64,000 nt of DNA. Source: Segetibacter koreensis DSM 18137 (GTDB lineage: Bacteria > Bacteroidota > Bacteroidia > Chitinophagales > Chitinophagaceae). The notes under the pieces are model-generated. The model did not search any database. It was not told the DNA's origin and saw only the letters and a program-made list of their open reading frames with translations. Below, piece after piece: positions 1-64,000 of this stretch. The translations under genes were made by a program, and so were the position numbers. Numbering within the stretch: position 1 is the first letter of the stretch; each line of letters opens with the position of its first letter. The stretch covers positions 158,144-222,143 of the forward strand of contig NZ_KB893381.1 of assembly GCF_000374045.1 (NCBI RefSeq), written 5' to 3'.

Positions 1-351
1 ATCTATTAGTGCGGCGGTGCCTTTACTTCCTTCAAAAGCTCCAATCTTTGCTGAGCATTTAGTACAGAATGGAACTGTTACATTATTGCGCAAAATTGTT
101 TGATAAACCTTAATATTAGGATTGGTAGAACCGTTCGCATCACTAAAGGCACCGAAAGAGATATTAGAGTTATTACAAACAGTTATTGAACCCCTATCAG
201 GCACGCCATCATTATTAGAATTTACAGTGACGCCGTTTATTGTTGTAATTAATTTAGGACAAGCAACATCATTTCTTCCATCTTTTTTTCCTGCAAATAC
301 AATGACGGAAAAAAACATGTATAAAATAAGTAAAAGGTTTTTCTTTTCCAT
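1..351 (-). CDS. Secreted protein of unknown function, N-terminal fragment
   Basis: A minus-strand ATG at 351 opens a frame that runs 117 codons without a stop to the left edge, so the gene continues outside the window. The first 20 or so residues (MEKKNLLLILYMFFSVIVFA) form a typical signal peptide. The mature part has several cysteines, in PFCTKCSAK and in the VACPK and TVCNN segments, and is rich in Asn, Thr and Ser, as in large exported Bacteroidota proteins. The segment NSNNDGVPDRGS resembles the calcium-binding loops of such proteins. No family is recognised. Seen: the frame and signal peptide. Inferred: export. It lies about 1.07 kb beyond nusG with no obvious promoter in between. Confidence 0.7.
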   Translation of the reverse strand, partial: MEKKNLLLILYMFFSVIVFAGKKDGRNDVACPKLITTINGVTVNSNNDGVPDRGSITVCNNSNISFGAFSDANGSTNPNIKVYQTILRNNVTVPFCTKCSAKIGAFEGSKGTAALID

Positions 352-1362
352 GATAACTATTTTTAAAAAATAAAAATGAATTATTTGAAATGTTTTAGGG
401 AAAAGTACTCCTTACCTATAGAAAGTATTATTTCCAGAGGGATATCATAAAAAATGTCACGGCAAAAATTGACAGAAGTAACACTTGTCTTACCGGCGTC
501 ATTATTGCCCATAGATATGTAATTATGACTTTACATAATGTTATTTTTATCTGGAATAAAATGTAATTTTAAAAGTAGGGTACTATTGTTGGCTAAGGGG
601 AGGAGAAAGGTCTTCGCTTGAAAGATTGCACCTGTAAAAGAAGGAATAAAGATTTTCCATACAACAGATTTAAAATCAAGGGTACTATAAAATTAATGTC
701 GGGACATCTCGACTAATTAAAAAGATAAATATTGTATTATAGCCGAATAAGTTCTTAAGCGGTGCTTAGGAATACTACACCTTTAATAAGCTTTCGCCTT
801 AATTTAGGATAGAGGATATGAAGTTAGTGTTTGTTACAAAAAGCAGATGGCAGTTAATTGAGCACCAGTGAACCAGCAAGAATAAAGATATAATATAAAA
901 TTTAAATATGCAATAGTGCTGTATATTATTTTATTTTTCACTGTAGTTACTGAATACAGAAGGAATTTAAAACGTGTACTAATCGCTTAATTGTTAATTG
1001 CTTTATTTATAAGGCCGAAGGAATATAGCAGAAAGTATAGTTTTTCCAATCACTTGTTAAAATGATTAATAAACTATCTGTAACGATAGCAACATGTCAT
1101 TGTTTAATCATTATTATACTCACACTTCGACACCGATTATGCGGGCTATTACGACCTAAAACAATAGGTAGAGTTGAATAAATGGCCCTTCAAAAATATT
1201 TTTACCAGGTACTGCGACCACCTTTATTTAAAACAATATCAATTGTAATTATTGACAGAATTGCAATTGATATAACAACAAATCAAAGACAAATTAAGCA
1301 CACCGTTCACTTTCTTAAAAATATATTTGTTTTTGATTTACCAAAAGGCCTTTTATAAACAG
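352..1362. other. Long gene-free region downstream of nusG
   Basis: About 1 kb of AT-rich sequence with stops in all frames and no recognisable gene, tRNA or broken coding frame. The only structure seen is a 10-bp inverted repeat at 1236-1273. In most Bacteroidota rplK would follow nusG here, so the gap marks the side of the cluster where the usual gene order is lost. Confidence 0.6.
1236..1273. repeat. 10-bp perfect inverted repeat
   Basis: ATATCAATTG at 1236-1245 is matched by CAATTGATAT at 1264-1273 with an 18-nt spacer. It is not followed by a T run, so it is not a clear terminator. It could be a protein-binding site or a chance AT-rich palindrome. Confidence 0.45.
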
Positions 1363-1392
1363 AAGAGGCTGCCTGAATACAAGCAGCCTCTT
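1363..1392 (-). terminator. Hairpin terminator after nusG
   Basis: AAGAGGCTGC (1363-1372) and GCAGCCTCTT (1383-1392) form a perfect 10-bp stem with a 10-nt loop, 25 nt past the nusG stop. On the minus strand the U tract is interrupted (CTTCTGTTT), so termination may be partial. It implies that nusG is the last gene of its operon here. Confidence 0.7.
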
Positions 1393-1417
1393 ATAATAAT
1401 CTTCAAAATGAAAATCG

Positions 1418-2017
1418 CTAACTCAACTTTTCAACCTGCATATAATTCAATTCCACAGGAGTTGAACGTCCAAATATTTTTACTGTTACTTTCAGTTTCT
1501 TCTTATCATCATTTACTTCCTCAATTACTCCATTAAAATCATTAAATGGACCTTCAATAATTTTAATTGTCTCTCCCACAATAAACGGCTCGTTCATTAC
1601 AATACCCTGGTCATTCATCTCATCTACTTTGCCCAGCATTTTATTTACTTCAGCCTTGCGCAAAGAAATAATGTTTCCCTTTGCACCTTTTCCATCTGTT
1701 AAAAAATGCATTACGTTACTAACATTACTTATATGTTGCACCATATCATCTGTTAACTTACCATCGCTAACTTCGATCATTACATACCCTGGAAAATAGT
1801 TTTTCTCTCGCATTACTTTTTTACCATTCTGAACCTTATATACCTTTTCCATTGGTAAAAAAACCTGCTTAATTGTTTCACTCCAGCCACTGCGATTAAC
1901 TTCTTTATCCAGGTACTCTTTCACTTTACGCTCCTTACCACTTACAACACGAAGAACATACCACTTCGTATCGTCATGCTGAGTCTCCTGCTGTGATTGT
2001 TCAATTGTTGATTCCAT
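1418..2017 (-). CDS. nusG: Transcription termination/antitermination factor NusG
   Basis: NusG binds the RNA polymerase clamp and modulates pausing, termination and coupling to the ribosome. The 199-residue protein has the NGN domain at about residues 18-125 (KWYVLRVVSGKE..., NYFPGYVMIE) and a C-terminal KOW domain at about 145-199 (GETIKIIEGPFNDFNGVIEE). Its length is normal for Bacteroidota. The start overlaps the secE stop by one base (TAATG), so the two are translationally coupled. Its usual downstream partner rplK is absent; a hairpin and a long gene-free stretch follow instead. Confidence 0.97.
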   Translation of the reverse strand: MESTIEQSQQETQHDDTKWYVLRVVSGKERKVKEYLDKEVNRSGWSETIKQVFLPMEKVYKVQNGKKVMREKNYFPGYVMIEVSDGKLTDDMVQHISNVSNVMHFLTDGKGAKGNIISLRKAEVNKMLGKVDEMNDQGIVMNEPFIVGETIKIIEGPFNDFNGVIEEVNDDKKKLKVTVKIFGRSTPVELNYMQVEKLS

Positions 2018-2211
2018 TATTTAAATAAAGAATAAATAGCCTTTAAAAAATTTTGTGATGCAAAGTCCATTATCCAAACAAGTGCAGTTAAGATAACAGT
2101 TGTAATCAACACTATTATAGTAGATTGCTGAAGTTGCAACCATGTAGGCCAGGTTACCTTCTCTGTTAATTCATGATAACTGCCACGAAAATAGTTAGAT
2201 ATTTTGTTCAT
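2017..2211 (-). CDS. secE: Preprotein translocase subunit SecE
   Basis: This is the small essential subunit of the SecYEG inner-membrane channel. The 64-residue protein has the short amphipathic helix and conserved KVTWPTW motif (about residues 18-24) that packs against SecY, followed by one membrane segment at about 30-52. This is the single-helix form usual in the phylum. It lies between tRNA-Trp and nusG, as in other Bacteroidota, and shares one base with the nusG start. Confidence 0.95.
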   Translation of the reverse strand: MNKISNYFRGSYHELTEKVTWPTWLQLQQSTIIVLITTVILTALVWIMDFASQNFLKAIYSLFK

Positions 2212-2238
2212 TGTTTTAATTTGGAAACGTGAAAGTTA

Positions 2239-2277
2239 GTCAATTTGAAAAAAAACTACTCTTTTCAACCCATTGAC
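2239..2277 (-). repeat. Hairpin in the tRNA-Trp/secE spacer
   Basis: GTCAAT (2239-2244) plus TTGAAAA (2245-2251) pair with TTTTCAA (2262-2268) and ATTGAC (2272-2277), giving 13 pairs interrupted by a three-base bulge (2269-2271). No U run follows. In the operon transcript it would fold between the tRNA-Trp 3' end and the secE start, suggesting a processing or stability element. The outer arm sequence recurs in the hairpin at 3978-4022. Confidence 0.55.
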
Positions 2278-2299
2278 AAGTCATCTTCAGATTGCTAAG

Positions 2300-2370
2300 C
2301 ACGGGAACAAGGATTCGAACCCTGATCAAAGGTTTTGGAGACCTCTATTCTACCATTGAACTATTCCCGT
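2300..2370 (-). tRNA. tRNA-Trp (anticodon CCA)
   Basis: The minus strand folds into a complete cloverleaf: acceptor ACGGGAA with TTCCCGT, D arm GTTC/GAAT, anticodon stem GAGGT/ACCTT with loop CTCCAAA (anticodon CCA), T arm CAGGG/CCTTG with loop TTCGAAT, and discriminator G. The 3' CCA is not encoded. It sits between tuf and secE, the standard position in Bacteroidota. Confidence 0.96.
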
Positions 2371-2380
2371 AAAGAAAAAG

Positions 2381-2452
2381 TATCAAGATATTAGTATAAA
2401 GCGTCAAGATAAAACAAAATTACATCTTTCTCTTGATACTAATGTCTTGATA
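2381..2452 (-). repeat. Long imperfect hairpin between tuf and tRNA-Trp
   Basis: TATCAAGATATTAGTAT (2381-2397) pairs with 2436-2452 over 17 positions with one G-U pair. After a bulge the stem can extend with TCAAGA (2404-2409) against TCTTGA (2431-2436). Short units such as TCAAGATA and TCTTGATAC recur within it in both orientations. It could end or pause tuf transcription, or be cut to release tRNA-Trp from the tuf mRNA. Confidence 0.6.
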
Positions 2453-2472
2453 CCTGATACTATAACTAAGTA

Positions 2473-3660
2473 CTATTTTAAAATTTCAGTTACCTGACCG
2501 GCACCTACTGTACGACCACCTTCACGAATAGCGAATTTAAGACCTTTCTCCATCGCAATTGGTTGTATCAATTTAACAGTAAGACTAGTATTATCACCTG
2601 GCATTACCATTTCTGTTCCTTCAGGAAGTACACATTCACCAGTTACGTCAGTTGTACGGAAGTAGAACTGAGGACGGTATTTATTAAAGAACGGCGTATG
2701 ACGGCCACCTTCTTCTTTGCTTAGTACGTAAACTTCACCTTTAAACTCAGTGTGTGGTGTAATAGAACCTGGCTTACAGATAACCATTCCACGACGGATT
2801 TGAGTTTTCTCAATACCACGTAAAAGAAGACCTGCATTATCACCAGCTTCACCTTCGTCAAGCAATTTCTTAAACATTTCAACACCAGTAACGGTAGAAG
2901 TCAAAGGAGCTTCCATTAAACCTACAATTTCAACGCCCTCACCAACTTTAATACGACCTCTTTCTATACGGCCAGTAGCAACAGTACCACGACCTGTAAT
3001 TGAAAACACGTCTTCTACAGACATAAGGAATGGTTGATCAACAGGACGGGGAGGAAGAGGGATGTAAGTATCAACAGCATCCATCAATTCGTCAATTTTA
3101 GCAACCCACTTGTCCTCACCAGCTAAAGCGCCGGTAGCAGAACCTTGTATAATTGGAGTGTTGTCACCATCGAAACCATAAGAGCTCAACAAATCACGGA
3201 TTTCCATTTCTACAAGCTCTAACAATTCAGGATCATCAACTAGGTCAACTTTATTCATAAAAACCACAATACGTGGAACACCTACCTGACGTGCAAGCAA
3301 AATGTGTTCTTTAGTTTGAGGCATAGGACCGTCAGTAGCGGCAACTACAAGAATTGCACCGTCCATCTGTGCAGCACCTGTAATCATATTCTTCACATAG
3401 TCAGCGTGACCAGGACAGTCAACGTGAGCATAGTGTCTGTTTGCAGTCTGATATTCTACGTGAGCAGTATTAATAGTGATACCTCTTTCTTTCTCCTCAG
3501 GTGCACCATCAATTTCATCGTAGTTTTTCTTTTCCGCTAAACCCTTTTTTGACAAAATATCGGTAATAGCGGCAGTTAAAGTTGTTTTACCATGGTCAAC
3601 GTGACCTATGGTACCAACGTTAACGTGAGGTTTATCCCTCTTAAAATTCTCTTTTGCCAT
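2473..3660 (-). CDS. tuf: Elongation factor Tu
   Basis: This GTPase carries aminoacyl-tRNA to the ribosome. The 395-residue protein has the G domain with the P loop GHVDHGKT (residues 19-26), the switch region RGITI, the G3 motif DCPGH and the G4 motif NKVD, followed by the two beta-barrel domains ending in QVTEILK. All key residues are present and the length is normal. It is embedded in a tRNA cluster with tRNA-Thr(GGT) upstream and tRNA-Trp downstream. Transcription probably starts mainly at the promoter before the first tRNA (4553-4581). A weaker TAnnTTTG-like element on the minus strand at 3714-3721 could give a second, tuf-specific start. Confidence 0.98.
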
Positions 3661-3767
3661 TTTATTTGTTTTTAGATTGTGGTTCTTTTAAAATTAGACC
3701 TGCTTTCAATGCGCGAAAATAGGCTTTTGTTTTCATTTCTTTTACTATCGCCAGTTAATCAACATTA

Positions 3768-3832
3768 AATCCTAAAAATATATTGAGGATTCCTTCACAC
3801 CTTTTAACACCAATACTCCGCGAAGCAGAGTA
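3768..3832 (-). repeat. Two short hairpins in the tRNA-Thr(GGT)/tuf spacer
   Basis: AATCCT (3768-3773) pairs with AGGATT (3786-3791). TACTCCGC (3814-3821) pairs with GCAGAGTA (3825-3832), with one mismatch, around a GAA loop. Both lie in the 220-nt 5' leader of tuf. They are weaker than the inverted repeats in the other spacers and could be chance. Confidence 0.35.
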
Positions 3833-3880
3833 GTTGTTTTATCTCCTGTCATTAAACACAGCCTGCGCGACAATAAGCAG

Positions 3881-3952
<72 letters not shown>

Positions 3953-3977
3953 TTTTGAAAGTCATTGAAGTCGTGGT

Positions 3978-4022
3978 CATTAAGTCAATAAGTACAAATA
4001 CTACTGACCCATTGACTTAATG
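3978..4022 (-). repeat. 12-bp perfect inverted repeat in the tRNA-Gly/tRNA-Thr spacer
   Basis: CATTAAGTCAAT (3978-3989) is exactly complementary to ATTGACTTAATG (4011-4022), with AGTA/TACT able to pair inside the loop. The spacer is only 87 nt, so the hairpin fills its centre. CCCATTGAC in the right arm is shared with the hairpin at 2239-2277. A role in separating the flanking tRNAs is an inference. Confidence 0.65.
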
Positions 4023-4039
4023 TCTTATAACCAGTTTTG

Positions 4040-4112
4040 AGCGGAAGACGAGTCTCGAACTCGCGACCTATAGCTTGGAAGGCTATCGCTCTACCAATTG
4101 AGCTACTTCCGC
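4040..4112 (-). tRNA. tRNA-Gly (anticodon TCC)
   Basis: Acceptor GCGGAAG pairs with CTTCCGC, the anticodon stem is ATAGC/GCTAT with loop CTTCCAA (anticodon TCC), and the T loop is TTCGAGA. The discriminator is T and CCA is not encoded. It is the third tRNA of the cluster in transcription order. Confidence 0.96.
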
Positions 4113-4178
4113 TTTTTAGATTAAAAGATTTGAAACTGCCTCGATTCGAAAATTATAAGCACAATCAAATATTCAATC

Positions 4179-4243
4179 ATTAATTAAAGAACTTTAAAAT
4201 GTAGCACTAGAACTTTCTAATTACTTTCATTTTTAAAATTAAT
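4179..4243 (-). repeat. Imperfect inverted repeat in the tRNA-Tyr/tRNA-Gly spacer
   Basis: ATTAATT (4179-4185) and TTTAAAATG (4193-4201) pair with CATTTTTAAA (4228-4237) and AATTAAT (4237-4243), with one extra T and a seven-base internal loop on the left side. The element is very AT-rich, so this one is less certain than its neighbours. Confidence 0.4.
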
Positions 4244-4245
4244 CG

Positions 4246-4328
<83 letters not shown>

Positions 4329-4338
4329 GTATACACAC

Positions 4339-4370
4339 ATTATAGTATAACTAAAAAATCATACTATAAT
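4339..4370 (-). repeat. 10-bp perfect inverted repeat in the tRNA-Thr/tRNA-Tyr spacer
   Basis: ATTATAGTAT (4339-4348) is exactly complementary to ATACTATAAT (4361-4370) across a 12-nt loop. It occupies most of the 49-nt spacer between two tRNAs, where a terminator would make no sense, so a processing role is more likely. Confidence 0.6.
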
Positions 4371-4377
4371 TATCGTG

Positions 4378-4450
4378 AGCCGAAGAAGGGAGTCGAACCC
4401 CCGACCTGCTGATTACAAATCAGCTGCTCTACCAACTGAGCTACTTCGGC
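4378..4450 (-). tRNA. tRNA-Thr (anticodon TGT)
   Basis: Acceptor GCCGAAG pairs with CTTCGGC, the anticodon stem is GCTGA/TCAGC with loop TTTGTAA (anticodon TGT), and the T loop is TTCGACT. The discriminator is T and CCA is not encoded. It is the first gene after the promoter at 4553-4581. Confidence 0.96.
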
Positions 4451-4552
4451 AAATTAAAACTATTATTTTAAGAACTGATATAAGAAGGGAAATAATAAAA
4501 TTACATCACAAACCTATACCCCATTTTTAAGCCATGTTTATTTTAGGGATGG

Positions 4553-4581
4553 CAAAGGTAAGGGAAAAGTTGTAATAGCAA
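4553..4581 (-). promoter_or_regulatory. Promoter of the tRNA-tuf-secE-nusG cluster
   Basis: On the minus strand TTG (4581-4579) is followed after 18 nt by TACCTTTG (4560-4553). These match the Bacteroidota primary sigma factor consensus of a TTG element near -33 and TAnnTTTG near -7. The expected start lies about 100 nt before tRNA-Thr(TGT). This is the best promoter match found in the window. Confidence 0.8.
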
Positions 4582-4637
4582 AATATTGGAAAAAAAATTT
4601 TGAAAGAAAAACTTAAAAATGGAAAGCGTTCGTTATC

Positions 4638-4886
4638 TCAAAAATCAGGAAGACTTTTTTGAGCATTAGCAGGGTCAATTATTATATTAATTGAGTCGCT
4701 GCCTATAACTATATTTCTGACAAAAGCACTATCTATATAAGTTTTGCCTTCTACCATGTACTTATACTTGAGCAGAAGCCGATTTTGAGTTATTTCCCTT
4801 CGTTCAAATATCATAGCTTTCACCTCCTGCCGGTGACGACAGGAAAAGAAAGACATAATAATTAAAGCTGCAAGGCCGTACTTCAT
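4638..4886 (-). CDS. Small lipoprotein of unknown function
   Basis: The frame can open at 4925, but the ATG at 4886 is preferred because it gives a clean lipoprotein signal, MKYGLAALIIMSFFSC, with the lipid-accepting cysteine at residue 16. The mature part is only about 67 residues, with a beta-rich stretch (KYKYMVEGKTYIDSAFV) and no recognised domain. It stands alone between the tRNA promoter and a SusCD operon, on the same strand. Because the tRNA promoter lies beyond its 3' end, it is not part of that operon. Reality as a gene is likely but not certain. Confidence 0.6.
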   Translation of the reverse strand: MKYGLAALIIMSFFSCRHRQEVKAMIFERREITQNRLLLKYKYMVEGKTYIDSAFVRNIVIGSDSINIIIDPANAQKSLPDF

Positions 4887-5143
4887 TCTATTTACAAAGA
4901 TTAAATTATCATGCTTGCGAAACAAACATGTTTATAAATAATAATGATTGCATATCTTACTATTAATAAAATCAGGCTATCATTTAAAAAGAGCTGTTTA
5001 TTGTAGGGCTATTAGAAAATTGTCTTTTAACTCTAAAAGCAATGCCAGTAAAACCTGTAGATTTTTATTTAAAACTTTCAGCACTTTAAAATAAACAGTT
5101 GTAGTATTGTGCTAATGAAAACAAGTATTTGAATTGGCATTTC

Positions 5144-6088
5144 TTACTGCCTTGTTAGCTTTTCTTCAGCAACTCGATAACCGTTTCCGCCTAAGTATCC
5201 ATATCTTACATAAAACGTTCTTGTCGTAGGATCATAAGTATTATTACAACTTTCTGACCCCGACCAAGCTGGCGTATAACCAGGATTTGTAGAAGGCAAA
5301 CCAGCACTGAACATAATATATGGTGCACCTGCAGAACCAGGGGCGGCAGTGATAGTAACTTTAGTTCCCTCAATTGTAAATAAAGCAATGTAACCAGCAC
5401 CTCCCAGGTCTCCTAATCCCATCGTAATAGAATTAGCTCCTGCAGTGGCTCCTACTTTTGTCAGATTTGTAATAGGTCTGGAAGCCGTAGGGTGATACAC
5501 ATAGCCGTTAGAAGTATAAGTACCGTCCCATTCATTTTTTATACTAAATGCTACAATTCCCGTATTTAAATTTCCACTTATAATATAATTCGGCTTATCA
5601 ACACTTTTTATAGTAAAGGCGAGCGCCCATTCTCCACCTAAGAAATCAGCCGTCTTTAATTTTACCTGCAGATATCCTGTTTTTGAGCCTTTAGGTATAG
5701 TTACAACAGAACCTTCATTTACAATACCATACATTGAAGAAGCAGGTATGACATAATTTGTTTCGTGGGCAGTATTATAATTCGAAACCAATGTTGTATC
5801 CAGAGCTAATGTAACATGAATATCTTCAGCGGCAACCGCAGTCGATACGAGATTAACAGGAATGAAATCAATTATGGTATCTTTATCTGACTTATCATAT
5901 CCCTGAAGTAAGAAATTATCTGTCGAAGTTGCAGTCAAACTAATTTCTACAATATTCTGGTTTGGATTTTCAGAATGTAGTGATTGAATAACTCCGTTTT
6001 CAAAATCCTTATCTTTTAAACAACCTGAGAGGGCAAAAGCAACAATCACAACTAAAGTAGCTGACTTTCTTATTATATACAGATTCAT
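5144..6088 (-). CDS. DUF1735-type surface lipoprotein of a SusCD locus
   Basis: This 314-residue lipoprotein has a signal ending in LSGC (cysteine 23), an N-terminal DUF1735-like (BT_3987-type) beta-sandwich at about residues 45-190, and a C-terminal beta-rich domain at about 190-314 starting at EWDGTYTSNGYVYHP. Such proteins are encoded after susD and are thought to sit on the outer membrane as accessory binding proteins, like SusE/SusF. It follows susD by 22 nt and is the last gene of a three-gene operon. The ligand cannot be told from sequence. Confidence 0.8.
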   Translation of the reverse strand: MNLYIIRKSATLVVIVAFALSGCLKDKDFENGVIQSLHSENPNQNIVEISLTATSTDNFLLQGYDKSDKDTIIDFIPVNLVSTAVAAEDIHVTLALDTTLVSNYNTAHETNYVIPASSMYGIVNEGSVVTIPKGSKTGYLQVKLKTADFLGGEWALAFTIKSVDKPNYIISGNLNTGIVAFSIKNEWDGTYTSNGYVYHPTASRPITNLTKVGATAGANSITMGLGDLGGAGYIALFTIEGTKVTITAAPGSAGAPYIMFSAGLPSTNPGYTPAWSGSESCNNTYDPTTRTFYVRYGYLGGNGYRVAEEKLTRQ

Positions 6089-6110
6089 AATATTAATTTT
6101 ATATTACAGC

Positions 6111-7604
6111 TTAAGGTTGCCAGAAAATTTTAGAAGTAAATGGATTGATATTACCCTGTGCTTTTGCATTGTTTGCGTTCGTCGTATACTCACTTTGGGC
6201 ATAAAGCAATCTTACAGGAAGTGTTTGGGAAACTTTTCCCGGATTAACCGATATGTATCCCTTGTTTGGTATCATATTCAATCTTCTCAAATCGCTATAG
6301 GCTTCTAAAGGATCAATTCCGGCCAGAGCTATATATTTCTGATAAGCTATAAATTTAGCTTTTTCTAACACTGACGTACCTGCATTATTCCAGTTAGCTA
6401 TAACAGCGTTCTGAAGATAATTAGCAGCTTCGGTTTCAGCATTTTCTACCCCCAACCAAACAAATGACTCAGTAACAGCAGCTTCGTAAGCCGCTTTAGC
6501 ATCACCCGGTATCCATCCTCTTGCAATTGCTTCTGCTTCTAAGAACATACTTTCAAAAGAAGGATAAATCCATTGATCCTGCTCAGGACTACTTACTAGG
6601 CCAGGTCCTATGGCCGAACTATTAGCCCCTTTGGGGTTGCCGGCAGCGAGCCCAAAAACAGTACCTGTGATAGGTCCACCGGCAGAAGGAGGAGCAAAAA
6701 ATCTTGAAATCCTTTGGTCAGAAGTAGACGAAAGAAGATTAACAAAATAAGCGTTGGCTCTTGTGCTTGTATTAGCTTCTGCGCCTGTAGGTGTTAATCC
6801 GTAATTAGCGTAAAACGGAGACTGTTTATTTGTAGCATTTGAATATCCGGGATTTACGGTAACAGACTCTCCCTGGTGCAAAACACCTCCGTTAGCCTCA
6901 ATTTTAGTTACCTCGACTCCAGGATTAAATCCGGAAACTTCTGATTGACGTATTAGTAATCGTAGCTTTAGTGTATTTGCAAACTTTATCCATTTTCCCT
7001 CATCTCCATGATTTACTATATCAACTTTTTCAAATGTGCTTCTTGGCTCTTTTCCCATATATGCAATAGCTGTATCTAAATTTTGCTGTAGCGATGCATA
7101 TATGTCAGAGGCATTATCGTATGATGGTTGGGTGTACTTATTATTATTAAATGCCTGGCTATAGGGAACATTTCCATAAAGATCAACTAGTTCCTGCCAT
7201 AGTTTCGCCGATAATATAATAGAAGCACCAGCCAGAACTGTATCACCTTGACTTAACGCTTTTACTTTTGTCAGGTACAAATCAAATAAAACGTTGTATT
7301 GATTTAACCACAACGTATTACCAAAATCAAAGCTAATATTATACGTAGTTTCTGTTTGATCAATTGCGAAATCGCCTGACTCACCCCAGTACCCTATCCA
7401 GGTATCGAGAAACTGAAAGTCGCGGCTGGCGAGCCTTGCCCCTGTGGCATGTGCAGCCTGAGGAAAGATCAATTCCGAGGTAATATTGTTTTCAGTAACC
7501 CTGTTCGGGTCATTGTTAATATCTAAAAAATCTTTTTTGCAACTTGATGATAACGTTATTGCAAGAATTATTATAAAAGAAAATGTCTTTTTTTCGTAAA
7601 ACAT
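6111..7604 (-). CDS. SusD/RagB-family outer-membrane lipoprotein
   Basis: This is the nutrient-binding lid protein that pairs with a SusC channel on the cell surface. The 497 residues begin with a lipoprotein signal (cysteine 22 in SSSCKK), followed by the DFLDINNDPNR start and helical repeats typical of the SusD-like_2 branch (LWQELVDLYGNVPYSQAF, then the C-terminal YIALAGIDPLEAYSDLRRL). It lies 22 nt after susC and 22 nt before the DUF1735 lipoprotein. This branch is found in loci for diverse substrates, so the substrate is not assigned. Confidence 0.93.
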   Translation of the reverse strand: MFYEKKTFSFIIILAITLSSSCKKDFLDINNDPNRVTENNITSELIFPQAAHATGARLASRDFQFLDTWIGYWGESGDFAIDQTETTYNISFDFGNTLWLNQYNVLFDLYLTKVKALSQGDTVLAGASIILSAKLWQELVDLYGNVPYSQAFNNNKYTQPSYDNASDIYASLQQNLDTAIAYMGKEPRSTFEKVDIVNHGDEGKWIKFANTLKLRLLIRQSEVSGFNPGVEVTKIEANGGVLHQGESVTVNPGYSNATNKQSPFYANYGLTPTGAEANTSTRANAYFVNLLSSTSDQRISRFFAPPSAGGPITGTVFGLAAGNPKGANSSAIGPGLVSSPEQDQWIYPSFESMFLEAEAIARGWIPGDAKAAYEAAVTESFVWLGVENAETEAANYLQNAVIANWNNAGTSVLEKAKFIAYQKYIALAGIDPLEAYSDLRRLNMIPNKGYISVNPGKVSQTLPVRLLYAQSEYTTNANNAKAQGNINPFTSKIFWQP

Positions 7605-7626
7605 TGCTATTATTTTATATACTAAA

Positions 7627-10600
7627 TTAGAATTGAACTGTCAAAGAACCTCCAAACAAGCGCGATGATGGAGACTGATAGGCACTACTTAGTCCGTACG
7701 TGTTACCAGTGGAAGAATAGTTAAATTCTGGATCTCCCCACTGGTTAGATTTAGGAACAAAAAGAAATAAATTTCTTCCTACAGCACTAAGGGTTAATCT
7801 TTTAATAACCTTTCCATTACCAATCCAACGCTGAGGTATATTATAAGATATATTAACCTCACGAAGCCGCCATGAAGCAGCACTTGCATAATAGTTAGTC
7901 CCTATACCAGTATTGGTTGCAGAGCCGGTCCAAAATCCATAATTACCATCTTGTACCAGAATATTTGTGTTAGGGACATACTTAGCGCCGTCATAATAAA
8001 CAGAATTTGGAAAAACAAATCGTTGACGGCCATATTCTGCACTTCGTGCAGAAATACCTGCAAAATCTTCGTCACTTCCCAAACCTGAGTAAAAGTTATG
8101 GCCGCTTTTGTAATCCCAGGTCATACTTATAGAGAAATTACCTACAGAGTAAGAAGGTGTAAAACCTAATACCCAAAGGGGAAGACTTCTACCTTTATTA
8201 ACTAATTCCGCAGCTTGTGAAGGCATTCCCGTGACTGGGTCTACTATAACTTTTCCCGTTGTCGAATCTCTTAAATAATCTGTAAGCTGAAAGGCAAATG
8301 CAGGCCTCCCCACAATTGCTATATTATTAGCAGTAGGAGAACTTACTGAATTTTGTATAAAGTAATTATTTCCTCCTACAACAACAGGTATATTATTTAA
8401 AGTATTAGTAACCTCATTATTGTTATAGGTCGCGTTAAATTTAAAATCAATTCTACCCTTTCCTATTGAGAATAAAGGACTTAAACCTAGATCCATCTCC
8501 ACTCCATAGTTTTTAAAACTAGCTGCGTTCGCAAGACCAAAGGTATAACCTGTAGTAGCTGACTGTGAGACCTGTAATATTTGGTTATTACAGTTTTGAT
8601 AAAAATAGGTCGCGCCTACATCTATCCTGTTTTTAAGAAGTCCAAGCTCAACTCCTACCTCTTTTGTAATAACAAATTCTGGCTTTAAATTGGGACTAGG
8701 AATTGTTGCATTAGCTGTGTAGCCAACTACATTTCCGTAAGGAAACCCCGAAGGCGTTATACTATTATTAGACTGTTCAAAAGTTGCCTGAAGTGCATAT
8801 GGACTAATATTTACATTACCGGACTTCGAATAAGCAGCTCTCACCTTTGCATAATTAATAACTCCATTATTTTTAATTGAAGGTATTGCGTCAGAAAGAA
8901 TAAAAGAAGCATTAGCTGCTGGATAAAAAAATGAACGGTTTTGCTGTAGCAATCTGCTATCCCAATCATTTCTTCCAGTCAATTCAAGAAAGGCATACCC
9001 CTTATATCCTAACCCCAGTGTACCATAAGCAGAGAGCAAGCGCGTTTGAACATTATAGTTATAATTTCCGTCAGGATATAAATCGTTATTTACAGTTCCA
9101 TAGGTAGGTACATTTGCATCGCCACTTCTTGTAGAAACATTATACAAGAAAGGCACTACCAAATTAGTTCCTCCTACAGCCACATCTTTAGACCGGTTTT
9201 GACGTATTGTTCCACCTGCCAAATACTTTATTGTGAAATCTTTATTTATATCACGCTCTCCACTTAAGAAGTAATCAAAATTTATTCTTGACGTAAAGTT
9301 TTCGTCATCTGCCACTGCCCCCGGCCGATTGCTAAACTGTGTAGGGTTTCGATTTTTAGCAGCCCAATCTGTTACAACAACTGGGGCAGTTGAGCTTTTC
9401 GAATTTGCAAACGCTAGATTTGAGCTTATTTTCACTGATGCTTTGATCCATGGAGCAACTTGATAATTAACGTCAATGTTTCCAATCAAATCATCTTCCC
9501 TGCCCACTGTACGCAAATTGCCAATAGCCCAGTAAGGATTAACAGCATACTCGTTATAATAATTTGAATATTGGGCAAATTTGCTATTTCTCCAATCTTT
9601 ATAAGAAATGAGGGGAACATTATTAGCCGTTTGCATAACAAGGAAAAATAAACTACCATTATAGGAGGGAGATAAAGTAGGTAATGCATTTTCATTGATA
9701 ATGTCATAGTTCTGCAATACATAGTTCAATCCGTAATTAACCGATAGCTTGCCATAAGTTTTTCCTCCATTAAATCTAAAACTTGTTCTCCTGTTTTTAT
9801 CATCAGGTGTAAGCCCTTTTATATTAGCATCGTCGATGCCTGCATAAAAATCCTGGCCTGATAGAGAAATCGAATTTTGAAAAGTTAACCCGGTGTTCCA
9901 AAACTTAATTTTGTCTTTATAATGAGCATTAGTATATGGAAAATTCTGGATTGAACCATCTTCAAGAGCAACCCCAATTGGTTTCATAGTACCATCGAAC
10001 GCCGGGCCATATTGCTGGTTTTCATAAGGAACGTATCCAAAGTTTCCATATTGATCTAAAACTTCGCCAGCACCAGCTCCAAAAGATTTCTGCAGTTTAG
10101 GAAAAAAAGCAACCCTGGCCAGTTGTACAGACGAAGTATAGGATACAGTAAGCGCATTCGCTGTTCCTCTTTTCGTAGTAACCACTATAACTCCATTAAC
10201 AGCATCAGGACCATACACAGCGGCAGAAGCAGCACTTTTTAAAATTGTAAGTTCCTGTATATCAGAAGGAGGAATGGATGACAGATATCCTAAAGGAGTA
10301 GGAGCACCATCTACAACTAACATTGGCTGATTATTACCTGTAAGCGAGCGGATACCTCTAATGTTTATTTTAGCATTTTCAAAAACACTGCTATTTGTTG
10401 TGGTAACGGATAATCCTGATACCTTACCATTTAATGCCTGCTGAACGTTAACTGCCCTCCCCTGGGTAAGAACTTTGTTACTAACTGAAGTTGTTGCATA
10501 CCCTAACTCTTTTGCCTGTCTTCTCACACCTAAAGCTGTAGTTACAATTGCTTCTGAAAGATTTTGGATTTGCCGTGCTAATGAAACAGAATAAGTGGTA

Positions 10601-10857
10601 CCAGTAGAAACTTTTATTTCTTTTGCCGGAGTGCCTACTGCTGATACAACCAATACATCACCCGTTTTAGCACTTATTCTAAAATTTCCCTCTAGATCAG
10701 CTGAAGTACCCTTATTTGTTCCTTTTATCACCACAGAAGCGCCACTTACGGGCTGTCCATTTTCATCAAGTACTTTTCCTGTAATTTCCCGTTGTTGCGC
10801 AATTGCCAACGTTGAATAAAACATTAGCAATATAACTCCTTGAAATATTTTTTTCAT
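7627..10857 (-). CDS. SusC/RagA-family TonB-dependent outer-membrane transporter
   Basis: This active importer draws energy from TonB. The 1076 residues comprise a signal peptide ending near ALAIAQ, a carboxypeptidase-D-like regulatory domain (about 22-105, REITGKVLDENGQPVSGASV), a plug domain (about 115-230, with LVVDGAP and VNGVIVVTTKRG), and a beta-barrel ending in the aromatic GGSLTVQF. It heads a three-gene operon with susD and a DUF1735 lipoprotein. No sigma/anti-sigma pair or hybrid two-component sensor is adjacent. Its N-terminal third resembles the SusC at 12747-15983, so the two operons are probably related. Confidence 0.95.
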   Translation of the reverse strand: MKKIFQGVILLMFYSTLAIAQQREITGKVLDENGQPVSGASVVIKGTNKGTSADLEGNFRISAKTGDVLVVSAVGTPAKEIKVSTGTTYSVSLARQIQNLSEAIVTTALGVRRQAKELGYATTSVSNKVLTQGRAVNVQQALNGKVSGLSVTTTNSSVFENAKINIRGIRSLTGNNQPMLVVDGAPTPLGYLSSIPPSDIQELTILKSAASAAVYGPDAVNGVIVVTTKRGTANALTVSYTSSVQLARVAFFPKLQKSFGAGAGEVLDQYGNFGYVPYENQQYGPAFDGTMKPIGVALEDGSIQNFPYTNAHYKDKIKFWNTGLTFQNSISLSGQDFYAGIDDANIKGLTPDDKNRRTSFRFNGGKTYGKLSVNYGLNYVLQNYDIINENALPTLSPSYNGSLFFLVMQTANNVPLISYKDWRNSKFAQYSNYYNEYAVNPYWAIGNLRTVGREDDLIGNIDVNYQVAPWIKASVKISSNLAFANSKSSTAPVVVTDWAAKNRNPTQFSNRPGAVADDENFTSRINFDYFLSGERDINKDFTIKYLAGGTIRQNRSKDVAVGGTNLVVPFLYNVSTRSGDANVPTYGTVNNDLYPDGNYNYNVQTRLLSAYGTLGLGYKGYAFLELTGRNDWDSRLLQQNRSFFYPAANASFILSDAIPSIKNNGVINYAKVRAAYSKSGNVNISPYALQATFEQSNNSITPSGFPYGNVVGYTANATIPSPNLKPEFVITKEVGVELGLLKNRIDVGATYFYQNCNNQILQVSQSATTGYTFGLANAASFKNYGVEMDLGLSPLFSIGKGRIDFKFNATYNNNEVTNTLNNIPVVVGGNNYFIQNSVSSPTANNIAIVGRPAFAFQLTDYLRDSTTGKVIVDPVTGMPSQAAELVNKGRSLPLWVLGFTPSYSVGNFSISMTWDYKSGHNFYSGLGSDEDFAGISARSAEYGRQRFVFPNSVYYDGAKYVPNTNILVQDGNYGFWTGSATNTGIGTNYYASAASWRLREVNISYNIPQRWIGNGKVIKRLTLSAVGRNLFLFVPKSNQWGDPEFNYSSTGNTYGLSSAYQSPSSRLFGGSLTVQF

Positions 10858-11210
10858 TTTGCCTATAAATTTTTATAAAATACTTATGTGCTGAGCACTT
10901 TCTGTAAGAAGATAAATATAGGGATGTGCTTACATGACATATTACTCATACCAAATGCTGCATCTTATAAAAAAATGATTTAATATCGCGGGGAACATTA
11001 ACCAAGGTTGGGCACGTAATAAAATTATTACCCTTGTCAATTATCTAACAACTACACAGCAATTGTTTTTTCCTAAAATTAGCAGATTGAGGCGTGGTAA
11101 TTCTAAGATTTTTATAAGAGAAGCCAACAAGCAATTTGCAAATTCCAGAAACTGTGATTACAGAATTTAAGATTAAGGGACAGATTCTTTTTCAGAAAAA
11201 AAGTTAAATG
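10858..11210. other. Region upstream of the first SusC gene
   Basis: This AT-rich stretch carries no gene and presumably holds the susC promoter. A TATATTTA element on the minus strand near 10916-10923 resembles the -7 box, but no TTG element lies at the right distance, so no promoter is called. Confidence 0.4.
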
Positions 11211-11245
11211 AAAAAGAGGCTACCTCGGTGAGATAGCCTCTTTTT
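11211..11245 (-). terminator. Intrinsic terminator of the second SusCD operon
   Basis: AAAAAGAGGCTA (11211-11222) pairs perfectly with TAGCCTCTTTTT (11234-11245) around an 11-nt loop. A-rich and T-rich flanks give a U tract in the minus direction. It lies just past the susD stop at 11269. Confidence 0.85.
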
Positions 11246-11268
11246 CAGAATAAATCTTTTACTATTCC

Positions 11269-12726
11269 TTAATACTTATCAAACCATAACTTTTGAGTTA
11301 TCTGATCTTTTCCCACCGCCGAGGACGCTTTCTGGTAACTTCCCTTATTTAAATTTTGCTCAACTACAGGATAAGTCATCCTGGTAATTACAGCGGGAGT
11401 TTCCTGATCTGAAAAAAGAGCGCCAGTTGGAACCACTAACTTGGGATAATCTAAACGTCTCCATTGTGTCCATGCGTCGTAACCTCGATTGTATAATGCA
11501 ATCCATGACTGAACACCGATTTTTTCTTTATAATCTCCTGCCGCAGTTGTGTATTTTACAATGGATTGAGATCTATAAGCTAAGGCATCAGCTGCAGTTC
11601 CACCCCATTCTTCAATGCTTGCATCAATAGCATTATTATAATGATCTTCTGCAGTACTTCCTACAGCAAATCCTCTTTCAAGTGCTTCCGCTTTTAAAAA
11701 TTCCATTTCAGAATAGCTAAAAAACGTATGAGGGAATTCGGGCTGACTTAAAGTAGAAGAAGGAGCGGAAAAATTATTAAATGTAGCTCTAACTCCTGGT
11801 GTTTGACCTATATAGAAACTATCTGTTGTGATATCCTTGTTGAAATAAAAGGGAAGCCTAGGGTCATTATAAGCTTTTAAAGTATCTATAAACGGTTTAG
11901 CTCCCACGAAATCATGTCGACCGCTTTGTATCAGATCTTCCCATACCGGATTGGTATTTGGAGGCGAAGCCAAATAATGCATTTTTATATTCTCATTATT
12001 GCTTAGAATAACATTAGGAGCTGAAGCTTCAACCATGGTTTTTGCAGTAGTGGGATCTACATCTGCCACCAACATTCCCATCCTCATTTTTAATGAATTT
12101 CCAAATCTTTTCCAACCATCTATATCACCATTCAATATTACATCTGCAGAACCATAAGCACCAGCAGCAGGATCAAGTGCACTCAAAGCAGCATCGAGCC
12201 TGGCAGAGATTTTTGCAAACACCTCAGCAGCATTGTCATATGCAGGTTGCAGATTTTCAATATCAAGCGCCTCTGTATATGGAATATCACCAAAGCTTGT
12301 AACTAAAGTATAATAAGAATATACTATCAATATTTCATTGATAGCTTTACGATTCTTAATCTCTTCAGCAGTTAGATTCAATGTTTCTTTATCTGCCACA
12401 GTAGAAGCTTCGGTTAAATCTTTAATGACATCTCTGTACATATGAGCCCACCAAAAATCACTAATACTTCTTTGATTTAAATTGTATCTTGTTTCATCTC
12501 TATAAATTGTCTCCGTCCAATATTGAACAAAAAGCCTGAAGTTATTTGTATTAACATTTGTGCTTGCCATTCTATCGGAAAGGTTAACCGAAGCGTTGGA
12601 AAACAGATTGGCTGATGAAACTACAGCGGGCCGGGTTGGATTAATATTTAAGTCTGTTATGTTTTTCTTACACGACACTAATAAAAAAGTGCTTATAAAA
12701 AAACATGAATACAGTATTTTTTTCAT
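11269..12726 (-). CDS. SusD/RagB-family outer-membrane lipoprotein
   Basis: A 485-residue lipoprotein with the signal MKKILYSCFFISTFLLVSC and acylated cysteine 19, followed by KNITDLNINPTRP. It belongs to the SusD-like_2 branch, with FGDIPYTEALD and the C-terminal WIALYNRGYDAWTQWRRLDYP, which matches the family's helical core. It is encoded 20 nt after its SusC partner and ends in front of a strong terminator, so this operon has only two genes and lacks the DUF1735 protein of the neighbouring locus. The substrate is unknown. Confidence 0.92.
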   Translation of the reverse strand: MKKILYSCFFISTFLLVSCKKNITDLNINPTRPAVVSSANLFSNASVNLSDRMASTNVNTNNFRLFVQYWTETIYRDETRYNLNQRSISDFWWAHMYRDVIKDLTEASTVADKETLNLTAEEIKNRKAINEILIVYSYYTLVTSFGDIPYTEALDIENLQPAYDNAAEVFAKISARLDAALSALDPAAGAYGSADVILNGDIDGWKRFGNSLKMRMGMLVADVDPTTAKTMVEASAPNVILSNNENIKMHYLASPPNTNPVWEDLIQSGRHDFVGAKPFIDTLKAYNDPRLPFYFNKDITTDSFYIGQTPGVRATFNNFSAPSSTLSQPEFPHTFFSYSEMEFLKAEALERGFAVGSTAEDHYNNAIDASIEEWGGTAADALAYRSQSIVKYTTAAGDYKEKIGVQSWIALYNRGYDAWTQWRRLDYPKLVVPTGALFSDQETPAVITRMTYPVVEQNLNKGSYQKASSAVGKDQITQKLWFDKY

Positions 12727-12746
12727 GTATAGTAAGTTTAATTTCT

Positions 12747-15700
12747 CTAAAGTTTGATTTTTACATTAAAGCCAAAAGAACGAACGGCAGGATAGCTACC
12801 TATTTGAATTCCTTGCAAATTTCCTGCACCAAAGCTATCCTCCGGATCTGCATAAGGTAAATTTTTATGCAAAATAGCAAGGTTACGTCCTACTAAAGCA
12901 ACATCAATGCCTTTAAAAAATTTATTTCGAAACATTTTAGCTGGTAATGAATATCCCAAAGAAAGCTCACGCAATTTTACATAACTGGCATCATAAGCAA
13001 ATCTCTTATCGGGTGATGAAACATAACTATCAAAAGAACCGTAATCTTCGATACTGGCCCGAATTGTGTTAGGTTTACCGTCAGCGGTAACACCTTGCCT
13101 AATAATCCCACCACTTTTACTATCATTTGTAAGAGGGCTTCTTATAGGATTACCTAAATCATTATTAACTGCTGTCTCTTCATAGAGTCCTCCTGCTAAT
13201 GCATAATACATATCAGTAGAGAACACTGAACCACCCTGCCGTACATCAATAAGACCGCTAAGAGACACTCCTCTATAAGTAAACCTGTTGCTAACACCAC
13301 CAATCCAGTCAGGATTGACATTACCAATAGTGATATTATTTGTTGGGGTAATCATGTAATTCCCATTTTCATCAACAGTTTTTTGGCCATTAGTATAAAT
13401 GTAATCAGTTCCATGTATTGTTCCATAAGGCTCGTTAAGTGAAGCATTTAAAGTTATACTTCCCTGGAAAGATCCTAAAACAATATTATCTATATCGCCA
13501 TAAAGCTTGGTTACTTTACTTCTGTTTCGTGTCCAGTTAATATTAATATCCCATGAAAAGTCAGGTGTTTTAATTGGAGTGCCATAAACTGACAACTCAA
13601 ATCCTTTATTTTGAACAGTTCCTGAATTTACATATTTTCTGGAATAACCTGTAGCAGTAGATACTGTTAGTGGAAGAATTTGATCTACGGTCTGTGCTTT
13701 ATAGTATGTTGCATCAAAGCCCAACCTGGTTTTGAAAAAAGCCATTTCCAATCCTACTTCAAAACTTTTGGTCCGTTCAGGTTTCAGATTTGGGTTATTT
13801 TTATAACCGTTAACAGAAAATAACGCATTACCATTAAAAGAAGTTACTTCCTGCCCAGAATTATCATCAATGTCACTTACGTAATAATCATTGACAGTAT
13901 ATAAAGGAGCATCGCCGCCTACCTCGGCATAATTGGCTCTTAATTTACCATAGCTTAACCATGTAGGTTTTATTAACTGAGAGAATACAAAGCCGGCGGA
14001 AACAGAAGGATAATAGTAAACATTATTTGCTTCAGGTAATGTAGAGGAACGATCTCTACGAATAGTAGCATCTAAAGTATAAGTGTTTTTATAAGAAAAA
14101 GTTCCACCTGCAAATACGCCTTCAACTCTTTTTCTTCCTTCAAATTCAAGCGGCGGAGCCGGAGCATTAATGGAATTAGCTATAGTATAAAGTTTAGGTA
14201 CACCTAACCCACCATTCGTATTTGCGTCAATATTTGATCTATACTGTGTTCGTGTATTAGATCCTAGAAGCGCTTTAATATTTATATCACTAGTAATGTT
14301 CCAATCAGCATTAGCTATCAAATCATAATTTATCTCATTATAATTTTGATTGTATCTCCTGTAGAAAGGAACACCAACACTGGTTACAGCTTTTCTTTCC
14401 TGTTCTAATTCAGAATAGCTGTCAAGGGATACTCTTCCTAAGATATTCAACCAACTTACAGGTTTGTAATTGAGATAAACATTTCCAAAATACCTGTCAC
14501 GGCTGTCTGATTCATAGCTTTCATACCGTGTAAAATAAGGATTATCCCAGAATTCAGGTTGAAGTTCACCACTGGGGCCGTAGTGCTGATTCCAAGTTAC
14601 GTTTTGTCGATTTCTAAAATAGGCATCTTTTAGTTCCTTTAAATCTACATTCACCTCCCACCATTGACGAAAATTTGTCATAAGATTTAAGGCGTTGGCA
14701 CCATCGTATCCTGTTCCAAAACGCCCCAGACCATTAATTCTTGAGTAATTTGCTGATCCACCTGCAGTTAAATTATCCGTAATATTATAAGTAGCAGACA
14801 CATTAAGTAAATCTTTGTTTATACTACTATTTGGTAGTACACCTTTTTCATTATTCCGGGTATATCCGAGTGCAAATGTACTTCTATCGTTCCCAGACTG
14901 AAGAAAAACACTGTTATTCAGAGACACTGGCTTTATAAAGAAAGTGGAAGGATCGTTCGCTGCAGCTACCCAAGGCGTAGCTTTTTTATAATTTGGAGAA
15001 GTTGGGTCAAATGAATGCCATTGGTAAACCATTAAGTTCGGATTAAAAGCAGTACCCCAGGAAGCATCATCATAAGTTGGGGCTATTTTGTCAGGAACTC
15101 CATCACCATTCACATCAGCCTCGTCAAAATAAGAGCCGTAACCTGCACCGTATTTTTTTTGATACTTAGGAAAAGTATTTCTTAAAATAGAATTTACGGT
15201 TACACCGGAATTTATAATAATTCCCAAACCTCTTTTGCCTTTCTTAGTTGTAATTAATATTACTCCATTACTTCCTCTCGATCCATAAAGAGCACTTGCA
15301 GCAGCTCCTTTCAAGACAGTTATATTGTCAATATCGTCAGGATTAATATCCGCAGCAGCATTGCCGTAGTCGTATCCTCCACGCCCGGTTGTCTGGTCAA
15401 GAGTATTATTATTACCATTATCAAAAGGAACCCCATCGACAACAAATAAGGCCTGGTTACTACCTGTAAGAGACTTTGATCCTCTTAACAAGACGTTTGT
15501 AGAACCTCCCATAGTATTAGGCTGCCTTATTTCCAAACCAGATACCTTTCCAGATAGATTTTGAACAAAATTAGAAGTTCTTGTTTTGCTGACATCTTCG
15601 CCTGTGACTGTTTGGGCAGCATAAGGAACCTGGTTACGGGTTCTTCTGATACCTAAGGCAGTAACCACCACCTCTGAAAGATTTTCACTTTGTCTTGTCA

Positions 15701-15983
15701 ATGAAACTGAAATAGAAGAACCTGCGGGAACCCTTACTTCTTTAGAAGGTATACCTACCGCAGAAATTACCAGTACATCACCGGTTTTTGCATTAATAGT
15801 GAAATCTCCACTTGCATTAGCAGAAGCTCCGGTATTAGTACCTTTAATAAGGACAGATGCTCCACTTACAGGTTGCCCTGATTCATCTAAAACTCTTCCT
15901 GCAATTTGCCGGGTTTGTGCGATTCCCAGCATAACTACAAGCATGAGCATTGTAAAAAGTGATAAAAATTTTCTCATGTGCAT
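12747..15983 (-). CDS. SusC/RagA-family TonB-dependent outer-membrane transporter
   Basis: The 1078 residues start with a signal peptide (MHMRKFLSLF...LGIAQ; the third codon is also a possible start), a regulatory beta-sandwich domain (about 25-105), a plug domain (about 112-250) with LFVVDGVPFDN and SNGVILITTKKG, and a long barrel ending in SFGFNVKIKL. It forms a channel with the SusD at 11269-12726. Its N-terminus shares the QPVSGASV-IKGTN pattern with the SusC at 7627-10857, pointing to a tandem duplication of the pair. A 176-nt upstream gap separates it from the helix-hairpin-helix gene. Confidence 0.95.
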   Translation of the reverse strand: MHMRKFLSLFTMLMLVVMLGIAQTRQIAGRVLDESGQPVSGASVLIKGTNTGASANASGDFTINAKTGDVLVISAVGIPSKEVRVPAGSSISVSLTRQSENLSEVVVTALGIRRTRNQVPYAAQTVTGEDVSKTRTSNFVQNLSGKVSGLEIRQPNTMGGSTNVLLRGSKSLTGSNQALFVVDGVPFDNGNNNTLDQTTGRGGYDYGNAAADINPDDIDNITVLKGAAASALYGSRGSNGVILITTKKGKRGLGIIINSGVTVNSILRNTFPKYQKKYGAGYGSYFDEADVNGDGVPDKIAPTYDDASWGTAFNPNLMVYQWHSFDPTSPNYKKATPWVAAANDPSTFFIKPVSLNNSVFLQSGNDRSTFALGYTRNNEKGVLPNSSINKDLLNVSATYNITDNLTAGGSANYSRINGLGRFGTGYDGANALNLMTNFRQWWEVNVDLKELKDAYFRNRQNVTWNQHYGPSGELQPEFWDNPYFTRYESYESDSRDRYFGNVYLNYKPVSWLNILGRVSLDSYSELEQERKAVTSVGVPFYRRYNQNYNEINYDLIANADWNITSDINIKALLGSNTRTQYRSNIDANTNGGLGVPKLYTIANSINAPAPPLEFEGRKRVEGVFAGGTFSYKNTYTLDATIRRDRSSTLPEANNVYYYPSVSAGFVFSQLIKPTWLSYGKLRANYAEVGGDAPLYTVNDYYVSDIDDNSGQEVTSFNGNALFSVNGYKNNPNLKPERTKSFEVGLEMAFFKTRLGFDATYYKAQTVDQILPLTVSTATGYSRKYVNSGTVQNKGFELSVYGTPIKTPDFSWDININWTRNRSKVTKLYGDIDNIVLGSFQGSITLNASLNEPYGTIHGTDYIYTNGQKTVDENGNYMITPTNNITIGNVNPDWIGGVSNRFTYRGVSLSGLIDVRQGGSVFSTDMYYALAGGLYEETAVNNDLGNPIRSPLTNDSKSGGIIRQGVTADGKPNTIRASIEDYGSFDSYVSSPDKRFAYDASYVKLRELSLGYSLPAKMFRNKFFKGIDVALVGRNLAILHKNLPYADPEDSFGAGNLQGIQIGSYPAVRSFGFNVKIKL

Positions 15984-16159
15984 ATAAATTTTTCTCTAAT
16001 AAAATCGTAAAACTACGTGAATTGAAACAAAAAGTTAAAAAAAACCTTTAAAAAAGTTATTTTTAGATTAACGGTAAATAACGCAGACAGATGGAAAGCT
16101 GAAAATGCTGCTTTGATTAAAAAAAAATTAAAAAAAGCAATTTGAATAGACATTATTTA

Positions 16160-18223
16160 TTAAAAATCGTACAACACCTGGATTTTTACTTCACTTCTTT
16201 TATTTCCTCGTATTTGATTCAGGCTCGCCCCAATCAAACTTTTATTTGTATAAATTGTCTGGGCCCATCTGAACCAAATTGCCATTTTTTTACTAAAATC
16301 ATAATTTACGTTTAGATAATAACGGAGACCTTGTCCTGTAAACTGAGGTATGGAATAGCTGTATAAAACATCACTTTCAAAAGCATACAGACCGCTTTCT
16401 GAACTATCCGTTTTGAAATACTGCAACCTTCCGTTTAATGACAGAGGTTTGTTGAAAGGTTTATACACCGCTTCAAAATAACTTAACAGCCCGTGTTCCA
16501 TTCTGTCTTTTTGCTGGGTATCAAACCATAATAGTTCAATTCTTTCGCGTAGTGTTACTGCTTTAGTTATAGCATTAGAAGATTGAATGCGCCAATTTAT
16601 TCGGGGCACGGTATATACAGGTATTGTTGGAAGATCTGACCGTGAAACATTAATAGCTTTATTTTCATTTCGTAAGCGGCTATATAACTCAAACTGTTTA
16701 TTAGGTTTATAAGTTAGCTGCAACAAATATTCAGTGCCGTTGCTGGGTGCATCTACCCGGTAGCGCAACCAGGGAAAGCTGAAGATATCAGCATAGGCAT
16801 CTATTTTTAAAAAAGTAACTGGCTTAATGCTTATTCCTGTAAACAGCCCTTTCTCATTTGTAGGCAAAGTGCTTTCAGTAAACGCATTACCGTTTAGAGC
16901 CTGGTAAGTTTTTTCTATGTTTCTATATAAAACTGAGGCATCAACCTTTGGGTCAAGACTCGCTATGATACCACCGATAAAAGCTTTTGATTTTCTTTTA
17001 TCCATTGCCGCTTCCCCAAAAAAATGAAAATTGCGAAAAGTATAGCTATAGTCCAGACTATAATTGTACCACTCCTTTCCCTGTATAGCATACTGATTAT
17101 AAGGTTGAACATCACGAATCAAAGGAATCGAAAATTTAAAGGCAATAACATTTAAGCCAACATGAAAACTATTTTTATTGTAAGAAACATTGCCTCCTAA
17201 AGAAGCTTGTGTCACTATATTTTTCTTTGCATTTTCATTAGGAGTACGATGATATCCTGAAGTTGCTATTGATGAAACAAAATCCCTATTCATTTGTGAG
17301 GTATCGTCATTAAAAGTTGCATCAAGTTTACGAACAGATGCAAAAGCAGTTACACTGGTGTTTTTGCCGCCTGCTGTTATACCTGCACCACGCATAAAAT
17401 TGTATTCTCCTGCCGAATTGTAGGGTCGTAAAATATCTGCCTGCCTTTTAATCGCCGTTATATCTGCACTTTTCTTAAAAGCAAGGCTTTGCCACTGTAT
17501 TAGCCCCTGTCCGAGGTTTACTGCAAAATCTCCCAGGGCGAGCATTTTTACAGCGCCTAATTTTCTTGCAAACAAATGGAACGAATAGAAATCAAAACCA
17601 TATTTCTGTTTTCCCTTAAAAAATGCTTCACCTGCATCTTTATCTCCTGTTAGGCCGAATTGCAAAAGATTGCGATATACATATTTATACCTGAAAAAAA
17701 GTCGTTGAGCACTTCCCATGTATCGGTTTGAGACAGTATCATTTCGTGTAAATCCATCGCTTTTTTCTAATAGTTGTTGTGCCCTGAAAAGAAAGGAATG
17801 CTGCCCTGCTACCAGTCGGTCTTTAATATCTGCAGAAAAAGCTACTGCATTGCCCACCCGTATATCCGGTAAAATCTGTTGTATAGTCTCCAGGTCCAAT
17901 AAGGGCACAGCTTGTAATTCATAAATACTAATAAAATTTCCCAGTAATCTTCTGTATCTTAACAAACTTTGAATTTGCAAATCAGAAAGGATTCTTAAGT
18001 CACGCAGTTCATTTTCCTGCGCGGTATTTATGTTGATAGGATTTCGATGAAGTTGAACCAATTGCTGCAGGTAACTATCATCTTCTGTTTCGGCTTCCTG
18101 CTGTTCGGTAATATTTTCCAATTGCTGCTCTGCAATACTTCCGGGTTGAGTTGGGCCTTCCTCTTGTGAATAAGCATAAGAGCTCCAAAAAGCAATTAAT
18201 AATATTACTGCTTTTTTCCTCAA
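16160..18223 (-). CDS. Exported helix-hairpin-helix protein with C-terminal beta-barrel
   Basis: A signal peptide (residues 1-19, ending SYAYS) precedes an acidic linker (EEGP...ETEDD), then two ComEA-like helix-hairpin-helix motifs at about 61-122 (NPININTAQENELRDL; FISIYELQAVPLLD). The remaining 560 residues alternate hydrophobic and polar positions like an outer-membrane barrel and end in KIQVLYDF, with a terminal aromatic. The family is known in Bacteroidota genomes but its function is not established. In other proteins the HHH fold binds DNA non-specifically; in an exported protein it would face the periplasm or exterior. The start is a TTG that overlaps the stop of the upstream barrel gene by four bases (TTGA), so the two are translationally coupled. 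Confidence 0.75.
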   Translation of the reverse strand: MRKKAVILLIAFWSSYAYSQEEGPTQPGSIAEQQLENITEQQEAETEDDSYLQQLVQLHRNPININTAQENELRDLRILSDLQIQSLLRYRRLLGNFISIYELQAVPLLDLETIQQILPDIRVGNAVAFSADIKDRLVAGQHSFLFRAQQLLEKSDGFTRNDTVSNRYMGSAQRLFFRYKYVYRNLLQFGLTGDKDAGEAFFKGKQKYGFDFYSFHLFARKLGAVKMLALGDFAVNLGQGLIQWQSLAFKKSADITAIKRQADILRPYNSAGEYNFMRGAGITAGGKNTSVTAFASVRKLDATFNDDTSQMNRDFVSSIATSGYHRTPNENAKKNIVTQASLGGNVSYNKNSFHVGLNVIAFKFSIPLIRDVQPYNQYAIQGKEWYNYSLDYSYTFRNFHFFGEAAMDKRKSKAFIGGIIASLDPKVDASVLYRNIEKTYQALNGNAFTESTLPTNEKGLFTGISIKPVTFLKIDAYADIFSFPWLRYRVDAPSNGTEYLLQLTYKPNKQFELYSRLRNENKAINVSRSDLPTIPVYTVPRINWRIQSSNAITKAVTLRERIELLWFDTQQKDRMEHGLLSYFEAVYKPFNKPLSLNGRLQYFKTDSSESGLYAFESDVLYSYSIPQFTGQGLRYYLNVNYDFSKKMAIWFRWAQTIYTNKSLIGASLNQIRGNKRSEVKIQVLYDF

Positions 18224-19074
18224 ATTTTATCTTCTTTCTTTAATTTAAACAACAGTAGCAATCCGGGAGTGAAGCCAAGCTGGGGATGATAAGAAGCGCT
18301 TACATCAATTCTTGCAAAACTCAATTGTAAGCCAACAGCAGCATAACTATTACTGGTGAGGGTTGAGACGCCGGTTCTTATAAAGATATTTTTTTGAAAG
18401 TTGTATTGAAAGCCTGCATTTATACTTACCGGCTGATTTTGCTGTTTTACGACTTCTGCACTTACAAACGTCGTTTCAGAAACTTCATACCCGATACCCA
18501 AGCGATAAACAGATGCTAATTGCTCCCTGGTATTTTTGCCTAATTTACTACTGGCAGGATTGTATGTGTGAAGACCAGCATGCAGCTTATCAGTTAAATG
18601 AAAAATCAAACCGGCTTCAAAATTTATTGCAGTTGCACTGCCATAACCGGGAATTCGAAGAGAATAATAATTAAACTTTGTACCAATATCTATGTTTCTG
18701 GTAACTTTTCTACCGTATAGAATACCTAATTCATTTTCGTTAAATTCTGCAGAGCCAAAATAATCTGCTTCAAAACCAAACACACCTGATGATGCCGGAA
18801 TGGCGACAACAGCAGCATAATTACTTAATTCTTCAAGTAAAAATCTTTTTTCGCCATACACAGCAAACCCAGCCGTTTTTAGTTGTGCCAATGAAGCCTG
18901 GTTAGAAGTAGCTGAAAAAATATCAGAAAAGTTTTTGCTGTAGGCGCCGAGTGCACCATACTGTACCGACAGAGGTTGTTTAATCACCTGCGCGTTCGCA
19001 GTACTTATCGCAACCATGGTAATTAACAGGTTGAGCAATTTCAATCGGCTAGCATTAAGATTGGAAAGTAGCAA
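18220..19074 (-). CDS. Outer-membrane beta-barrel protein, PorV/PorQ-like in outline
   Basis: A 284-residue protein with a signal peptide ending ISTANA-Q and a pattern of short amphipathic strands (LSVQYGALGAYSKNFSDIF, VFGFEADYFGSAEFNE, IDIGTKFNYYSL) typical of 14-stranded FadL-like barrels such as PorV and PorQ of the type IX secretion system. Exact family membership is uncertain. No ATG is available: the frame opens with TTG at 19074, and a TTG at 19044 would give the compact signal MKLLNLLITMVAISTANA. It is coupled to the helix-hairpin-helix barrel gene by a four-base overlap and is divergent from folD across 85 nt. Confidence 0.65.
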   Translation of the reverse strand: MLLSNLNASRLKLLNLLITMVAISTANAQVIKQPLSVQYGALGAYSKNFSDIFSATSNQASLAQLKTAGFAVYGEKRFLLEELSNYAAVVAIPASSGVFGFEADYFGSAEFNENELGILYGRKVTRNIDIGTKFNYYSLRIPGYGSATAINFEAGLIFHLTDKLHAGLHTYNPASSKLGKNTREQLASVYRLGIGYEVSETTFVSAEVVKQQNQPVSINAGFQYNFQKNIFIRTGVSTLTSNSYAAVGLQLSFARIDVSASYHPQLGFTPGLLLLFKLKKEDKI

Positions 19075-19147
19075 TAAGAAATTAATCAGTCAAAAATTTT
19101 ATTAGTAATTCCAATAGTTATCCTTCAGTAATTTAAATCCGAGGCAA

Positions 19148-19155
19148 TATCTTTG
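19148..19155 (+). promoter_or_regulatory. Probable -7 element of folD
   Basis: TATCTTTG matches TAnnTTTG exactly and lies only four bases before the folD ATG at 19160. A transcript starting at the usual distance would begin at or next to the start codon, so the mRNA may be leaderless. No TTG element is visible at the expected upstream distance. Confidence 0.5.
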
Positions 19156-19159
19156 GCAA

Positions 19160-20047
19160 ATGTTACTACTTGATGGAAAAATTGCTTCGCAATCAGTTAA
19201 ACAAAATTTGACAGAAGCGACTAAAAAATTATTGGAACAAGGAAAAAGAGCGCCCCATCTTGCCGCTATATTAACCGGAAATAATGGAGCAAGTGAAACT
19301 TATGTCGCAAGTAAAGTAAAAACTTGCAGCGAAATAGGATATAAGTCCACACTTATACGCCTGGAAGAAACTGTTGAAGAACAGGAACTGTTGAGAAAAA
19401 TAATAGAACTGAATAATGATGACTCAGTAGATGGAATTTTAGTTCAACTACCACTGCCAAAACATATCAGCGAAGCAAAAGTTATCAATAGCATTAATCC
19501 CGATAAAGATGTTGATGGTTTTCACCCCGTAAGTGTAGGGCGGATGGTTCAAGGGCTTGATACCTTTATTCCCGCAACGCCATACGGCATTATGCTCATG
19601 CTTGAGCACTACAACGTGGAAACGAAAGGAAAACATGCGGTTGTAATTGGCCGAAGTAATATTGTTGGCCGCCCTATGAGTATTTTACTTAGCAGCAATC
19701 TGCCATATGGAAATTGCACTGTTACTATTTGTCACAGCCACACAGTCAATTTAAAAGAAATAACACTGCAGGCAGATATTATTATAGCCGCGCTTGGAAG
19801 GGCCGAATTTGTAAGGGAAGACATGGTAAAAGAAGGCGCCACTGTAATAGACGTAGGCATAACCCGGGTAGATGATGCTAGCGCGGCAAAAGGGTACCGT
19901 ATAAAAGGTGATGTTGATTTTGCCAATGTTGCTAAAAAAGCATCTGCCATTTCACCTGTTCCTGGAGGGGTGGGACCAATGACAATTGCTGGTCTTATGA
20001 AAAACACTATGGACGCTTATATAAGAAGAAATTTATCCATAGAATAA
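19160..20047 (+). CDS. folD: Bifunctional methylenetetrahydrofolate dehydrogenase/cyclohydrolase FolD
   Basis: This enzyme interconverts 5,10-methylene-THF and 10-formyl-THF using NADP in one-carbon metabolism. The 295 residues include the substrate-site region with [12 protein letters not shown] (the lysine of the YxxxK motif), [10 protein letters not shown], the conserved DKDVDGFHP, and the Rossmann signature [12 protein letters not shown], ending with [19 protein letters not shown]. All core motifs are intact. It is monocistronic, divergent from the barrel protein and convergent with GH65. Confidence 0.97.
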
Positions 20048-20264
20048 GAAATGCATGTAAACCTTTTGCAATAGAAGTAAGCTTACTTTTAATTTTAGAT
20101 AACTACAGCTATTGCATCGGTTTTACCATTTACCTGTTTTCAAGGAATCGGGCAAATAATTCCTGAATTGAAATTTTGTTTCAGCTTGAAAATATTATTT
20201 ACTAAAATGCGAATGAAGAAACATTTAGTAAATAACCGTATACCCATAACAAACACGAAGGCTT

Positions 20265-20293
20265 CAACTTGCCTTTTCTTCCTTAGGAAGTTG
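20265..20293. terminator. Possible terminator hairpin between folD and the GH65 gene
   Basis: CAACTT (20265-20270) pairs with AAGTTG (20288-20293), and an inner CC/GG pair can extend the stem past a bulge. It lies just outside the GH65 stop codon between convergent genes. The T tract is weak. Confidence 0.35.
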
Positions 20294-20301
20294 TAAAGTT
20301 T

Positions 20302-22329
20302 TTATTTCACTGTGTAAGTTTTCTTTTCCAGGCCTATTCCTGTTAATTGTAAAGACTTCCACTCTGAAGGCAGCTTAGTTTTTAATTGCGTAATGCCATC
20401 AGTGGTAATTTCTAACCCACCGAACCCGTTAAGCATCGCTTGTATCATACCGCCTGCACCGGTAGAAAAATAAGGATTATTGCCGGTAGCTGTTTCTGCA
20501 ATAACACCAAAAGGAGGGCGCATATTAGGCGTATAACCGGCCTTAAAAGCCTTATATGCTTTGTCAGGAATTCCTAACCTGGAGTATAAAATAGCGAAAA
20601 TAGCGTGTGTCATAGCAGGACCTTCACCCACTCGTGGCTCGTAATATTCAAGATCTTTTTTGATAGCTGCCGCATCGGTGATTTCCTTTAAAGGATAGGC
20701 AAGCAAATTCACATCTCCCTGTTTAATCTTTTCACCCTTGTATGTCGCGTGCTCTTTAGTAACGCCATCCGGAAACTTAAGAATAGGAATATTGTTAAAC
20801 ACATTCATCCAATCTGAGTCGGGAGTGATGCTTAAAAGTTTAGCTGCATCCGTTGCGTATTTCAGGTTAGCTTTTGCAGCGGCATTGGTATATGCGTTGT
20901 TATCTATATTTTCTGCCCACTCATCGGCTGCTACTACATTTTTAATATCATATTTTCCAGGTCCATTTCTTTCTACACGACTGGCCCAAAAGTCAGCAGT
21001 TTCTTTTAAAATAGGGTATCCCTTTTCTCTTAGCCATTCTTTGTCTTTTGTTACAACGTAATAGTTCCATGCGGCAATAGCAACGTCGGCAGTTATATGA
21101 TGTTCAAACGGTCCGGAAAGTGCCCAAACAGGAGTCTCCTCATTACCACTGGCAGCACTTTCCCATGGATACATGGCGCCTCTATACCCATGAGCAAAAG
21201 CATTATGCCTGGCGGCCTGCAACCGTTGATACCGGTACTCTATGAGCGACTCTGCTATTTTTGGCTGAAGCAATAACAATGATGGATACATCCATATTTC
21301 AGTATCCCAAAACGCATGACCATTGTAACCGAGTCCGCTTAGCCCCATAGGAGATAAACTATAAGCTGTACCTGCACGCGCGAAAGAATACAGGTGGTAC
21401 AACATGCTGTGTACTTCCCGCTGGGTAGCATCATCACCCTGTATGACAATATCACTTTTCCACAATTCATCCCACGCTTTGTTATGAAATTGTAATAGTC
21501 TGTTCCTTCCTTCGAGCGTTGCAAAAAGAGTTAGCCGTTCGGCTTCATTTAAAGGATCATCGTCATGTGCAGAAGTGATGGCAGAGCCAACAACGGCAAA
21601 ATGATAAGTTTGGCCGGCTTTCAGTTTCTTTCTAAACTTAAGCAAATGCATATTGTTATCCCACATTTCATGGATAACAGAAGGCTCAGAGCCATGTGGC
21701 TCATCAAACAAAAAGCTATTGGAAGCAGCCATCAATAGTTTACCTGTCGGACTTTTTGCAGTAGATGTCAGCAACGAAATTCTTACGTGTGGACGGTCAA
21801 TTTCGTTATAATAATTCTGCACGTCTTTCAGCATATCAGGAGCTTCCATTACACTGGCTGGTGTAATTTCTATATCTTTCTTAGCCGTAATGGTTACATC
21901 GACTAAAGCGGTATAAGGCAAGTGCCGCAAAGCATAATGGCTATAACTGACTGTAGCCTTCTCCCCGATACTGAAACTGGTCGTCATGCTTGCGTGTTTC
22001 ATGTCTAAAACCTGCTGAGCATTTTGCACCTGGCTAAAATTTTCAATTCTTGCACCATCTACATCGAGATACATATTCACGAAATTGAAAGTTTTTAAAA
22101 TGTTACTTACCCTACCTCGACCATATAAATCAAAAGCGCCATTAAGCACAACATCTTTTACTTTAAAAGGCTCGGGCGATGATACAATGCCTACCATTCC
22201 ATTCGCTACAGTTTCGCCAAAATAGTTTGATGGATTGATAGCTGAAGCTTTTATAGTCCAGACGTCCTGTGCTATGAGAGATTGTAATACGAGGAATACG
22301 AAACACAATAATGACAATCGTCTTAACAT
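20302..22329 (-). CDS. Secreted glycoside hydrolase family 65 protein
   Basis: A 675-residue GH65 enzyme with signal peptide MLRRLSLLCFVFLVLQSLIA. The family comprises inverting alpha-glucoside phosphorylases and hydrolases acting on trehalose, maltose, kojibiose and similar sugars. Visible are the N-terminal beta-sandwich (about 25-270), the (alpha/alpha)6 barrel with GHAFWDTEIW at 337-346, and the catalytic-acid segment ADEWAENIDNNAYTN with Glu470. The stretch VIAETATGNN holds Glu612, a good candidate for the general base of hydrolase-type members; characterised Bacteroidota relatives include a kojibiose hydrolase. Export also favours hydrolysis over phosphorolysis. It lies beside FG-GAP lipoproteins, a sugar kinase and a SusCD pair. 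The exact substrate is not determined. Confidence 0.88.
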   Translation of the reverse strand: MLRRLSLLCFVFLVLQSLIAQDVWTIKASAINPSNYFGETVANGMVGIVSSPEPFKVKDVVLNGAFDLYGRGRVSNILKTFNFVNMYLDVDGARIENFSQVQNAQQVLDMKHASMTTSFSIGEKATVSYSHYALRHLPYTALVDVTITAKKDIEITPASVMEAPDMLKDVQNYYNEIDRPHVRISLLTSTAKSPTGKLLMAASNSFLFDEPHGSEPSVIHEMWDNNMHLLKFRKKLKAGQTYHFAVVGSAITSAHDDDPLNEAERLTLFATLEGRNRLLQFHNKAWDELWKSDIVIQGDDATQREVHSMLYHLYSFARAGTAYSLSPMGLSGLGYNGHAFWDTEIWMYPSLLLLQPKIAESLIEYRYQRLQAARHNAFAHGYRGAMYPWESAASGNEETPVWALSGPFEHHITADVAIAAWNYYVVTKDKEWLREKGYPILKETADFWASRVERNGPGKYDIKNVVAADEWAENIDNNAYTNAAAKANLKYATDAAKLLSITPDSDWMNVFNNIPILKFPDGVTKEHATYKGEKIKQGDVNLLAYPLKEITDAAAIKKDLEYYEPRVGEGPAMTHAIFAILYSRLGIPDKAYKAFKAGYTPNMRPPFGVIAETATGNNPYFSTGAGGMIQAMLNGFGGLEITTDGITQLKTKLPSEWKSLQLTGIGLEKKTYTVK

Positions 22330-22452
22330 TATAAGTAGTTGAAGAATTTAAAAAATAGGAAATAAAGATAGAGACAATCCACTGATAATTACACAAACCA
22401 TATCGACATAAAAATGTTTAATACTAGTTTAAAGTTGTACTAATATTCTTTG

Positions 22453-22484
22453 AGTCTGCACCTGCGAACGTTACTTTGCAGACT
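22453..22484 (+). repeat. 8-bp perfect inverted repeat before a GyrI-like gene
   Basis: AGTCTGCA (22453-22460) is matched by TGCAGACT (22477-22484) across 16 nt, ending 20 nt before the chosen ATG at 22504. It lies in the divergent region shared with the GH65 gene. It could be an operator or a leader hairpin. No equivalent was seen before the paralogue at 32000. Confidence 0.5.
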
Positions 22485-22503
22485 AGCACATAAAGTTTTT
22501 AAT

Positions 22504-23457
22504 ATGAACAAAGCGTTAATCGGTTTATCTTTTTTCGTGGTATTAACGTTAATATCCGTTTATATTTTCATTCCCGCTCAACTGCATATTTCTGTAAGTA
22601 CAGCAATGAATACAAACACTAATGCTTTATTCCGCTATGTATCAGATGAGTCAAAGTGGAACCAATGGTGGCCGCTTGAAACCAATGAAATAAAACTAAT
22701 TGATGAAGACCATTATAAACATTTTAATGGATATACTTACAGGCTAAAAGAAAAATTGTATAACGCTGTGGGTGTAGAAATAATAAAAAAAAACCAAGTT
22801 ATTGCCGGTAAAATTATTATTATTCCAATTGCGCAAGATTCTCTTATTGTACAATGGAATAACAATCTTACAACAAGCATAAATCCTTTCATCAGAATTA
22901 AGCAGTATCAGCAGGCCTTAAACACAAAAAAAAATATTACTGTCATTCTTCATAGCCTCAAATCTTTTGCTGAAGACAAAGACAAAGTTTATAAATTAAA
23001 CATTCGTCGTACCACATTAACAGATACACTTTTCGTAGCTGTAAAAACAGTCACAACAGGTTATCCATCAACCGAAGTTATATACCATTTTATTCAAAAC
23101 CTGCGAACATACATTACTCAACAAAAGGCCAGGGAAATGGATCGTCCGATACTTAATATTACAAAGAGGGACAGTGTACATTATGAAATGATGGTAGCGA
23201 TTGCTACCAATATCGCTTTAAAGGGAAATGGGAGCATAGCCTTTAAACGGATGATAGCATATAAAGATAAAATTCTTACAGCAGATGTAACAGGAGGGCT
23301 GAATAGTATAAAGAAAGCTTATAATGAACTGAACACATATATGAGTGATTATAACCTTACAAGCCCTGTTATTCATTGGGAAACACTTATTACAGACAGA
23401 TCTAAAGAAACAGACAGTACTAAGTGGATTACGAGAATTTGTATTCCTATTGTTTAA
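22504..23457 (+). CDS. Membrane-anchored SRPBCC/GyrI-like protein, copy A
   Basis: The frame is open from 22450, but the ATG at 22504 is chosen: it starts MNKALIGLSFFVVLTLISVY, aligns with the start of the paralogue at 32000, and leaves the inverted repeat outside the gene. After one N-terminal membrane segment (about 5-25) comes a region with NALFRYVSDESKWNQWWP, the pattern of SRPBCC (polyketide-cyclase-like) domains. The C-terminal 100 residues (EMMVAIATNI..., ADVTGG, YNELNTYMSDYN) match the GyrI-like small-molecule-binding fold of AraC-type effector domains. There is no DNA-binding domain. The role is unknown; binding of a hydrophobic or cationic ligand at the membrane is an inference. It is divergent from GH65 and convergent with an FG-GAP gene. 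Confidence 0.8.
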   Translation: MNKALIGLSFFVVLTLISVYIFIPAQLHISVSTAMNTNTNALFRYVSDESKWNQWWPLETNEIKLIDEDHYKHFNGYTYRLKEKLYNAVGVEIIKKNQVIAGKIIIIPIAQDSLIVQWNNNLTTSINPFIRIKQYQQALNTKKNITVILHSLKSFAEDKDKVYKLNIRRTTLTDTLFVAVKTVTTGYPSTEVIYHFIQNLRTYITQQKAREMDRPILNITKRDSVHYEMMVAIATNIALKGNGSIAFKRMIAYKDKILTADVTGGLNSIKKAYNELNTYMSDYNLTSPVIHWETLITDRSKETDSTKWITRICIPIV

Positions 23458-23541
23458 TAAAGAATTTTTGCTTTTTAATTTAATTCTCAATTTAATTAAT
23501 CTGATCTAGAAAAGGTGTAAGGAAATAAGTTTCTACAATTA

Positions 23542-26500
23542 TTAATTTTTTCTTTCAAATTGAATAACCTTAGTACTATCGTTATTTCTGGCAATTACAA
23601 ATGCCTCCCTTTTTGCAATTGTTATCTTTTTTATATGACGCGATTGTCCCTTTATATTTAATCCATTTAAACTTTCACAAGAAAAGTTATCGTTGCCATG
23701 ATTAATGAGCAGCGAACCATAGTCTGCATCATATCTTCCCATTTCTACGTTATTTTCATAATAATTTCCGACCAAAAAAATGTCTGGAAGCTTGTCGCCG
23801 TTTGCATCCACCACAACTGCATCTTTGTAAGGCGCTAATTGAGCCTGCCAGGGCAATGCTTTCATATCAAAATCAAGCTTACCATTGTTTATAAGAATGG
23901 CATTAGAGAAATAATCGGCAGTGTATACTTTAGCTTCGCTCAACTTCGATTCTGAAAAAATATCCTGCAAAGAAGCTTTTGCAAAATCACTCGCGTACAA
24001 AAACTTTTTCTTAAGAAATGGCATCTGCTTTTCAAGCTCCCCTTTATTTGCAAAAGGAATTTCTTTTCCATTAAGGTGATATGTTAGTACCTGTTCTTTT
24101 GTACCATTATCATCAAAATCGTTGTAATATAATTTAATCGGTTCCTTTTCTGAAGCTTTTAACCTGCTGTTCAATCCAAGATTGCCGGCTATCAGGTCTA
24201 TGTCTCCATCGCCATCAATATCGCAAGGCATCACAAAATTCCACCAACCTTTTTTGTCTGTTAATACCTTTTTAGTAAAAGTTCCGTTGTTATTCATAAA
24301 AGCCACAATACCATCCCATTCCTGTGAAAGTATCAGATCTTTATCGCCGTCTTTGTCAATATCGAACCAAACACCTTGTGTTACAAAACCTGTGTAAGCG
24401 AGATCTTTTGCATAGAGAGAAGTAACATCTTTAAACCTGCCTGTTTTGTCATTTTGCAGAAGATAGGATCGAGGGATTTCTCCATACTTCCAGGAGACGG
24501 CCCGACCACCTATAAACAAATCCATAAAGCCATCGCCATTAAAGTCGCAAGGCAATACACAAGATGCAGTAATATATAAATGATCAAATGCGTTTGGAGC
24601 AAGAGTAAGATTAGCCTTACCATCATTCATGTAAACACGCGGCATTAAATATTTATCCTCACCGTAATATTCATTGCCTCCACTTGCCACTACCAGGTCG
24701 ACATTACCATCATTATTTACGTCAGTCCAGCAAGCGTCTACATCTTCCCATGTACTGTCATTATCTAACACAGGCGTTTCACATTTTGTGAATTTGCCCT
24801 TATTATCCTGAAGAAAAACTGCACTTTTATATAATTTTGAAGATCCTATAAACATATCTTCAAGTCCATCATGATTAATATCTGCTACCGCCAGAGCTGG
24901 TCCTTCAGCAGACATCATGTGAGGAATTAAAGGCTCCCTGTCAAATTCTGTAAAAGAATTTTCTACATGCTGATACTTAATATCGATATCGGCAGTTATG
25001 TCTTTTACCGGAAAACTCTGAGGTTTATAGTAACCGGTTATTTTTTTATAATCAAAAAGCGGTAAGTCTTTTTGATAACTAATTGTAACAGGAGTTGTAT
25101 CTTTTGACAGCGTAACGGATTGATAAGTATTGTCGGGCCAAATAAGAAATATTGAATCTATTTTAGTTTTATCGAGCCCGATCTGTAAGGGCACTTCCAT
25201 ACTCGACTGAAAACCGTGAACAGGAAATTTCTCGTACGTTCTAATCCCATTATTTGCAAACACCACAACTTTAGCACCTACTGCATGGGTGTTTTTAGCA
25301 GATCCATTTAATTTTATTTCCAGAGAGCTTTTATGCTTTATATTATTGTATTTATTTTCATACAATAAAGCAGGCTCGTCGATATTATTAACTACCACAT
25401 CCAAATCTCCGTCGTTATCAAAATCTGCACACACCGCACCATTTGAATATGTAGGCTTGTCATTGCCGATTTGAGTCGACAAGTCCTGGAACATCAGCTC
25501 TCCATTATTCTTAAAAAATTTATTGGGTAATTTTATTTTAGGAAACTTATCAATCAGAGTAGCGTCGTTTGGATCAATTTTATTATCGGCTAATTTTTGC
25601 TGAATTTCCTGGTCTGAGATAAAATTGATATAATCAATGTCATTCATTCTTTTTGGGATTCCGTTTGAAATAAACAAGTCTTTTAAACCGTCATTATCAA
25701 AATCCATCCACAAAGGCGACCACGACCAGTCTGTAGCTGCAACCCCCGAATACAAGCCGGTCTCACTGAACATCCCATTTCTACGGTTAAACTGCAAGTT
25801 ATTTCGCGTATACTGGTAATTATAGCCCTCACGTATTTTAGTATTAAAAATATCATATTCATTCTCCCCCAGCGATCTTTTAAGTATGTATGGATCAGCC
25901 GGCAGCATATCTACTGATATAATTTCAGGGTAGCCATCATTCGTCGCATCTGCTGCATCTACTCCCATCGTAAACTTACTTGTATGCATCACCTGGTCAT
26001 TAATATCCTCCTTAAAAGTCCCATCCTTTTGGTTAATGTACAGGTAATCATTTTCATGAAAGTCATTACCTATATATAAGTCCGGGTATCCATCAAGATT
26101 TATATCCGCTACTACTACACCCAATCCATAACTGATAGCAGAGCTGTTTATTTTAGTTTCACGGGTGACATCTGTAAAATGCTTTCCATCATTCCGATAC
26201 ATGCGATCGCCAGATAACTCACTGTATGTTCCGATAAAATCTCTTCTTGGTCTGAATGAGCCATCCTGGTGTACAGAATGGTTTAATAAAAACATATCGA
26301 GGTCACCATCCATATCATAATCAAGAAAAGCGGCCTGGGTGCTAAAGCCTGAAAAGTCAAGACCAAATTCATGTGCCTTTTCTGCATAATAAGGCACTCC
26401 ATTTTTATCAATGCCCTGGCATATCAAAAGCTGGTTGCGACTTTTCAGTATTTCATAATTACCAACACGGCAAATATAAATATCCAATAATCCATCGTTG

Positions 26501-26886
26501 TTAATGTCAACTACAGAAACGCCGGTGTTCCACCCCTTATCTTTCGGTATTTTTGCCTCTGCAGATACATCTTTAAACTGCAGTTTTCCTATATTGAGGT
26601 ATAAGGTATTGCTGCCCTGGTTAGATGAAAAAAACAAGTCAATTTTTCCATCATTATTAAAGTCTCCGGCACCTACACCTGCGCCGTTATAAAAATACAT
26701 GTACTTAAATAAGTTGAAGGAATCGGTTGAAGTCAGATGATTGGTAAAGTTTAAACCTGTTGCTTTATTGTCCAATACTTCAAACAAAGCCGGATCTTCT
26801 TTATGCGCATGTGAAGCACATGAATTTAAAATAAATAAAGAAACTATTAAAATTAAAAATCTCACTTTCGGTTCACAATACATCAT
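23542..26886 (-). CDS. Giant FG-GAP/VCBS lipoprotein with ASPIC/UnbV domain (A)
   Basis: A 1114-residue lipoprotein with lipobox LNSC (cysteine 23). Repeated calcium-loop motifs (DFNNDGKIDLFF, DINNDGLLDIY, DYDMDGDLDMF and similar) mark FG-GAP/VCBS beta-propeller blades in the first 450 residues. An ASPIC/UnbV domain follows at about 530-610 (NTHAVGAKVVVFANNG..., HGFQSSMEVPLQIGL, SIFLIWPDN), and a second propeller fills the rest. Such proteins are common in pairs in Bacteroidota near SusCD loci and are presumed to bind glycans or proteins at the surface; no activity is established. It is the paralogue of the next gene upstream, 216 nt away, on the same strand. Confidence 0.88.
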   Translation of the reverse strand: MMYCEPKVRFLILIVSLFILNSCASHAHKEDPALFEVLDNKATGLNFTNHLTSTDSFNLFKYMYFYNGAGVGAGDFNNDGKIDLFFSSNQGSNTLYLNIGKLQFKDVSAEAKIPKDKGWNTGVSVVDINNDGLLDIYICRVGNYEILKSRNQLLICQGIDKNGVPYYAEKAHEFGLDFSGFSTQAAFLDYDMDGDLDMFLLNHSVHQDGSFRPRRDFIGTYSELSGDRMYRNDGKHFTDVTRETKINSSAISYGLGVVVADINLDGYPDLYIGNDFHENDYLYINQKDGTFKEDINDQVMHTSKFTMGVDAADATNDGYPEIISVDMLPADPYILKRSLGENEYDIFNTKIREGYNYQYTRNNLQFNRRNGMFSETGLYSGVAATDWSWSPLWMDFDNDGLKDLFISNGIPKRMNDIDYINFISDQEIQQKLADNKIDPNDATLIDKFPKIKLPNKFFKNNGELMFQDLSTQIGNDKPTYSNGAVCADFDNDGDLDVVVNNIDEPALLYENKYNNIKHKSSLEIKLNGSAKNTHAVGAKVVVFANNGIRTYEKFPVHGFQSSMEVPLQIGLDKTKIDSIFLIWPDNTYQSVTLSKDTTPVTISYQKDLPLFDYKKITGYYKPQSFPVKDITADIDIKYQHVENSFTEFDREPLIPHMMSAEGPALAVADINHDGLEDMFIGSSKLYKSAVFLQDNKGKFTKCETPVLDNDSTWEDVDACWTDVNNDGNVDLVVASGGNEYYGEDKYLMPRVYMNDGKANLTLAPNAFDHLYITASCVLPCDFNGDGFMDLFIGGRAVSWKYGEIPRSYLLQNDKTGRFKDVTSLYAKDLAYTGFVTQGVWFDIDKDGDKDLILSQEWDGIVAFMNNNGTFTKKVLTDKKGWWNFVMPCDIDGDGDIDLIAGNLGLNSRLKASEKEPIKLYYNDFDDNGTKEQVLTYHLNGKEIPFANKGELEKQMPFLKKKFLYASDFAKASLQDIFSESKLSEAKVYTADYFSNAILINNGKLDFDMKALPWQAQLAPYKDAVVVDANGDKLPDIFLVGNYYENNVEMGRYDADYGSLLINHGNDNFSCESLNGLNIKGQSRHIKKITIAKREAFVIARNNDSTKVIQFERKN

Positions 26887-27102
26887 AAACGCCTGTAATT
26901 AAATAGCTGCTTTTTTGTAATTATCACTTTTTTATTTGTATACCGGCAGTTGTTTTTCAAATCATCATTGTTGTGTCACTCACTTGTACATTTCTTTTTT
27001 CATGGCAGCTCTTTGCTTCCTTTAATAATTTGCAAAGGATTCTAACTGGACTTTTTTATAACAGTTTAACCTTAATAATATAAGCAGTTGTAATGCAATG
27101 AT

Positions 27103-30100
27103 TTAATTGTTTATCCTGTACATCATTGGGTAATCATTATTTCTTAAAAAAAGCAAATAATTTCTACTTTTCTCTTTTAATTCTTTTATATCTCTCACTT
27201 CACCCTCTACTTTTAAGCCAGACCGCTTTTCGCCCATCCATGTAAAACCGCCTCTACCATTATTAATGAAAACATCACCAAAACTTGCATCCAGCCTTTC
27301 TAATTGAGGAAGAAAACCCGAATTGTTACCCCCGGTGATCAAATCAACATAACCATCCCCGTTCACATCCCTGCAATATATAGCATTTACCGAGGAAAGC
27401 TGGGCTCGAAAAGGTAATTTCTGAACTGTGAAATTTCCATTGCCATTATTTATTGCGACACATGAACTTGTATAATTAAAGGTTTTAACAACTGCCTTGC
27501 TTAAAACTTTGGATGGAAACAATTGCTGTATCGATTTTTGTGCATAATCCTGGTTTTTAAGATTTTCCTTTTTTATTCCAGGCACTTGTTCCTGCAAATC
27601 ATTTTTTAAGAAAACGGGCTTATCGTTTCCCTCCACCGTTCGTGTAAGTATTTTATCGGCATCTCCGTTACCGTCCACGTCTGCAATCCACAATTTTACC
27701 GGATTTTTTTCGTCAGGATGCAGGTAAAAATTTTCTCCGATATTTCCCAAAATTAAATCTGCTTTACCATCTCGGTTTATGTCGGCAGCAGCTACTGATT
27801 GCCACCAACCAAACATTCCAGATAGATTCGTCTTAACCTCTATAAAATGATCTCCATTGTACGAAAATATTTTTGGAGCCATCCATTCACCGGTAATTAC
27901 CAGTTCTTTATCACTGTTGCCTACAACATCTACCCAAAGCGCACCTGTCACCATACCTATCGAAGTAATATCAGGGTTTTTTGTTTCAGCCATATCTTTA
28001 AAATGGCCGTTGCCGTCATTTACATAAATATAACTGGTTGGACTTACGCCATAGTCTCGTGGAGAGCTTCTGCCACCAACGAATAAATCAAGGTCACCGT
28101 CATGATCAAAATCATTTGCTGCTGCCACTGCTGTATTCATGCCATTGGTCGGAAATGCAGAAGCATCTAAGGAGAAATTTCCTTTTCCATCATTTTTGAA
28201 TAACCTGTTTTCCATTTGCCTTGAGTGAGGAGGATTATTATTTCCGCCGGGGCCTATAAACAGATCAAGATCGCCATCTTTATCTGCATCGAAGAAAAGA
28301 ACTGCCTCATCTTCAAAGTCTGAAAATTGCTGAAAGATTTTTTCATCTCTTTTTTCAAAACCTGAATTATTTTGAATATACAATTGTCCGGCATGTCCTT
28401 TTGTTCCGCCAATAAATACGTCCGTTAATCTGTCGTTATTCACATCTCCTGTAGCTGCCTTCGGACCTTCTCTTGACAGCATTTCAGGAATATTTCTTTC
28501 ATAATAAAAATCTACATAATCATCTTCCTGGTGTTTTTCGAAAGTATTTTTTACTGAGTCAAACAATGTTGACGTCACAGTCATAACAGACGATAACCCA
28601 GTGTCAGGCAGTGCAACGCCCGAAGCGTTTTTATGAATATCATACACGGAATCAACCGATGGGTGTATGAAACGAGTGCGGGTAAGATCGGGCCAGGTAA
28701 TAACCATTGAATCAACTTCTTTCAATTGACCCAAACCTATTACCTGCTTATAATCCACAGAAGACTGAAAACCCCGGCTGGGAAACATTTCCCGGCAAAA
28801 AAGCTCACCGCCTTTGTATATTTTTATTTTACTGCCAATGGCAAATTTATTGTTCGCATCACCCTTTAGCTGCACCGCTATATAATGGTTTTTGTTCTGC
28901 TCTCGGGCATTGTTTTTATACACAAACGCCGGTTGATTTTCGTTGTTGATAATAAGATCGAGATCGCCATCATTGTCAAGGTCTGCGTAGGCAGCCCCAT
29001 TTGAAAAAGAGGGTTGTGTAAAACCCCATTCTTTTCCTTCATCTGAAAATTTTAGATTGCCGTTGTTTCTAAACGCTTTGTTTAGCATAGGGGTAACCGG
29101 AATATGTTTCAAGACTTCATCCACATTGTCTTTTTTACCTGTCAGCACCATTTTTTGAATGACATCATTGGCAAAAAAATTCATAAAATCAAGATCAGTT
29201 ACATCTTTGTTTACACCATTACAAACATAAATGTCATTTAAACCGTCATTATCAGCATCAAAAATAAGAGCGCCCCAACTCCAGTCAGTTGCATCTACCC
29301 CGCTGTAATTGGCAATCTCAGAAAATGTACCATTGCCATTATTTAACTGCAGGCAATTTTTCATAAACTGGTGATAAAAACCCAACTGCAGCTTTTTATT
29401 ATAAACATCAATATTGTCAAAAGCGCCTAGTGTTTTTAAACGATAATCATCCCCGGGCAACATATCGGTAGTAAATATTTCAGGCGAACCATCATTATTT
29501 ATATCTGCCACATCTGCCCCCATAGAAGAAAAACTGGTATGCTTTATACATTCCTCAAATTGGTCTTTAAAGGTGCCGTCTTTTTGATTCAGGTATAAAT
29601 AATCGCGCTCGTAAGAGTCGTTTGAAACATAAACATCAGGATAGCCATCGTTATTTACATCACCTACAGAAACGCCGAGACCAAAGCTCATGAGCGTGCC
29701 ATGAATACCTGCTTCTTTTGTTACTTCCTTATAATGCCCGTTATCATTGCGGTATAAATGATCGCCTCCATCCTTTACAAAATCTGCAACGGGCCAATCT
29801 TTTGCAGGCAGATCGCGCCTATTGGCAAACCCCAATGTATTGATGGGCATTGGGCTATTTGCGATAATAAAACAATCGAGATCACCATCAAGATCATAAT
29901 CGAAGAACGAAGCCTGCGTAGAATATGATGAAATATCTAAACCATATTTTTTTGCAGATTCAGTGAAGGTGACCGATCCTTTTGACGCTGGCTGTCCATT
30001 ATTTATATATAATTTGTTTCTCCTGTTTCCACTTGTCATATGGCCCGAATTACAAACATAAATATCTAACAGACCATCATTATTTATATCTGCCATAACC

Positions 30101-30438
30101 ACCCCAGTACTCCACATGCTGTCTTGCCTAAACCCCGCCTTCTCTGTAATATCTTCAAACTTAAAGTTTCCTTTATTAATATATAACTTGTTTTCTCCCA
30201 TATTTGAGGTGAGAAAAACATCAGAAAGGCCATCGTTATTAATATCACCTATGGCTACGCCGCCTCCATTATAATAATTGCGAAAAACAAAGGTGTTTTC
30301 TATTTTTCCATCAATAACGTCGTTTCTGAAGTTAATGCCAGTATCTTTCATCAACTCATATAAGGGCTGTTCAGATTTTTTACAAGAGAGATTAAAAAAA
30401 ATACAACAGATAAAAAAATAGATTTTAAGCTTCCACAT
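27103..30438 (-). CDS. Giant FG-GAP/VCBS lipoprotein with ASPIC/UnbV domain (B)
   Basis: A 1111-residue paralogue of the preceding protein with the same plan: a signal ending FFNLSC (cysteine 19), VCBS blades (DINNDGLSDVF, DINNDGLLDIY, DYDLDGDLDCF), an ASPIC/UnbV domain (NKFAIGSKIKIYKGG, SRGFQSSVDY, MVITWPDLTR), and a second set of blades (DVNNDRLTDVF, DFDHDGDLDLF, DVNGDGYVDL). The full length and absence of decay suggest the two copies are both used, perhaps as a heteromer or for different ligands. That is inference. Confidence 0.88.
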   Translation of the reverse strand: MWKLKIYFFICCIFFNLSCKKSEQPLYELMKDTGINFRNDVIDGKIENTFVFRNYYNGGGVAIGDINNDGLSDVFLTSNMGENKLYINKGNFKFEDITEKAGFRQDSMWSTGVVMADINNDGLLDIYVCNSGHMTSGNRRNKLYINNGQPASKGSVTFTESAKKYGLDISSYSTQASFFDYDLDGDLDCFIIANSPMPINTLGFANRRDLPAKDWPVADFVKDGGDHLYRNDNGHYKEVTKEAGIHGTLMSFGLGVSVGDVNNDGYPDVYVSNDSYERDYLYLNQKDGTFKDQFEECIKHTSFSSMGADVADINNDGSPEIFTTDMLPGDDYRLKTLGAFDNIDVYNKKLQLGFYHQFMKNCLQLNNGNGTFSEIANYSGVDATDWSWGALIFDADNDGLNDIYVCNGVNKDVTDLDFMNFFANDVIQKMVLTGKKDNVDEVLKHIPVTPMLNKAFRNNGNLKFSDEGKEWGFTQPSFSNGAAYADLDNDGDLDLIINNENQPAFVYKNNAREQNKNHYIAVQLKGDANNKFAIGSKIKIYKGGELFCREMFPSRGFQSSVDYKQVIGLGQLKEVDSMVITWPDLTRTRFIHPSVDSVYDIHKNASGVALPDTGLSSVMTVTSTLFDSVKNTFEKHQEDDYVDFYYERNIPEMLSREGPKAATGDVNNDRLTDVFIGGTKGHAGQLYIQNNSGFEKRDEKIFQQFSDFEDEAVLFFDADKDGDLDLFIGPGGNNNPPHSRQMENRLFKNDGKGNFSLDASAFPTNGMNTAVAAANDFDHDGDLDLFVGGRSSPRDYGVSPTSYIYVNDGNGHFKDMAETKNPDITSIGMVTGALWVDVVGNSDKELVITGEWMAPKIFSYNGDHFIEVKTNLSGMFGWWQSVAAADINRDGKADLILGNIGENFYLHPDEKNPVKLWIADVDGNGDADKILTRTVEGNDKPVFLKNDLQEQVPGIKKENLKNQDYAQKSIQQLFPSKVLSKAVVKTFNYTSSCVAINNGNGNFTVQKLPFRAQLSSVNAIYCRDVNGDGYVDLITGGNNSGFLPQLERLDASFGDVFINNGRGGFTWMGEKRSGLKVEGEVRDIKELKEKSRNYLLFLRNNDYPMMYRINN

Positions 30439-30846
30439 ATTAATTTAAATGCATTGTTTATTTCACTTTCACCACTATGTCATGCCGTGGCAGTCGGATC
30501 CTTTGAAACTTGGTGAATAAATTTGACACACAACTGCTTCCTTCCACCGGCTTGTTATGAGCTGAAGTGTTTTGAGCATTGTCAGTTTTAATGAAAACAA
30601 AGGAGATTAATAATAACATTTTTTTGAAAAGCGTTCCTTTTATAAATTTTCATCGCTCGGTTATTAGTATTATAAGATTGATAGGTAATGCCGATCGCTG
30701 CTTATCACAAATTGCATTTACACAAAAATGAATATGAAAGTTGAACGAAATGTACCATTATAACGAACACTCCAAGGTATCTTTATCGGTCTGTCGTAAA
30801 CTTAGTACTAAAGAAAAAATTGTAATTGTGGCTAGTCCCTGTTTCT
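30439..30846. other. Gene-free region between the FG-GAP and sugar kinase genes
   Basis: About 400 nt with no open frame of note, no hairpin terminator and no convincing promoter match. It presumably holds the promoter of the FG-GAP gene, whose start is at 30438, and the end of the kinase transcript starts on its other side. Confidence 0.4.
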
Positions 30847-31797
30847 CTACTTGAAAATATCGCTGCTAAGATGTTTGAAAGCTTCCATAGCGCCCATGTA
30901 TTCACACGTCCGTGCTCCTGCTTTGTTAGAATTGTATATAATTTCTTTCCAATCTTCTACAGACAAAGAGAGAATTGCTTTTAAATTTTTATCACTTAAC
31001 TGATACAATACAGCTCCTACAAAAGCGTCACCCGCGCCTGTTGTATCTACCGGTTTTACAGGTATGCTTGTTATGATTTGTGTAGTATTGTTTATGCCCA
31101 GCATTGTACCGTCTTTTCCAAGAGTAATGGCAAAGATGGCTTTTGTTTTTTGCATTAAGGTATGGGCTGCCTCTTCTATGGTAACATTACCCGTTATCAT
31201 CAACGCCTCTTCGTCACTTAATTTAAAAAAGTGACAGCTTTTTATAAAGTTCCATGACTGGTCAATAAAATGTTGTGTATTGTTTTTAAATAACAAATGC
31301 CGGTAGTTCGGATCGAAACTAATAAAGACCTCCTGCAACAAACATTTTTGCAATAGTCCTTGGTATGCGGACTGCAAAGGGCCGGGTAAAAAAGCCGTTG
31401 CTGAGCCAAAATGTGCAATAGAGAATAAATTCAAATCTATACCGTCTATCTCCTGCCTGTCTAATTCTCCATCCGCACCCCTGTTGAAATAAAAATCCCG
31501 TTCACCATTTTCCATTAGGGAGACAAAAGCCAGGGTAGTAAAGTAACGCTCGTCTTTCAGCATGCAAAGAGTACCTACGCCAAAAGATTGCATCACATTT
31601 ATGAGATAATTACCGAAGGGATCTGCACCTACTTTTGCTGCCAGTTCTACCTTGCCACCTAATGCGGCGATAGCGGCAGCCACATTTGCAGGCGCACCTC
31701 CTGCTTTTTTTAAAAAAGACTGTCCTTCAGTTAATGATTTGCCAATATCAGTACAAATCATATCAATTAAGGCTTCACCGACACAAAGTATTTTCAT
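30847..31797 (-). CDS. PfkB-family sugar kinase, probable fructokinase
   Basis: A cytoplasmic 316-residue ATP-dependent kinase. The PfkB signature AGGAPANVAAAIAALGG is at about residues 32-48, and the C-terminal signature DTTGAGDAFVGA with the catalytic aspartate of GAGD is at about 252-263. The start MKILCVGEALIDMI and the FNRGADGEL substrate-loop segment resemble bacterial fructokinases, but 2-keto-3-deoxygluconate or other sugar kinases are not excluded. Its position between the FG-GAP proteins and a SusCD pair suggests it phosphorylates a sugar released from the imported substrate. Confidence 0.85.
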   Translation of the reverse strand: MKILCVGEALIDMICTDIGKSLTEGQSFLKKAGGAPANVAAAIAALGGKVELAAKVGADPFGNYLINVMQSFGVGTLCMLKDERYFTTLAFVSLMENGERDFYFNRGADGELDRQEIDGIDLNLFSIAHFGSATAFLPGPLQSAYQGLLQKCLLQEVFISFDPNYRHLLFKNNTQHFIDQSWNFIKSCHFFKLSDEEALMITGNVTIEEAAHTLMQKTKAIFAITLGKDGTMLGINNTTQIITSIPVKPVDTTGAGDAFVGAVLYQLSDKNLKAILSLSVEDWKEIIYNSNKAGARTCEYMGAMEAFKHLSSDIFK

Positions 31798-31999
31798 AAT
31801 TTCGGTTGTTATTAAAGGTAATGAGAGGCTAACTCAAAAGTAATGTCTCATCTTTTATTTAACGGATTTTATTCTAAAAGAAACTTTTAAGCTAAAGAAA
31901 TTTTCTTAGAACTACGATTTTTTTATCGTTATTTAAATTTTACAGTAATCTTTTTAAGAATAGAAGGTTAGTGTTGTGATAGCATTTAACTTATGAGCT

Positions 32000-32950
32000 A
32001 TGAAAAAAAGGTTAATTAGTTTATTTTTATTGGTGGTGTTAACGTTAATATCAATTTATTTATTTATTCCGACTCGACTTGAAATATCAACTGTAACTGT
32101 AATGAAGGCAAACACAAATGCATTATTCAGGTATCTGTCTGACGAGAACAAATGGGAAAAATGGTGGCCTGTTGACCGCGAAGAAGAGTCGATAAATGCA
32201 AACGCTCCTCCCAGGTTAAATAATTACACTTATCGGGTATCCAAAAAATTATACAATGCTGTAGAAATAGAGACAATACAAAAGAATCAACTTGTACCTG
32301 GTAAAATTATAATACTACCCATTACTGAGGACTCTCTTATTGTACAATGGAAAAGTTCTATCACCACGAGCCTTAATCCCTTTACCCGAATCGAGGAATA
32401 TCGTGATGCGGTAAATGTCAAAAAAAATATGACGGTAATTCTTAACCATTTACAATCTTTTATTGAAGACAACGAAAGAGTATATAAATTTCATATCCGC
32501 CATACTACATTAAAAGATACAGCTTTGGTAGCTATTAAGGTGCTTACAACAAGTTATCCTTCAATACCTTTTATATATCAACACATCAAAGAATTACGGA
32601 CCTACATAAGTTCCCAAAAAGCCAGGGAAGTAGATTATCCGAGACTAAATATTACAAAGAAGGATAGCTCACATTATGAAGTGATGGTTGCAATTCCTAC
32701 AAATATTCCCTTACCGGGAGAGGGGAATATCTCGTTTAAACGATTGCTGATATATAAAGATAAAACCCTTACAGCCGATGTAACAGGAGGTCCGGAAAAT
32801 ATAAAAAAGGCATTCGATGAATTGAGCACCTATATGAGTGATTATAACCTTTCTAGCCCGGTTATTCCCTGGGAAACACTAATAACAGACAGGTCAAAAG
32901 AAACGGATAGTACGAAGTGGATTACAAAAATTTTCATTCTTATCGCATAA
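32000..32950 (+). CDS. Membrane-anchored SRPBCC/GyrI-like protein, copy B
   Basis: A 316-residue paralogue of the protein at 22504. It has one N-terminal membrane segment (SLFLLVVLTLISIYLFIP), an SRPBCC-like region with NALFRYLSDENKWEKWWP, and a C-terminal GyrI-like domain. The last 40 residues are nearly identical to copy A (ITDRSKETDSTKWIT in both). Orientation is the same as copy A and opposite to the four genes around it. The 202-nt upstream region is shared with the divergent sugar kinase. Two intact copies imply selection for both. The function is unknown. Confidence 0.8.
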   Translation: MKKRLISLFLLVVLTLISIYLFIPTRLEISTVTVMKANTNALFRYLSDENKWEKWWPVDREEESINANAPPRLNNYTYRVSKKLYNAVEIETIQKNQLVPGKIIILPITEDSLIVQWKSSITTSLNPFTRIEEYRDAVNVKKNMTVILNHLQSFIEDNERVYKFHIRHTTLKDTALVAIKVLTTSYPSIPFIYQHIKELRTYISSQKAREVDYPRLNITKKDSSHYEVMVAIPTNIPLPGEGNISFKRLLIYKDKTLTADVTGGPENIKKAFDELSTYMSDYNLSSPVIPWETLITDRSKETDSTKWITKIFILIA

Positions 32951-33147
32951 TACAATATTGGGCCTTACTCAATTTCTTACTATCTGCTTACTAGTAAAAA
33001 ACTATTGCTATTCCAAATTTGTTACCTAGATCAATATCTAATACAATTTTTATATTCTAAATAAGTTGAGAAAACAGACATGTAGAAATAAGAGTAAATT
33101 TTAAACAAGTAAATTAAACTATCAAACAGAGTGGCTGTTTTATTAAT

Positions 33148-33175
33148 AAAAAAGACCAGCGAACTGGTCTTTTTT
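33148..33175. terminator. Bidirectional intrinsic terminator
   Basis: AAAAAAGACCAG (33148-33159) pairs with CTGGTCTTTTTT (33164-33175) around a CGAA tetraloop. It lies between convergent genes, copy B of the GyrI-like gene and the third susD, and can serve both. Confidence 0.9.
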
Positions 33176-33200
33176 ATCTTATAATTCAAGATGCTTGAAA

Positions 33201-34853
33201 TTAATATCCTGCATTTTGTTTTAAATTAGGATTAGCCGCTAAAGCCGAAGAAGGTATTGGGAAAACCAGATTACGGGCATCACTTGCTGGTTTATAAGCC
33301 CATGCTTTAGTAAATACTCCGAAACGAATTAAATCTGTTCTTCTTACCCCTTCCCAATATAGCTCGCGTCCTCTTTCTGCCAATAAGGTATTAGGGTCAT
33401 AAACATTAGCTGTATTAACGAGTGGCATAGCTGTTAACGGAGTGGCGGAGCGCGCAACCCTAAGTGCATTAACCAGAGCCAGGGCGCCAGCGTTATCAGG
33501 TGCAGAAGCCCGCATCTTTGCTTCAGCAACCATTAACACCACATCAGGATATCTAAATAGCATCAACCAGTTTCCTGCTTTATTATCCCCATAATTTGCT
33601 CCATTGTTAGAATAATCAGGTGGATATTTGACAGCCCGAATACCTGTAATTTCCAGGTTATTCCCTGTTTCCTTCAAGTCTGCGGCAACAGTTGGAGTGT
33701 AACTTAAAGGATTGCCTTTCCTGTCTTTTAAAGGCTCAGTCAAACCTGCATCTAAATATTGTTGTCCCAATAAAAGGCCGGGCCTGAGGCCGGATATATC
33801 TGTCGCGCCTTTATAAAATCTACCGCCTATCCTTTGATCTAATGAACTGTCTGCAAGCGTTTGCTTGGCAGTAGAAGAAACGGCAAATGAATTGTAAAAT
33901 TCTGCTACAGTTGCAAAACCATTCCAGCCGCCTATTTTTCCCGGAAGACCTTGATTGTAGTGTAATGTTGGCCACCACCTGTTATGAATACCTGAATTAT
34001 TAACCGAAACGCCCGAGAAGTTCCTATAAGTAAAGATGCCTTCTTTAGATTTTAGTCCGTTATCGGCACTGAAATTATCAAAATAATTAGGAGTGTACGT
34101 GTATTTTCCGCTGTTAATAATTTCATTTCCTAAAGAAATTACTTTCTGCATATCTGCATTATCAAAAGTGGGAGCTGCGCGGTTATTAAAAGCACCCCTG
34201 TTTAAATAGCATTTCATCAGCAACGTTTTCGCTGCATCCGGATTTGCCTGATAGCTTGCGTTGGAAGCACTTAGCTTAGGTAATATTTCGGTTAATTCGC
34301 TGATTATAAAACTAACTGCGGAGTCTCCCGTATAAACTTTTGGCGCATTAAGGAGGTTTTCGTTAGGTTGACGAATAGGAAACTGGCCATACAAATCCAA
34401 CAGTTGATAAAGAGCTAATGCTCTTATAAATCTTGCTTCTGCAGCCTGCTCCTCTGTTGGCGTAAAGCTTAATACGTTTGTCGCATCAAAACTCATTTTA
34501 TTAAGAGCATTAAATTGTTCTATAATAGTATTAACACCATCTACAGCCCAGTTGTGTTGGTGTAACGCCCTGAATTTTCCATTATCATCCCAATCGCCTC
34601 CACGGGTGGGAACAAGAGATTCGTCAGCCGTTACCTCTTCCAAGGTCGAGATAGCACCCAAGTCAGAAAAAGGAACTCCAATATCTGTATATGCCGTTTG
34701 TAATAACAATGAAGTGCCATTAGTACCTAATGCATTCCTTGCCTGCTCGTTAGTAAGTGCGCTATTTAGCTTCTGATCTAGTTTTGTACAACTGAAAGTA
34801 GTAACGGTGAGCAAGAAAATAAGTAAGGCAGAGATATATTTATATGTATTCAT
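33201..34853 (-). CDS. SusD/RagB-family outer-membrane lipoprotein
   Basis: A 550-residue lipoprotein (acylated cysteine 22, in TTFSCTKLDQK). It belongs to the classical SusD branch, with an N-terminal helical domain (EEQAAEARFIRALALYQLLD, LYGQFPI) and the C-terminal domain with RYPDVVLMVAEAKMRA, LALVNALRVAR and LLAERGRELYWEGVRRTDL, and ends KQNAGY. It follows its SusC by 23 nt. It differs from the two SusD-like_2 proteins at 6-13 kb, so this locus probably takes a different substrate, most likely a carbohydrate given the neighbouring kinase and GH65. Confidence 0.94.
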   Translation of the reverse strand: MNTYKYISALLIFLLTVTTFSCTKLDQKLNSALTNEQARNALGTNGTSLLLQTAYTDIGVPFSDLGAISTLEEVTADESLVPTRGGDWDDNGKFRALHQHNWAVDGVNTIIEQFNALNKMSFDATNVLSFTPTEEQAAEARFIRALALYQLLDLYGQFPIRQPNENLLNAPKVYTGDSAVSFIISELTEILPKLSASNASYQANPDAAKTLLMKCYLNRGAFNNRAAPTFDNADMQKVISLGNEIINSGKYTYTPNYFDNFSADNGLKSKEGIFTYRNFSGVSVNNSGIHNRWWPTLHYNQGLPGKIGGWNGFATVAEFYNSFAVSSTAKQTLADSSLDQRIGGRFYKGATDISGLRPGLLLGQQYLDAGLTEPLKDRKGNPLSYTPTVAADLKETGNNLEITGIRAVKYPPDYSNNGANYGDNKAGNWLMLFRYPDVVLMVAEAKMRASAPDNAGALALVNALRVARSATPLTAMPLVNTANVYDPNTLLAERGRELYWEGVRRTDLIRFGVFTKAWAYKPASDARNLVFPIPSSALAANPNLKQNAGY

Positions 34854-34876
34854 AAAGCAAATTTTATTTTAATTTT

Positions 34877-37855
34877 TTACAAGCCGAGATTAAAGCCAAA
34901 AGATATTGTCCTTGGAGTAGGATAAGGCAGATATTCCATATTCCTGGAAGGATAAGCGTTACTACTCTTATCAACATTTACTTCAGGGTCAAACCCGGTA
35001 AACTTTGTTATTACAAACAAATTAGTACCGCTAACAAAAGCATTTAAATTCTTAATGTAACGACCGACATCTCCAACTGCATAGGTTAAAGAAACATTTC
35101 GCATTTTAAAGAAATTCCCACTTTCAAGATATCTTGTTGATGCGGCAACCCCCGATTTAACACTTTCGGCACTACTTACATTAGCCGCCGCAATATTCTG
35201 CCCTTTCGCAATCTGGCTTATGTTAGTAATCGTATTAAAAGTATTGTTGTATATTAAGTATTTGAAGGCGCCGCTGCCGTTGATGGTTAATGAAAGTTTA
35301 TTGTATCGAAGCGTATTGCTAAAACCAACTATATAGCGAGGGTTTGGGTCTCCTGCATACACGGGATTATCGTCAATAATCTGCTGACCACTCTGATCAA
35401 AACCATTAAACTTCTTCAGGTAATATTCGTTCACCGGATAATTATTTGCAATGATTTGGGCTAATGCACCTGAAACACCATTACCGTCAACTCGTCCGGT
35501 TGCAATAGGAGCCTGGGCAAAATTCTTCAACAAATTCTTATTGTAAGCTATATTAAAGCCGGCATCCCATCCAAATTTCTTATGCGAAACAATCGCTGCA
35601 CCAATCGAAAATTCCACACCCTGGTTAACAAGGTTAGCAGGCAAATTGATAAAGAAAATAGAAGCCGGAGCTGGCTGAATGGCTGTACTTTGAAAAAGAA
35701 GATCGGTTGTATTTTTATAATAATAGTCAATAGAACCTGTTATCCTATTTTTTAATAAGCCGTAATCTAAGCCAATATTATAAGAAGTGGTCTTTTCCCA
35801 TTTTAAATCAGGATTAGCAACATTGCTTTGTCCAATGCTGTTATAACCTCCCGAAGTAAATTGTTCAAGTGAAGCTCCTGCCGGAAACTCCTGGTTACCT
35901 GTGATACCCCAGGAACCGCGCAGTCCCAAATTACTTATTGTCGTATTACCCTTCAAAAATCCTTCATTGCTTATCAGCCATTTTGCACCTACGGAAGGAA
36001 AGTAACCGTATTTGTTGTTTTTACCAAATTTATTAGAACCATCAGCCCTCATTGTAACTGTTAATATATACGTACTTAATAAGCTTAAATTAACCCTTCC
36101 GAAATACGACTGAATTTCAGTAGTAGGATCTACTGTCGTTCTTAAAGGATTTTGGGTCCTCGCGTTTTGCAAAAAATCAGTATAAAGTATAGGAATCCTG
36201 TTTGCCTGATCTAGGTTTGTATTAAATCCGGTTGCAGATACAATCGAATTTGAGTAAGCGGTCTTCCAATATTCATAGCCTGCCACAGCATTTAACGTTA
36301 AATTGCTGGTCAGGTCCGCATTATAATTTAAAGTGTGGGTGAATGTTTGAGAAGTTAAAGTTGCGTGGGATATAGCTCCTATTCCTGTACCTGAAATGTC
36401 CTGGATCGATTCTAGCCATCCTCCTATGTTTGAGTTTCTTACGCCGGCGCCATGGTTAATTGCATATAAAAATTTGTACTCAAGAGCTTTTGTTATTTTA
36501 ACTCCTGCAGAAATATTTGCTAAAAAAACGTTTACATCCGCCACATCATCCACACCATCGATTACAGCAACAGGGTTAGGAATTGAATTAGCGGTCAAAT
36601 TGTACATCCCATTACTGGCATAAAACGGCGCAGTAGGATTCCAGTTTAGGGTATAGCTCATTAAATTACCCGCAGCACCAGCAGTATTGCTTATAAGACC
36701 CATATGCTCTGTGGTATGTCCGGCTATCACACCAAAATCAATGGACAAGCGTTTATCAATAAATTTATAGCCACCTGAGAAATTACCCAGGTATTTGTCT
36801 AAAGAGGTCTTTTTAATAAAGCCAGGTGTTCTGGAACCTAAAAATGAGGCACGGAACTTTCCGGTTTCATTTCCACCACTTACTGCAAGATTATAATTTT
36901 GTGTCAATGTGTTTTGTGTAATTGCTTTCAACGCATCTACAGATCCGCCGTGATCATATGAGGTAGAAAACGTATCTAAAGTATATTTATGGAGCGCAGA
37001 TCTATACTCATCTGCATTAAGAAGTTTGTACTTTTTCATATATCCGGCAAACACTCCGACGCTCGCACCAAATTCCAGCTTTGTTCCAGATGACGTACCT
37101 CTTTTTGTAGTGATAACAATAATACCATTAGCACCTCTCGAACCATAAATTGCAGTTGAAGACGCATCTTTAAGTACATCGATTTGGGCAATATCAGCGG
37201 GATTAATATAGAGCAAAGGATTTGACTCTGGTGTAGGACCAAAACCTCCTGAACCAAAATCGAGGCTGGGTCGGGCGGTTCTTCCGTCCAAAGGCACGCC
37301 ATCTATAACATATAAAGGATTATTATTAGCTCTTATGGAATTATTACCCCTTATTTTAACGGTAGTAGCAGCACCTGGCTGGCCACTATTTGTAGTAATA
37401 TCCAAGCCGGGAACCTTGCCTTGTAGCAATTGATCAGGCGATGCAATAACGCCCTGGTTGAAATCCTTTGCTTTTACAGAAGTCAACGCCCCCGTTGCAT
37501 CTTTTTTACGAACCGATCCATAACCGATAACAACCACTTCATTAAGATTTTGAGAAGAAGCAGCCATAGCAACAGTTACATTGTTAGAAGCAGGAATGTC
37601 AACGGTTTGATCTGTATACCCAACATACGTGACTTTTAGCTGGGTAGCTCCTTCCGGCACGTTAATAGTGAAAGCGCCATCGGCTTTTGTTTTTACACTT
37701 ACTGGTTTTCCTACAACAGACACCGTTGCATCTACAAGAGGAGCGTTGTCTTTATTATCTGCTACCTTTCCGGTTACTGTTCTTGCCTGGCTAAACAATA
37801 ATGAGGGGATAGATAATAGCGTAATAAAACACAAAAAGAGCAGAACTTTTTTCAT
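34877..37855 (-). CDS. SusC/RagA-family TonB-dependent outer-membrane transporter
   Basis: A 992-residue transporter with a signal peptide ending SLLFSQ, a regulatory domain (about 24-105, ARTVTGKVADNKDNAPLVDA), and a plug domain (about 112-230) starting NEVVVIGYGSVRKKDATGAL, the form seen in carbohydrate SusC proteins, with LYVIDGVPLDGR and ANGIIVITTKRG. The barrel ends RTISFGFNLGL. It is the first gene of a two-gene operon and diverges from the histidine kinase operon across about 400 nt, so the sensor system could be a regulator of this locus; that link is only positional. Confidence 0.95.
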   Translation of the reverse strand: MKKVLLFLCFITLLSIPSLLFSQARTVTGKVADNKDNAPLVDATVSVVGKPVSVKTKADGAFTINVPEGATQLKVTYVGYTDQTVDIPASNNVTVAMAASSQNLNEVVVIGYGSVRKKDATGALTSVKAKDFNQGVIASPDQLLQGKVPGLDITTNSGQPGAATTVKIRGNNSIRANNNPLYVIDGVPLDGRTARPSLDFGSGGFGPTPESNPLLYINPADIAQIDVLKDASSTAIYGSRGANGIIVITTKRGTSSGTKLEFGASVGVFAGYMKKYKLLNADEYRSALHKYTLDTFSTSYDHGGSVDALKAITQNTLTQNYNLAVSGGNETGKFRASFLGSRTPGFIKKTSLDKYLGNFSGGYKFIDKRLSIDFGVIAGHTTEHMGLISNTAGAAGNLMSYTLNWNPTAPFYASNGMYNLTANSIPNPVAVIDGVDDVADVNVFLANISAGVKITKALEYKFLYAINHGAGVRNSNIGGWLESIQDISGTGIGAISHATLTSQTFTHTLNYNADLTSNLTLNAVAGYEYWKTAYSNSIVSATGFNTNLDQANRIPILYTDFLQNARTQNPLRTTVDPTTEIQSYFGRVNLSLLSTYILTVTMRADGSNKFGKNNKYGYFPSVGAKWLISNEGFLKGNTTISNLGLRGSWGITGNQEFPAGASLEQFTSGGYNSIGQSNVANPDLKWEKTTSYNIGLDYGLLKNRITGSIDYYYKNTTDLLFQSTAIQPAPASIFFINLPANLVNQGVEFSIGAAIVSHKKFGWDAGFNIAYNKNLLKNFAQAPIATGRVDGNGVSGALAQIIANNYPVNEYYLKKFNGFDQSGQQIIDDNPVYAGDPNPRYIVGFSNTLRYNKLSLTINGSGAFKYLIYNNTFNTITNISQIAKGQNIAAANVSSAESVKSGVAASTRYLESGNFFKMRNVSLTYAVGDVGRYIKNLNAFVSGTNLFVITKFTGFDPEVNVDKSSNAYPSRNMEYLPYPTPRTISFGFNLGL

Positions 37856-38263
37856 AAACAGCAGTTATTAAAATTGTTTAATAAATATATACAGATAGAT
37901 CTACATTTTGTTGCATTAACAATTAGTTTTTTTAAGCTTTCTTTTCAAGAAAAGCCACTTTATAAATTGTCGTCAGCAGACGCCTATATATATCAATCAT
38001 TAATAATAGAAACAAAAGTTTATTTCAACTAATATTTCCGATTCATTCAAGACTTATAATTTCCTCATTGTGCTGCTTTTAAATAAAAATATTGAATAAA
38101 ATATTTTTCCTGTTATTGCCACCTCTGCTTTTTATACAATTATTTGCCTTAAAACCTGTTTTATATCTTTTCACATAGTCGGATAAAATGACTTAGGGAA
38201 ATTCTGGAGGCACACTTTGCCCTGTAAAGTAATAAACCCCTATCTTCATATTAATCTAATTAT
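37856..38263. other. Divergent intergenic region between susC and the sensor operon
   Basis: This AT-rich region contains the promoters of two divergent operons. TATATTTA and TATCTTCA elements resemble the -7 box on the minus and plus strands, but neither has a well-placed TTG element. No gene or hairpin was found. Confidence 0.4.
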
Positions 38264-40531
38264 ATGAAAAACATTTGCACTTCCCAAATACTGCAAAAAG
38301 CTGATAACTGCTTTTATATTACATTGGATTCTCGGCTAAATATTGTAAGCTGCAACAAGAAATTTCAAAATATCCTGGATCACAACGGTCAGGAGAAAAC
38401 CTTTCTAAACATTTTTAGTATAGCTGATCAGGAACGTTGGAAGAACATTTTTGAAAAAGCTGAACAAACAAGTCACAATCTTCATACTGCAATAATTCCT
38501 TTACAAACGGGGAAAGATATTTTAGATCTAAATTGGAACGTGTGTGTATTGGATAATGACAAGGAGGTAGTGGAGAGATTTGAAATTTTAGGTGTACCGT
38601 CGTTCAGCAAGAAGGAAGAGGAAAACAGGACCATTCGCACTACACTCGGTTTAAGGGAAACCCGATTTAAATCAGTCCTAAGTAAATTAAAAAAAGTATT
38701 AAATTCTTCCCTAGATATCATTTGTGTCCTTGATTCGAAAGGGATGTTTACAAGAGTAAGCCAGGCCTGCAAACCCATTTTAGGCTATGAACCGCGAGAA
38801 CTGGTTGGCAAGAGCTACATAGATTTTGTACATGAGGAAGACATACCTCGCACCATTGAAGCTTATGATAATATTAAAAATGGTTTAATTACTACAAATT
38901 TTGAAAATGAGTATCGTAGAAAAGACGGCTCACTTGCCAGATTAATATGGTCATCAAAATGGGAAGAAGAAGACCAGAAATATTATTGTATAGCGCGTGA
39001 TGCTACGGAAAAAAAAGCCGCAGAGGCAGCGTTAAAAGCATCTGAAGAAAAATACAGGATTCTATTTCAAAACCACCCTTTGCCAATGTGGATATACAAT
39101 GTAGAAACATATCAGTTGCTAGAGGCAAATGACGCGGCTGCAAACCACTACGGATACACACACGAGGAGCTCTTACATTTAACCGTTAAAGATCTGCTTG
39201 ACGACGAAGAGGTGGTAAAGTTTGAAAAGTTATATCAGCAAAAAGATTATTACAGGCAAGATCACAAAGGAGTATGGAAGCACAAAAAGAAAAATAAAGA
39301 AATATTCCATTCAGAGATAACTTCAAATTTTATAGAATTTCAGGGAACCCGGGCTAAGCTGGTTTTATCAATTGACCGTACACAACAGTTAAAGGCTGAA
39401 AGGGAACTTATAAAGATTCATGAAAGATATAAATTTCTAAGCCTTGCTACATTTGACGCTATCTGGGACCTTGATCTGAAAACAAACGAGGTAGAATGGG
39501 GCGAAGGAGTAAAGCGCATGTTTCAGATTGAAGATCTTTCAGTAATGAAAAAAATGGATGGATGGCTAAAAAATCTACATCCTGATGACAGGGAAAGGAT
39601 AGAAAGCAAACTGCAGGATCATCTACTTAGATTAGAATCACATTGGGAAGATGAATACAGGTTTAAGATTGGCGAAAACACTTATAAGTATATTTCCGCA
39701 AGAGGCTATACCATATATGATGAGAATAAAACTCCTGTAAGAATGATTGGCGCTATGCAGGATCTCACAGAAAGGAAGATCCATGAAAATATGCTGCAGC
39801 AATTGAATCAGAATTTGGAAAAAAGAGCAAGAGAATTATCTGAATCAAATGCCGAATTGGAAAGGTTTGCTTATGTTACCTCACACGACCTGCAAGAACC
39901 CTTACGGATGGTCACAAGCTTTTTACAATTGCTTGAGAAAAGATATAAAGACAAATTAGACCAAAAGGCGCATGAATACATTGCCTATGCAGTGGATGGA
40001 GCCGAGCGAATGAAACGCCTTATTTTAGATCTTCTTGAATATTCGAGAGTAAACTCGAGCGTTATAGAAAAAGAAGATGTTGATGTAAATGAAATAATTG
40101 ATGATTTAAGGATAACATATAAAAATCTGCTGCTTGAAACTGATGGCACAATAAATAGTGAAGAACTTCCGTTAATAAAGGGTAATAAAACTCAAATTTT
40201 ACAATTGTTTCAAAACCTGATTGGAAATGCATTTAAATACAAAAGTGAAAAACCTCCAATAATAGATATCACTTATAAAGAAGATATTAACTACTATAAA
40301 TTTGCCATCACTGATAACGGAATAGGTATTGATCCTAAGTTTTTTCAGAAAATATTTATTATTTTCCAACGTTTACATAAAAGAGAACAGTATTCGGGAA
40401 CAGGAATAGGTTTAGCCATATGTAAAAAAATAGTGGAAAAACATGGTGGGAAAATCTGGGTTACTTCAGCCCCCGAACATGGAAGCACCTTTTACTTTAC
40501 ATTACCTAAACCCAAATTAGAGCCAATATGA
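38264..40531 (+). CDS. Soluble multi-PAS histidine kinase
   Basis: A 755-residue kinase without signal peptide or membrane segments. About four PAS folds are seen (roughly 5-100; 145-250 with ILGYEPRELVGKSYIDFVH; 265-375 with HYGYTHEELLHLTVKDLL; 385-500, a PAS_3 type with LHPDDRERIE). A HisKA domain with phospho-acceptor box TSHDLQEPLR (near residue 540) follows, then a HATPase domain with NLIGNAFKYKS, DNGIGID and GTGIGLAICKKI. This kinase type, like bacteriophytochrome kinases, typically works with small Rcp1-like regulators, and such a regulator overlaps its 3' end by four bases (ATGA). The signal is unknown. Confidence 0.93.
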   Translation: MKNICTSQILQKADNCFYITLDSRLNIVSCNKKFQNILDHNGQEKTFLNIFSIADQERWKNIFEKAEQTSHNLHTAIIPLQTGKDILDLNWNVCVLDNDKEVVERFEILGVPSFSKKEEENRTIRTTLGLRETRFKSVLSKLKKVLNSSLDIICVLDSKGMFTRVSQACKPILGYEPRELVGKSYIDFVHEEDIPRTIEAYDNIKNGLITTNFENEYRRKDGSLARLIWSSKWEEEDQKYYCIARDATEKKAAEAALKASEEKYRILFQNHPLPMWIYNVETYQLLEANDAAANHYGYTHEELLHLTVKDLLDDEEVVKFEKLYQQKDYYRQDHKGVWKHKKKNKEIFHSEITSNFIEFQGTRAKLVLSIDRTQQLKAERELIKIHERYKFLSLATFDAIWDLDLKTNEVEWGEGVKRMFQIEDLSVMKKMDGWLKNLHPDDRERIESKLQDHLLRLESHWEDEYRFKIGENTYKYISARGYTIYDENKTPVRMIGAMQDLTERKIHENMLQQLNQNLEKRARELSESNAELERFAYVTSHDLQEPLRMVTSFLQLLEKRYKDKLDQKAHEYIAYAVDGAERMKRLILDLLEYSRVNSSVIEKEDVDVNEIIDDLRITYKNLLLETDGTINSEELPLIKGNKTQILQLFQNLIGNAFKYKSEKPPIIDITYKEDINYYKFAITDNGIGIDPKFFQKIFIIFQRLHKREQYSGTGIGLAICKKIVEKHGGKIWVTSAPEHGSTFYFTLPKPKLEPI

Positions 40532-40962
40532 TGAAAAACGCACACATCTTACTCGTAGAAGATAATGAAGGAGATATTGTGCTTACAAAGGAAGCGCTGG
40601 CAGAAGCCAATATAAAAAACAAAGTTTCAGTAAGCAGAGATGGAGAAGAAGCGATCAATTATCTTACAAAAGCGTTTGAAAATGTCGAAGAGCTTTTGCC
40701 TGACTTAATTTTGCTCGATATCAACCTTCCACGGGTAGATGGTAAGGAGGTGCTTCATTTTATAAAAACTACCCCCGGGTTAAAAAAAATCCCCGTGGTC
40801 ATGTTGACCACTTCTTCCAATCAGTCTGATATTGCTGATGCCTATAATAACTATGCTAATTGTTTTATATCAAAACCGGTAGATTTTAACAAGTTCTTCG
40901 ATGTAGTGAGAATGATTGAAGATTTCTGGATTTCCATTGTTAAACTACCGTCTAAAAATTGA
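40528..40962 (+). CDS. Rcp1-like single-domain response regulator
   Basis: A 144-residue receiver domain with no output domain. ILLVEDNEGD carries the acidic pocket, LILLDINLPRVDG the phospho-acceptor aspartate, LTTSS the switch threonine/serine and ISKPVD the conserved lysine. The EDNEGDIVLTKEAL start and the insertion before the acceptor are typical of the Rcp1 group, which takes phosphate from PAS/HWE or phytochrome-like kinases. Its ATG overlaps the stop of the upstream kinase, so the two are translationally coupled partners. Confidence 0.93.
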   Translation: MMKNAHILLVEDNEGDIVLTKEALAEANIKNKVSVSRDGEEAINYLTKAFENVEELLPDLILLDINLPRVDGKEVLHFIKTTPGLKKIPVVMLTTSSNQSDIADAYNNYANCFISKPVDFNKFFDVVRMIEDFWISIVKLPSKN

Positions 40963-40964
40963 AA

Positions 40965-42803
40965 ATGCGACAAACTCTCCTGAAATTATTAGTCATAGAA
41001 GACAATCCCGGAGATTTTATACTGGTAAATGAATACCTGGAAGAAAGTTTTCCAAAAGCAACTATTTTTCATGCAGATACTTTACTAAAAGGAATAGAAT
41101 TTTTAGAAAATGAAAATATAGATGTTATTCTTTTAGACCTTACTTTGCCTGATGGAATGGGTATAGACTCTTTTCTCTCCATTAATTTAAAAGCGCCACA
41201 GGTTCCCATTATTATTTTAACCGGCTTAGGTGACACAAAACTTGCACTGGAAAGCTTACAAATAGGAGCACAGGATTATATTGTAAAGGATGATTCATCG
41301 CCTGCGGTATTGGCAAAAAGCATTCAATATGGAATTGAAAGAAGTAAGATTTTTGCCCGTCTAAAAAAATCCGAGGAACAATATAAGTTGCTGTTCGATC
41401 ACAATCCATTGCCAATGTGCGCATATGATAATGCATCACATCAATTTTTAAAGGTAAATGAGGCAGCTGTACGACATTACGGTTATTCAGAAGATGAATT
41501 TTTAAAACTGACTATTGATGAGTTGGAACCAGGCAGTGAAGATGTAAACCAACCGATTTCAATAAGTGATTATAACGTCAGCAGAAACGGCCTTTACTCC
41601 ATCGATCATAAACACAGAAAAAAAAACGGGGAGATTATAGATGTGGAAATGCGTTCGCATGAAATTATAATTGACGGGCAAAATGCCTGCCTTGCAGTTA
41701 TACATGATGTAACAGAAAGGAACAGGGCTAAAGAACAGCTACGTGAAAGCGAACAAATGTTTAGAACCATTTCAGAGAATTTTCCTAATGGTGAAGTTGC
41801 CATTTTAAATAAAAATCTTACCATTTTATATATTGCCGGTAAAGAATTTCACATTCCCGGAACTAATGCATCTTATTTCGAAAATACAGCATATACTTCG
41901 CATTTTCATTCTCCGGAAAAAGAAAAAGTTTATGATAAGCTTATGCAGGTTTTTGCCGACAATAACGTTGTATTTGAAGCAGCCTATGACAACCTGAGCT
42001 ACATGATAAGTGCAGTACCATTGTATGAAACCGATGGAAAGATTAATAAAATTCTTATCGCATCTCAAAACATAACAGAACAAAAAAGAAATGAGATCGA
42101 AAAAGAAATGTTTATTGAGAAATTAAAACAAAACAATAGCGACCTGCAGCAGTTTTCGTACATCACTTCTCACAACCTTCGCTCACCGCTGGGTAACCTT
42201 TTAGGGATCATTAAATTGCTTGACACTTCTTCGATCTCAGATCCCATGACAAAGATGCTCTTGAAAAATTTTGAAGATTGTACGATACAGTTAAATGAAA
42301 CGGTTAATGACCTCATTAATATCCTACTCGTTAAAAACAGCAGCGACTCTAAGAAGGAAACACTTGATTTGAGAAAGACATTCGAAAAAGTTGTGCAATC
42401 GGTACAAAACACCATCGATCAAAAAAGCATGACTATCATAGCTGATTTTGATGATGCTTATGAAGTAGAATTTAACCGGACGTATCTTGAAAGTATTTTA
42501 TTAAACCTGATCACAAATGCTGTAAAATACAGCTCACCAAAACGTGATCCACAGGTAAAAATCAGAACAGAAAAAATTGACGGGGGAATAAAGATGTACT
42601 TCTCAGATAATGGCCTGGGCATTGACATGCAAAGAAATAAAGATCGTATATTTGGCCTTTATCAGCGTTTTCACAACCATGCCGATAGCAAAGGATTAGG
42701 TCTGTATATGGTAAATTCGCAAATACGGGTTATGGGAGGAGGAATAGATGTTGAAAGTGAGGTAGATAAAGGTACTACTTTCATCATCACCTTTAAAAAC
42801 TGA
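40965..42803 (+). CDS. Receiver-PAS-PAS histidine kinase
   Basis: The ATG at 40965, two bases after the preceding stop, is preferred over a TTG at 40959 that overlaps it. The protein has an N-terminal receiver domain (LVIEDNPGDF; acceptor aspartate in ILLDLTLPDGMG, about residue 58), two PAS folds (about 135-250 with HYGYSEDEFLKLTIDEL; about 260-375), a HisKA box ITSHNLRSPLGN (near 405) and a HATPase domain with NLITNAVKYSS, DNGLGID and GLGLYMVNSQI. Having the receiver first lets it accept phosphate from the upstream kinase and then act as a kinase, a relay layout. No membrane segments are seen. Confidence 0.92.
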   Translation: MRQTLLKLLVIEDNPGDFILVNEYLEESFPKATIFHADTLLKGIEFLENENIDVILLDLTLPDGMGIDSFLSINLKAPQVPIIILTGLGDTKLALESLQIGAQDYIVKDDSSPAVLAKSIQYGIERSKIFARLKKSEEQYKLLFDHNPLPMCAYDNASHQFLKVNEAAVRHYGYSEDEFLKLTIDELEPGSEDVNQPISISDYNVSRNGLYSIDHKHRKKNGEIIDVEMRSHEIIIDGQNACLAVIHDVTERNRAKEQLRESEQMFRTISENFPNGEVAILNKNLTILYIAGKEFHIPGTNASYFENTAYTSHFHSPEKEKVYDKLMQVFADNNVVFEAAYDNLSYMISAVPLYETDGKINKILIASQNITEQKRNEIEKEMFIEKLKQNNSDLQQFSYITSHNLRSPLGNLLGIIKLLDTSSISDPMTKMLLKNFEDCTIQLNETVNDLINILLVKNSSDSKKETLDLRKTFEKVVQSVQNTIDQKSMTIIADFDDAYEVEFNRTYLESILLNLITNAVKYSSPKRDPQVKIRTEKIDGGIKMYFSDNGLGIDMQRNKDRIFGLYQRFHNHADSKGLGLYMVNSQIRVMGGGIDVESEVDKGTTFIITFKN

Positions 42804-42808
42804 TATCT

Positions 42809-43234
42809 ATGATAAACAAGGTATTCTGCATAGATGATGATCAAATCACTCTTGTGCTTTGTGACATGGTAATTAAAAAATCGGGGTTTGCAAAAGACGT
42901 TATCACAGCGCAAAATGGCAAAGAAGGGTTAGCATGGTTTTCTGCTTATTTTTCAAAAACTAACACTGGTCCAAAACCAAATCCACCTGAAGTAATTTTC
43001 CTTGATCTTAACATGCCTGTCATGAACGGATGGGATTTTCTCGAAGATTATTTGATGAAGTACGCTGAAAGAATACCCGAAACAAAAGTGGTCATTTTAT
43101 CTTCAACAGTAAACCCTGAAGATTTTTTAAGAGCAAACAGGTATGATATAGTTATTGATTTTATAAATAAACCTTTAACTGCCGAAGGGCTGGACGAACT
43201 TAAAGAGAATGATCAGTTGAACGGCTACTTTTAG
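42809..43234 (+). CDS. Single-domain response regulator
   Basis: A 141-residue receiver with CIDDDQITLVLC (acidic pocket), VIFLDLNMPVMNGWDFL (acceptor aspartate), VILSSTV (switch serine/threonine) and FINKPLT (lysine). There is no output domain. It starts five bases after the receiver-kinase gene and is the last of four genes, in front of a terminator. With no DNA-binding regulator in the operon, the output is probably protein-protein interaction. Confidence 0.93.
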   Translation: MINKVFCIDDDQITLVLCDMVIKKSGFAKDVITAQNGKEGLAWFSAYFSKTNTGPKPNPPEVIFLDLNMPVMNGWDFLEDYLMKYAERIPETKVVILSSTVNPEDFLRANRYDIVIDFINKPLTAEGLDELKENDQLNGYF

Positions 43235-43263
43235 GGCTAAACCCTTTTACTCCTTTATATACC

Positions 43264-43287
43264 AACCCTCAATTATTGAGGGTTTTT
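43264..43287 (+). terminator. Intrinsic terminator of the sensor operon
   Basis: AACCCTCAA (43264-43272) pairs with TTGAGGGTT (43276-43284) around a three-base loop and is followed by a T run. It lies 30 nt past the last response regulator stop. Confidence 0.85.
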
Positions 43288-43336
43288 GATGTAATCACAT
43301 TTTTGGTTTTTACCTTCGTTGCGCTAAACTACCTCT

Positions 43337-45007
43337 ATGAATAATTATGCTATCGCTGATAACTTTTCATTACTTTCCAAACTTATAGATATTCATGGAG
43401 ATGATAGTTTTAAAGCCAAATCATATTCATCGGCGGCATATACTATAGAAAAACTTCCTGTACAACTTTCTACACTTTCAGCAGAAAAAATTTATGCGAT
43501 TAAAGGTATAGGAGCCACCATTGGCAAAAGAATAATCGAACAAATTGAGTCAGGAAGACTTGCTGGTCTTGATGAGTACATCAACAAAACGCCGGCAGGC
43601 ATTTTCGATTTGTTAAAGATAAAGGGGTTGGGCCCTAAGAAAATATCTGTGATATGGAAAGAGCTTGGAATAGAAAGTATTGGCGAATTATTATACGCGT
43701 GCGAAGAAAACAGGTTATTGCTGTACAAAGGCTTCGGAGCGAAGACACAACAAAACATCGGCGATGCGATACGGTTTTACCTTAACAGCCAGGGCAGTCA
43801 CCTATACAGGCAGATAGAAGAATATGCTCCTGCATTTACCAAAAGGCTTCAAAAAACTTTCCCATCAAACACATTTTCAATTACAGGTGATTTTATTCGC
43901 CATGCAGAAGTGATACATAAACTTGAATGGGTAACAGATATAGATCTACATGTTTTAGAAACATTTTTTAGAGAGCAGGAATATGAGGTAAATATAACAG
44001 ACACTATACTTTCTGTACGCGGCGCTGACAATGTTAACCTTGAGTTTTATTATTCGCCCGCTGACAGTCTCATTGGTGAATTATTTATTAGAAGCTGCAG
44101 TCCAGAATTTTTTACTGCCTTTACAGAAAAGTACGGCTGGAAGCCCGGAGAAAATTATGTAGATGGAGAGCAGATATTCAAGCAAAATTCGCTTCAGTTT
44201 ATTCCGCCTTTTTTACGTGAATCGCCTTATGTTTTACAACTAGCCGCTGCACATACTTTGCCTGATGTTATTGAGCAAAAAGATATTCGTGGCATAATAC
44301 ATAGCCACAGCAATTGGAGCGACGGCGGCGATACAATTGAAGCAATGGTGCAAGGGGCAATACAGCAAGGTTTTGAATATCTTGTTATCAGTGATCATTC
44401 GCAGTCCGCTTTTTATGCAAAAGGCTTATACCCGGACCGAATAAAAGCACAACATGAATTGATAGATGAGCTAAACGAAAAATACAAACCGTTTAAAATA
44501 TTTAAAAGTATAGAATCAGATATTTTAAATGATGGCAGCCTAGATTACCCCGATAACATTCTCTCTGCATTTGACCTTGTCATTACTTCCGTACATTCTA
44601 ATTTAAAGATGACTGAGGAGAAAGCTATGACAAGATTACTGAAAGCTATAGCTAATCCGTATACGACGATCCTCGGTCATATGACCGGTAGATTGTTGTT
44701 GAGCCGCAATGGCTACCCGGTAAACCACAAAGAGATTATAGATGCATGTGCGAAACATAACGTAGTAATCGAATTAAATGCGCACTCCCGCCGTCTTGAT
44801 ATGGATTGGCGACATATTCCTTATGCAATAGAGAAAGGCGTTCTCATATCTATTGATCCTGATGCACATGCAGTTGATGCATTCGGCGATATAAAATACG
44901 GTGTGCTGGCAGCTCAAAAAGGAGGGTTGACTTCACAACAAAATCTAAGCAGTTTTACCTTGCAACAGTTTGAAAGTTTTCTTCAAAAACAAAATGAGAA
45001 AAGATAA
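43337..45007 (+). CDS. polX: PolX-like DNA polymerase/PHP phosphoesterase with altered polymerase site
   Basis: Bacterial PolX combines a family X polymerase with a PHP metal-dependent exonuclease and acts in base-excision repair. The 556 residues have the N-terminal helix-hairpin-helix region (YAIKGIGATIGKRI; LLKIKGLGPKKIS), the palm with D201-I-D203, and a C-terminal PHP domain with HSHSNWSDG (322-330), SDHS (352-355), GHMTGR and DPDAH. PHP metal ligands look intact. In the palm the usual GSxRR nucleotide-binding motif reads GDFIRH, and the third catalytic carboxylate (normally in VDL) appears as Asn234 in NVNLEF. Polymerase activity may be lost while nuclease and structure-binding functions remain. 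The gene is monocistronic, downstream of the sensor terminator. Confidence 0.88.
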   Translation: MNNYAIADNFSLLSKLIDIHGDDSFKAKSYSSAAYTIEKLPVQLSTLSAEKIYAIKGIGATIGKRIIEQIESGRLAGLDEYINKTPAGIFDLLKIKGLGPKKISVIWKELGIESIGELLYACEENRLLLYKGFGAKTQQNIGDAIRFYLNSQGSHLYRQIEEYAPAFTKRLQKTFPSNTFSITGDFIRHAEVIHKLEWVTDIDLHVLETFFREQEYEVNITDTILSVRGADNVNLEFYYSPADSLIGELFIRSCSPEFFTAFTEKYGWKPGENYVDGEQIFKQNSLQFIPPFLRESPYVLQLAAAHTLPDVIEQKDIRGIIHSHSNWSDGGDTIEAMVQGAIQQGFEYLVISDHSQSAFYAKGLYPDRIKAQHELIDELNEKYKPFKIFKSIESDILNDGSLDYPDNILSAFDLVITSVHSNLKMTEEKAMTRLLKAIANPYTTILGHMTGRLLLSRNGYPVNHKEIIDACAKHNVVIELNAHSRRLDMDWRHIPYAIEKGVLISIDPDAHAVDAFGDIKYGVLAAQKGGLTSQQNLSSFTLQQFESFLQKQNEKR

Positions 45008-45272
45008 ATTCCAATTTCAAATTTTACCATACCGTCCATAATTGAGGGGCACCAATACGGGCAGATATTTGCAGAAACTATTGCAAATATTAAAAATATT
45101 ATCTACTTTTCATTGTCTTTACTTCTTCATGGTATTGTGTTCGCCTGTCACTCAATATCCTATTAACACATTTTTGCCAATATACTATCAGACTTACTTC
45201 CCGAAGTTCTACAGAATTTACATGCTTCCCTGCTTTTAAAATTTATTTTTTAAACAACTAAAATATGTTTTT

Positions 45273-48200
45273 ATGAGCCCCTCTGTATTTTCATTCCGAA
45301 CTGCCGTGGGTATGGCAAAGAAAGATTTGATCCAAAAAAAACGATTCGGTCAGTTTCTTAATTGCTTCAAAACCATTTGCATTTACCTGTCCTTCTCGCT
45401 TGCAACATCTGCAACTTCTTTCGCCCAAGACATCCTGGTGGGATTAACGTCCGTTGGTGGCCAAAATGGAGCAGGCACAGCTTTCAGTATAAAAACCACG
45501 GGCAGCAATTTTCTACTTCACCGGAATTTCTTAAATGCAGGATATTCTCCACATGGCGACCTTGTGAAAGGCGCCGACGGTTATTTTTATGGGATGACCT
45601 CTAGTGGTGGAACGAAAGGTTATGGAACTATTTTTAAAATTTCCTCTTCTGGTACGCTAAACATTATTAAGAATTTAGATTATTATACCACTGGCGCTTA
45701 TCCTTACGGCAGTTTAATACTAAACGCTACAGATGGTAGTTTCTATGGCCTCACCTCAAGTGGTGGTGCCAAGGGTTATGGTGTTGTCTTCAAAATTACG
45801 CCCACTGGCACGCTGACCATTATTAAAAGCCTAGATTACTATACCACCGGCGGTTATCCTTCCGGCAGTTTAATAAAAGCTACCGATGGATACTTTTATG
45901 GTCTGACACAAAAAGGAGGTACTGGGGGGTATGGCACTGTTTTTAAAGTTACACCAACCGGTACTTTTACAGTGCTTAAGAACCTGGCCACAACTACGGG
46001 TATCTATCCTTATGGCAGTTTAGTTCAGGGAAATGACGGTAACTTCTATGGCGTGACTTACCAGGGAGGCACAAATAATTACGGTACTATTTTTAAAATA
46101 ACTCCAACTGGAACTCTTACTGTTTTGCACAATCTTAATTATACTCTTACAGACGGATCCAATTCAACTGGTAGTTTAATAAAAGGCAATGATGGTAATT
46201 TCTATGGTTTGACTTACTATGGGGGAAGTAAATATTATGGCGCGATTTTTAGAATAACCCCGGCAGGAAGTTTTAAAGTTTTCGGTAATTTAGATTATTA
46301 TACCACCGGAGGTTACCCCAGAGGCAATCTCCTACAGGGAGCTGATGGTAATTTTTATGGCTTGACTTCGGCGGGAGGCACTAACGGAAATGGTACTATT
46401 TTTAAGGTTACACCCACCGGTTCCATAACTGTTTTACGTCATCTAAAAAATACCACTGATGGCAGTAACCCTTATGGAAGCTTGTATAAGAGTAGCGATG
46501 GTTACTTCTACGGTTTGACTTACCAGGGTGGCACCAGTTATTATAACGGCGGCACTGTTTTTAAAATCTCATCTACAGGTAGCGGCTTTGCCGTATTGGC
46601 GCGCTTCCCGGATGATGCAAAAGGCATATATCCACAGGAAGGCCTTTTACAAGCCAAAGACGGGTATTTTTATGGCACAACGCAGGAGGGTGGCAACTAC
46701 GGCTACGGCACTATTTTTAAACTTTGTACCAGTGGTTATTTCGCTACTGTTAGGTCGTTAGAATTAACCGTCAATGGAGGGCGACCTAAAGGTAGCCTGG
46801 TACAAGGTACCGATGGATACTTTTATGGCACTACCTATCAGGGCGGCTCTAAAGGTTATGGTACTATTTTAAAAATTTCCCCGGCCGGCGCTATTACGGT
46901 GCTCAAACACCTGGATTATTACACAACCGGAGGTTACCCTGAGGGCAGTCTTGTACAAGGCAATGATGGTAACTTCTACGGCACAACTGTTCAGGGGGGC
47001 GCAAATAATTATGGCGTTATTTTTAAAATCTCACCTACCGGTACATTTACAGTATTACGAAGTTTAAGCCCTAATACTGATGGGTACTATCTATACGGCA
47101 GCCTGGTAAAAGGCAACGATGGTAACTTTTATGGTTTGAGTTATGCTGGCGGTCCAGGTGGTTATGGCACTATTTTTAAAATTACTCCAACGGGTACTTT
47201 TACAGTTATTAAAAGCTTCAGTTATTCTGTCACGGGCGGTAACCCTTATGGTAACAGCCTTCTAGTTGGGAAAGATGGCAACTTTTATGGCCTGACCACT
47301 TATGGTGGCACGTATGGTTATGGAACTGCATTTAGAATAACCCCAACCGGCACATTAACAGTTCTGCATAATTTTTCGAATGCAAAGGAAGGCGGTTATC
47401 CAAGAGGTAACTTAGCGCAAGCGTCAGATGGTGCTTTTTATGGCTTTACAAGCCAGGGCGGCACATACAATGGCGGCACTATATTTAAACTTACATCCTC
47501 TAAGGCCTTTACTGTTTTACGTCACTTAAATCCAGCGACAGATGGCGGCACTCCGCTCGGAAGCCTGGTGGTTCAGAAGGCAGATCCCAAAGCTGTTGCT
47601 CAAAGTATAACAGATGGTGAAGATGCGGCAAAAGCGATCACATTAACAGGTATTGGAGGCATACCACTCACGTATACCATAAGTACCCTACCTAAAAATG
47701 GTACACTTACCGGCACAGGGGCTATCCGAACATATACCCCAAAAGCTAATTACGCTGGCAGAGATTCATTTTATTTTACTACTACCTGGGGTTGTCAAAC
47801 GTCTTCTCCTGCAAAAGTGTATATATCAATAACACAGGTAAATGATGCTCCCGTGCTGAATCATATCGGAAACAAGACTGTAGTGAAAGGTTCTAAACTA
47901 ACCTTTACTGCCACTGCCACTGATGTAGATGCGGGTCAGACAAAAACCTACTCTTTGGTAAATGCTCCGTCTGGCGCGAGTATAGGCACAGGCTCCGGCG
48001 TTTTCTCGTGGACACCTGCCACTGCCGGTAGCTTTACCTTTACCGTAAAAGTTACAGATAATGGTTCACCCAGGCTTTCAGACACAGAAAGCATTACAGT
48101 AACCGTTACCAACCCTCCAGCAATAATGGCAGAGAGGCCAATAACTGATACTAAAGTGAATTCAGCAGAAAGAAGGCTAATTGTTACTGCTTCACCAAAT

Positions 48201-48422
48201 CCTTCTCCTGTCTATTTCACCGTCAATTTCAAAAGTAACAATAACGAGCCTGTGAGCCTTAAAATAATAGATGCAACGGGAAGAATAGTGGAAGTAAAAA
48301 GTAACATCGCAGCTAACGGAAGTACAAGAATAGGAGATAATTATCGCGCGGGTTTTTACTTCATCGAGGCGTTGCAAGGAAATGAACGAGTAATGCTAAA
48401 ACTGGTTAAATCAAAGCAATAA
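45273..48422 (+). CDS. T9SS-exported repeat protein with Ig-like domains
   Basis: A 1049-residue exported protein. The signal peptide ends SATSFAQ at residue 52; an internal ATG at 45312 would shorten the unusual N-terminal extension. Residues about 53-770 consist of 13 repeats of about 51 residues (core DGNFYGLT, GGT, YGTIFKITPTGT, TVL) plus partial units at each end, of the TIGR03803 type. They are followed by a cadherin/Ig-like domain (about 775-865), a putative Ig domain (about 868-950, NDAPVLNHIGNKTV, FSWTPA) and a C-terminal T9SS type A sorting domain (ASPNPSP..., LKIIDATGRIV, GFYFIEA). The sorting domain implies secretion across the outer membrane and surface attachment. Ligand unknown. 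It is monocistronic, with its own terminator. Confidence 0.9.
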   Translation: MSPSVFSFRTAVGMAKKDLIQKKRFGQFLNCFKTICIYLSFSLATSATSFAQDILVGLTSVGGQNGAGTAFSIKTTGSNFLLHRNFLNAGYSPHGDLVKGADGYFYGMTSSGGTKGYGTIFKISSSGTLNIIKNLDYYTTGAYPYGSLILNATDGSFYGLTSSGGAKGYGVVFKITPTGTLTIIKSLDYYTTGGYPSGSLIKATDGYFYGLTQKGGTGGYGTVFKVTPTGTFTVLKNLATTTGIYPYGSLVQGNDGNFYGVTYQGGTNNYGTIFKITPTGTLTVLHNLNYTLTDGSNSTGSLIKGNDGNFYGLTYYGGSKYYGAIFRITPAGSFKVFGNLDYYTTGGYPRGNLLQGADGNFYGLTSAGGTNGNGTIFKVTPTGSITVLRHLKNTTDGSNPYGSLYKSSDGYFYGLTYQGGTSYYNGGTVFKISSTGSGFAVLARFPDDAKGIYPQEGLLQAKDGYFYGTTQEGGNYGYGTIFKLCTSGYFATVRSLELTVNGGRPKGSLVQGTDGYFYGTTYQGGSKGYGTILKISPAGAITVLKHLDYYTTGGYPEGSLVQGNDGNFYGTTVQGGANNYGVIFKISPTGTFTVLRSLSPNTDGYYLYGSLVKGNDGNFYGLSYAGGPGGYGTIFKITPTGTFTVIKSFSYSVTGGNPYGNSLLVGKDGNFYGLTTYGGTYGYGTAFRITPTGTLTVLHNFSNAKEGGYPRGNLAQASDGAFYGFTSQGGTYNGGTIFKLTSSKAFTVLRHLNPATDGGTPLGSLVVQKADPKAVAQSITDGEDAAKAITLTGIGGIPLTYTISTLPKNGTLTGTGAIRTYTPKANYAGRDSFYFTTTWGCQTSSPAKVYISITQVNDAPVLNHIGNKTVVKGSKLTFTATATDVDAGQTKTYSLVNAPSGASIGTGSGVFSWTPATAGSFTFTVKVTDNGSPRLSDTESITVTVTNPPAIMAERPITDTKVNSAERRLIVTASPNPSPVYFTVNFKSNNNEPVSLKIIDATGRIVEVKSNIAANGSTRIGDNYRAGFYFIEALQGNERVMLKLVKSKQ
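45540..47543 (+). repeat. Thirteen tandem ~154-bp coding repeats
   Basis: The repeat units start at GYSPHGDL and end before GGTPLGSL. Each unit carries DG-FYG, a GG turn and an IFKI strand. DNA identity between units is only moderate, so the array is old rather than recently amplified. Units 2, 3, 5 and 9 share the LDYYTTGGYP junction and are the most alike. Confidence 0.85.
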
Positions 48423-48443
48423 CTCTTGCTTTTTATACGCAGT

Positions 48444-48473
48444 AAAAATGGCGGCGACTAAACCGCCATTTTT
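48444..48473. terminator. Bidirectional intrinsic terminator
   Basis: AAAAATGGCGG (48444-48454) pairs with CCGCCATTTTT (48463-48473) around an 8-nt loop, with T tracts on both strands. It separates the convergent repeat-protein and glgB genes. Confidence 0.92.
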
Positions 48474-48516
48474 ATTTTTATCATTTTATATAAGGAATAA
48501 GTCATTTAAGTACTTC

Positions 48517-51012
48517 TTACTTCAAAATTATTCCTGCTAAAGGAGGAAGATTTAGCGTAAGCTTGTATGTGTTTTCTTCTGTATCTATAACCTCTGATCT
48601 TACCGTTGGGTTATAAACATCTCCTGCTCCCCAATAATCTTTAGAATCACTATTAAAGATTTCTTTCCAGTTTTTTTTACCTTTTACATTTATTTCAACA
48701 TCGTACCATGGTTGCGGCTTCATGTTTAAAATAACCAGCAGGTCATCCTTTTCCTGGTTGCCCTTGCGTTTATAAACAAGTATGCATTGATCCCGGTGAT
48801 TAAGATCGATCCACTCAAATCCTTCCGAATCAAATTGTTTTTCGTAAAGCGCGGGTTCCTTTTTATACAAGTGATTTAAATCTTTTACACAATGCTGCAG
48901 CAAGCGATGAGAACTTTCACTCAATAAATTCCATTGCAATTCGCTCTTATAGTTCCATTCGCTGGTGTCACCAAATTCATCACCCATAAAGAGAAGTTTC
49001 CCGCCGGGATGAGTGAACATATAAGTATATAGTAACCGCAGGTTTGCAAACTTCTGCCATATATCGCCAGGCATTTTATAAATCATAGGACTCTTGCCAT
49101 GCACTACCTCGTCATGGCTCAAAGGCAACATGAAATTTTCATGGTAATAGTACACCATGCTAAAGGTCAACTGATCCTGGTGCCAGGGCCGGTGTACTGG
49201 TTCTCGTTTAAAGTAATTGAGCGTATCATGCATCCAACCCATCATCCACTTCATGCCAAATCCAATACCTCCCTCAGCAATTGGTTTCGATATTCCCGGC
49301 CAGTCTGTAGATTCTTCTGCAATGGTTTGAACTCCCTCAAAATCCCGGTAAACCATTTCATTCATTTCTTTTATAAAAGCGATTGCTTCGAGGTTTTCAA
49401 AACCTCCCGATTCGTTTGGCTCCCACTCACCTTCCTTGCGACTATAATCTAATCGAAACATAGATGATACCGCATCTACTCTTATGCCGTCAATATGAAA
49501 CTTTTCGAACCAAAATCTTGCATTGCTTATTAAAAAAGATTTTACCTCTCCCCTTTTATAATTGAAGATGTACGAGTTCCAATCGGGATGAAAGCCTTTT
49601 CGCATGTCTGCGTATTCATAAGTATGCGCACCATCAAACATAAATAAGCCATGCGAGTCATAAGGAAAATGTGAGGGCACCCAATCTAAAATAACCCCTA
49701 TATCCTCTTTATGAAAGGCTTCTATCAAAGCAGCAAACTCTTGTGGGCAGCCAAAGCGGCTCGTAGGGGCATAATAGCCGGTACCCTGGTAACCCCAGCT
49801 GCCATCAAAAGGAAACTCCATTACCGGCATAAGTTCTACGTGCGTAAAGCCCATTTCTTTTACGTATGGCACGAGCCGTTCTGTTATTTGCACGTAAGAA
49901 TTATAACTTTCTTCATCATACCTGCTGGGGCGCATCCAACTGGCAAGATGAACTTCATATACTGACCACGGAGCACTAAGCGAATTATGTTCTGCCCTTT
50001 TTTTCATCCATTGTTCATCCTTCCAATCATAATTTGTGTCCCAGGTAATAGAAGCTGTTAAAGGCTTTTTTTCCCAGAAATGGCAATAAGGATCTCCTTT
50101 ATCAATTTGAACGCCGTTATAACCATGAATGTGATATTTATAAACTTCGCCCCCCAACACATCTGGTATAAATCCTTCCCAAATGCCTGATCTGTCAAGA
50201 CGTACAAAAAGAGGATGTGAATGCTTATCCCAGTCATTGAAATTACCAATCACTGTTACATATGTTGCATTTGGAGCCCAAACTGAAAAATATGTTCCTT
50301 TTTTATTCGACACCTCAATCTGTTTGTTACCAAAGTACTGATAGGCATTATATAAGGTGCCGTGTTGAAAATTTGTAATGACGTCGTCAGAGAATAGAGA
50401 ATAATTCCAGACGTTTTTTGAAGTATCGATAAAGGCAGCATCCTCATATTTTTCTTTGATTGGTTGTTGCTCTTTTTCTGTTATGACAGTTTGTGTTTTT
50501 TGGGCCACAGAAGTTGCTAAACCTTCGACTTTTTTAGTCTTCCTGGATTTAGCAACTACCTTGTCTGAAACGATAACTTCGGCTTTGACCTTTGAGACTT
50601 TTTCAACTGCAGGCGCAGATATATCTATCTCTTTTTTAGAAAGAACCCCTTTTTTTGGTAAAGCAACTGCCTTGTTATTCGTAGCTGAACTTTTCTTTAC
50701 AGGCGGTGCCGGCACATCAGCTTGTTTTTTAGCAGCAGAGGCTTTTTTTATTGAAGATGCAGGTAAATCAATTTCTTTTTTAGAAGCTGAAACTTCTTTA
50801 GTTGTCGCTGGCACGGCAACATGTTTCTTAGAAGCTCCAGGTTTTTTTATTGATGCTTCTGTTACATCGGTTTGTCTTTTAGTAGCTGAGTTTTTTTTAT
50901 CTAAAGCTGTGCCCTTATCAGCTTGTTTCTTCGCAACTGGGGTCTTCTTAGCAGTAGGCGTTGGATTGGTTGTTTCTTTCTTTATAATTGGATTTTTCTT
51001 TTTTTCGGCCAT
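48517..51012 (-). CDS. glgB: 1,4-alpha-glucan branching enzyme (GH13_9 type) with basic repeat tail
   Basis: This enzyme makes alpha-1,6 branches in glycogen. Residues about 195-831 are a complete enzyme: N-terminal CBM48-like domain (TYFSVWAPNATYVTVIGNFNDWD), (beta/alpha)8 barrel with nucleophile Asp513 (GIRVDAVSSM), acid/base Glu566 (TIAEEST), Asp634 (LSHDEVVHGK) and a C-terminal beta domain ending LPPLAGIILK. The first 195 residues are an extra tail rich in Lys, Ala, Ser, Pro and Val, with recurrent KK pairs and imperfect 16- and 33-residue repeats (SIKKPGASKK, SIKKASAAKK). It resembles histone H1-like tails and is probably disordered. A second, different branching enzyme lies immediately upstream. 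Confidence 0.94.
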   Translation of the reverse strand: MAEKKKNPIIKKETTNPTPTAKKTPVAKKQADKGTALDKKNSATKRQTDVTEASIKKPGASKKHVAVPATTKEVSASKKEIDLPASSIKKASAAKKQADVPAPPVKKSSATNNKAVALPKKGVLSKKEIDISAPAVEKVSKVKAEVIVSDKVVAKSRKTKKVEGLATSVAQKTQTVITEKEQQPIKEKYEDAAFIDTSKNVWNYSLFSDDVITNFQHGTLYNAYQYFGNKQIEVSNKKGTYFSVWAPNATYVTVIGNFNDWDKHSHPLFVRLDRSGIWEGFIPDVLGGEVYKYHIHGYNGVQIDKGDPYCHFWEKKPLTASITWDTNYDWKDEQWMKKRAEHNSLSAPWSVYEVHLASWMRPSRYDEESYNSYVQITERLVPYVKEMGFTHVELMPVMEFPFDGSWGYQGTGYYAPTSRFGCPQEFAALIEAFHKEDIGVILDWVPSHFPYDSHGLFMFDGAHTYEYADMRKGFHPDWNSYIFNYKRGEVKSFLISNARFWFEKFHIDGIRVDAVSSMFRLDYSRKEGEWEPNESGGFENLEAIAFIKEMNEMVYRDFEGVQTIAEESTDWPGISKPIAEGGIGFGMKWMMGWMHDTLNYFKREPVHRPWHQDQLTFSMVYYYHENFMLPLSHDEVVHGKSPMIYKMPGDIWQKFANLRLLYTYMFTHPGGKLLFMGDEFGDTSEWNYKSELQWNLLSESSHRLLQHCVKDLNHLYKKEPALYEKQFDSEGFEWIDLNHRDQCILVYKRKGNQEKDDLLVILNMKPQPWYDVEINVKGKKNWKEIFNSDSKDYWGAGDVYNPTVRSEVIDTEENTYKLTLNLPPLAGIILK

Positions 51013-51183
51013 ATTAGTATTTTTTAAAAAATAAAGAAAAGCATTTCCTGCATTAATTGAAATAAATTATTTATTATATCTGTCGGTTGCTTTATAAAAA
51101 TGTAAAGATTTTTGTGAAGCTTGTCCTTGTTTTACCTCGGTTTCGGCCACCATCTACCCGGTGTACCCGGCGCAATTTTCACA

Positions 51184-51222
51184 TAATAAAAAAACCCATG
51201 CCCTATAACGACATGAGTTTTT
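51184..51222 (-). terminator. Terminator after the second branching enzyme gene
   Basis: AAAAAC-CATG (51190-51200, one bulged C) pairs with CATG-GTTTTT (51212-51222, one bulged A), and a T-rich tract follows on the minus strand. It lies 20 nt past the stop at 51243, so the two branching enzyme genes are probably separate transcripts. Confidence 0.75.
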
Positions 51223-51242
51223 ATTATTAATATCTTTTTATT

Positions 51243-53252
51243 TTATTTCTTCTTCATAACCAACGCAGTTCTGTTGGTAAGGTAGACGCTTACGTTTTGA
51301 TGTTCGTCTGTTGGATAATCAATACTGTCGTCCACCCTTTCAAATCCTCCAAATTCTTTTTTATCAGAATTAAGTACAATTTGATACGTACCTTTTTCAG
51401 GTGCCCAGAACTTGTAACCGAAAATGGAATTAGCAGGACTAAAGTTAAAAATGAAAATCAGATTACTCCTTTCAAACACTATCACTTTGTTATTTCCGTC
51501 AAGGTGTATCTGTCTTGCACGTTGCGAGGCAAGTACTTGATTTTCCTTAATGATATGTATCATGGCTTTATCCCAGTTAGCCATGTACTGGTACTTGAGT
51601 TCACTGTTATCCACCAGCGACCATTGTCTTCTTGCATAATGATGGCTCCAGTTATTGCCTTCCCGCGGAAAATCAACCCATTCAGGATGACCGAATTCGT
51701 TACCTATAAAATTCAGATAACCTTCACCTCCAAGACTTATAGTAAACAGCCGAAGCATTTTATGTAACGCTATTCCGCGGTCAACTATCAGGTTTGGATC
51801 ATCTAAACGCATGTGGAAATACATTTCTTTATCCATTAGCCAGAAAGCAATGCTCTTATCTCCCACTAGTGCCTGGTCGTGCGATTCCGCATATGCAATT
51901 GTTTTTTCTTTATAACGGCGATTGCTTAGAACGTCCCACATTTCATATATATCCCACTCTTCGTCTGTTTTATGTTTCAAAATTTTAATCCAGTAATCAG
52001 GTATTCCCATGCCTAACCTGAAGTCAAATCCACAACCTCCTTCTTCCGGCTTTCTACACAATCCTGGCATGCCACTTACATCTTCGGCTATAGATAATGC
52101 ATTCTTTTTAAATTCATGAATTACATCATTTGCCAATTGCAAATAAGTAACGGCATCCCAGTCAACACCTTCTTTAAAATATTTATCATAATGATCGAAA
52201 GAAGTATAGCCGTGATGAAAATAAAGCATAGAGGTCACTCCGTCAAAACGGTAGCCATCGAAATGAAACTCTTCCAGCCAATACCTTACGTTTGACAGAA
52301 GGAATTTTTTTACTTCCCATTTGCCATAATCAAATAATTTAGAGTCCCAGCCTTCATGGTAACCCCTGCCGCCACTGTGAAAATACTGGTGATCAGTTCC
52401 ATCAAATTCATTTAATCCCTCCGCAAGATTTTTTACAGCGTGAGAATGTACTATGTCCATAATGGCAGTAATTCCCAGGCTATGCGCTTTATTTACAAGG
52501 TATTTAAGATCTTCAGGAGTTCCAAACCGTGAAGACGGAGCAAAGAAATTGGAAACATGATAGCCAAATGATCCATAATAAGGATGTTCCATTACTGCCA
52601 TTAATTGAATAGCATTGTATCCGCCTTCTTTTATTCTTGGTAAAATTTCGTCGGCGAATTCTCTATAGGTCCCAACCCGTTCATGTTCCTGTGCCATACC
52701 TACATGACACTCATAAATAATAGGTTGCTGAAAATTTTCAGCCAGGTCAAAATTGCTGTCGGTCCATTCAAAGGCTTTTTCAGGGAACCATAACTGCCCG
52801 GCAAAATCATACGTTTCAGGGTCTTGAATTACTTTGCGCATGTATGCGGGAATTCTGTCTTTCGAACCATTTCCAGCTTGTACGTTTACCTTTACTCTAC
52901 TGCCATGTACAAAAGTTTCTCTGTATTTGTCATAGGGAAGAAATATTTCCCAATCTCCTTTATCGTTTCTCTCAAGTTTATGAGAAGTTCTGTCCCAGTT
53001 ATTAAAATCGCCGATTAGGCATAAACCATGAGCTCCCGGCGCCCACTCTCTATAAGTCCATCCATTTCTGTTTTGGTCGAAGTTGATACCATAGTAATAA
53101 TGTCCCCTGGCAAAGTTGAGTAAGCTACCTTCTGCATCCTCAATTTCTTTGCGTGCTCTTTTATAACGCTCAAATCGTTCGTGAACATCATACATGTATG
53201 GATCCAACCAGGAATCTTCCTGGATTATGGCTAGCTTTTCGATTTGGTTCAT
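51243..53252 (-). CDS. glgB: 1,4-alpha-glucan branching enzyme, eukaryote-like (GH13_8 type)
   Basis: A 669-residue branching enzyme closer to eukaryotic glycogen/starch branching enzymes than to usual bacterial GlgB: it starts DSWLDPYMYDVHERFERY and has WTYREWAPGAHGLCLIGDFNNWD. The catalytic residues are Asp337 (FDGYRFDGVTSM), Glu390 (LSIAEDVSGMPG) and Asp459 (ESHDQALVGDK). The C-terminal beta domain is complete. Such GH13_8 enzymes do occur in Bacteroidota. It has its own terminator, and no glgA, glgC or glycogen phosphorylase gene is nearby. The two branching enzymes may act on different chain lengths; this is inference. Confidence 0.92.
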   Translation of the reverse strand: MNQIEKLAIIQEDSWLDPYMYDVHERFERYKRARKEIEDAEGSLLNFARGHYYYGINFDQNRNGWTYREWAPGAHGLCLIGDFNNWDRTSHKLERNDKGDWEIFLPYDKYRETFVHGSRVKVNVQAGNGSKDRIPAYMRKVIQDPETYDFAGQLWFPEKAFEWTDSNFDLAENFQQPIIYECHVGMAQEHERVGTYREFADEILPRIKEGGYNAIQLMAVMEHPYYGSFGYHVSNFFAPSSRFGTPEDLKYLVNKAHSLGITAIMDIVHSHAVKNLAEGLNEFDGTDHQYFHSGGRGYHEGWDSKLFDYGKWEVKKFLLSNVRYWLEEFHFDGYRFDGVTSMLYFHHGYTSFDHYDKYFKEGVDWDAVTYLQLANDVIHEFKKNALSIAEDVSGMPGLCRKPEEGGCGFDFRLGMGIPDYWIKILKHKTDEEWDIYEMWDVLSNRRYKEKTIAYAESHDQALVGDKSIAFWLMDKEMYFHMRLDDPNLIVDRGIALHKMLRLFTISLGGEGYLNFIGNEFGHPEWVDFPREGNNWSHHYARRQWSLVDNSELKYQYMANWDKAMIHIIKENQVLASQRARQIHLDGNNKVIVFERSNLIFIFNFSPANSIFGYKFWAPEKGTYQIVLNSDKKEFGGFERVDDSIDYPTDEHQNVSVYLTNRTALVMKKK

Positions 53253-53617
53253 AGCAAATAAACTTAGTTGTTTGGTACTAAGCTAGCGAGTTTTATTATA
53301 TAAAGCAATCATTTTATTTACTCCGCACAATTGAACTTCAGTTGAAAAACCTTTATACCGGCTTATTCAATAATAATTACTCAAAAAATATGATGAGCCT
53401 ATCGATTGCTTAAATTTTACCCTGCTCTGTTTCAGGAGCAACTAGTTATCAACCTTTTTATGGAAATATTCATTTTCTTAATCTAAATCAATCTAAACAT
53501 GTTTTATGATTTATTCATTCAGCGTTCACCATTCATCATTAGTAATAACCTTTCCTCCTGTTTCTGTAGCCTTTTGTTTTATTTTTTATACTTTCCAATA
53601 CCAATAAAATTGTCTGC
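53253..53617. other. Divergent intergenic region
   Basis: A gene-free AT-rich stretch between the branching enzyme gene and the outer-membrane protein gene. No clear hairpin or full promoter match was found; a TATACTTTCC element near 53587-53596 is a weak -7 candidate for the plus-strand gene. Confidence 0.35.
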
Positions 53618-56428
53618 GTGAAAAAAGCTTCTGCTATTTTATTCTTTTCCTTTTTTTGTTCTACAATCGTTTTGGCACAACGTGCTAGCGTTAAAGGAAG
53701 TATTGCCGATACCTTAAACAAACAAAATCTATCAAATACTGTCATTTCTCTACTTAAAGAAAAAGACTCTGTACTGGTAAAATTTACACGAAGTGATAAA
53801 AGCGGCAATTTTGAGATGAAGAATTTGCCTGCGGGCAATTTTTTTTTAATGATATCTTATCCTGCTTACGCTGATTATATTTACCCGCTAACCTTGCAAG
53901 CAGATACTGCAGCAGATATTAGCATTGTAAAAATGACTTTAAAATCAAAACTGCTGGAAGAAGTTTTGGTGAAACAAAAAGTGGCAGCAGTAAGGATGAA
54001 AGGCGATACGCTGGAATATAACGCCGATAGTTTTAAAGTACATGCAGGTGCAAGTGTAGAAGAGATGCTGCGAAAAATGCCGGGGCTACAGGTAGATAAA
54101 GACGGAAAGATAACCGCCCAGGGAGAAAAGGTCGAAAAGGTACTGGTAGACGGTGAAGAATTTTTTGGTGATGACCCGACAATGGCAACAAAAAACCTGC
54201 AGGCAGATGCGATAGAAAAGGTACAGGTTTTTGATAAAAAGAGCGACCAGGCGGCCTTTACAGGAATAGATGATGGAACAAAAAAGAAGACATTAAACCT
54301 TACCCTTAAAGAAGACAAAAAGAAAGGATATTTTGGAAAAGTAGAATTAGCATCTGACTTTAAAAACAGGTGGAATAATAATGTAATGGCTAACAGCTTT
54401 AAGGCGAAGAGAAAATTATCGGTTTATGGCATTATGAGCAGTACAGGCAAAACTGGTTTGAGCTGGGAAGAGAACAGCAAATACGGCGAAAACAACAACA
54501 TGGAATATGATGAGGATGGGGGTTTCTTTTTTAGTTTTAATAATGAAGATGACCTCAATAACAGTTCTTACTACGGCCAGGGATTACCCACAAGCTGGAG
54601 TGGGGGAATGCAGTATTCACGAAAATTTGATAATGATAAGCAGAATTTTAACGGCAGTTACAGGTATAATAAATTAAATACTATTGGCGGTGGCAACACC
54701 GTTTCACAATCTATATTACCCGGCAATGTATTTTACAACAAAGAAAGCCGCACTGCATATAGCACTAAGCAAAGACACTCATTAAACGGAACTTATGACT
54801 ACCAGGTAGACAGTTTTACATCTATAAAAATTAAGGCCAATGGCTATGCGGGTAACCAAAACAGCTTTACCAGTTATAGCAGTCAGTCACTAGATAATTT
54901 TGGCAATAAAATAGAAAGCAACCGTAACACTTCTGCGATTGGAGACAACAGCAGCTTAAACACCAATTTTCTTCTTCGACACCGTTTTCAAAAGCCTGGA
55001 AGAACGGTTTCTCTTGCTTTTGACCAGCAGAGTAAAGCTACAAATACAACAGGTTTTTTATATTCTGTCAATAATTTTTATGATAAAGTTGAACTTAAAA
55101 ATATTGATACTGTTGATCAAAAGAAAGTAAATTATATTATAAATTCTGGATATTATACCCGACTTGCTTATACAGAACCTGTCGTAAAAAATGTATTTGT
55201 TGAGGTTAGCTATGGGGTAAGGGTCAGCAACAGCGAATCTAAAAAACTGTCTTATGACAGAAATGGATCAGGCAAGTATGAAAATTTAAACGACAGTTTC
55301 AGCAATAATTATAAATATTATGTTCTTACGAACAGTGGTGGCATGGTTTGGAGGTACAACGGCAAAAAAACAACTGCTTCGGCCGGGGGAGATATAGCTC
55401 TGGCAGACTTTAAACAAACAGATGTTCTGCACCAATCAGAAAACAGGTACAATTACACCAACTTTTTTCCAAAGGCTAATTTTATGTATAAGTTCAATGC
55501 GACGAGCCGTTTTAATATTAATTACAATGGCAGCACAAGACAACCGTCAATTGAGCAGGTACAACCTGTCAGGGACAATACAAATCCATTGAATGTAGCA
55601 ATCGGTAACCCGAACTTAAAGCAGGAATTTAATCACCGGTTCAATTTTAACCTTAACTCGTATAAAGTTTTAAAGCAACGTGGCTTTTACATTTACGGGT
55701 CGTTTAATACAACTTCTAATTCGATAAGTACAAATGAAACAACTATTACAAGCGGAGACTCTGCAGGTATCAGAACATACCAATATGTAAACCTTAATGG
55801 AAACTATAACGGTTACTCAGGTGGAGGGTACAACTTTAAAATACAAAAAATTGATCTTTCTTTCAATTTTGGTTTTAACATCAACATTAGCAGGTATAAC
55901 AATATCGTAAGCACACTAAATAACAATGCTCTTACCAGTATTAAAAACAGGACAAATAACAACAGCTACGGCTTCAACTTCGGAACCTATAAAAATAAAG
56001 AAAAGAAATATGACATAAACTATTATGGCAACATCAACTACAACAGTTCCACTTCAACCGTCAATCCCAATATAAAAACAAATTATTTTACCCAGAGCCA
56101 TAACTTGTATTTGAATGTAACGCTACCTTATAAATTTGAAATAAATTCAAATGTAGAGGCAAATTTCAGGCAAAAAACTAACCTGTTTACAGGAAATAAT
56201 AACGTTATACTTTGGAATGCTTACTTAGGAAGGAAAATGTTTAAAAACGATAAAGGGATGATAAGTATGCGTGTAAATGACATTCTCGATAAAAACCGTG
56301 GATATCAAAGATACCTTAACTCCAATATTTTACGGGAAGACACTTATGAAACTTTGCGCCGTTACTTCCAGTTAACCTTTACCTGGAACTTTTCTAAAAA
56401 TCCCGGAGGCGCCTCGCCAATGCCATAG
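53618..56428 (+). CDS. TonB-receptor-like outer-membrane beta-barrel protein
   Basis: A 936-residue protein starting with GTG (MKKASAILFFSFFCSTIVLAQ is a good signal peptide). An N-terminal carboxypeptidase-regulatory-like domain (about 22-105, ASVKGSIADTLNKQNLSNTV) is followed by a plug-like domain (about 120-220, RKMPGLQVDKDGKITAQGEKVEKVLVDGEEFFGDD) and a long Asn/Tyr-rich barrel of the OMP_b-brl_3 type. It lacks a clear TonB box and the SusC-type VVTTKRG motif. The next gene, 9 nt later, encodes a GLPGLI-family protein, a pairing that recurs in Bacteroidota. Substrate unknown. Confidence 0.88.
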   Translation: MKKASAILFFSFFCSTIVLAQRASVKGSIADTLNKQNLSNTVISLLKEKDSVLVKFTRSDKSGNFEMKNLPAGNFFLMISYPAYADYIYPLTLQADTAADISIVKMTLKSKLLEEVLVKQKVAAVRMKGDTLEYNADSFKVHAGASVEEMLRKMPGLQVDKDGKITAQGEKVEKVLVDGEEFFGDDPTMATKNLQADAIEKVQVFDKKSDQAAFTGIDDGTKKKTLNLTLKEDKKKGYFGKVELASDFKNRWNNNVMANSFKAKRKLSVYGIMSSTGKTGLSWEENSKYGENNNMEYDEDGGFFFSFNNEDDLNNSSYYGQGLPTSWSGGMQYSRKFDNDKQNFNGSYRYNKLNTIGGGNTVSQSILPGNVFYNKESRTAYSTKQRHSLNGTYDYQVDSFTSIKIKANGYAGNQNSFTSYSSQSLDNFGNKIESNRNTSAIGDNSSLNTNFLLRHRFQKPGRTVSLAFDQQSKATNTTGFLYSVNNFYDKVELKNIDTVDQKKVNYIINSGYYTRLAYTEPVVKNVFVEVSYGVRVSNSESKKLSYDRNGSGKYENLNDSFSNNYKYYVLTNSGGMVWRYNGKKTTASAGGDIALADFKQTDVLHQSENRYNYTNFFPKANFMYKFNATSRFNINYNGSTRQPSIEQVQPVRDNTNPLNVAIGNPNLKQEFNHRFNFNLNSYKVLKQRGFYIYGSFNTTSNSISTNETTITSGDSAGIRTYQYVNLNGNYNGYSGGGYNFKIQKIDLSFNFGFNINISRYNNIVSTLNNNALTSIKNRTNNNSYGFNFGTYKNKEKKYDINYYGNINYNSSTSTVNPNIKTNYFTQSHNLYLNVTLPYKFEINSNVEANFRQKTNLFTGNNNVILWNAYLGRKMFKNDKGMISMRVNDILDKNRGYQRYLNSNILREDTYETLRRYFQLTFTWNFSKNPGGASPMP

Positions 56429-56437
56429 AAATTTATT

Positions 56438-57184
56438 ATGAAACAACTTATAATTACATTACTGTTTACTGTTATGCTTTTAAAAGTAACAGCGCAAACA
56501 CCCTTTATTGTAAAAGGTAAAATAGAGTTCGAAAAAAAAGTAAATCTTTATAAACAATTGGATAACGAAGAAGATGAGAGTTGGCGAAATATGATGAAGA
56601 AAATGCTGCCCGCCTCAAAAACCTCTTATTTTGATTTATATTTCAATGGCAATAAAACCGTCTATACACCTGGCCGTGAAGTAGTTTCCGCACAAAAAGT
56701 GCCTGAGTGGTTTGATGGGCCTGCTACAGATAATATTGTTTTTACAGACCTGGAACAGCAAAATGCAATCAGCCAGAAAACCGTGTTTGATGATATATAC
56801 AATATACAAGATAGCGTTAGAAAAATGAGTTGGAAAATAACTGCAGATACAAGAACAATCGCAGGTTTTGAATGTAGAAAAGCAACAGCTATCATTATGG
56901 ATTCTGTTTTTGTTGTTGCCTTTTTTACAGATCAGATTGTCACTTCAGGCGGACCTGAGTCTTTTTCAGGCTTGCCCGGAATGATTCTGGGAATTGCTGT
57001 TCCAAGATTAAATACCACATGGTTTGCAACTAAGGTCGAACTGGTAGATGTAAAAGAGACTACATTGCTTGCTCCCAAAAAGGGCAAAAAAACCAATATC
57101 AGTAATTTGAAAATACAATTAAATTCTGCTATGAAAAACTGGGGTAAATGGCGTGATAAAAATATTTGGCAAATAATGATTTAA
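56438..57184 (+). CDS. GLPGLI family exported protein
   Basis: A 248-residue protein with signal peptide MKQLIITLLFTVMLLKVTAQ. The family signature is seen as FSGLPGMILGIAVPR (about residues 178-192), preceded by DTRTIAGFECRKATAI and VAFFTDQIVTSGGPESF, the usual order for the family. Its function is not known; members are predicted periplasmic or surface proteins encoded with TonB-receptor-like barrels. It forms a two-gene operon with the barrel gene upstream and is convergent with the VOC gene. Confidence 0.92.
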   Translation: MKQLIITLLFTVMLLKVTAQTPFIVKGKIEFEKKVNLYKQLDNEEDESWRNMMKKMLPASKTSYFDLYFNGNKTVYTPGREVVSAQKVPEWFDGPATDNIVFTDLEQQNAISQKTVFDDIYNIQDSVRKMSWKITADTRTIAGFECRKATAIIMDSVFVVAFFTDQIVTSGGPESFSGLPGMILGIAVPRLNTTWFATKVELVDVKETTLLAPKKGKKTNISNLKIQLNSAMKNWGKWRDKNIWQIMI

Positions 57185-57215
57185 GGAAAGTTTTTTTGCC
57201 TTTTTGATTTTGGTG

Positions 57216-57602
57216 CTAATTCTGTGCGTGTAAAGCAATTCTATTTCCTTCTGTATCTGCAAAGAAGGCCATATAGCCAATTTCCGGACTTACTTGTGTC
57301 TTTGGCACCAACACTTTTCCATTTGCTTTCTCAACTCTGTCTATGACTGTCTGAATGTTTGGATTTGCATTCAGGTAGATGATACACCCTTCCATCGAAG
57401 GCTTGTGATTATTACTTCGCACCAATGCTCCCGAAACCTTTCCGTTTCCCATATCGGCAGGAAATCCAACCATCTTCATGCCCATCATGTCAGGGAACCT
57501 TTCCATTTTAACATCAAAAATAGTTTCGTAAAATTGGGTAGCTCTTTCAATATCCACAGCAGGAATTTCGAACCAATTAAGAGAATTTGAATTTTTGTCC
57601 AT
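57216..57602 (-). CDS. VOC superfamily (glyoxalase/extradiol dioxygenase fold) protein
   Basis: A 128-residue cytoplasmic single-domain protein with the two beta-alpha-beta3 modules: NWFEIPAVDIERATQFYETIFDV and the C-terminal GYMAFFADTEGNRIALH. It is often annotated as a bleomycin-resistance or glyoxalase-like protein, but the substrate cannot be told. It stands alone between the GLPGLI gene and the ribosomal operon. Confidence 0.88.
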   Translation of the reverse strand: MDKNSNSLNWFEIPAVDIERATQFYETIFDVKMERFPDMMGMKMVGFPADMGNGKVSGALVRSNNHKPSMEGCIIYLNANPNIQTVIDRVEKANGKVLVPKTQVSPEIGYMAFFADTEGNRIALHAQN

Positions 57603-57874
57603 AACGTGTCGATTTATAAATGTTAGATATAAATTGAGAAATAACGATATGAGAAAAGGTGTTTAAATCGGGACAGGTTAGAGCGTTTCTGTAGAAGAAA
57701 TGGGAATTTCGATAGATTATACTAACCAAGCGTTGCCAAGTCTAAAATATAGCATGTTTTAAAGAAGTGCAAGTTTCCTGACAATAATTTGGCGAATAAG
57801 ATTCTTTTTCATTAAAAGTACTTTTAAAGATCTACTCAAAAACGGGGATGAAAAAGAAAGTACGTGCATAAAAC
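57603..57874. other. Gap between the VOC gene and the rplL terminator
   Basis: An AT-rich non-coding stretch with the promoter side of the VOC gene. No gene, repeat or clear promoter match was seen. It is the place where rpoB would be expected to lie close after rplL. Confidence 0.4.
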
Positions 57875-57904
57875 AAAAAACCGGCAAAATTTTGCCGGCT
57901 TTTT
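57875..57904 (-). terminator. Intrinsic terminator after rplL
   Basis: CCGGCAAAA (57881-57889) pairs with TTTTGCCGG (57890-57898), leaving a minimal loop once the innermost bases open. On the minus strand it is followed by six Ts (57880-57875). A strong terminator here closes the rplKAJL operon, where rpoB would normally follow. Confidence 0.88.
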
Positions 57905-57928
57905 GTTAATTCAGAAAGTATGAAATAA

Positions 57929-58312
57929 TTATTTTACTTCTACATCAGCTCCAGCTTCTTTTAGTTTAGCTGCAATTTCTTCAGCTTCTGCTTTAGCTAC
58001 ACCTTCTTTAATTGGTTTTGGAGCGCCATCCACTAAGTCTTTAGCTTCTTTCAAACCTAAGCCAGTTAATTCTTTTACGATTTTAACTACTTGTAGTTTA
58101 GCTGCACCACCGCTTTTCAAAATTACATCGAAAGCAGTTTTTTCTTCAGCAGCAGGTGCACCAGCACCAGCACCAGCAGCAGGACCAGCTACAGCTACAG
58201 CAGCAGCAGCAGGTTCGATACCATAAGTATCTTTCAAAATTTTAGCTAATTCATTAACTTCTTTTACTGTTAAGTTAACCAGTTGTTCTGCGAACGCATT
58301 TAAGTCTGCCAT
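57929..58312 (-). CDS. rplL: 50S ribosomal protein L7/L12
   Basis: The flexible stalk protein that recruits translation GTPases. The 127 residues have the N-terminal dimerisation helices ([20 protein letters not shown]), an Ala/Gly/Pro hinge (about 35-55) and the C-terminal factor-binding domain ([12 protein letters not shown]..., [20 protein letters not shown]). It follows rplJ and is the last gene of its operon because of the terminator that follows. Confidence 0.98.
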
Positions 58313-58377
58313 TGTTTCAAATTTTTTCCGCCTTCATTGCCTGTGCTCCGGCGGGTATATTAAAAAAATTTGTGTAT

Positions 58378-58400
58378 TTCAACCTTCAGGCTTGGTTGAA
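58378..58400 (-). promoter_or_regulatory. Hairpin in the rplJ-rplL spacer
   Basis: TTCAACC (58378-58384) pairs with GGTTGAA (58394-58400) around a 9-nt loop, just after the rplJ stop. On the minus strand a run of seven Ts follows some ten bases later. It may be a partial attenuator or a cleavage site that sets the L10 to L12 ratio. A second weaker hairpin is CCGCC/GGCGG at 58328-58354. Confidence 0.45.
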
Positions 58401-58416
58401 TAAGTTTGATATTTAA

Positions 58417-58953
58417 TTACGCTTCTTGTGGTTGTCTGTCTTCCAAAGCCTTGATCAGGCTTGCTAATTTACCACCAGCATTTAGGCCGCTGATAACATT
58501 TTTAGCAGGAGATTGCAACAATCCAATAATTTCCCCGATAAGATCTTGTTTGCTTTTTAGTGTTTTTAAAGCCTCGAGTTGATCGTCTCCCACAAATACA
58601 TCAGTATCAATGAACGCCGCTTTTAAAACCGGTTTGTCTCCCTTACTATCTGTACGGAAACTACTGATGATCATTGCAGGCTCTTTAGCATTCTCGCTAA
58701 ACAGTAGTGCTGTAACACCATTCAGGCTATCAAAAACGCCTGAGTATTTTGCAGAATCAATATTTTCAAGAGCTTTTTTAATTAAAGTGTTCTTAGCCAC
58801 TTTCATTTCTACATTCTTGTCAAAACATATTTTGCGCAGTTTATTTACCTGTGCTACAGATAATGCTTCTGTATTTGTAACGTAGAAGTTATTATATTGA
58901 TTGAATTTCTCTTTGAGAACTTCAATTGCTTCGTTTTTTTGTTCTTTGGTCAT
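58417..58953 (-). CDS. rplJ: 50S ribosomal protein L10
   Basis: L10 anchors L7/L12 dimers to 23S rRNA. The 178 residues start MTKEQKNEAIEVLKEKF, with the rRNA-binding N-terminal domain (NKLRKICFDKNVEMKVAKNT) and the C-terminal helix that binds L12 (ALEDRQPQEA at the end). It is normal in length and sits between rplA and rplL. Confidence 0.97.
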   Translation of the reverse strand: MTKEQKNEAIEVLKEKFNQYNNFYVTNTEALSVAQVNKLRKICFDKNVEMKVAKNTLIKKALENIDSAKYSGVFDSLNGVTALLFSENAKEPAMIISSFRTDSKGDKPVLKAAFIDTDVFVGDDQLEALKTLKSKQDLIGEIIGLLQSPAKNVISGLNAGGKLASLIKALEDRQPQEA

Positions 58954-58970
58954 AACGCTTATTTTTTCGA

Positions 58971-59021
58971 CGATAAGTAACTGCCCAACCCCAAAGGTTT
59001 TTGTTTACCACTTTTCTATCG
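58971..59021 (-). promoter_or_regulatory. Candidate L10 leader structure in the rplA-rplJ spacer
   Basis: Three nested stems fit in the 77-nt spacer: CGATA (58971-58975) with TATCG (59017-59021), GTAAC (58977-58981) with GTTTAC (59003-59008, one bulge), and AACC (58987-58990) with GGTT (58996-58999). In other bacteria an mRNA structure at this position binds L10 or L10-L12 and represses translation. That this one does so is inferred from position. Confidence 0.45.
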
Positions 59022-59030
59022 GCGCAAGGT

Positions 59031-59720
59031 TTAGATGAATGATTTAGTGTCGACTGTAATACCTGGGCTCATCGTGCTGGCTATACTTACACCTTTAAGG
59101 TATGTACCTTTAGCAGCGGATGGCTTAAGTTTCATAATTGCATTGATGAATTCAGTGCTGTTAGCAGCAATTTTTTCAGGAGGAAATGAAACCCTTCCTA
59201 CAGATGCGTGTATGATACCCGCTTTGTCAACTTTAAAAGCGATTTTACCGCCCTTTACTTCATTAACTGCTGCGGCAACATCGTTTGTTACAGTACCGGT
59301 TTTAGGGTTTGGCATCAGGTTACGCGGACCTAATATTTTACCTAATCTACCAATTCTTGGCATCACAGATGGTGTCGCAACTATTACGTCAACATCAGTC
59401 CATCCACCTTCAATTTTAGTAATAAATTCATCCAATCCAACATAGTCAGCACCGGCATTTCTTGCATCGTTCTCTTTATCGGGAGTGCAAAGTACAAGTA
59501 CTCTTTTGGTTTTACCGGTTCCATGAGGAAGCGTTACTGTACCACGAACCTGTTGGTCAGCTTTTTTAGGATCAACGCCCAAACGAACGTGAACATCTAC
59601 GGAGCTGTCAAATTTTGTAAGGTTAACTTCTTTTACCAAAGCAGAAGCTTCAGGAAGTGAGTATATTTTATTTTTATCGATTTTAGCTTCTACAGCTTTT
59701 CTTTTTTTAGTGAGTCCCAT
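59031..59720 (-). CDS. rplA: 50S ribosomal protein L1
   Basis: L1 forms the mobile stalk at the ribosomal E site and can repress its own mRNA. The 229 residues have the usual two domains with [48 protein letters not shown] and the C-terminal [16 protein letters not shown]. It lies 27 nt after rplK. Confidence 0.98.
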
Positions 59721-59747
59721 TGTTAATCAGTTTAGAAATTGATCAAT

Positions 59748-60191
59748 TTATTTGTCCCATGGTGCCTGACCTTCTACAGTTAAGCCCATGCTGCGAGCCG
59801 TACCAGCAACCATTTTCATTGCGCTTTCTTCAGTAAAGCAGTTAAGGTCGCTCATTTTGTCTTTAGCAATAGCTTCTACCTGTGACCAGTTTACTTTTCC
59901 AACTTTGTTGCGGTTAGGCTCTTTGGAACCACTTGTAATTTTTGCTGCTTCCAGCAACTGTACTGCTGCAGGAGGAGTTTTGATAACAAATTCGAAAGAC
60001 TTGTCGGTATATACAGTAATTAATACGGGAAGTACTTTTCCCATTTTATCCTGGGTTCTTGCATTAAATTGTTTGCAGAACTCCATAATGTTCAAACCTT
60101 TTGAACCTAATGCCGGTCCAATAGGAGGTGCAGGGTTGGCTGAACCGCCTTTAACCTGCAACTTTACGTAGCCGGAAATTTCTTTTGCCAT
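59748..60191 (-). CDS. rplK: 50S ribosomal protein L11
   Basis: L11 binds the GTPase-associated centre of 23S rRNA. The 147 residues contain the conserved proline-rich segment ([24 protein letters not shown]) and the C-terminal rRNA-binding domain ([34 protein letters not shown]). It is the first gene of the operon, with its own promoter and a structured leader. In most relatives it directly follows nusG, which here is about 58 kb away. Confidence 0.98.
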
Positions 60192-60241
60192 GATGTAAAT
60201 TTTTGGTGTTAACGTTCCACCTGATAATTTTCAGAACGGAA

Positions 60242-60283
60242 CTCCCAAATCAATCAATTCTTCTGAAAGAACTTTTTTGGGAG
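60242..60283 (-). promoter_or_regulatory. Hairpin at the 5' end of the rplK leader
   Basis: CTCCCAAA (60242-60249) pairs with TTTGGGAG (60276-60283), with a smaller TTCTT/AAGAA stem inside. The promoter box ends at 60286, so the outer arm would lie at the very start of the transcript. It may stabilise the mRNA or serve as an L1 or L11 autoregulation site; neither is shown. Confidence 0.5.
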
Positions 60284-60285
60284 TG

Positions 60286-60293
60286 CAAAGGTA
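60286..60293 (-). promoter_or_regulatory. -7 element of the rplK operon promoter
   Basis: On the minus strand the sequence reads TACCTTTG, identical to the -7 element of the tRNA-tuf promoter at 4553-4560. No TTG element lies at the usual distance upstream. The expected start is near 60281, about 90 nt before rplK. Confidence 0.65.
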
Positions 60294-60902
60294 AGAAAAA
60301 GGTTTATATGATATTATAAAATTTAATAAATAATTTTTAATAGTGGTTTTATTAGCCAGATAAGAAATTGGCAGGCACAAGTATATTTCAATTTATGCTC
60401 ACTACACATATACAAAAAGGTATTTGTAATTGATATTATTAAAGCATCTGAGCCAATTTATATCATCTCAAAATCGAGGAGATGTTGTAGAGAATGAGTA
60501 TCTGTTTTCAATCTATTTTTTCATGATAAACTTTTTATTTTTTTCTAAAAAATTCTTCTATTCCAATAGGTTTTAATTGCCATCATTGCAATTTTTTTTA
60601 GAGAATTCTTTGTACACACATTGTGTGAATATTGTTTGTAAAACAAGCGGAAAACTTTTGTAATTTGTGAATATGCCAGCTTTTATTGTTAATAAACCTT
60701 TGTTTTGGGGAAAAACAATGTTGAATAAAAAAGAACAATTATTCTTTAGGCAAAAGTTTTTTCTTCAGTTTTTAAGGTTCTATATTCGCCTCCCCCGAGT
60801 CGGATAACAATTTGGTAACATTAAAAAAAAGAGTGAATTGTGAAGGCGAAATGGAAGGGGAAGTAAGAAAAAATCACGTATAAAAAGACCACCTAAAAAA
60901 TA
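60294..60902. other. Divergent intergenic region between rplK and dnaB
   Basis: About 600 nt of AT-rich sequence without a gene. A TATATTCG element at 60781-60788, one base off TAnnTTTG, is a plausible -7 box for dnaB. A short stem TTGTTTT/AAAAACAA near 60703-60719 was noted but is weak. Nothing else is recognised. Confidence 0.4.
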
Positions 60903-62492
60903 ATGGATCTAACGAACTTGAATAAGGACAGGAAGAACAGGCGGAAGTCTTCCATTGACCTTAGCACAATGGTGTACGGCAAAGTGCCTCCACAAGCCAA
61001 AGAACTTGAAGAAGCAGTTTTAGGTGCAATAATGCTTGAAAAAAGCGCATTTGATAATGTTGTAGAAATTTTAAAACCAGAATGTTTTTATGTAGAAGGA
61101 CATCAGAAAATTTTTAAGTCTTTTCAATCACTTGCGCAGAAAAGCCTGCCAATAGATATCCTTACAGTAGTAGAAGAGTTAAAAACAACTGAGGAACTTG
61201 ATGTTATAGGCGGTCCATATGCAATAACGAAGTTGACCAATATGGTGGTGTCCACCGCCAATATTGAAGCGCATGCAAGAATTATATTACAAAAGTTTAT
61301 CCAACGCGAACTCATACGTATAAGTGGTGAGATCATTGGTGACGCTTACGAGGACAGCACCGATGTGTTTGACCTGCTTGACGAAAGTGAGAGCAAAATG
61401 TTTAACATAACCAATAACTACCTTAAAAAGAATTTTGACGATATAGGTACTGTTTTGGTTAAGACCATTCAACGTATTGATGACCTGAGAAACAAACAGG
61501 AAGATATTTCAGGCGTTCCCACAGGTTTTCCAACGATGGACAAAGTCACTTACGGTTGGCAGCCCACTGACCTTATTATTCTCGCTGCTCGTCCCTCAGT
61601 AGGTAAAACAGCTTTTGCGCTAAACCTTGCACGGAGCGCCGCATTACATCCAACAAAACCAACGGGTGTAGCATTTTTTAGTTTGGAAATGAGCGCAAGC
61701 CAGCTGGTGCAACGTATTCTTAGCGCCGAAAGTGGTATTATGCTGGAGAAAATCAGTCGGGGAAGGTTAGAAGACTATGAAATGCAGCAATTGTACAGTA
61801 AAGGGGTTACAAAGCTTAGCGATGCACCAATTTTTATTGATGATACTGCTGCACTCAACATTTTTGAGTTTCGTGCAAAAGCCCGCAGGTTGGTAAACAA
61901 ACATAATGTTGGTTTAATAATTATAGACTACCTGCAGTTAATGAGCGGCAGCGGGGACCGTAATTCTAATCGTGAACAGGAAATTAGCCGTATTTCAAGA
62001 GATTTAAAAAGTCTTGCTAAAGAACTGCAGGTGCCGATAATTGCCTTGAGCCAGTTAAGCCGTGCGGTAGAAACAAGGAAGGAAAGCAAGATGCCTCAAC
62101 TGAGCGACCTTCGTGAATCAGGTGCAATTGAGCAGGATGCCGATATGGTGATGTTCCTGTACCGCCCTGAGTACTACGAAATTGTAACTAATGAAATGGG
62201 TGAAAGCAACCGTGGTGAAACGCATGTAAGAATTGCAAAGCATCGTAACGGTAGTTTGGAAACTATTAAATTAAGAGCCTTATTGCACATTCAAAAGTTT
62301 GTTGAAGAAGAAGGTGACGATTTAGGACCGGGTCCTGCCCCTTCACCGGGGGGAAACTGGAAGCCGATACCTCCCGGCGGTGGACCCGGTGCTCCACCAT
62401 CAGATGATGGAGCACGTCTGTTTATACAAAAAGGAAGTAAAATGAATACAGGAGAGTTTGACGAAGGATTTGATGAAGCTGCTCCTTTTTAA
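60903..62492 (+). CDS. dnaB: Replicative DNA helicase DnaB
   Basis: DnaB is the hexameric 5'-3' helicase of the replication fork. The 529 residues have a basic N-terminal extension (KDRKNRRKSS), the N-terminal domain (about 28-130, PPQAKELEEAVLGAIMLE), a linker helix, and a RecA-like motor with Walker A ARPSVGKTA (229-237), Walker B LIIIDYLQLM, the SQLSRAVE motif and RESGAIEQDAD. No intein is present. A Pro/Gly-rich stretch (GPGPAPSPGG...) precedes the C-terminus. The gene is divergent from rplK and ends before a long hairpin. Confidence 0.97.
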   Translation: MDLTNLNKDRKNRRKSSIDLSTMVYGKVPPQAKELEEAVLGAIMLEKSAFDNVVEILKPECFYVEGHQKIFKSFQSLAQKSLPIDILTVVEELKTTEELDVIGGPYAITKLTNMVVSTANIEAHARIILQKFIQRELIRISGEIIGDAYEDSTDVFDLLDESESKMFNITNNYLKKNFDDIGTVLVKTIQRIDDLRNKQEDISGVPTGFPTMDKVTYGWQPTDLIILAARPSVGKTAFALNLARSAALHPTKPTGVAFFSLEMSASQLVQRILSAESGIMLEKISRGRLEDYEMQQLYSKGVTKLSDAPIFIDDTAALNIFEFRAKARRLVNKHNVGLIIIDYLQLMSGSGDRNSNREQEISRISRDLKSLAKELQVPIIALSQLSRAVETRKESKMPQLSDLRESGAIEQDADMVMFLYRPEYYEIVTNEMGESNRGETHVRIAKHRNGSLETIKLRALLHIQKFVEEEGDDLGPGPAPSPGGNWKPIPPGGGPGAPPSDDGARLFIQKGSKMNTGEFDEGFDEAAPF

Positions 62493-62540
62493 TTAAGTCT
62501 AATTTGTCATATTTCTAATTTGTCATATTCTAATATAAAT

Positions 62541-62589
62541 AGATGTTCTAGCGGAATATTTGGGAATCGCCACTTTCGCTAGAACATCT
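62541..62589 (+). terminator. Long hairpin after dnaB
   Basis: AGATGTTCTAGCGGAA (62541-62556) pairs with TTTCGCTAGAACATCT (62574-62589) over 16 positions with one G-U pair, followed by a short T tract (TTTT). The loop is 17 nt. It is probably the dnaB terminator, although the stem is longer than the others in this window and begins some 48 nt after the stop. Confidence 0.65.
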
Positions 62590-63099
62590 TTTAAAAAATC
62601 CACCAAAAGGTCTTAAACGTCCGTTGCCACCTGACGTTCCCACTCCTTTCGAAATTTCAGTTGTGGATGAAACAAAAAGGAACTTACACAATGAATTGAC
62701 AGTTTTTAAAACTTGCGCAAACAATCCTGCTACAACTTTTATTGAGACTAGAATAGGGGCGATGAACAATAAAGAATGCATTATCTTTCAGAATAGACAC
62801 TCACATACCTTTTCAAACAATCCAGTTTGTTGCTGCCATTACTTAGAGTTGCTATTAAAAACTAGCAATAATCAAATATGTGGTAGTATAAGCGCGAAAT
62901 CCTTTCTTACCAAAGACCTTATTTTCTAATTTCTGCTTACATATACTTAAATAAAAAAAATTAAACTGCAAACAACACTGTTTGAAAGGAAGCCTCGCCG
63001 GTTGGTCTATTGAAATGATTATCAGCTATTTTTCATCTAAAAAATATCACTAAACATACTGCGATTGTTTAATTAACATAACAAATATTGATAAATAGT
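62590..63099. other. Non-coding region between dnaB and the cold-shock gene
   Basis: An open plus-strand frame runs through 62624-62929, but it has only a TTG start, is rich in Asn, Thr and Cys without a recognisable fold, and has no promoter. It is not called as a gene and could be a decayed remnant. No other feature was seen. Confidence 0.4.
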
Positions 63100-63129
63100 T
63101 TGCTGTTTTAAATAATAACGATATCTTTA
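63100..63129 (+). promoter_or_regulatory. Promoter of the cold-shock gene
   Basis: TTG at 63100-63102 is followed after 19 nt by TATCTTTA (63122-63129), one base from TAnnTTTG. The start would lie about 15 nt before the ATG, so the leader is short, unlike the long regulatory leaders of enterobacterial cspA. Confidence 0.6.
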
Positions 63130-63149
63130 ATTTATTAATTAAAATTATC

Positions 63150-63347
63150 ATGAAGGAAACAGGTACAGTTAAGTTTTTTAACACACTAAAGGGTTTTGGT
63201 TTTATTACAAGCACTAATGGAAAGGATTATTTTATTCATATTTCAGGGCTTAATGGTGTCTCATTAACTGATGGGGCAAAAGTTGAATTTGAAACCAGGC
63301 AAGGACAGAAAGGTTTAGAGGCTTTTAATGTCTCTTTACTTAACTAA
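63150..63347 (+). CDS. Cold-shock domain protein
   Basis: A 65-residue single OB-fold nucleic-acid chaperone. RNP1-like KGFGFIT and RNP2-like YFIHIS carry the aromatic residues that stack on single-stranded RNA or DNA, and the start TGTVKFFN is typical. The gene is monocistronic with a clear promoter and terminator. Confidence 0.95.
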   Translation: MKETGTVKFFNTLKGFGFITSTNGKDYFIHISGLNGVSLTDGAKVEFETRQGQKGLEAFNVSLLN

Positions 63348-63367
63348 ATATATATAAGTATATTAAC

Positions 63368-63400
63368 AAAAAAGCCACCTTCCATTAAGGTGGCTTTTTT
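63368..63400 (+). terminator. Intrinsic terminator of the cold-shock gene
   Basis: AAAAAAGCCACCTT (63368-63381) pairs perfectly with AAGGTGGCTTTTTT (63387-63400) around a 5-nt loop, with a T6 tract. It lies 20 nt past the stop. Confidence 0.93.
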
Positions 63401-63580
63401 GTTTAAACCATTCATTGTTCTTCGTCTGTCACTCATCTAATTTCCTTTGACTCAGCGCCTATTCCCCGCTCTTATTTTTTCATTACAGCTTTCACCCAAA
63501 AATCTTGAAAACCTTTTCCATAATTGTGTAACAATAACTTATAAGTGCAATGGTAGCTTTGCTATATTAATATAAATTAA

Positions 63581-64000
63581 ATGGCAATCGGAAATAATAA
63601 CTCTATTTACCTGCCCTTAGAAGGCATAGAAAGCGAACATGGGGCCATAATAGTTGATAAAGGATTAAGTAAGGTAAAAGGCATTACAGCACATAAAGTA
63701 GAATATAATAACAACCGGGCAGTCATAAACACTAATGGAGATGCAGACGTTTTACCAGATGCGGTTAAAGCTATTCGTGATTTAGGGTATAATGTAGAAA
63801 CAATCAAAAAAACTTTTCCTGTTCTTAATATGTCTTGTGCTTCTTGTGCAAGCAGTTCACAAAGCATGTTGGAAAACGAGCCAGGAGTAGTAGCTGCCGC
63901 TGTTAATTATGCAAATGCAACGGCGCTGGTAGAATATATTCCAACTATAACAGACCCGGGCAGGTTAAAAGCTGCACTGCAAAGCATCGGCTATGATCTG
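63581..64000 (+). CDS. Heavy-metal (probably copper) P-type ATPase, N-terminal fragment
   Basis: The ATG at 63581 opens 140 codons that run off the right edge. Two heavy-metal-associated (HMA) ferredoxin-like domains are seen. The second (about 78-140) has the metal site MSCASCASS (cysteines 86 and 89), and GYDL closes its fold. The first (about 8-72, ending AIRDLGYNVE) keeps the fold pattern but lacks the CxxC pair. This layout is that of CopA-type copper exporters. The transporter part lies outside the window, so the metal is inferred. Confidence 0.8.
   Translation, partial: MAIGNNNSIYLPLEGIESEHGAIIVDKGLSKVKGITAHKVEYNNNRAVINTNGDADVLPDAVKAIRDLGYNVETIKKTFPVLNMSCASCASSSQSMLENEPGVVAAAVNYANATALVEYIPTITDPGRLKAALQSIGYDL

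Follow-up and report, generated by a model that had tools for sequence, protein, structure and literature searches.

What does a gene pair do that encodes, in a member of the Bacteroidota, an outer-membrane barrel carrying a helix-hairpin-helix (HHH) module together with a second barrel protein? The question is raised by a locus of Segetibacter koreensis DSM 18137, located in a stretch of 64,000 nucleotides (the window) that was analyzed as a whole. Both genes lie on the minus strand, the partner gene (18220..19074, 284 aa) being followed by the HHH-barrel gene (16160..18223, 687 aa), and the stop of the first overlaps the start of the second in the four bases TTGA (18220..18223). An earlier note on this DNA had described both open reading frames and the overlap, and its coordinates are exact.

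The HHH-barrel gene is forced to start at TTG, because an in-frame TAA is situated two codons upstream. The partner gene has two candidate TTG starts (at 19074 and 19044) but lacks an ATG from which its signal peptide would be retained. Thus, the TTG starts proposed earlier were confirmed. The accompanying suggestion of a low-expression setting found no support: the exact 4-bp overlap was observed in 18 of 49 pairs, with ATGA in 15 of them and TTGA in 3. Hence TTG is not a trait of the family, and its role as a conserved low-expression signal was rejected. The TTGA overlap itself likely reflects translational coupling of the partner and HHH-barrel genes. Promoter and terminator scans gave results no better than chance.

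The divergent neighbor of the pair is folD (19160..20047, plus strand), which keeps this position in Chitinophagaceae (24 loci) and is probably functionally outside the pair. In 14–17 loci of this family (e.g., L083:733-4585), folD, queE, a gene for an OmpA/PD40 protein resembling PorE, and dprA follow each other in a conserved order on the strand opposite to the pair; this order is not kept in the window. Directly downstream of the pair, positions 7627-15983 of the window are occupied by two tandem SusC-like genes with a SusD-like gene in between. Many relatives in Chitinophagaceae likewise have a SusC/SusD set after the pair, but a gap intervenes (176 bp in the window), and the arrangement is seldom conserved outside the family; the set was therefore rejected as a part of the unit.

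The 687-aa protein starts with a Sec signal peptide (residues about 1–20, ending in ...AYSQ; 18164..18223, minus strand), recognized in the sequence, with Q20 conserved at a level of at least 90% and a helix at residues 2–13 of the model. An acidic linker separates it from an (HhH)2 domain (residues 61–122; 17858..18043, minus strand), predicted to be periplasmic, which matches HHH_3 (PF12836) above the gathering score (E=1.9e-7) and, in profile comparisons, the ComEA structures 8dss and 8dfk. The ComEA-like HHH motifs of the earlier note are thus present, and the two form one (HhH)2 unit instead of separate domains. The C-terminal part (residues about 141–687; 16163..17803, minus strand) is predicted to be an outer-membrane beta-barrel of 24 strands ending in a C-terminal Phe (AlphaFold model, pLDDT 91.8, pTM 0.89).

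When strands of the model are counted from the periplasmic N-terminus, all short turns (2–6 residues) would be periplasmic and the long loops external, which is typical of outer-membrane proteins. Conservation is distributed unevenly: of the 70 top-ranking positions, 28 belong to external loops, 33 to strands, 6 to the HHH domain, and none to periplasmic turns. Hydropathy parity assigns an inward orientation to 28 of the 33 strand positions, none of them more than 8 residues away from the external end. G198, E199, R434, E457, and G578 are invariant in the barrel family; near-invariant charged residues include K195, D196, D232, E404, D479, R599, and E616; and family-wide motifs include KDxGE, GQGLxxW, GxHRTxxE, NExGxYxG, and TDSYxSRxYxYE. 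The conserved outer lumen and external loops suggest that a specific site for binding or gating faces the exterior, and the six top positions in the HHH domain indicate that this domain is under selection as well. A TonB plug domain was matched in none of 67 family members; with 24 modeled strands and no plug, the protein does not appear to be a TonB-dependent transporter, which has an N-terminal plug and a 22-strand barrel.

The partner also has a signal peptide, and its AlphaFold model (pLDDT 92.7) forms a barrel of 14 strands. Its fold matches are FadL and PorV of the type IX secretion system (T9SS), the best TM being 0.72 with PorV 8gl6_F, and the model thus points to a 14-strand barrel of the FadL/PorV fold. 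By sequence, it matches PorV_fam (E=2.1e-6, 27.5 bits) under the NCBIfam cut-off of 90 bits, as does the best score among the partner members listed (84.1). BamG was rejected as an identity of the partner, a single weak match being found among 50 members (E=0.002). The earlier claim that both proteins are exported barrels thus agrees with the predicted structures.

How widespread is this arrangement? A search with the single HHH-barrel sequence matched 219 of 296 genomes of the Bacteroidota phylum, and a barrel-only profile matched 234/296, nearly always in a single copy. The latter count is a lower bound, as divergent copies in genomes G076 and G130 were missed by both searches, and the genome sample being uneven, percentages of barrel-positive genomes are only rough. 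In the window's own family, Chitinophagaceae, 27 of 61 genomes are barrel-positive. The largest barrel-positive group outside the class is family f17 (at least 63 positive genomes), identified as Chlorobiaceae because the chlorosome protein CsmA is present in all four genomes tested. Chlorobiaceae retain a single-copy barrel near-universally, even in a genome of 1.6 Mb. The barrel family is ancient and has a broad distribution.

Conservation of the gene pair across Bacteroidota had been proposed as a check in the earlier note, and the pair proved to be syntenic across many genera: a PorV-like gene is localized near the barrel in 49 of 70 loci, directly upstream in 47 of them and within three genes in the other 2. 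The profile detected no partner in 9 of 10 Chlorobiaceae tested or in genomes G305, G286, and G294, all of which are barrel-positive; hence the partner is not obligatory. No conserved operon partner was observed across three Chlorobiaceae loci, where the neighbors include ScpB-like and RluB-like genes.

In genome G037 from the same family as the window genome, the pair and an S1/P1-nuclease-like gene (L084:5676-8404 and L166:13198-14100) contain in-frame TGA codons (8, 14, and 6). These genes are free of TAA, TAG, and frameshifts, and several TGA codons occupy plausible Trp sites. TGG is used in neighboring genes, and TGA seems to serve as the stop of some genes; RF2 is present, and tRNA-Trp(CCA) is the sole Trp tRNA found in a tRNA list that is incomplete (no tRNA-Glu). 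The TGA codons may reflect gene-specific TGA reading or odd pseudogenes.

The distribution bears on one explanation, namely, that the large barrel is a porin or uptake channel for a specific solute, the pairing with the PorV-like gene reflecting shared regulation only and the HHH domain serving as a periplasmic plug or spacer. The fold matches of the barrel are indeed large transport barrels (MtrB, TonB-dependent transporters, AlgE), its patchy occurrence in Chitinophagaceae fits a niche-dependent nutrient function, and it is also found without the partner. On the other hand, near-universal single-copy retention in Chlorobiaceae, down to the 1.6 Mb genome, is unusual for a solute porin, and the tight 4-bp coupling in 18 loci and the failure to find a TonB plug domain also count against it. 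We consider this explanation unlikely.

The HHH domain raises the question of DNA handling, which the earlier note had inferred from it. In Vibrio cholerae ComEA, the GIG hairpin of HhH1 and the lysines K62/K63 are needed for DNA binding, while R71 is probably structural (PMC3879209). Mapped by motif onto the barrel family, these contacts correspond to columns 78–80 (GIG), 82–83 (K62/K63), and 91 (R71). A ComEA-type (HhH)2 domain is recognized by PF12836 in 63 of 67 family members. Nevertheless, GxG is found in hairpin 1 of none of the 67 and in hairpin 2 of 6, and a lysine or arginine occupies the K63-equivalent position in none and the K62 position in 8. The R71 equivalent is retained in 62/67 members. 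The family has thus kept the fold but not the residues that contact DNA. The mean net charge of the domain in the barrel family is slightly acidic (-1.2); that of stand-alone ComEA-like HHH repeats from the window genome and its relatives is +1.3, with a wide spread and a small sample. At one locus (L121:5067-6812) the HHH domain is absent and the barrel, the partner, and a PorD neighbor are all present, which makes it a natural test of HHH dispensability.

On a second contig of the window genome (L158:1363-2376), we observed a ComEA-like protein of 337 aa with an N-terminal membrane anchor, HHH repeats, and an intact GIG, which is probably the true competence HHH protein of this genome. It occurs in 56 of 61 genomes of the family irrespective of barrel presence, and its layout is like that of the HHH protein required for transformation in Riemerella, with the HHH at residues 236–301 (PMC8459023). 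Identity with this Riemerella protein, RA0C_RS02645, was rejected for the HHH-barrel protein given that position of the HHH.

An outer-membrane DNA-uptake channel of Bacteroidota and Chlorobi, with the HHH domain acting as a tethered ComEA, would explain the relation of the HHH profile to ComEA. Judging by width, a 24-strand barrel could admit duplex DNA; dprA is situated five genes from the pair in 14 Chitinophagaceae loci, and transformation of Riemerella does depend on an HHH protein (PMC8459023). Three observations make such a channel very improbable. Firstly, the residues that ComEA needs (PMC3879209) are missing from hairpin 1 and from the K63-equivalent position throughout the family and are rare in hairpin 2. 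Secondly, the domain carries a net negative charge. Thirdly, the Riemerella protein differs from the barrel and resembles the separate 337-aa protein, which is present with or without it. On these three grounds, DNA uptake through the HHH domain was rejected. Lack of conservation of the DNA-contacting residues, which the earlier note had named as grounds for refutation, was observed, and its DNA-handling proposal is not supported. As the ComEA-like match could mislead annotators, the name "DNA-uptake protein" should be avoided.

A link to the T9SS is suggested by a different neighbor. At 20 of the 40 loci outside Chitinophagaceae, the divergent neighbor is a gene for a protein of about 300 aa (at position -2 in 17), and both representatives tested match NCBIfam T9SS PorD well above the cut-off. 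The order porD, PorV-like gene, HHH-barrel gene is also seen in the more divergent genomes G076, G130, G212, and G085; in G153, porD adjoins the barrel gene, the PorV-like gene between them not being scored. PorD binds SprE/PorW in the T9SS translocon (PMC10994853, PMC8754138), and hence the porD linkage is suggestive of a T9SS connection. Genetic linkage to T9SS genes is thus observed outside Chitinophagaceae and not in the window genome, where PorD and SprA are located on other contigs.

The phyletic distribution is at odds with an obligatory connection. SprA is absent from at least 66 barrel-positive genomes, i.e., at least 63 Chlorobiaceae as well as G062, G286, and G294; PorD is missing in each of the seven Chlorobiaceae tested and in the same three genomes. 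Conversely, about 29 genomes of family f5, which has the strongest SprA matches, and 6 of family f4 contain SprA, and the barrel was not detected in them. Since the barrel occurs in SprA-less genomes and is missing from the SprA-rich f5, the T9SS is not its sole setting, and the barrel was rejected as an obligate T9SS part.

By a looser reading, the pair would be a T9SS accessory that, for example, receives, anchors, or shuttles a secreted substrate; the PorV-like protein would be the shuttle and PorD a functional neighbor. The PorV fold of the partner, the weak PorV_fam and PorQ scores of many partner members, and porD in half of the loci outside Chitinophagaceae and near the barrel in the five more divergent genomes are all consistent with this, and PorV/PorP-type barrels act as shuttles (PMC12618676). 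The barrel is, however, retained in Chlorobiaceae and three other genomes free of SprA and, where tested, of PorD; it is undetected in the SprA-containing genomes of f5 and f4; the window genome keeps PorD and SprA apart from the pair; and the barrel is unmentioned in passages of T9SS papers. We regard such an accessory as rather improbable. Of the T9SS role offered by the earlier note, the PorD neighborhood in many lineages stands, whereas an exclusive association with T9SS-bearing genomes does not.

Our preferred reading, held tentatively, is that the gene pair may well encode a two-barrel outer-membrane device whose core function is independent of the T9SS. Computation supports the strand number and fold class, the deduced topology, the pattern of conservation, the synteny and spread, and the loss of DNA contacts; barrel–barrel contact, periplasmic docking, and transport are inferred by analogy. 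With the conserved working site formed by the outer half of the lumen and the long external loops, the 24-strand barrel would most likely act at the cell surface as a receptor or channel with a specific substrate; DNA is unlikely to be that substrate. The partner, whose translation would be coupled to that of the large barrel on a common mRNA, would most likely dock beside the large barrel, by analogy with the PorV–SprA and BamG–BamA pairs. A FadL-family barrel accompanying a larger one is known from BamA–BamG (PMC12578637), and SprA–PorV is a further precedent (PMC10994853, PMC8754138). The N-terminal HHH domain would hang in the periplasm and most likely bind another protein or shut the inner mouth. 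Such a protein-docking or gating module has precedent in non-DNA HHH folds, Pfam matches to T2SS GspK and PsbU being found among the members. A more far-reaching version, possible and at present doubtful, is that the pair represents a third barrel–barrel machine of Bacteroidota and Chlorobi that predates or is independent of the T9SS, has a separate substrate, uses the HHH domain for docking in the periplasm, and was later tied to the T9SS beside porD.

No earlier description of the barrel was found in the open-licence literature of PubMed Central, and no paper was found that assigns a function to the paired barrels, in agreement with the earlier note. Kept as a single copy by most of the Bacteroidota sampled and by almost all green sulfur bacteria, and with charged residues that are invariant in its outer lumen, the barrel is a promising candidate for an overlooked envelope function. 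A likely reason for the oversight is that the barrel is undetected in f5, the family with the strongest SprA matches, which is probably Flavobacteriaceae, home of the usual laboratory models.

Among known systems, the best PDB fold match of the large barrel is MtrB, the barrel of the Mtr electron conduit (E=2.3e-12), but the TM is only 0.41 at 9% identity, and the large barrel has no Pfam MtrB family match. TonB-dependent transporters and AlgE are likewise large outer-membrane transport barrels; no plug domain was found in the present barrel, and the TM values by query length are 0.25–0.40. ComEA and the ComEA-like HHH proteins of Bacteroidota share the (HhH)2 fold and the periplasmic side; unlike them, the present HHH domain is fused to a barrel, lacks the GIG hairpin and the lysine pair, and is not basic. 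BamA–BamG also combines a FadL-family barrel with a second barrel, to which the former docks; the present large protein has an HHH domain and no BamA family match, and its partner is only weakly BamG-like (1/50, E=0.002). In SprA/Sov–PorV, again, a large barrel in the outer membrane of Bacteroidota works with one of the PorV/FadL fold, and porD often adjoins the present pair. SprA has 36 strands compared with the 24 predicted here, and no sequence relation was found between the two; the present barrel, moreover, occurs without SprA and carries an extra HHH domain.
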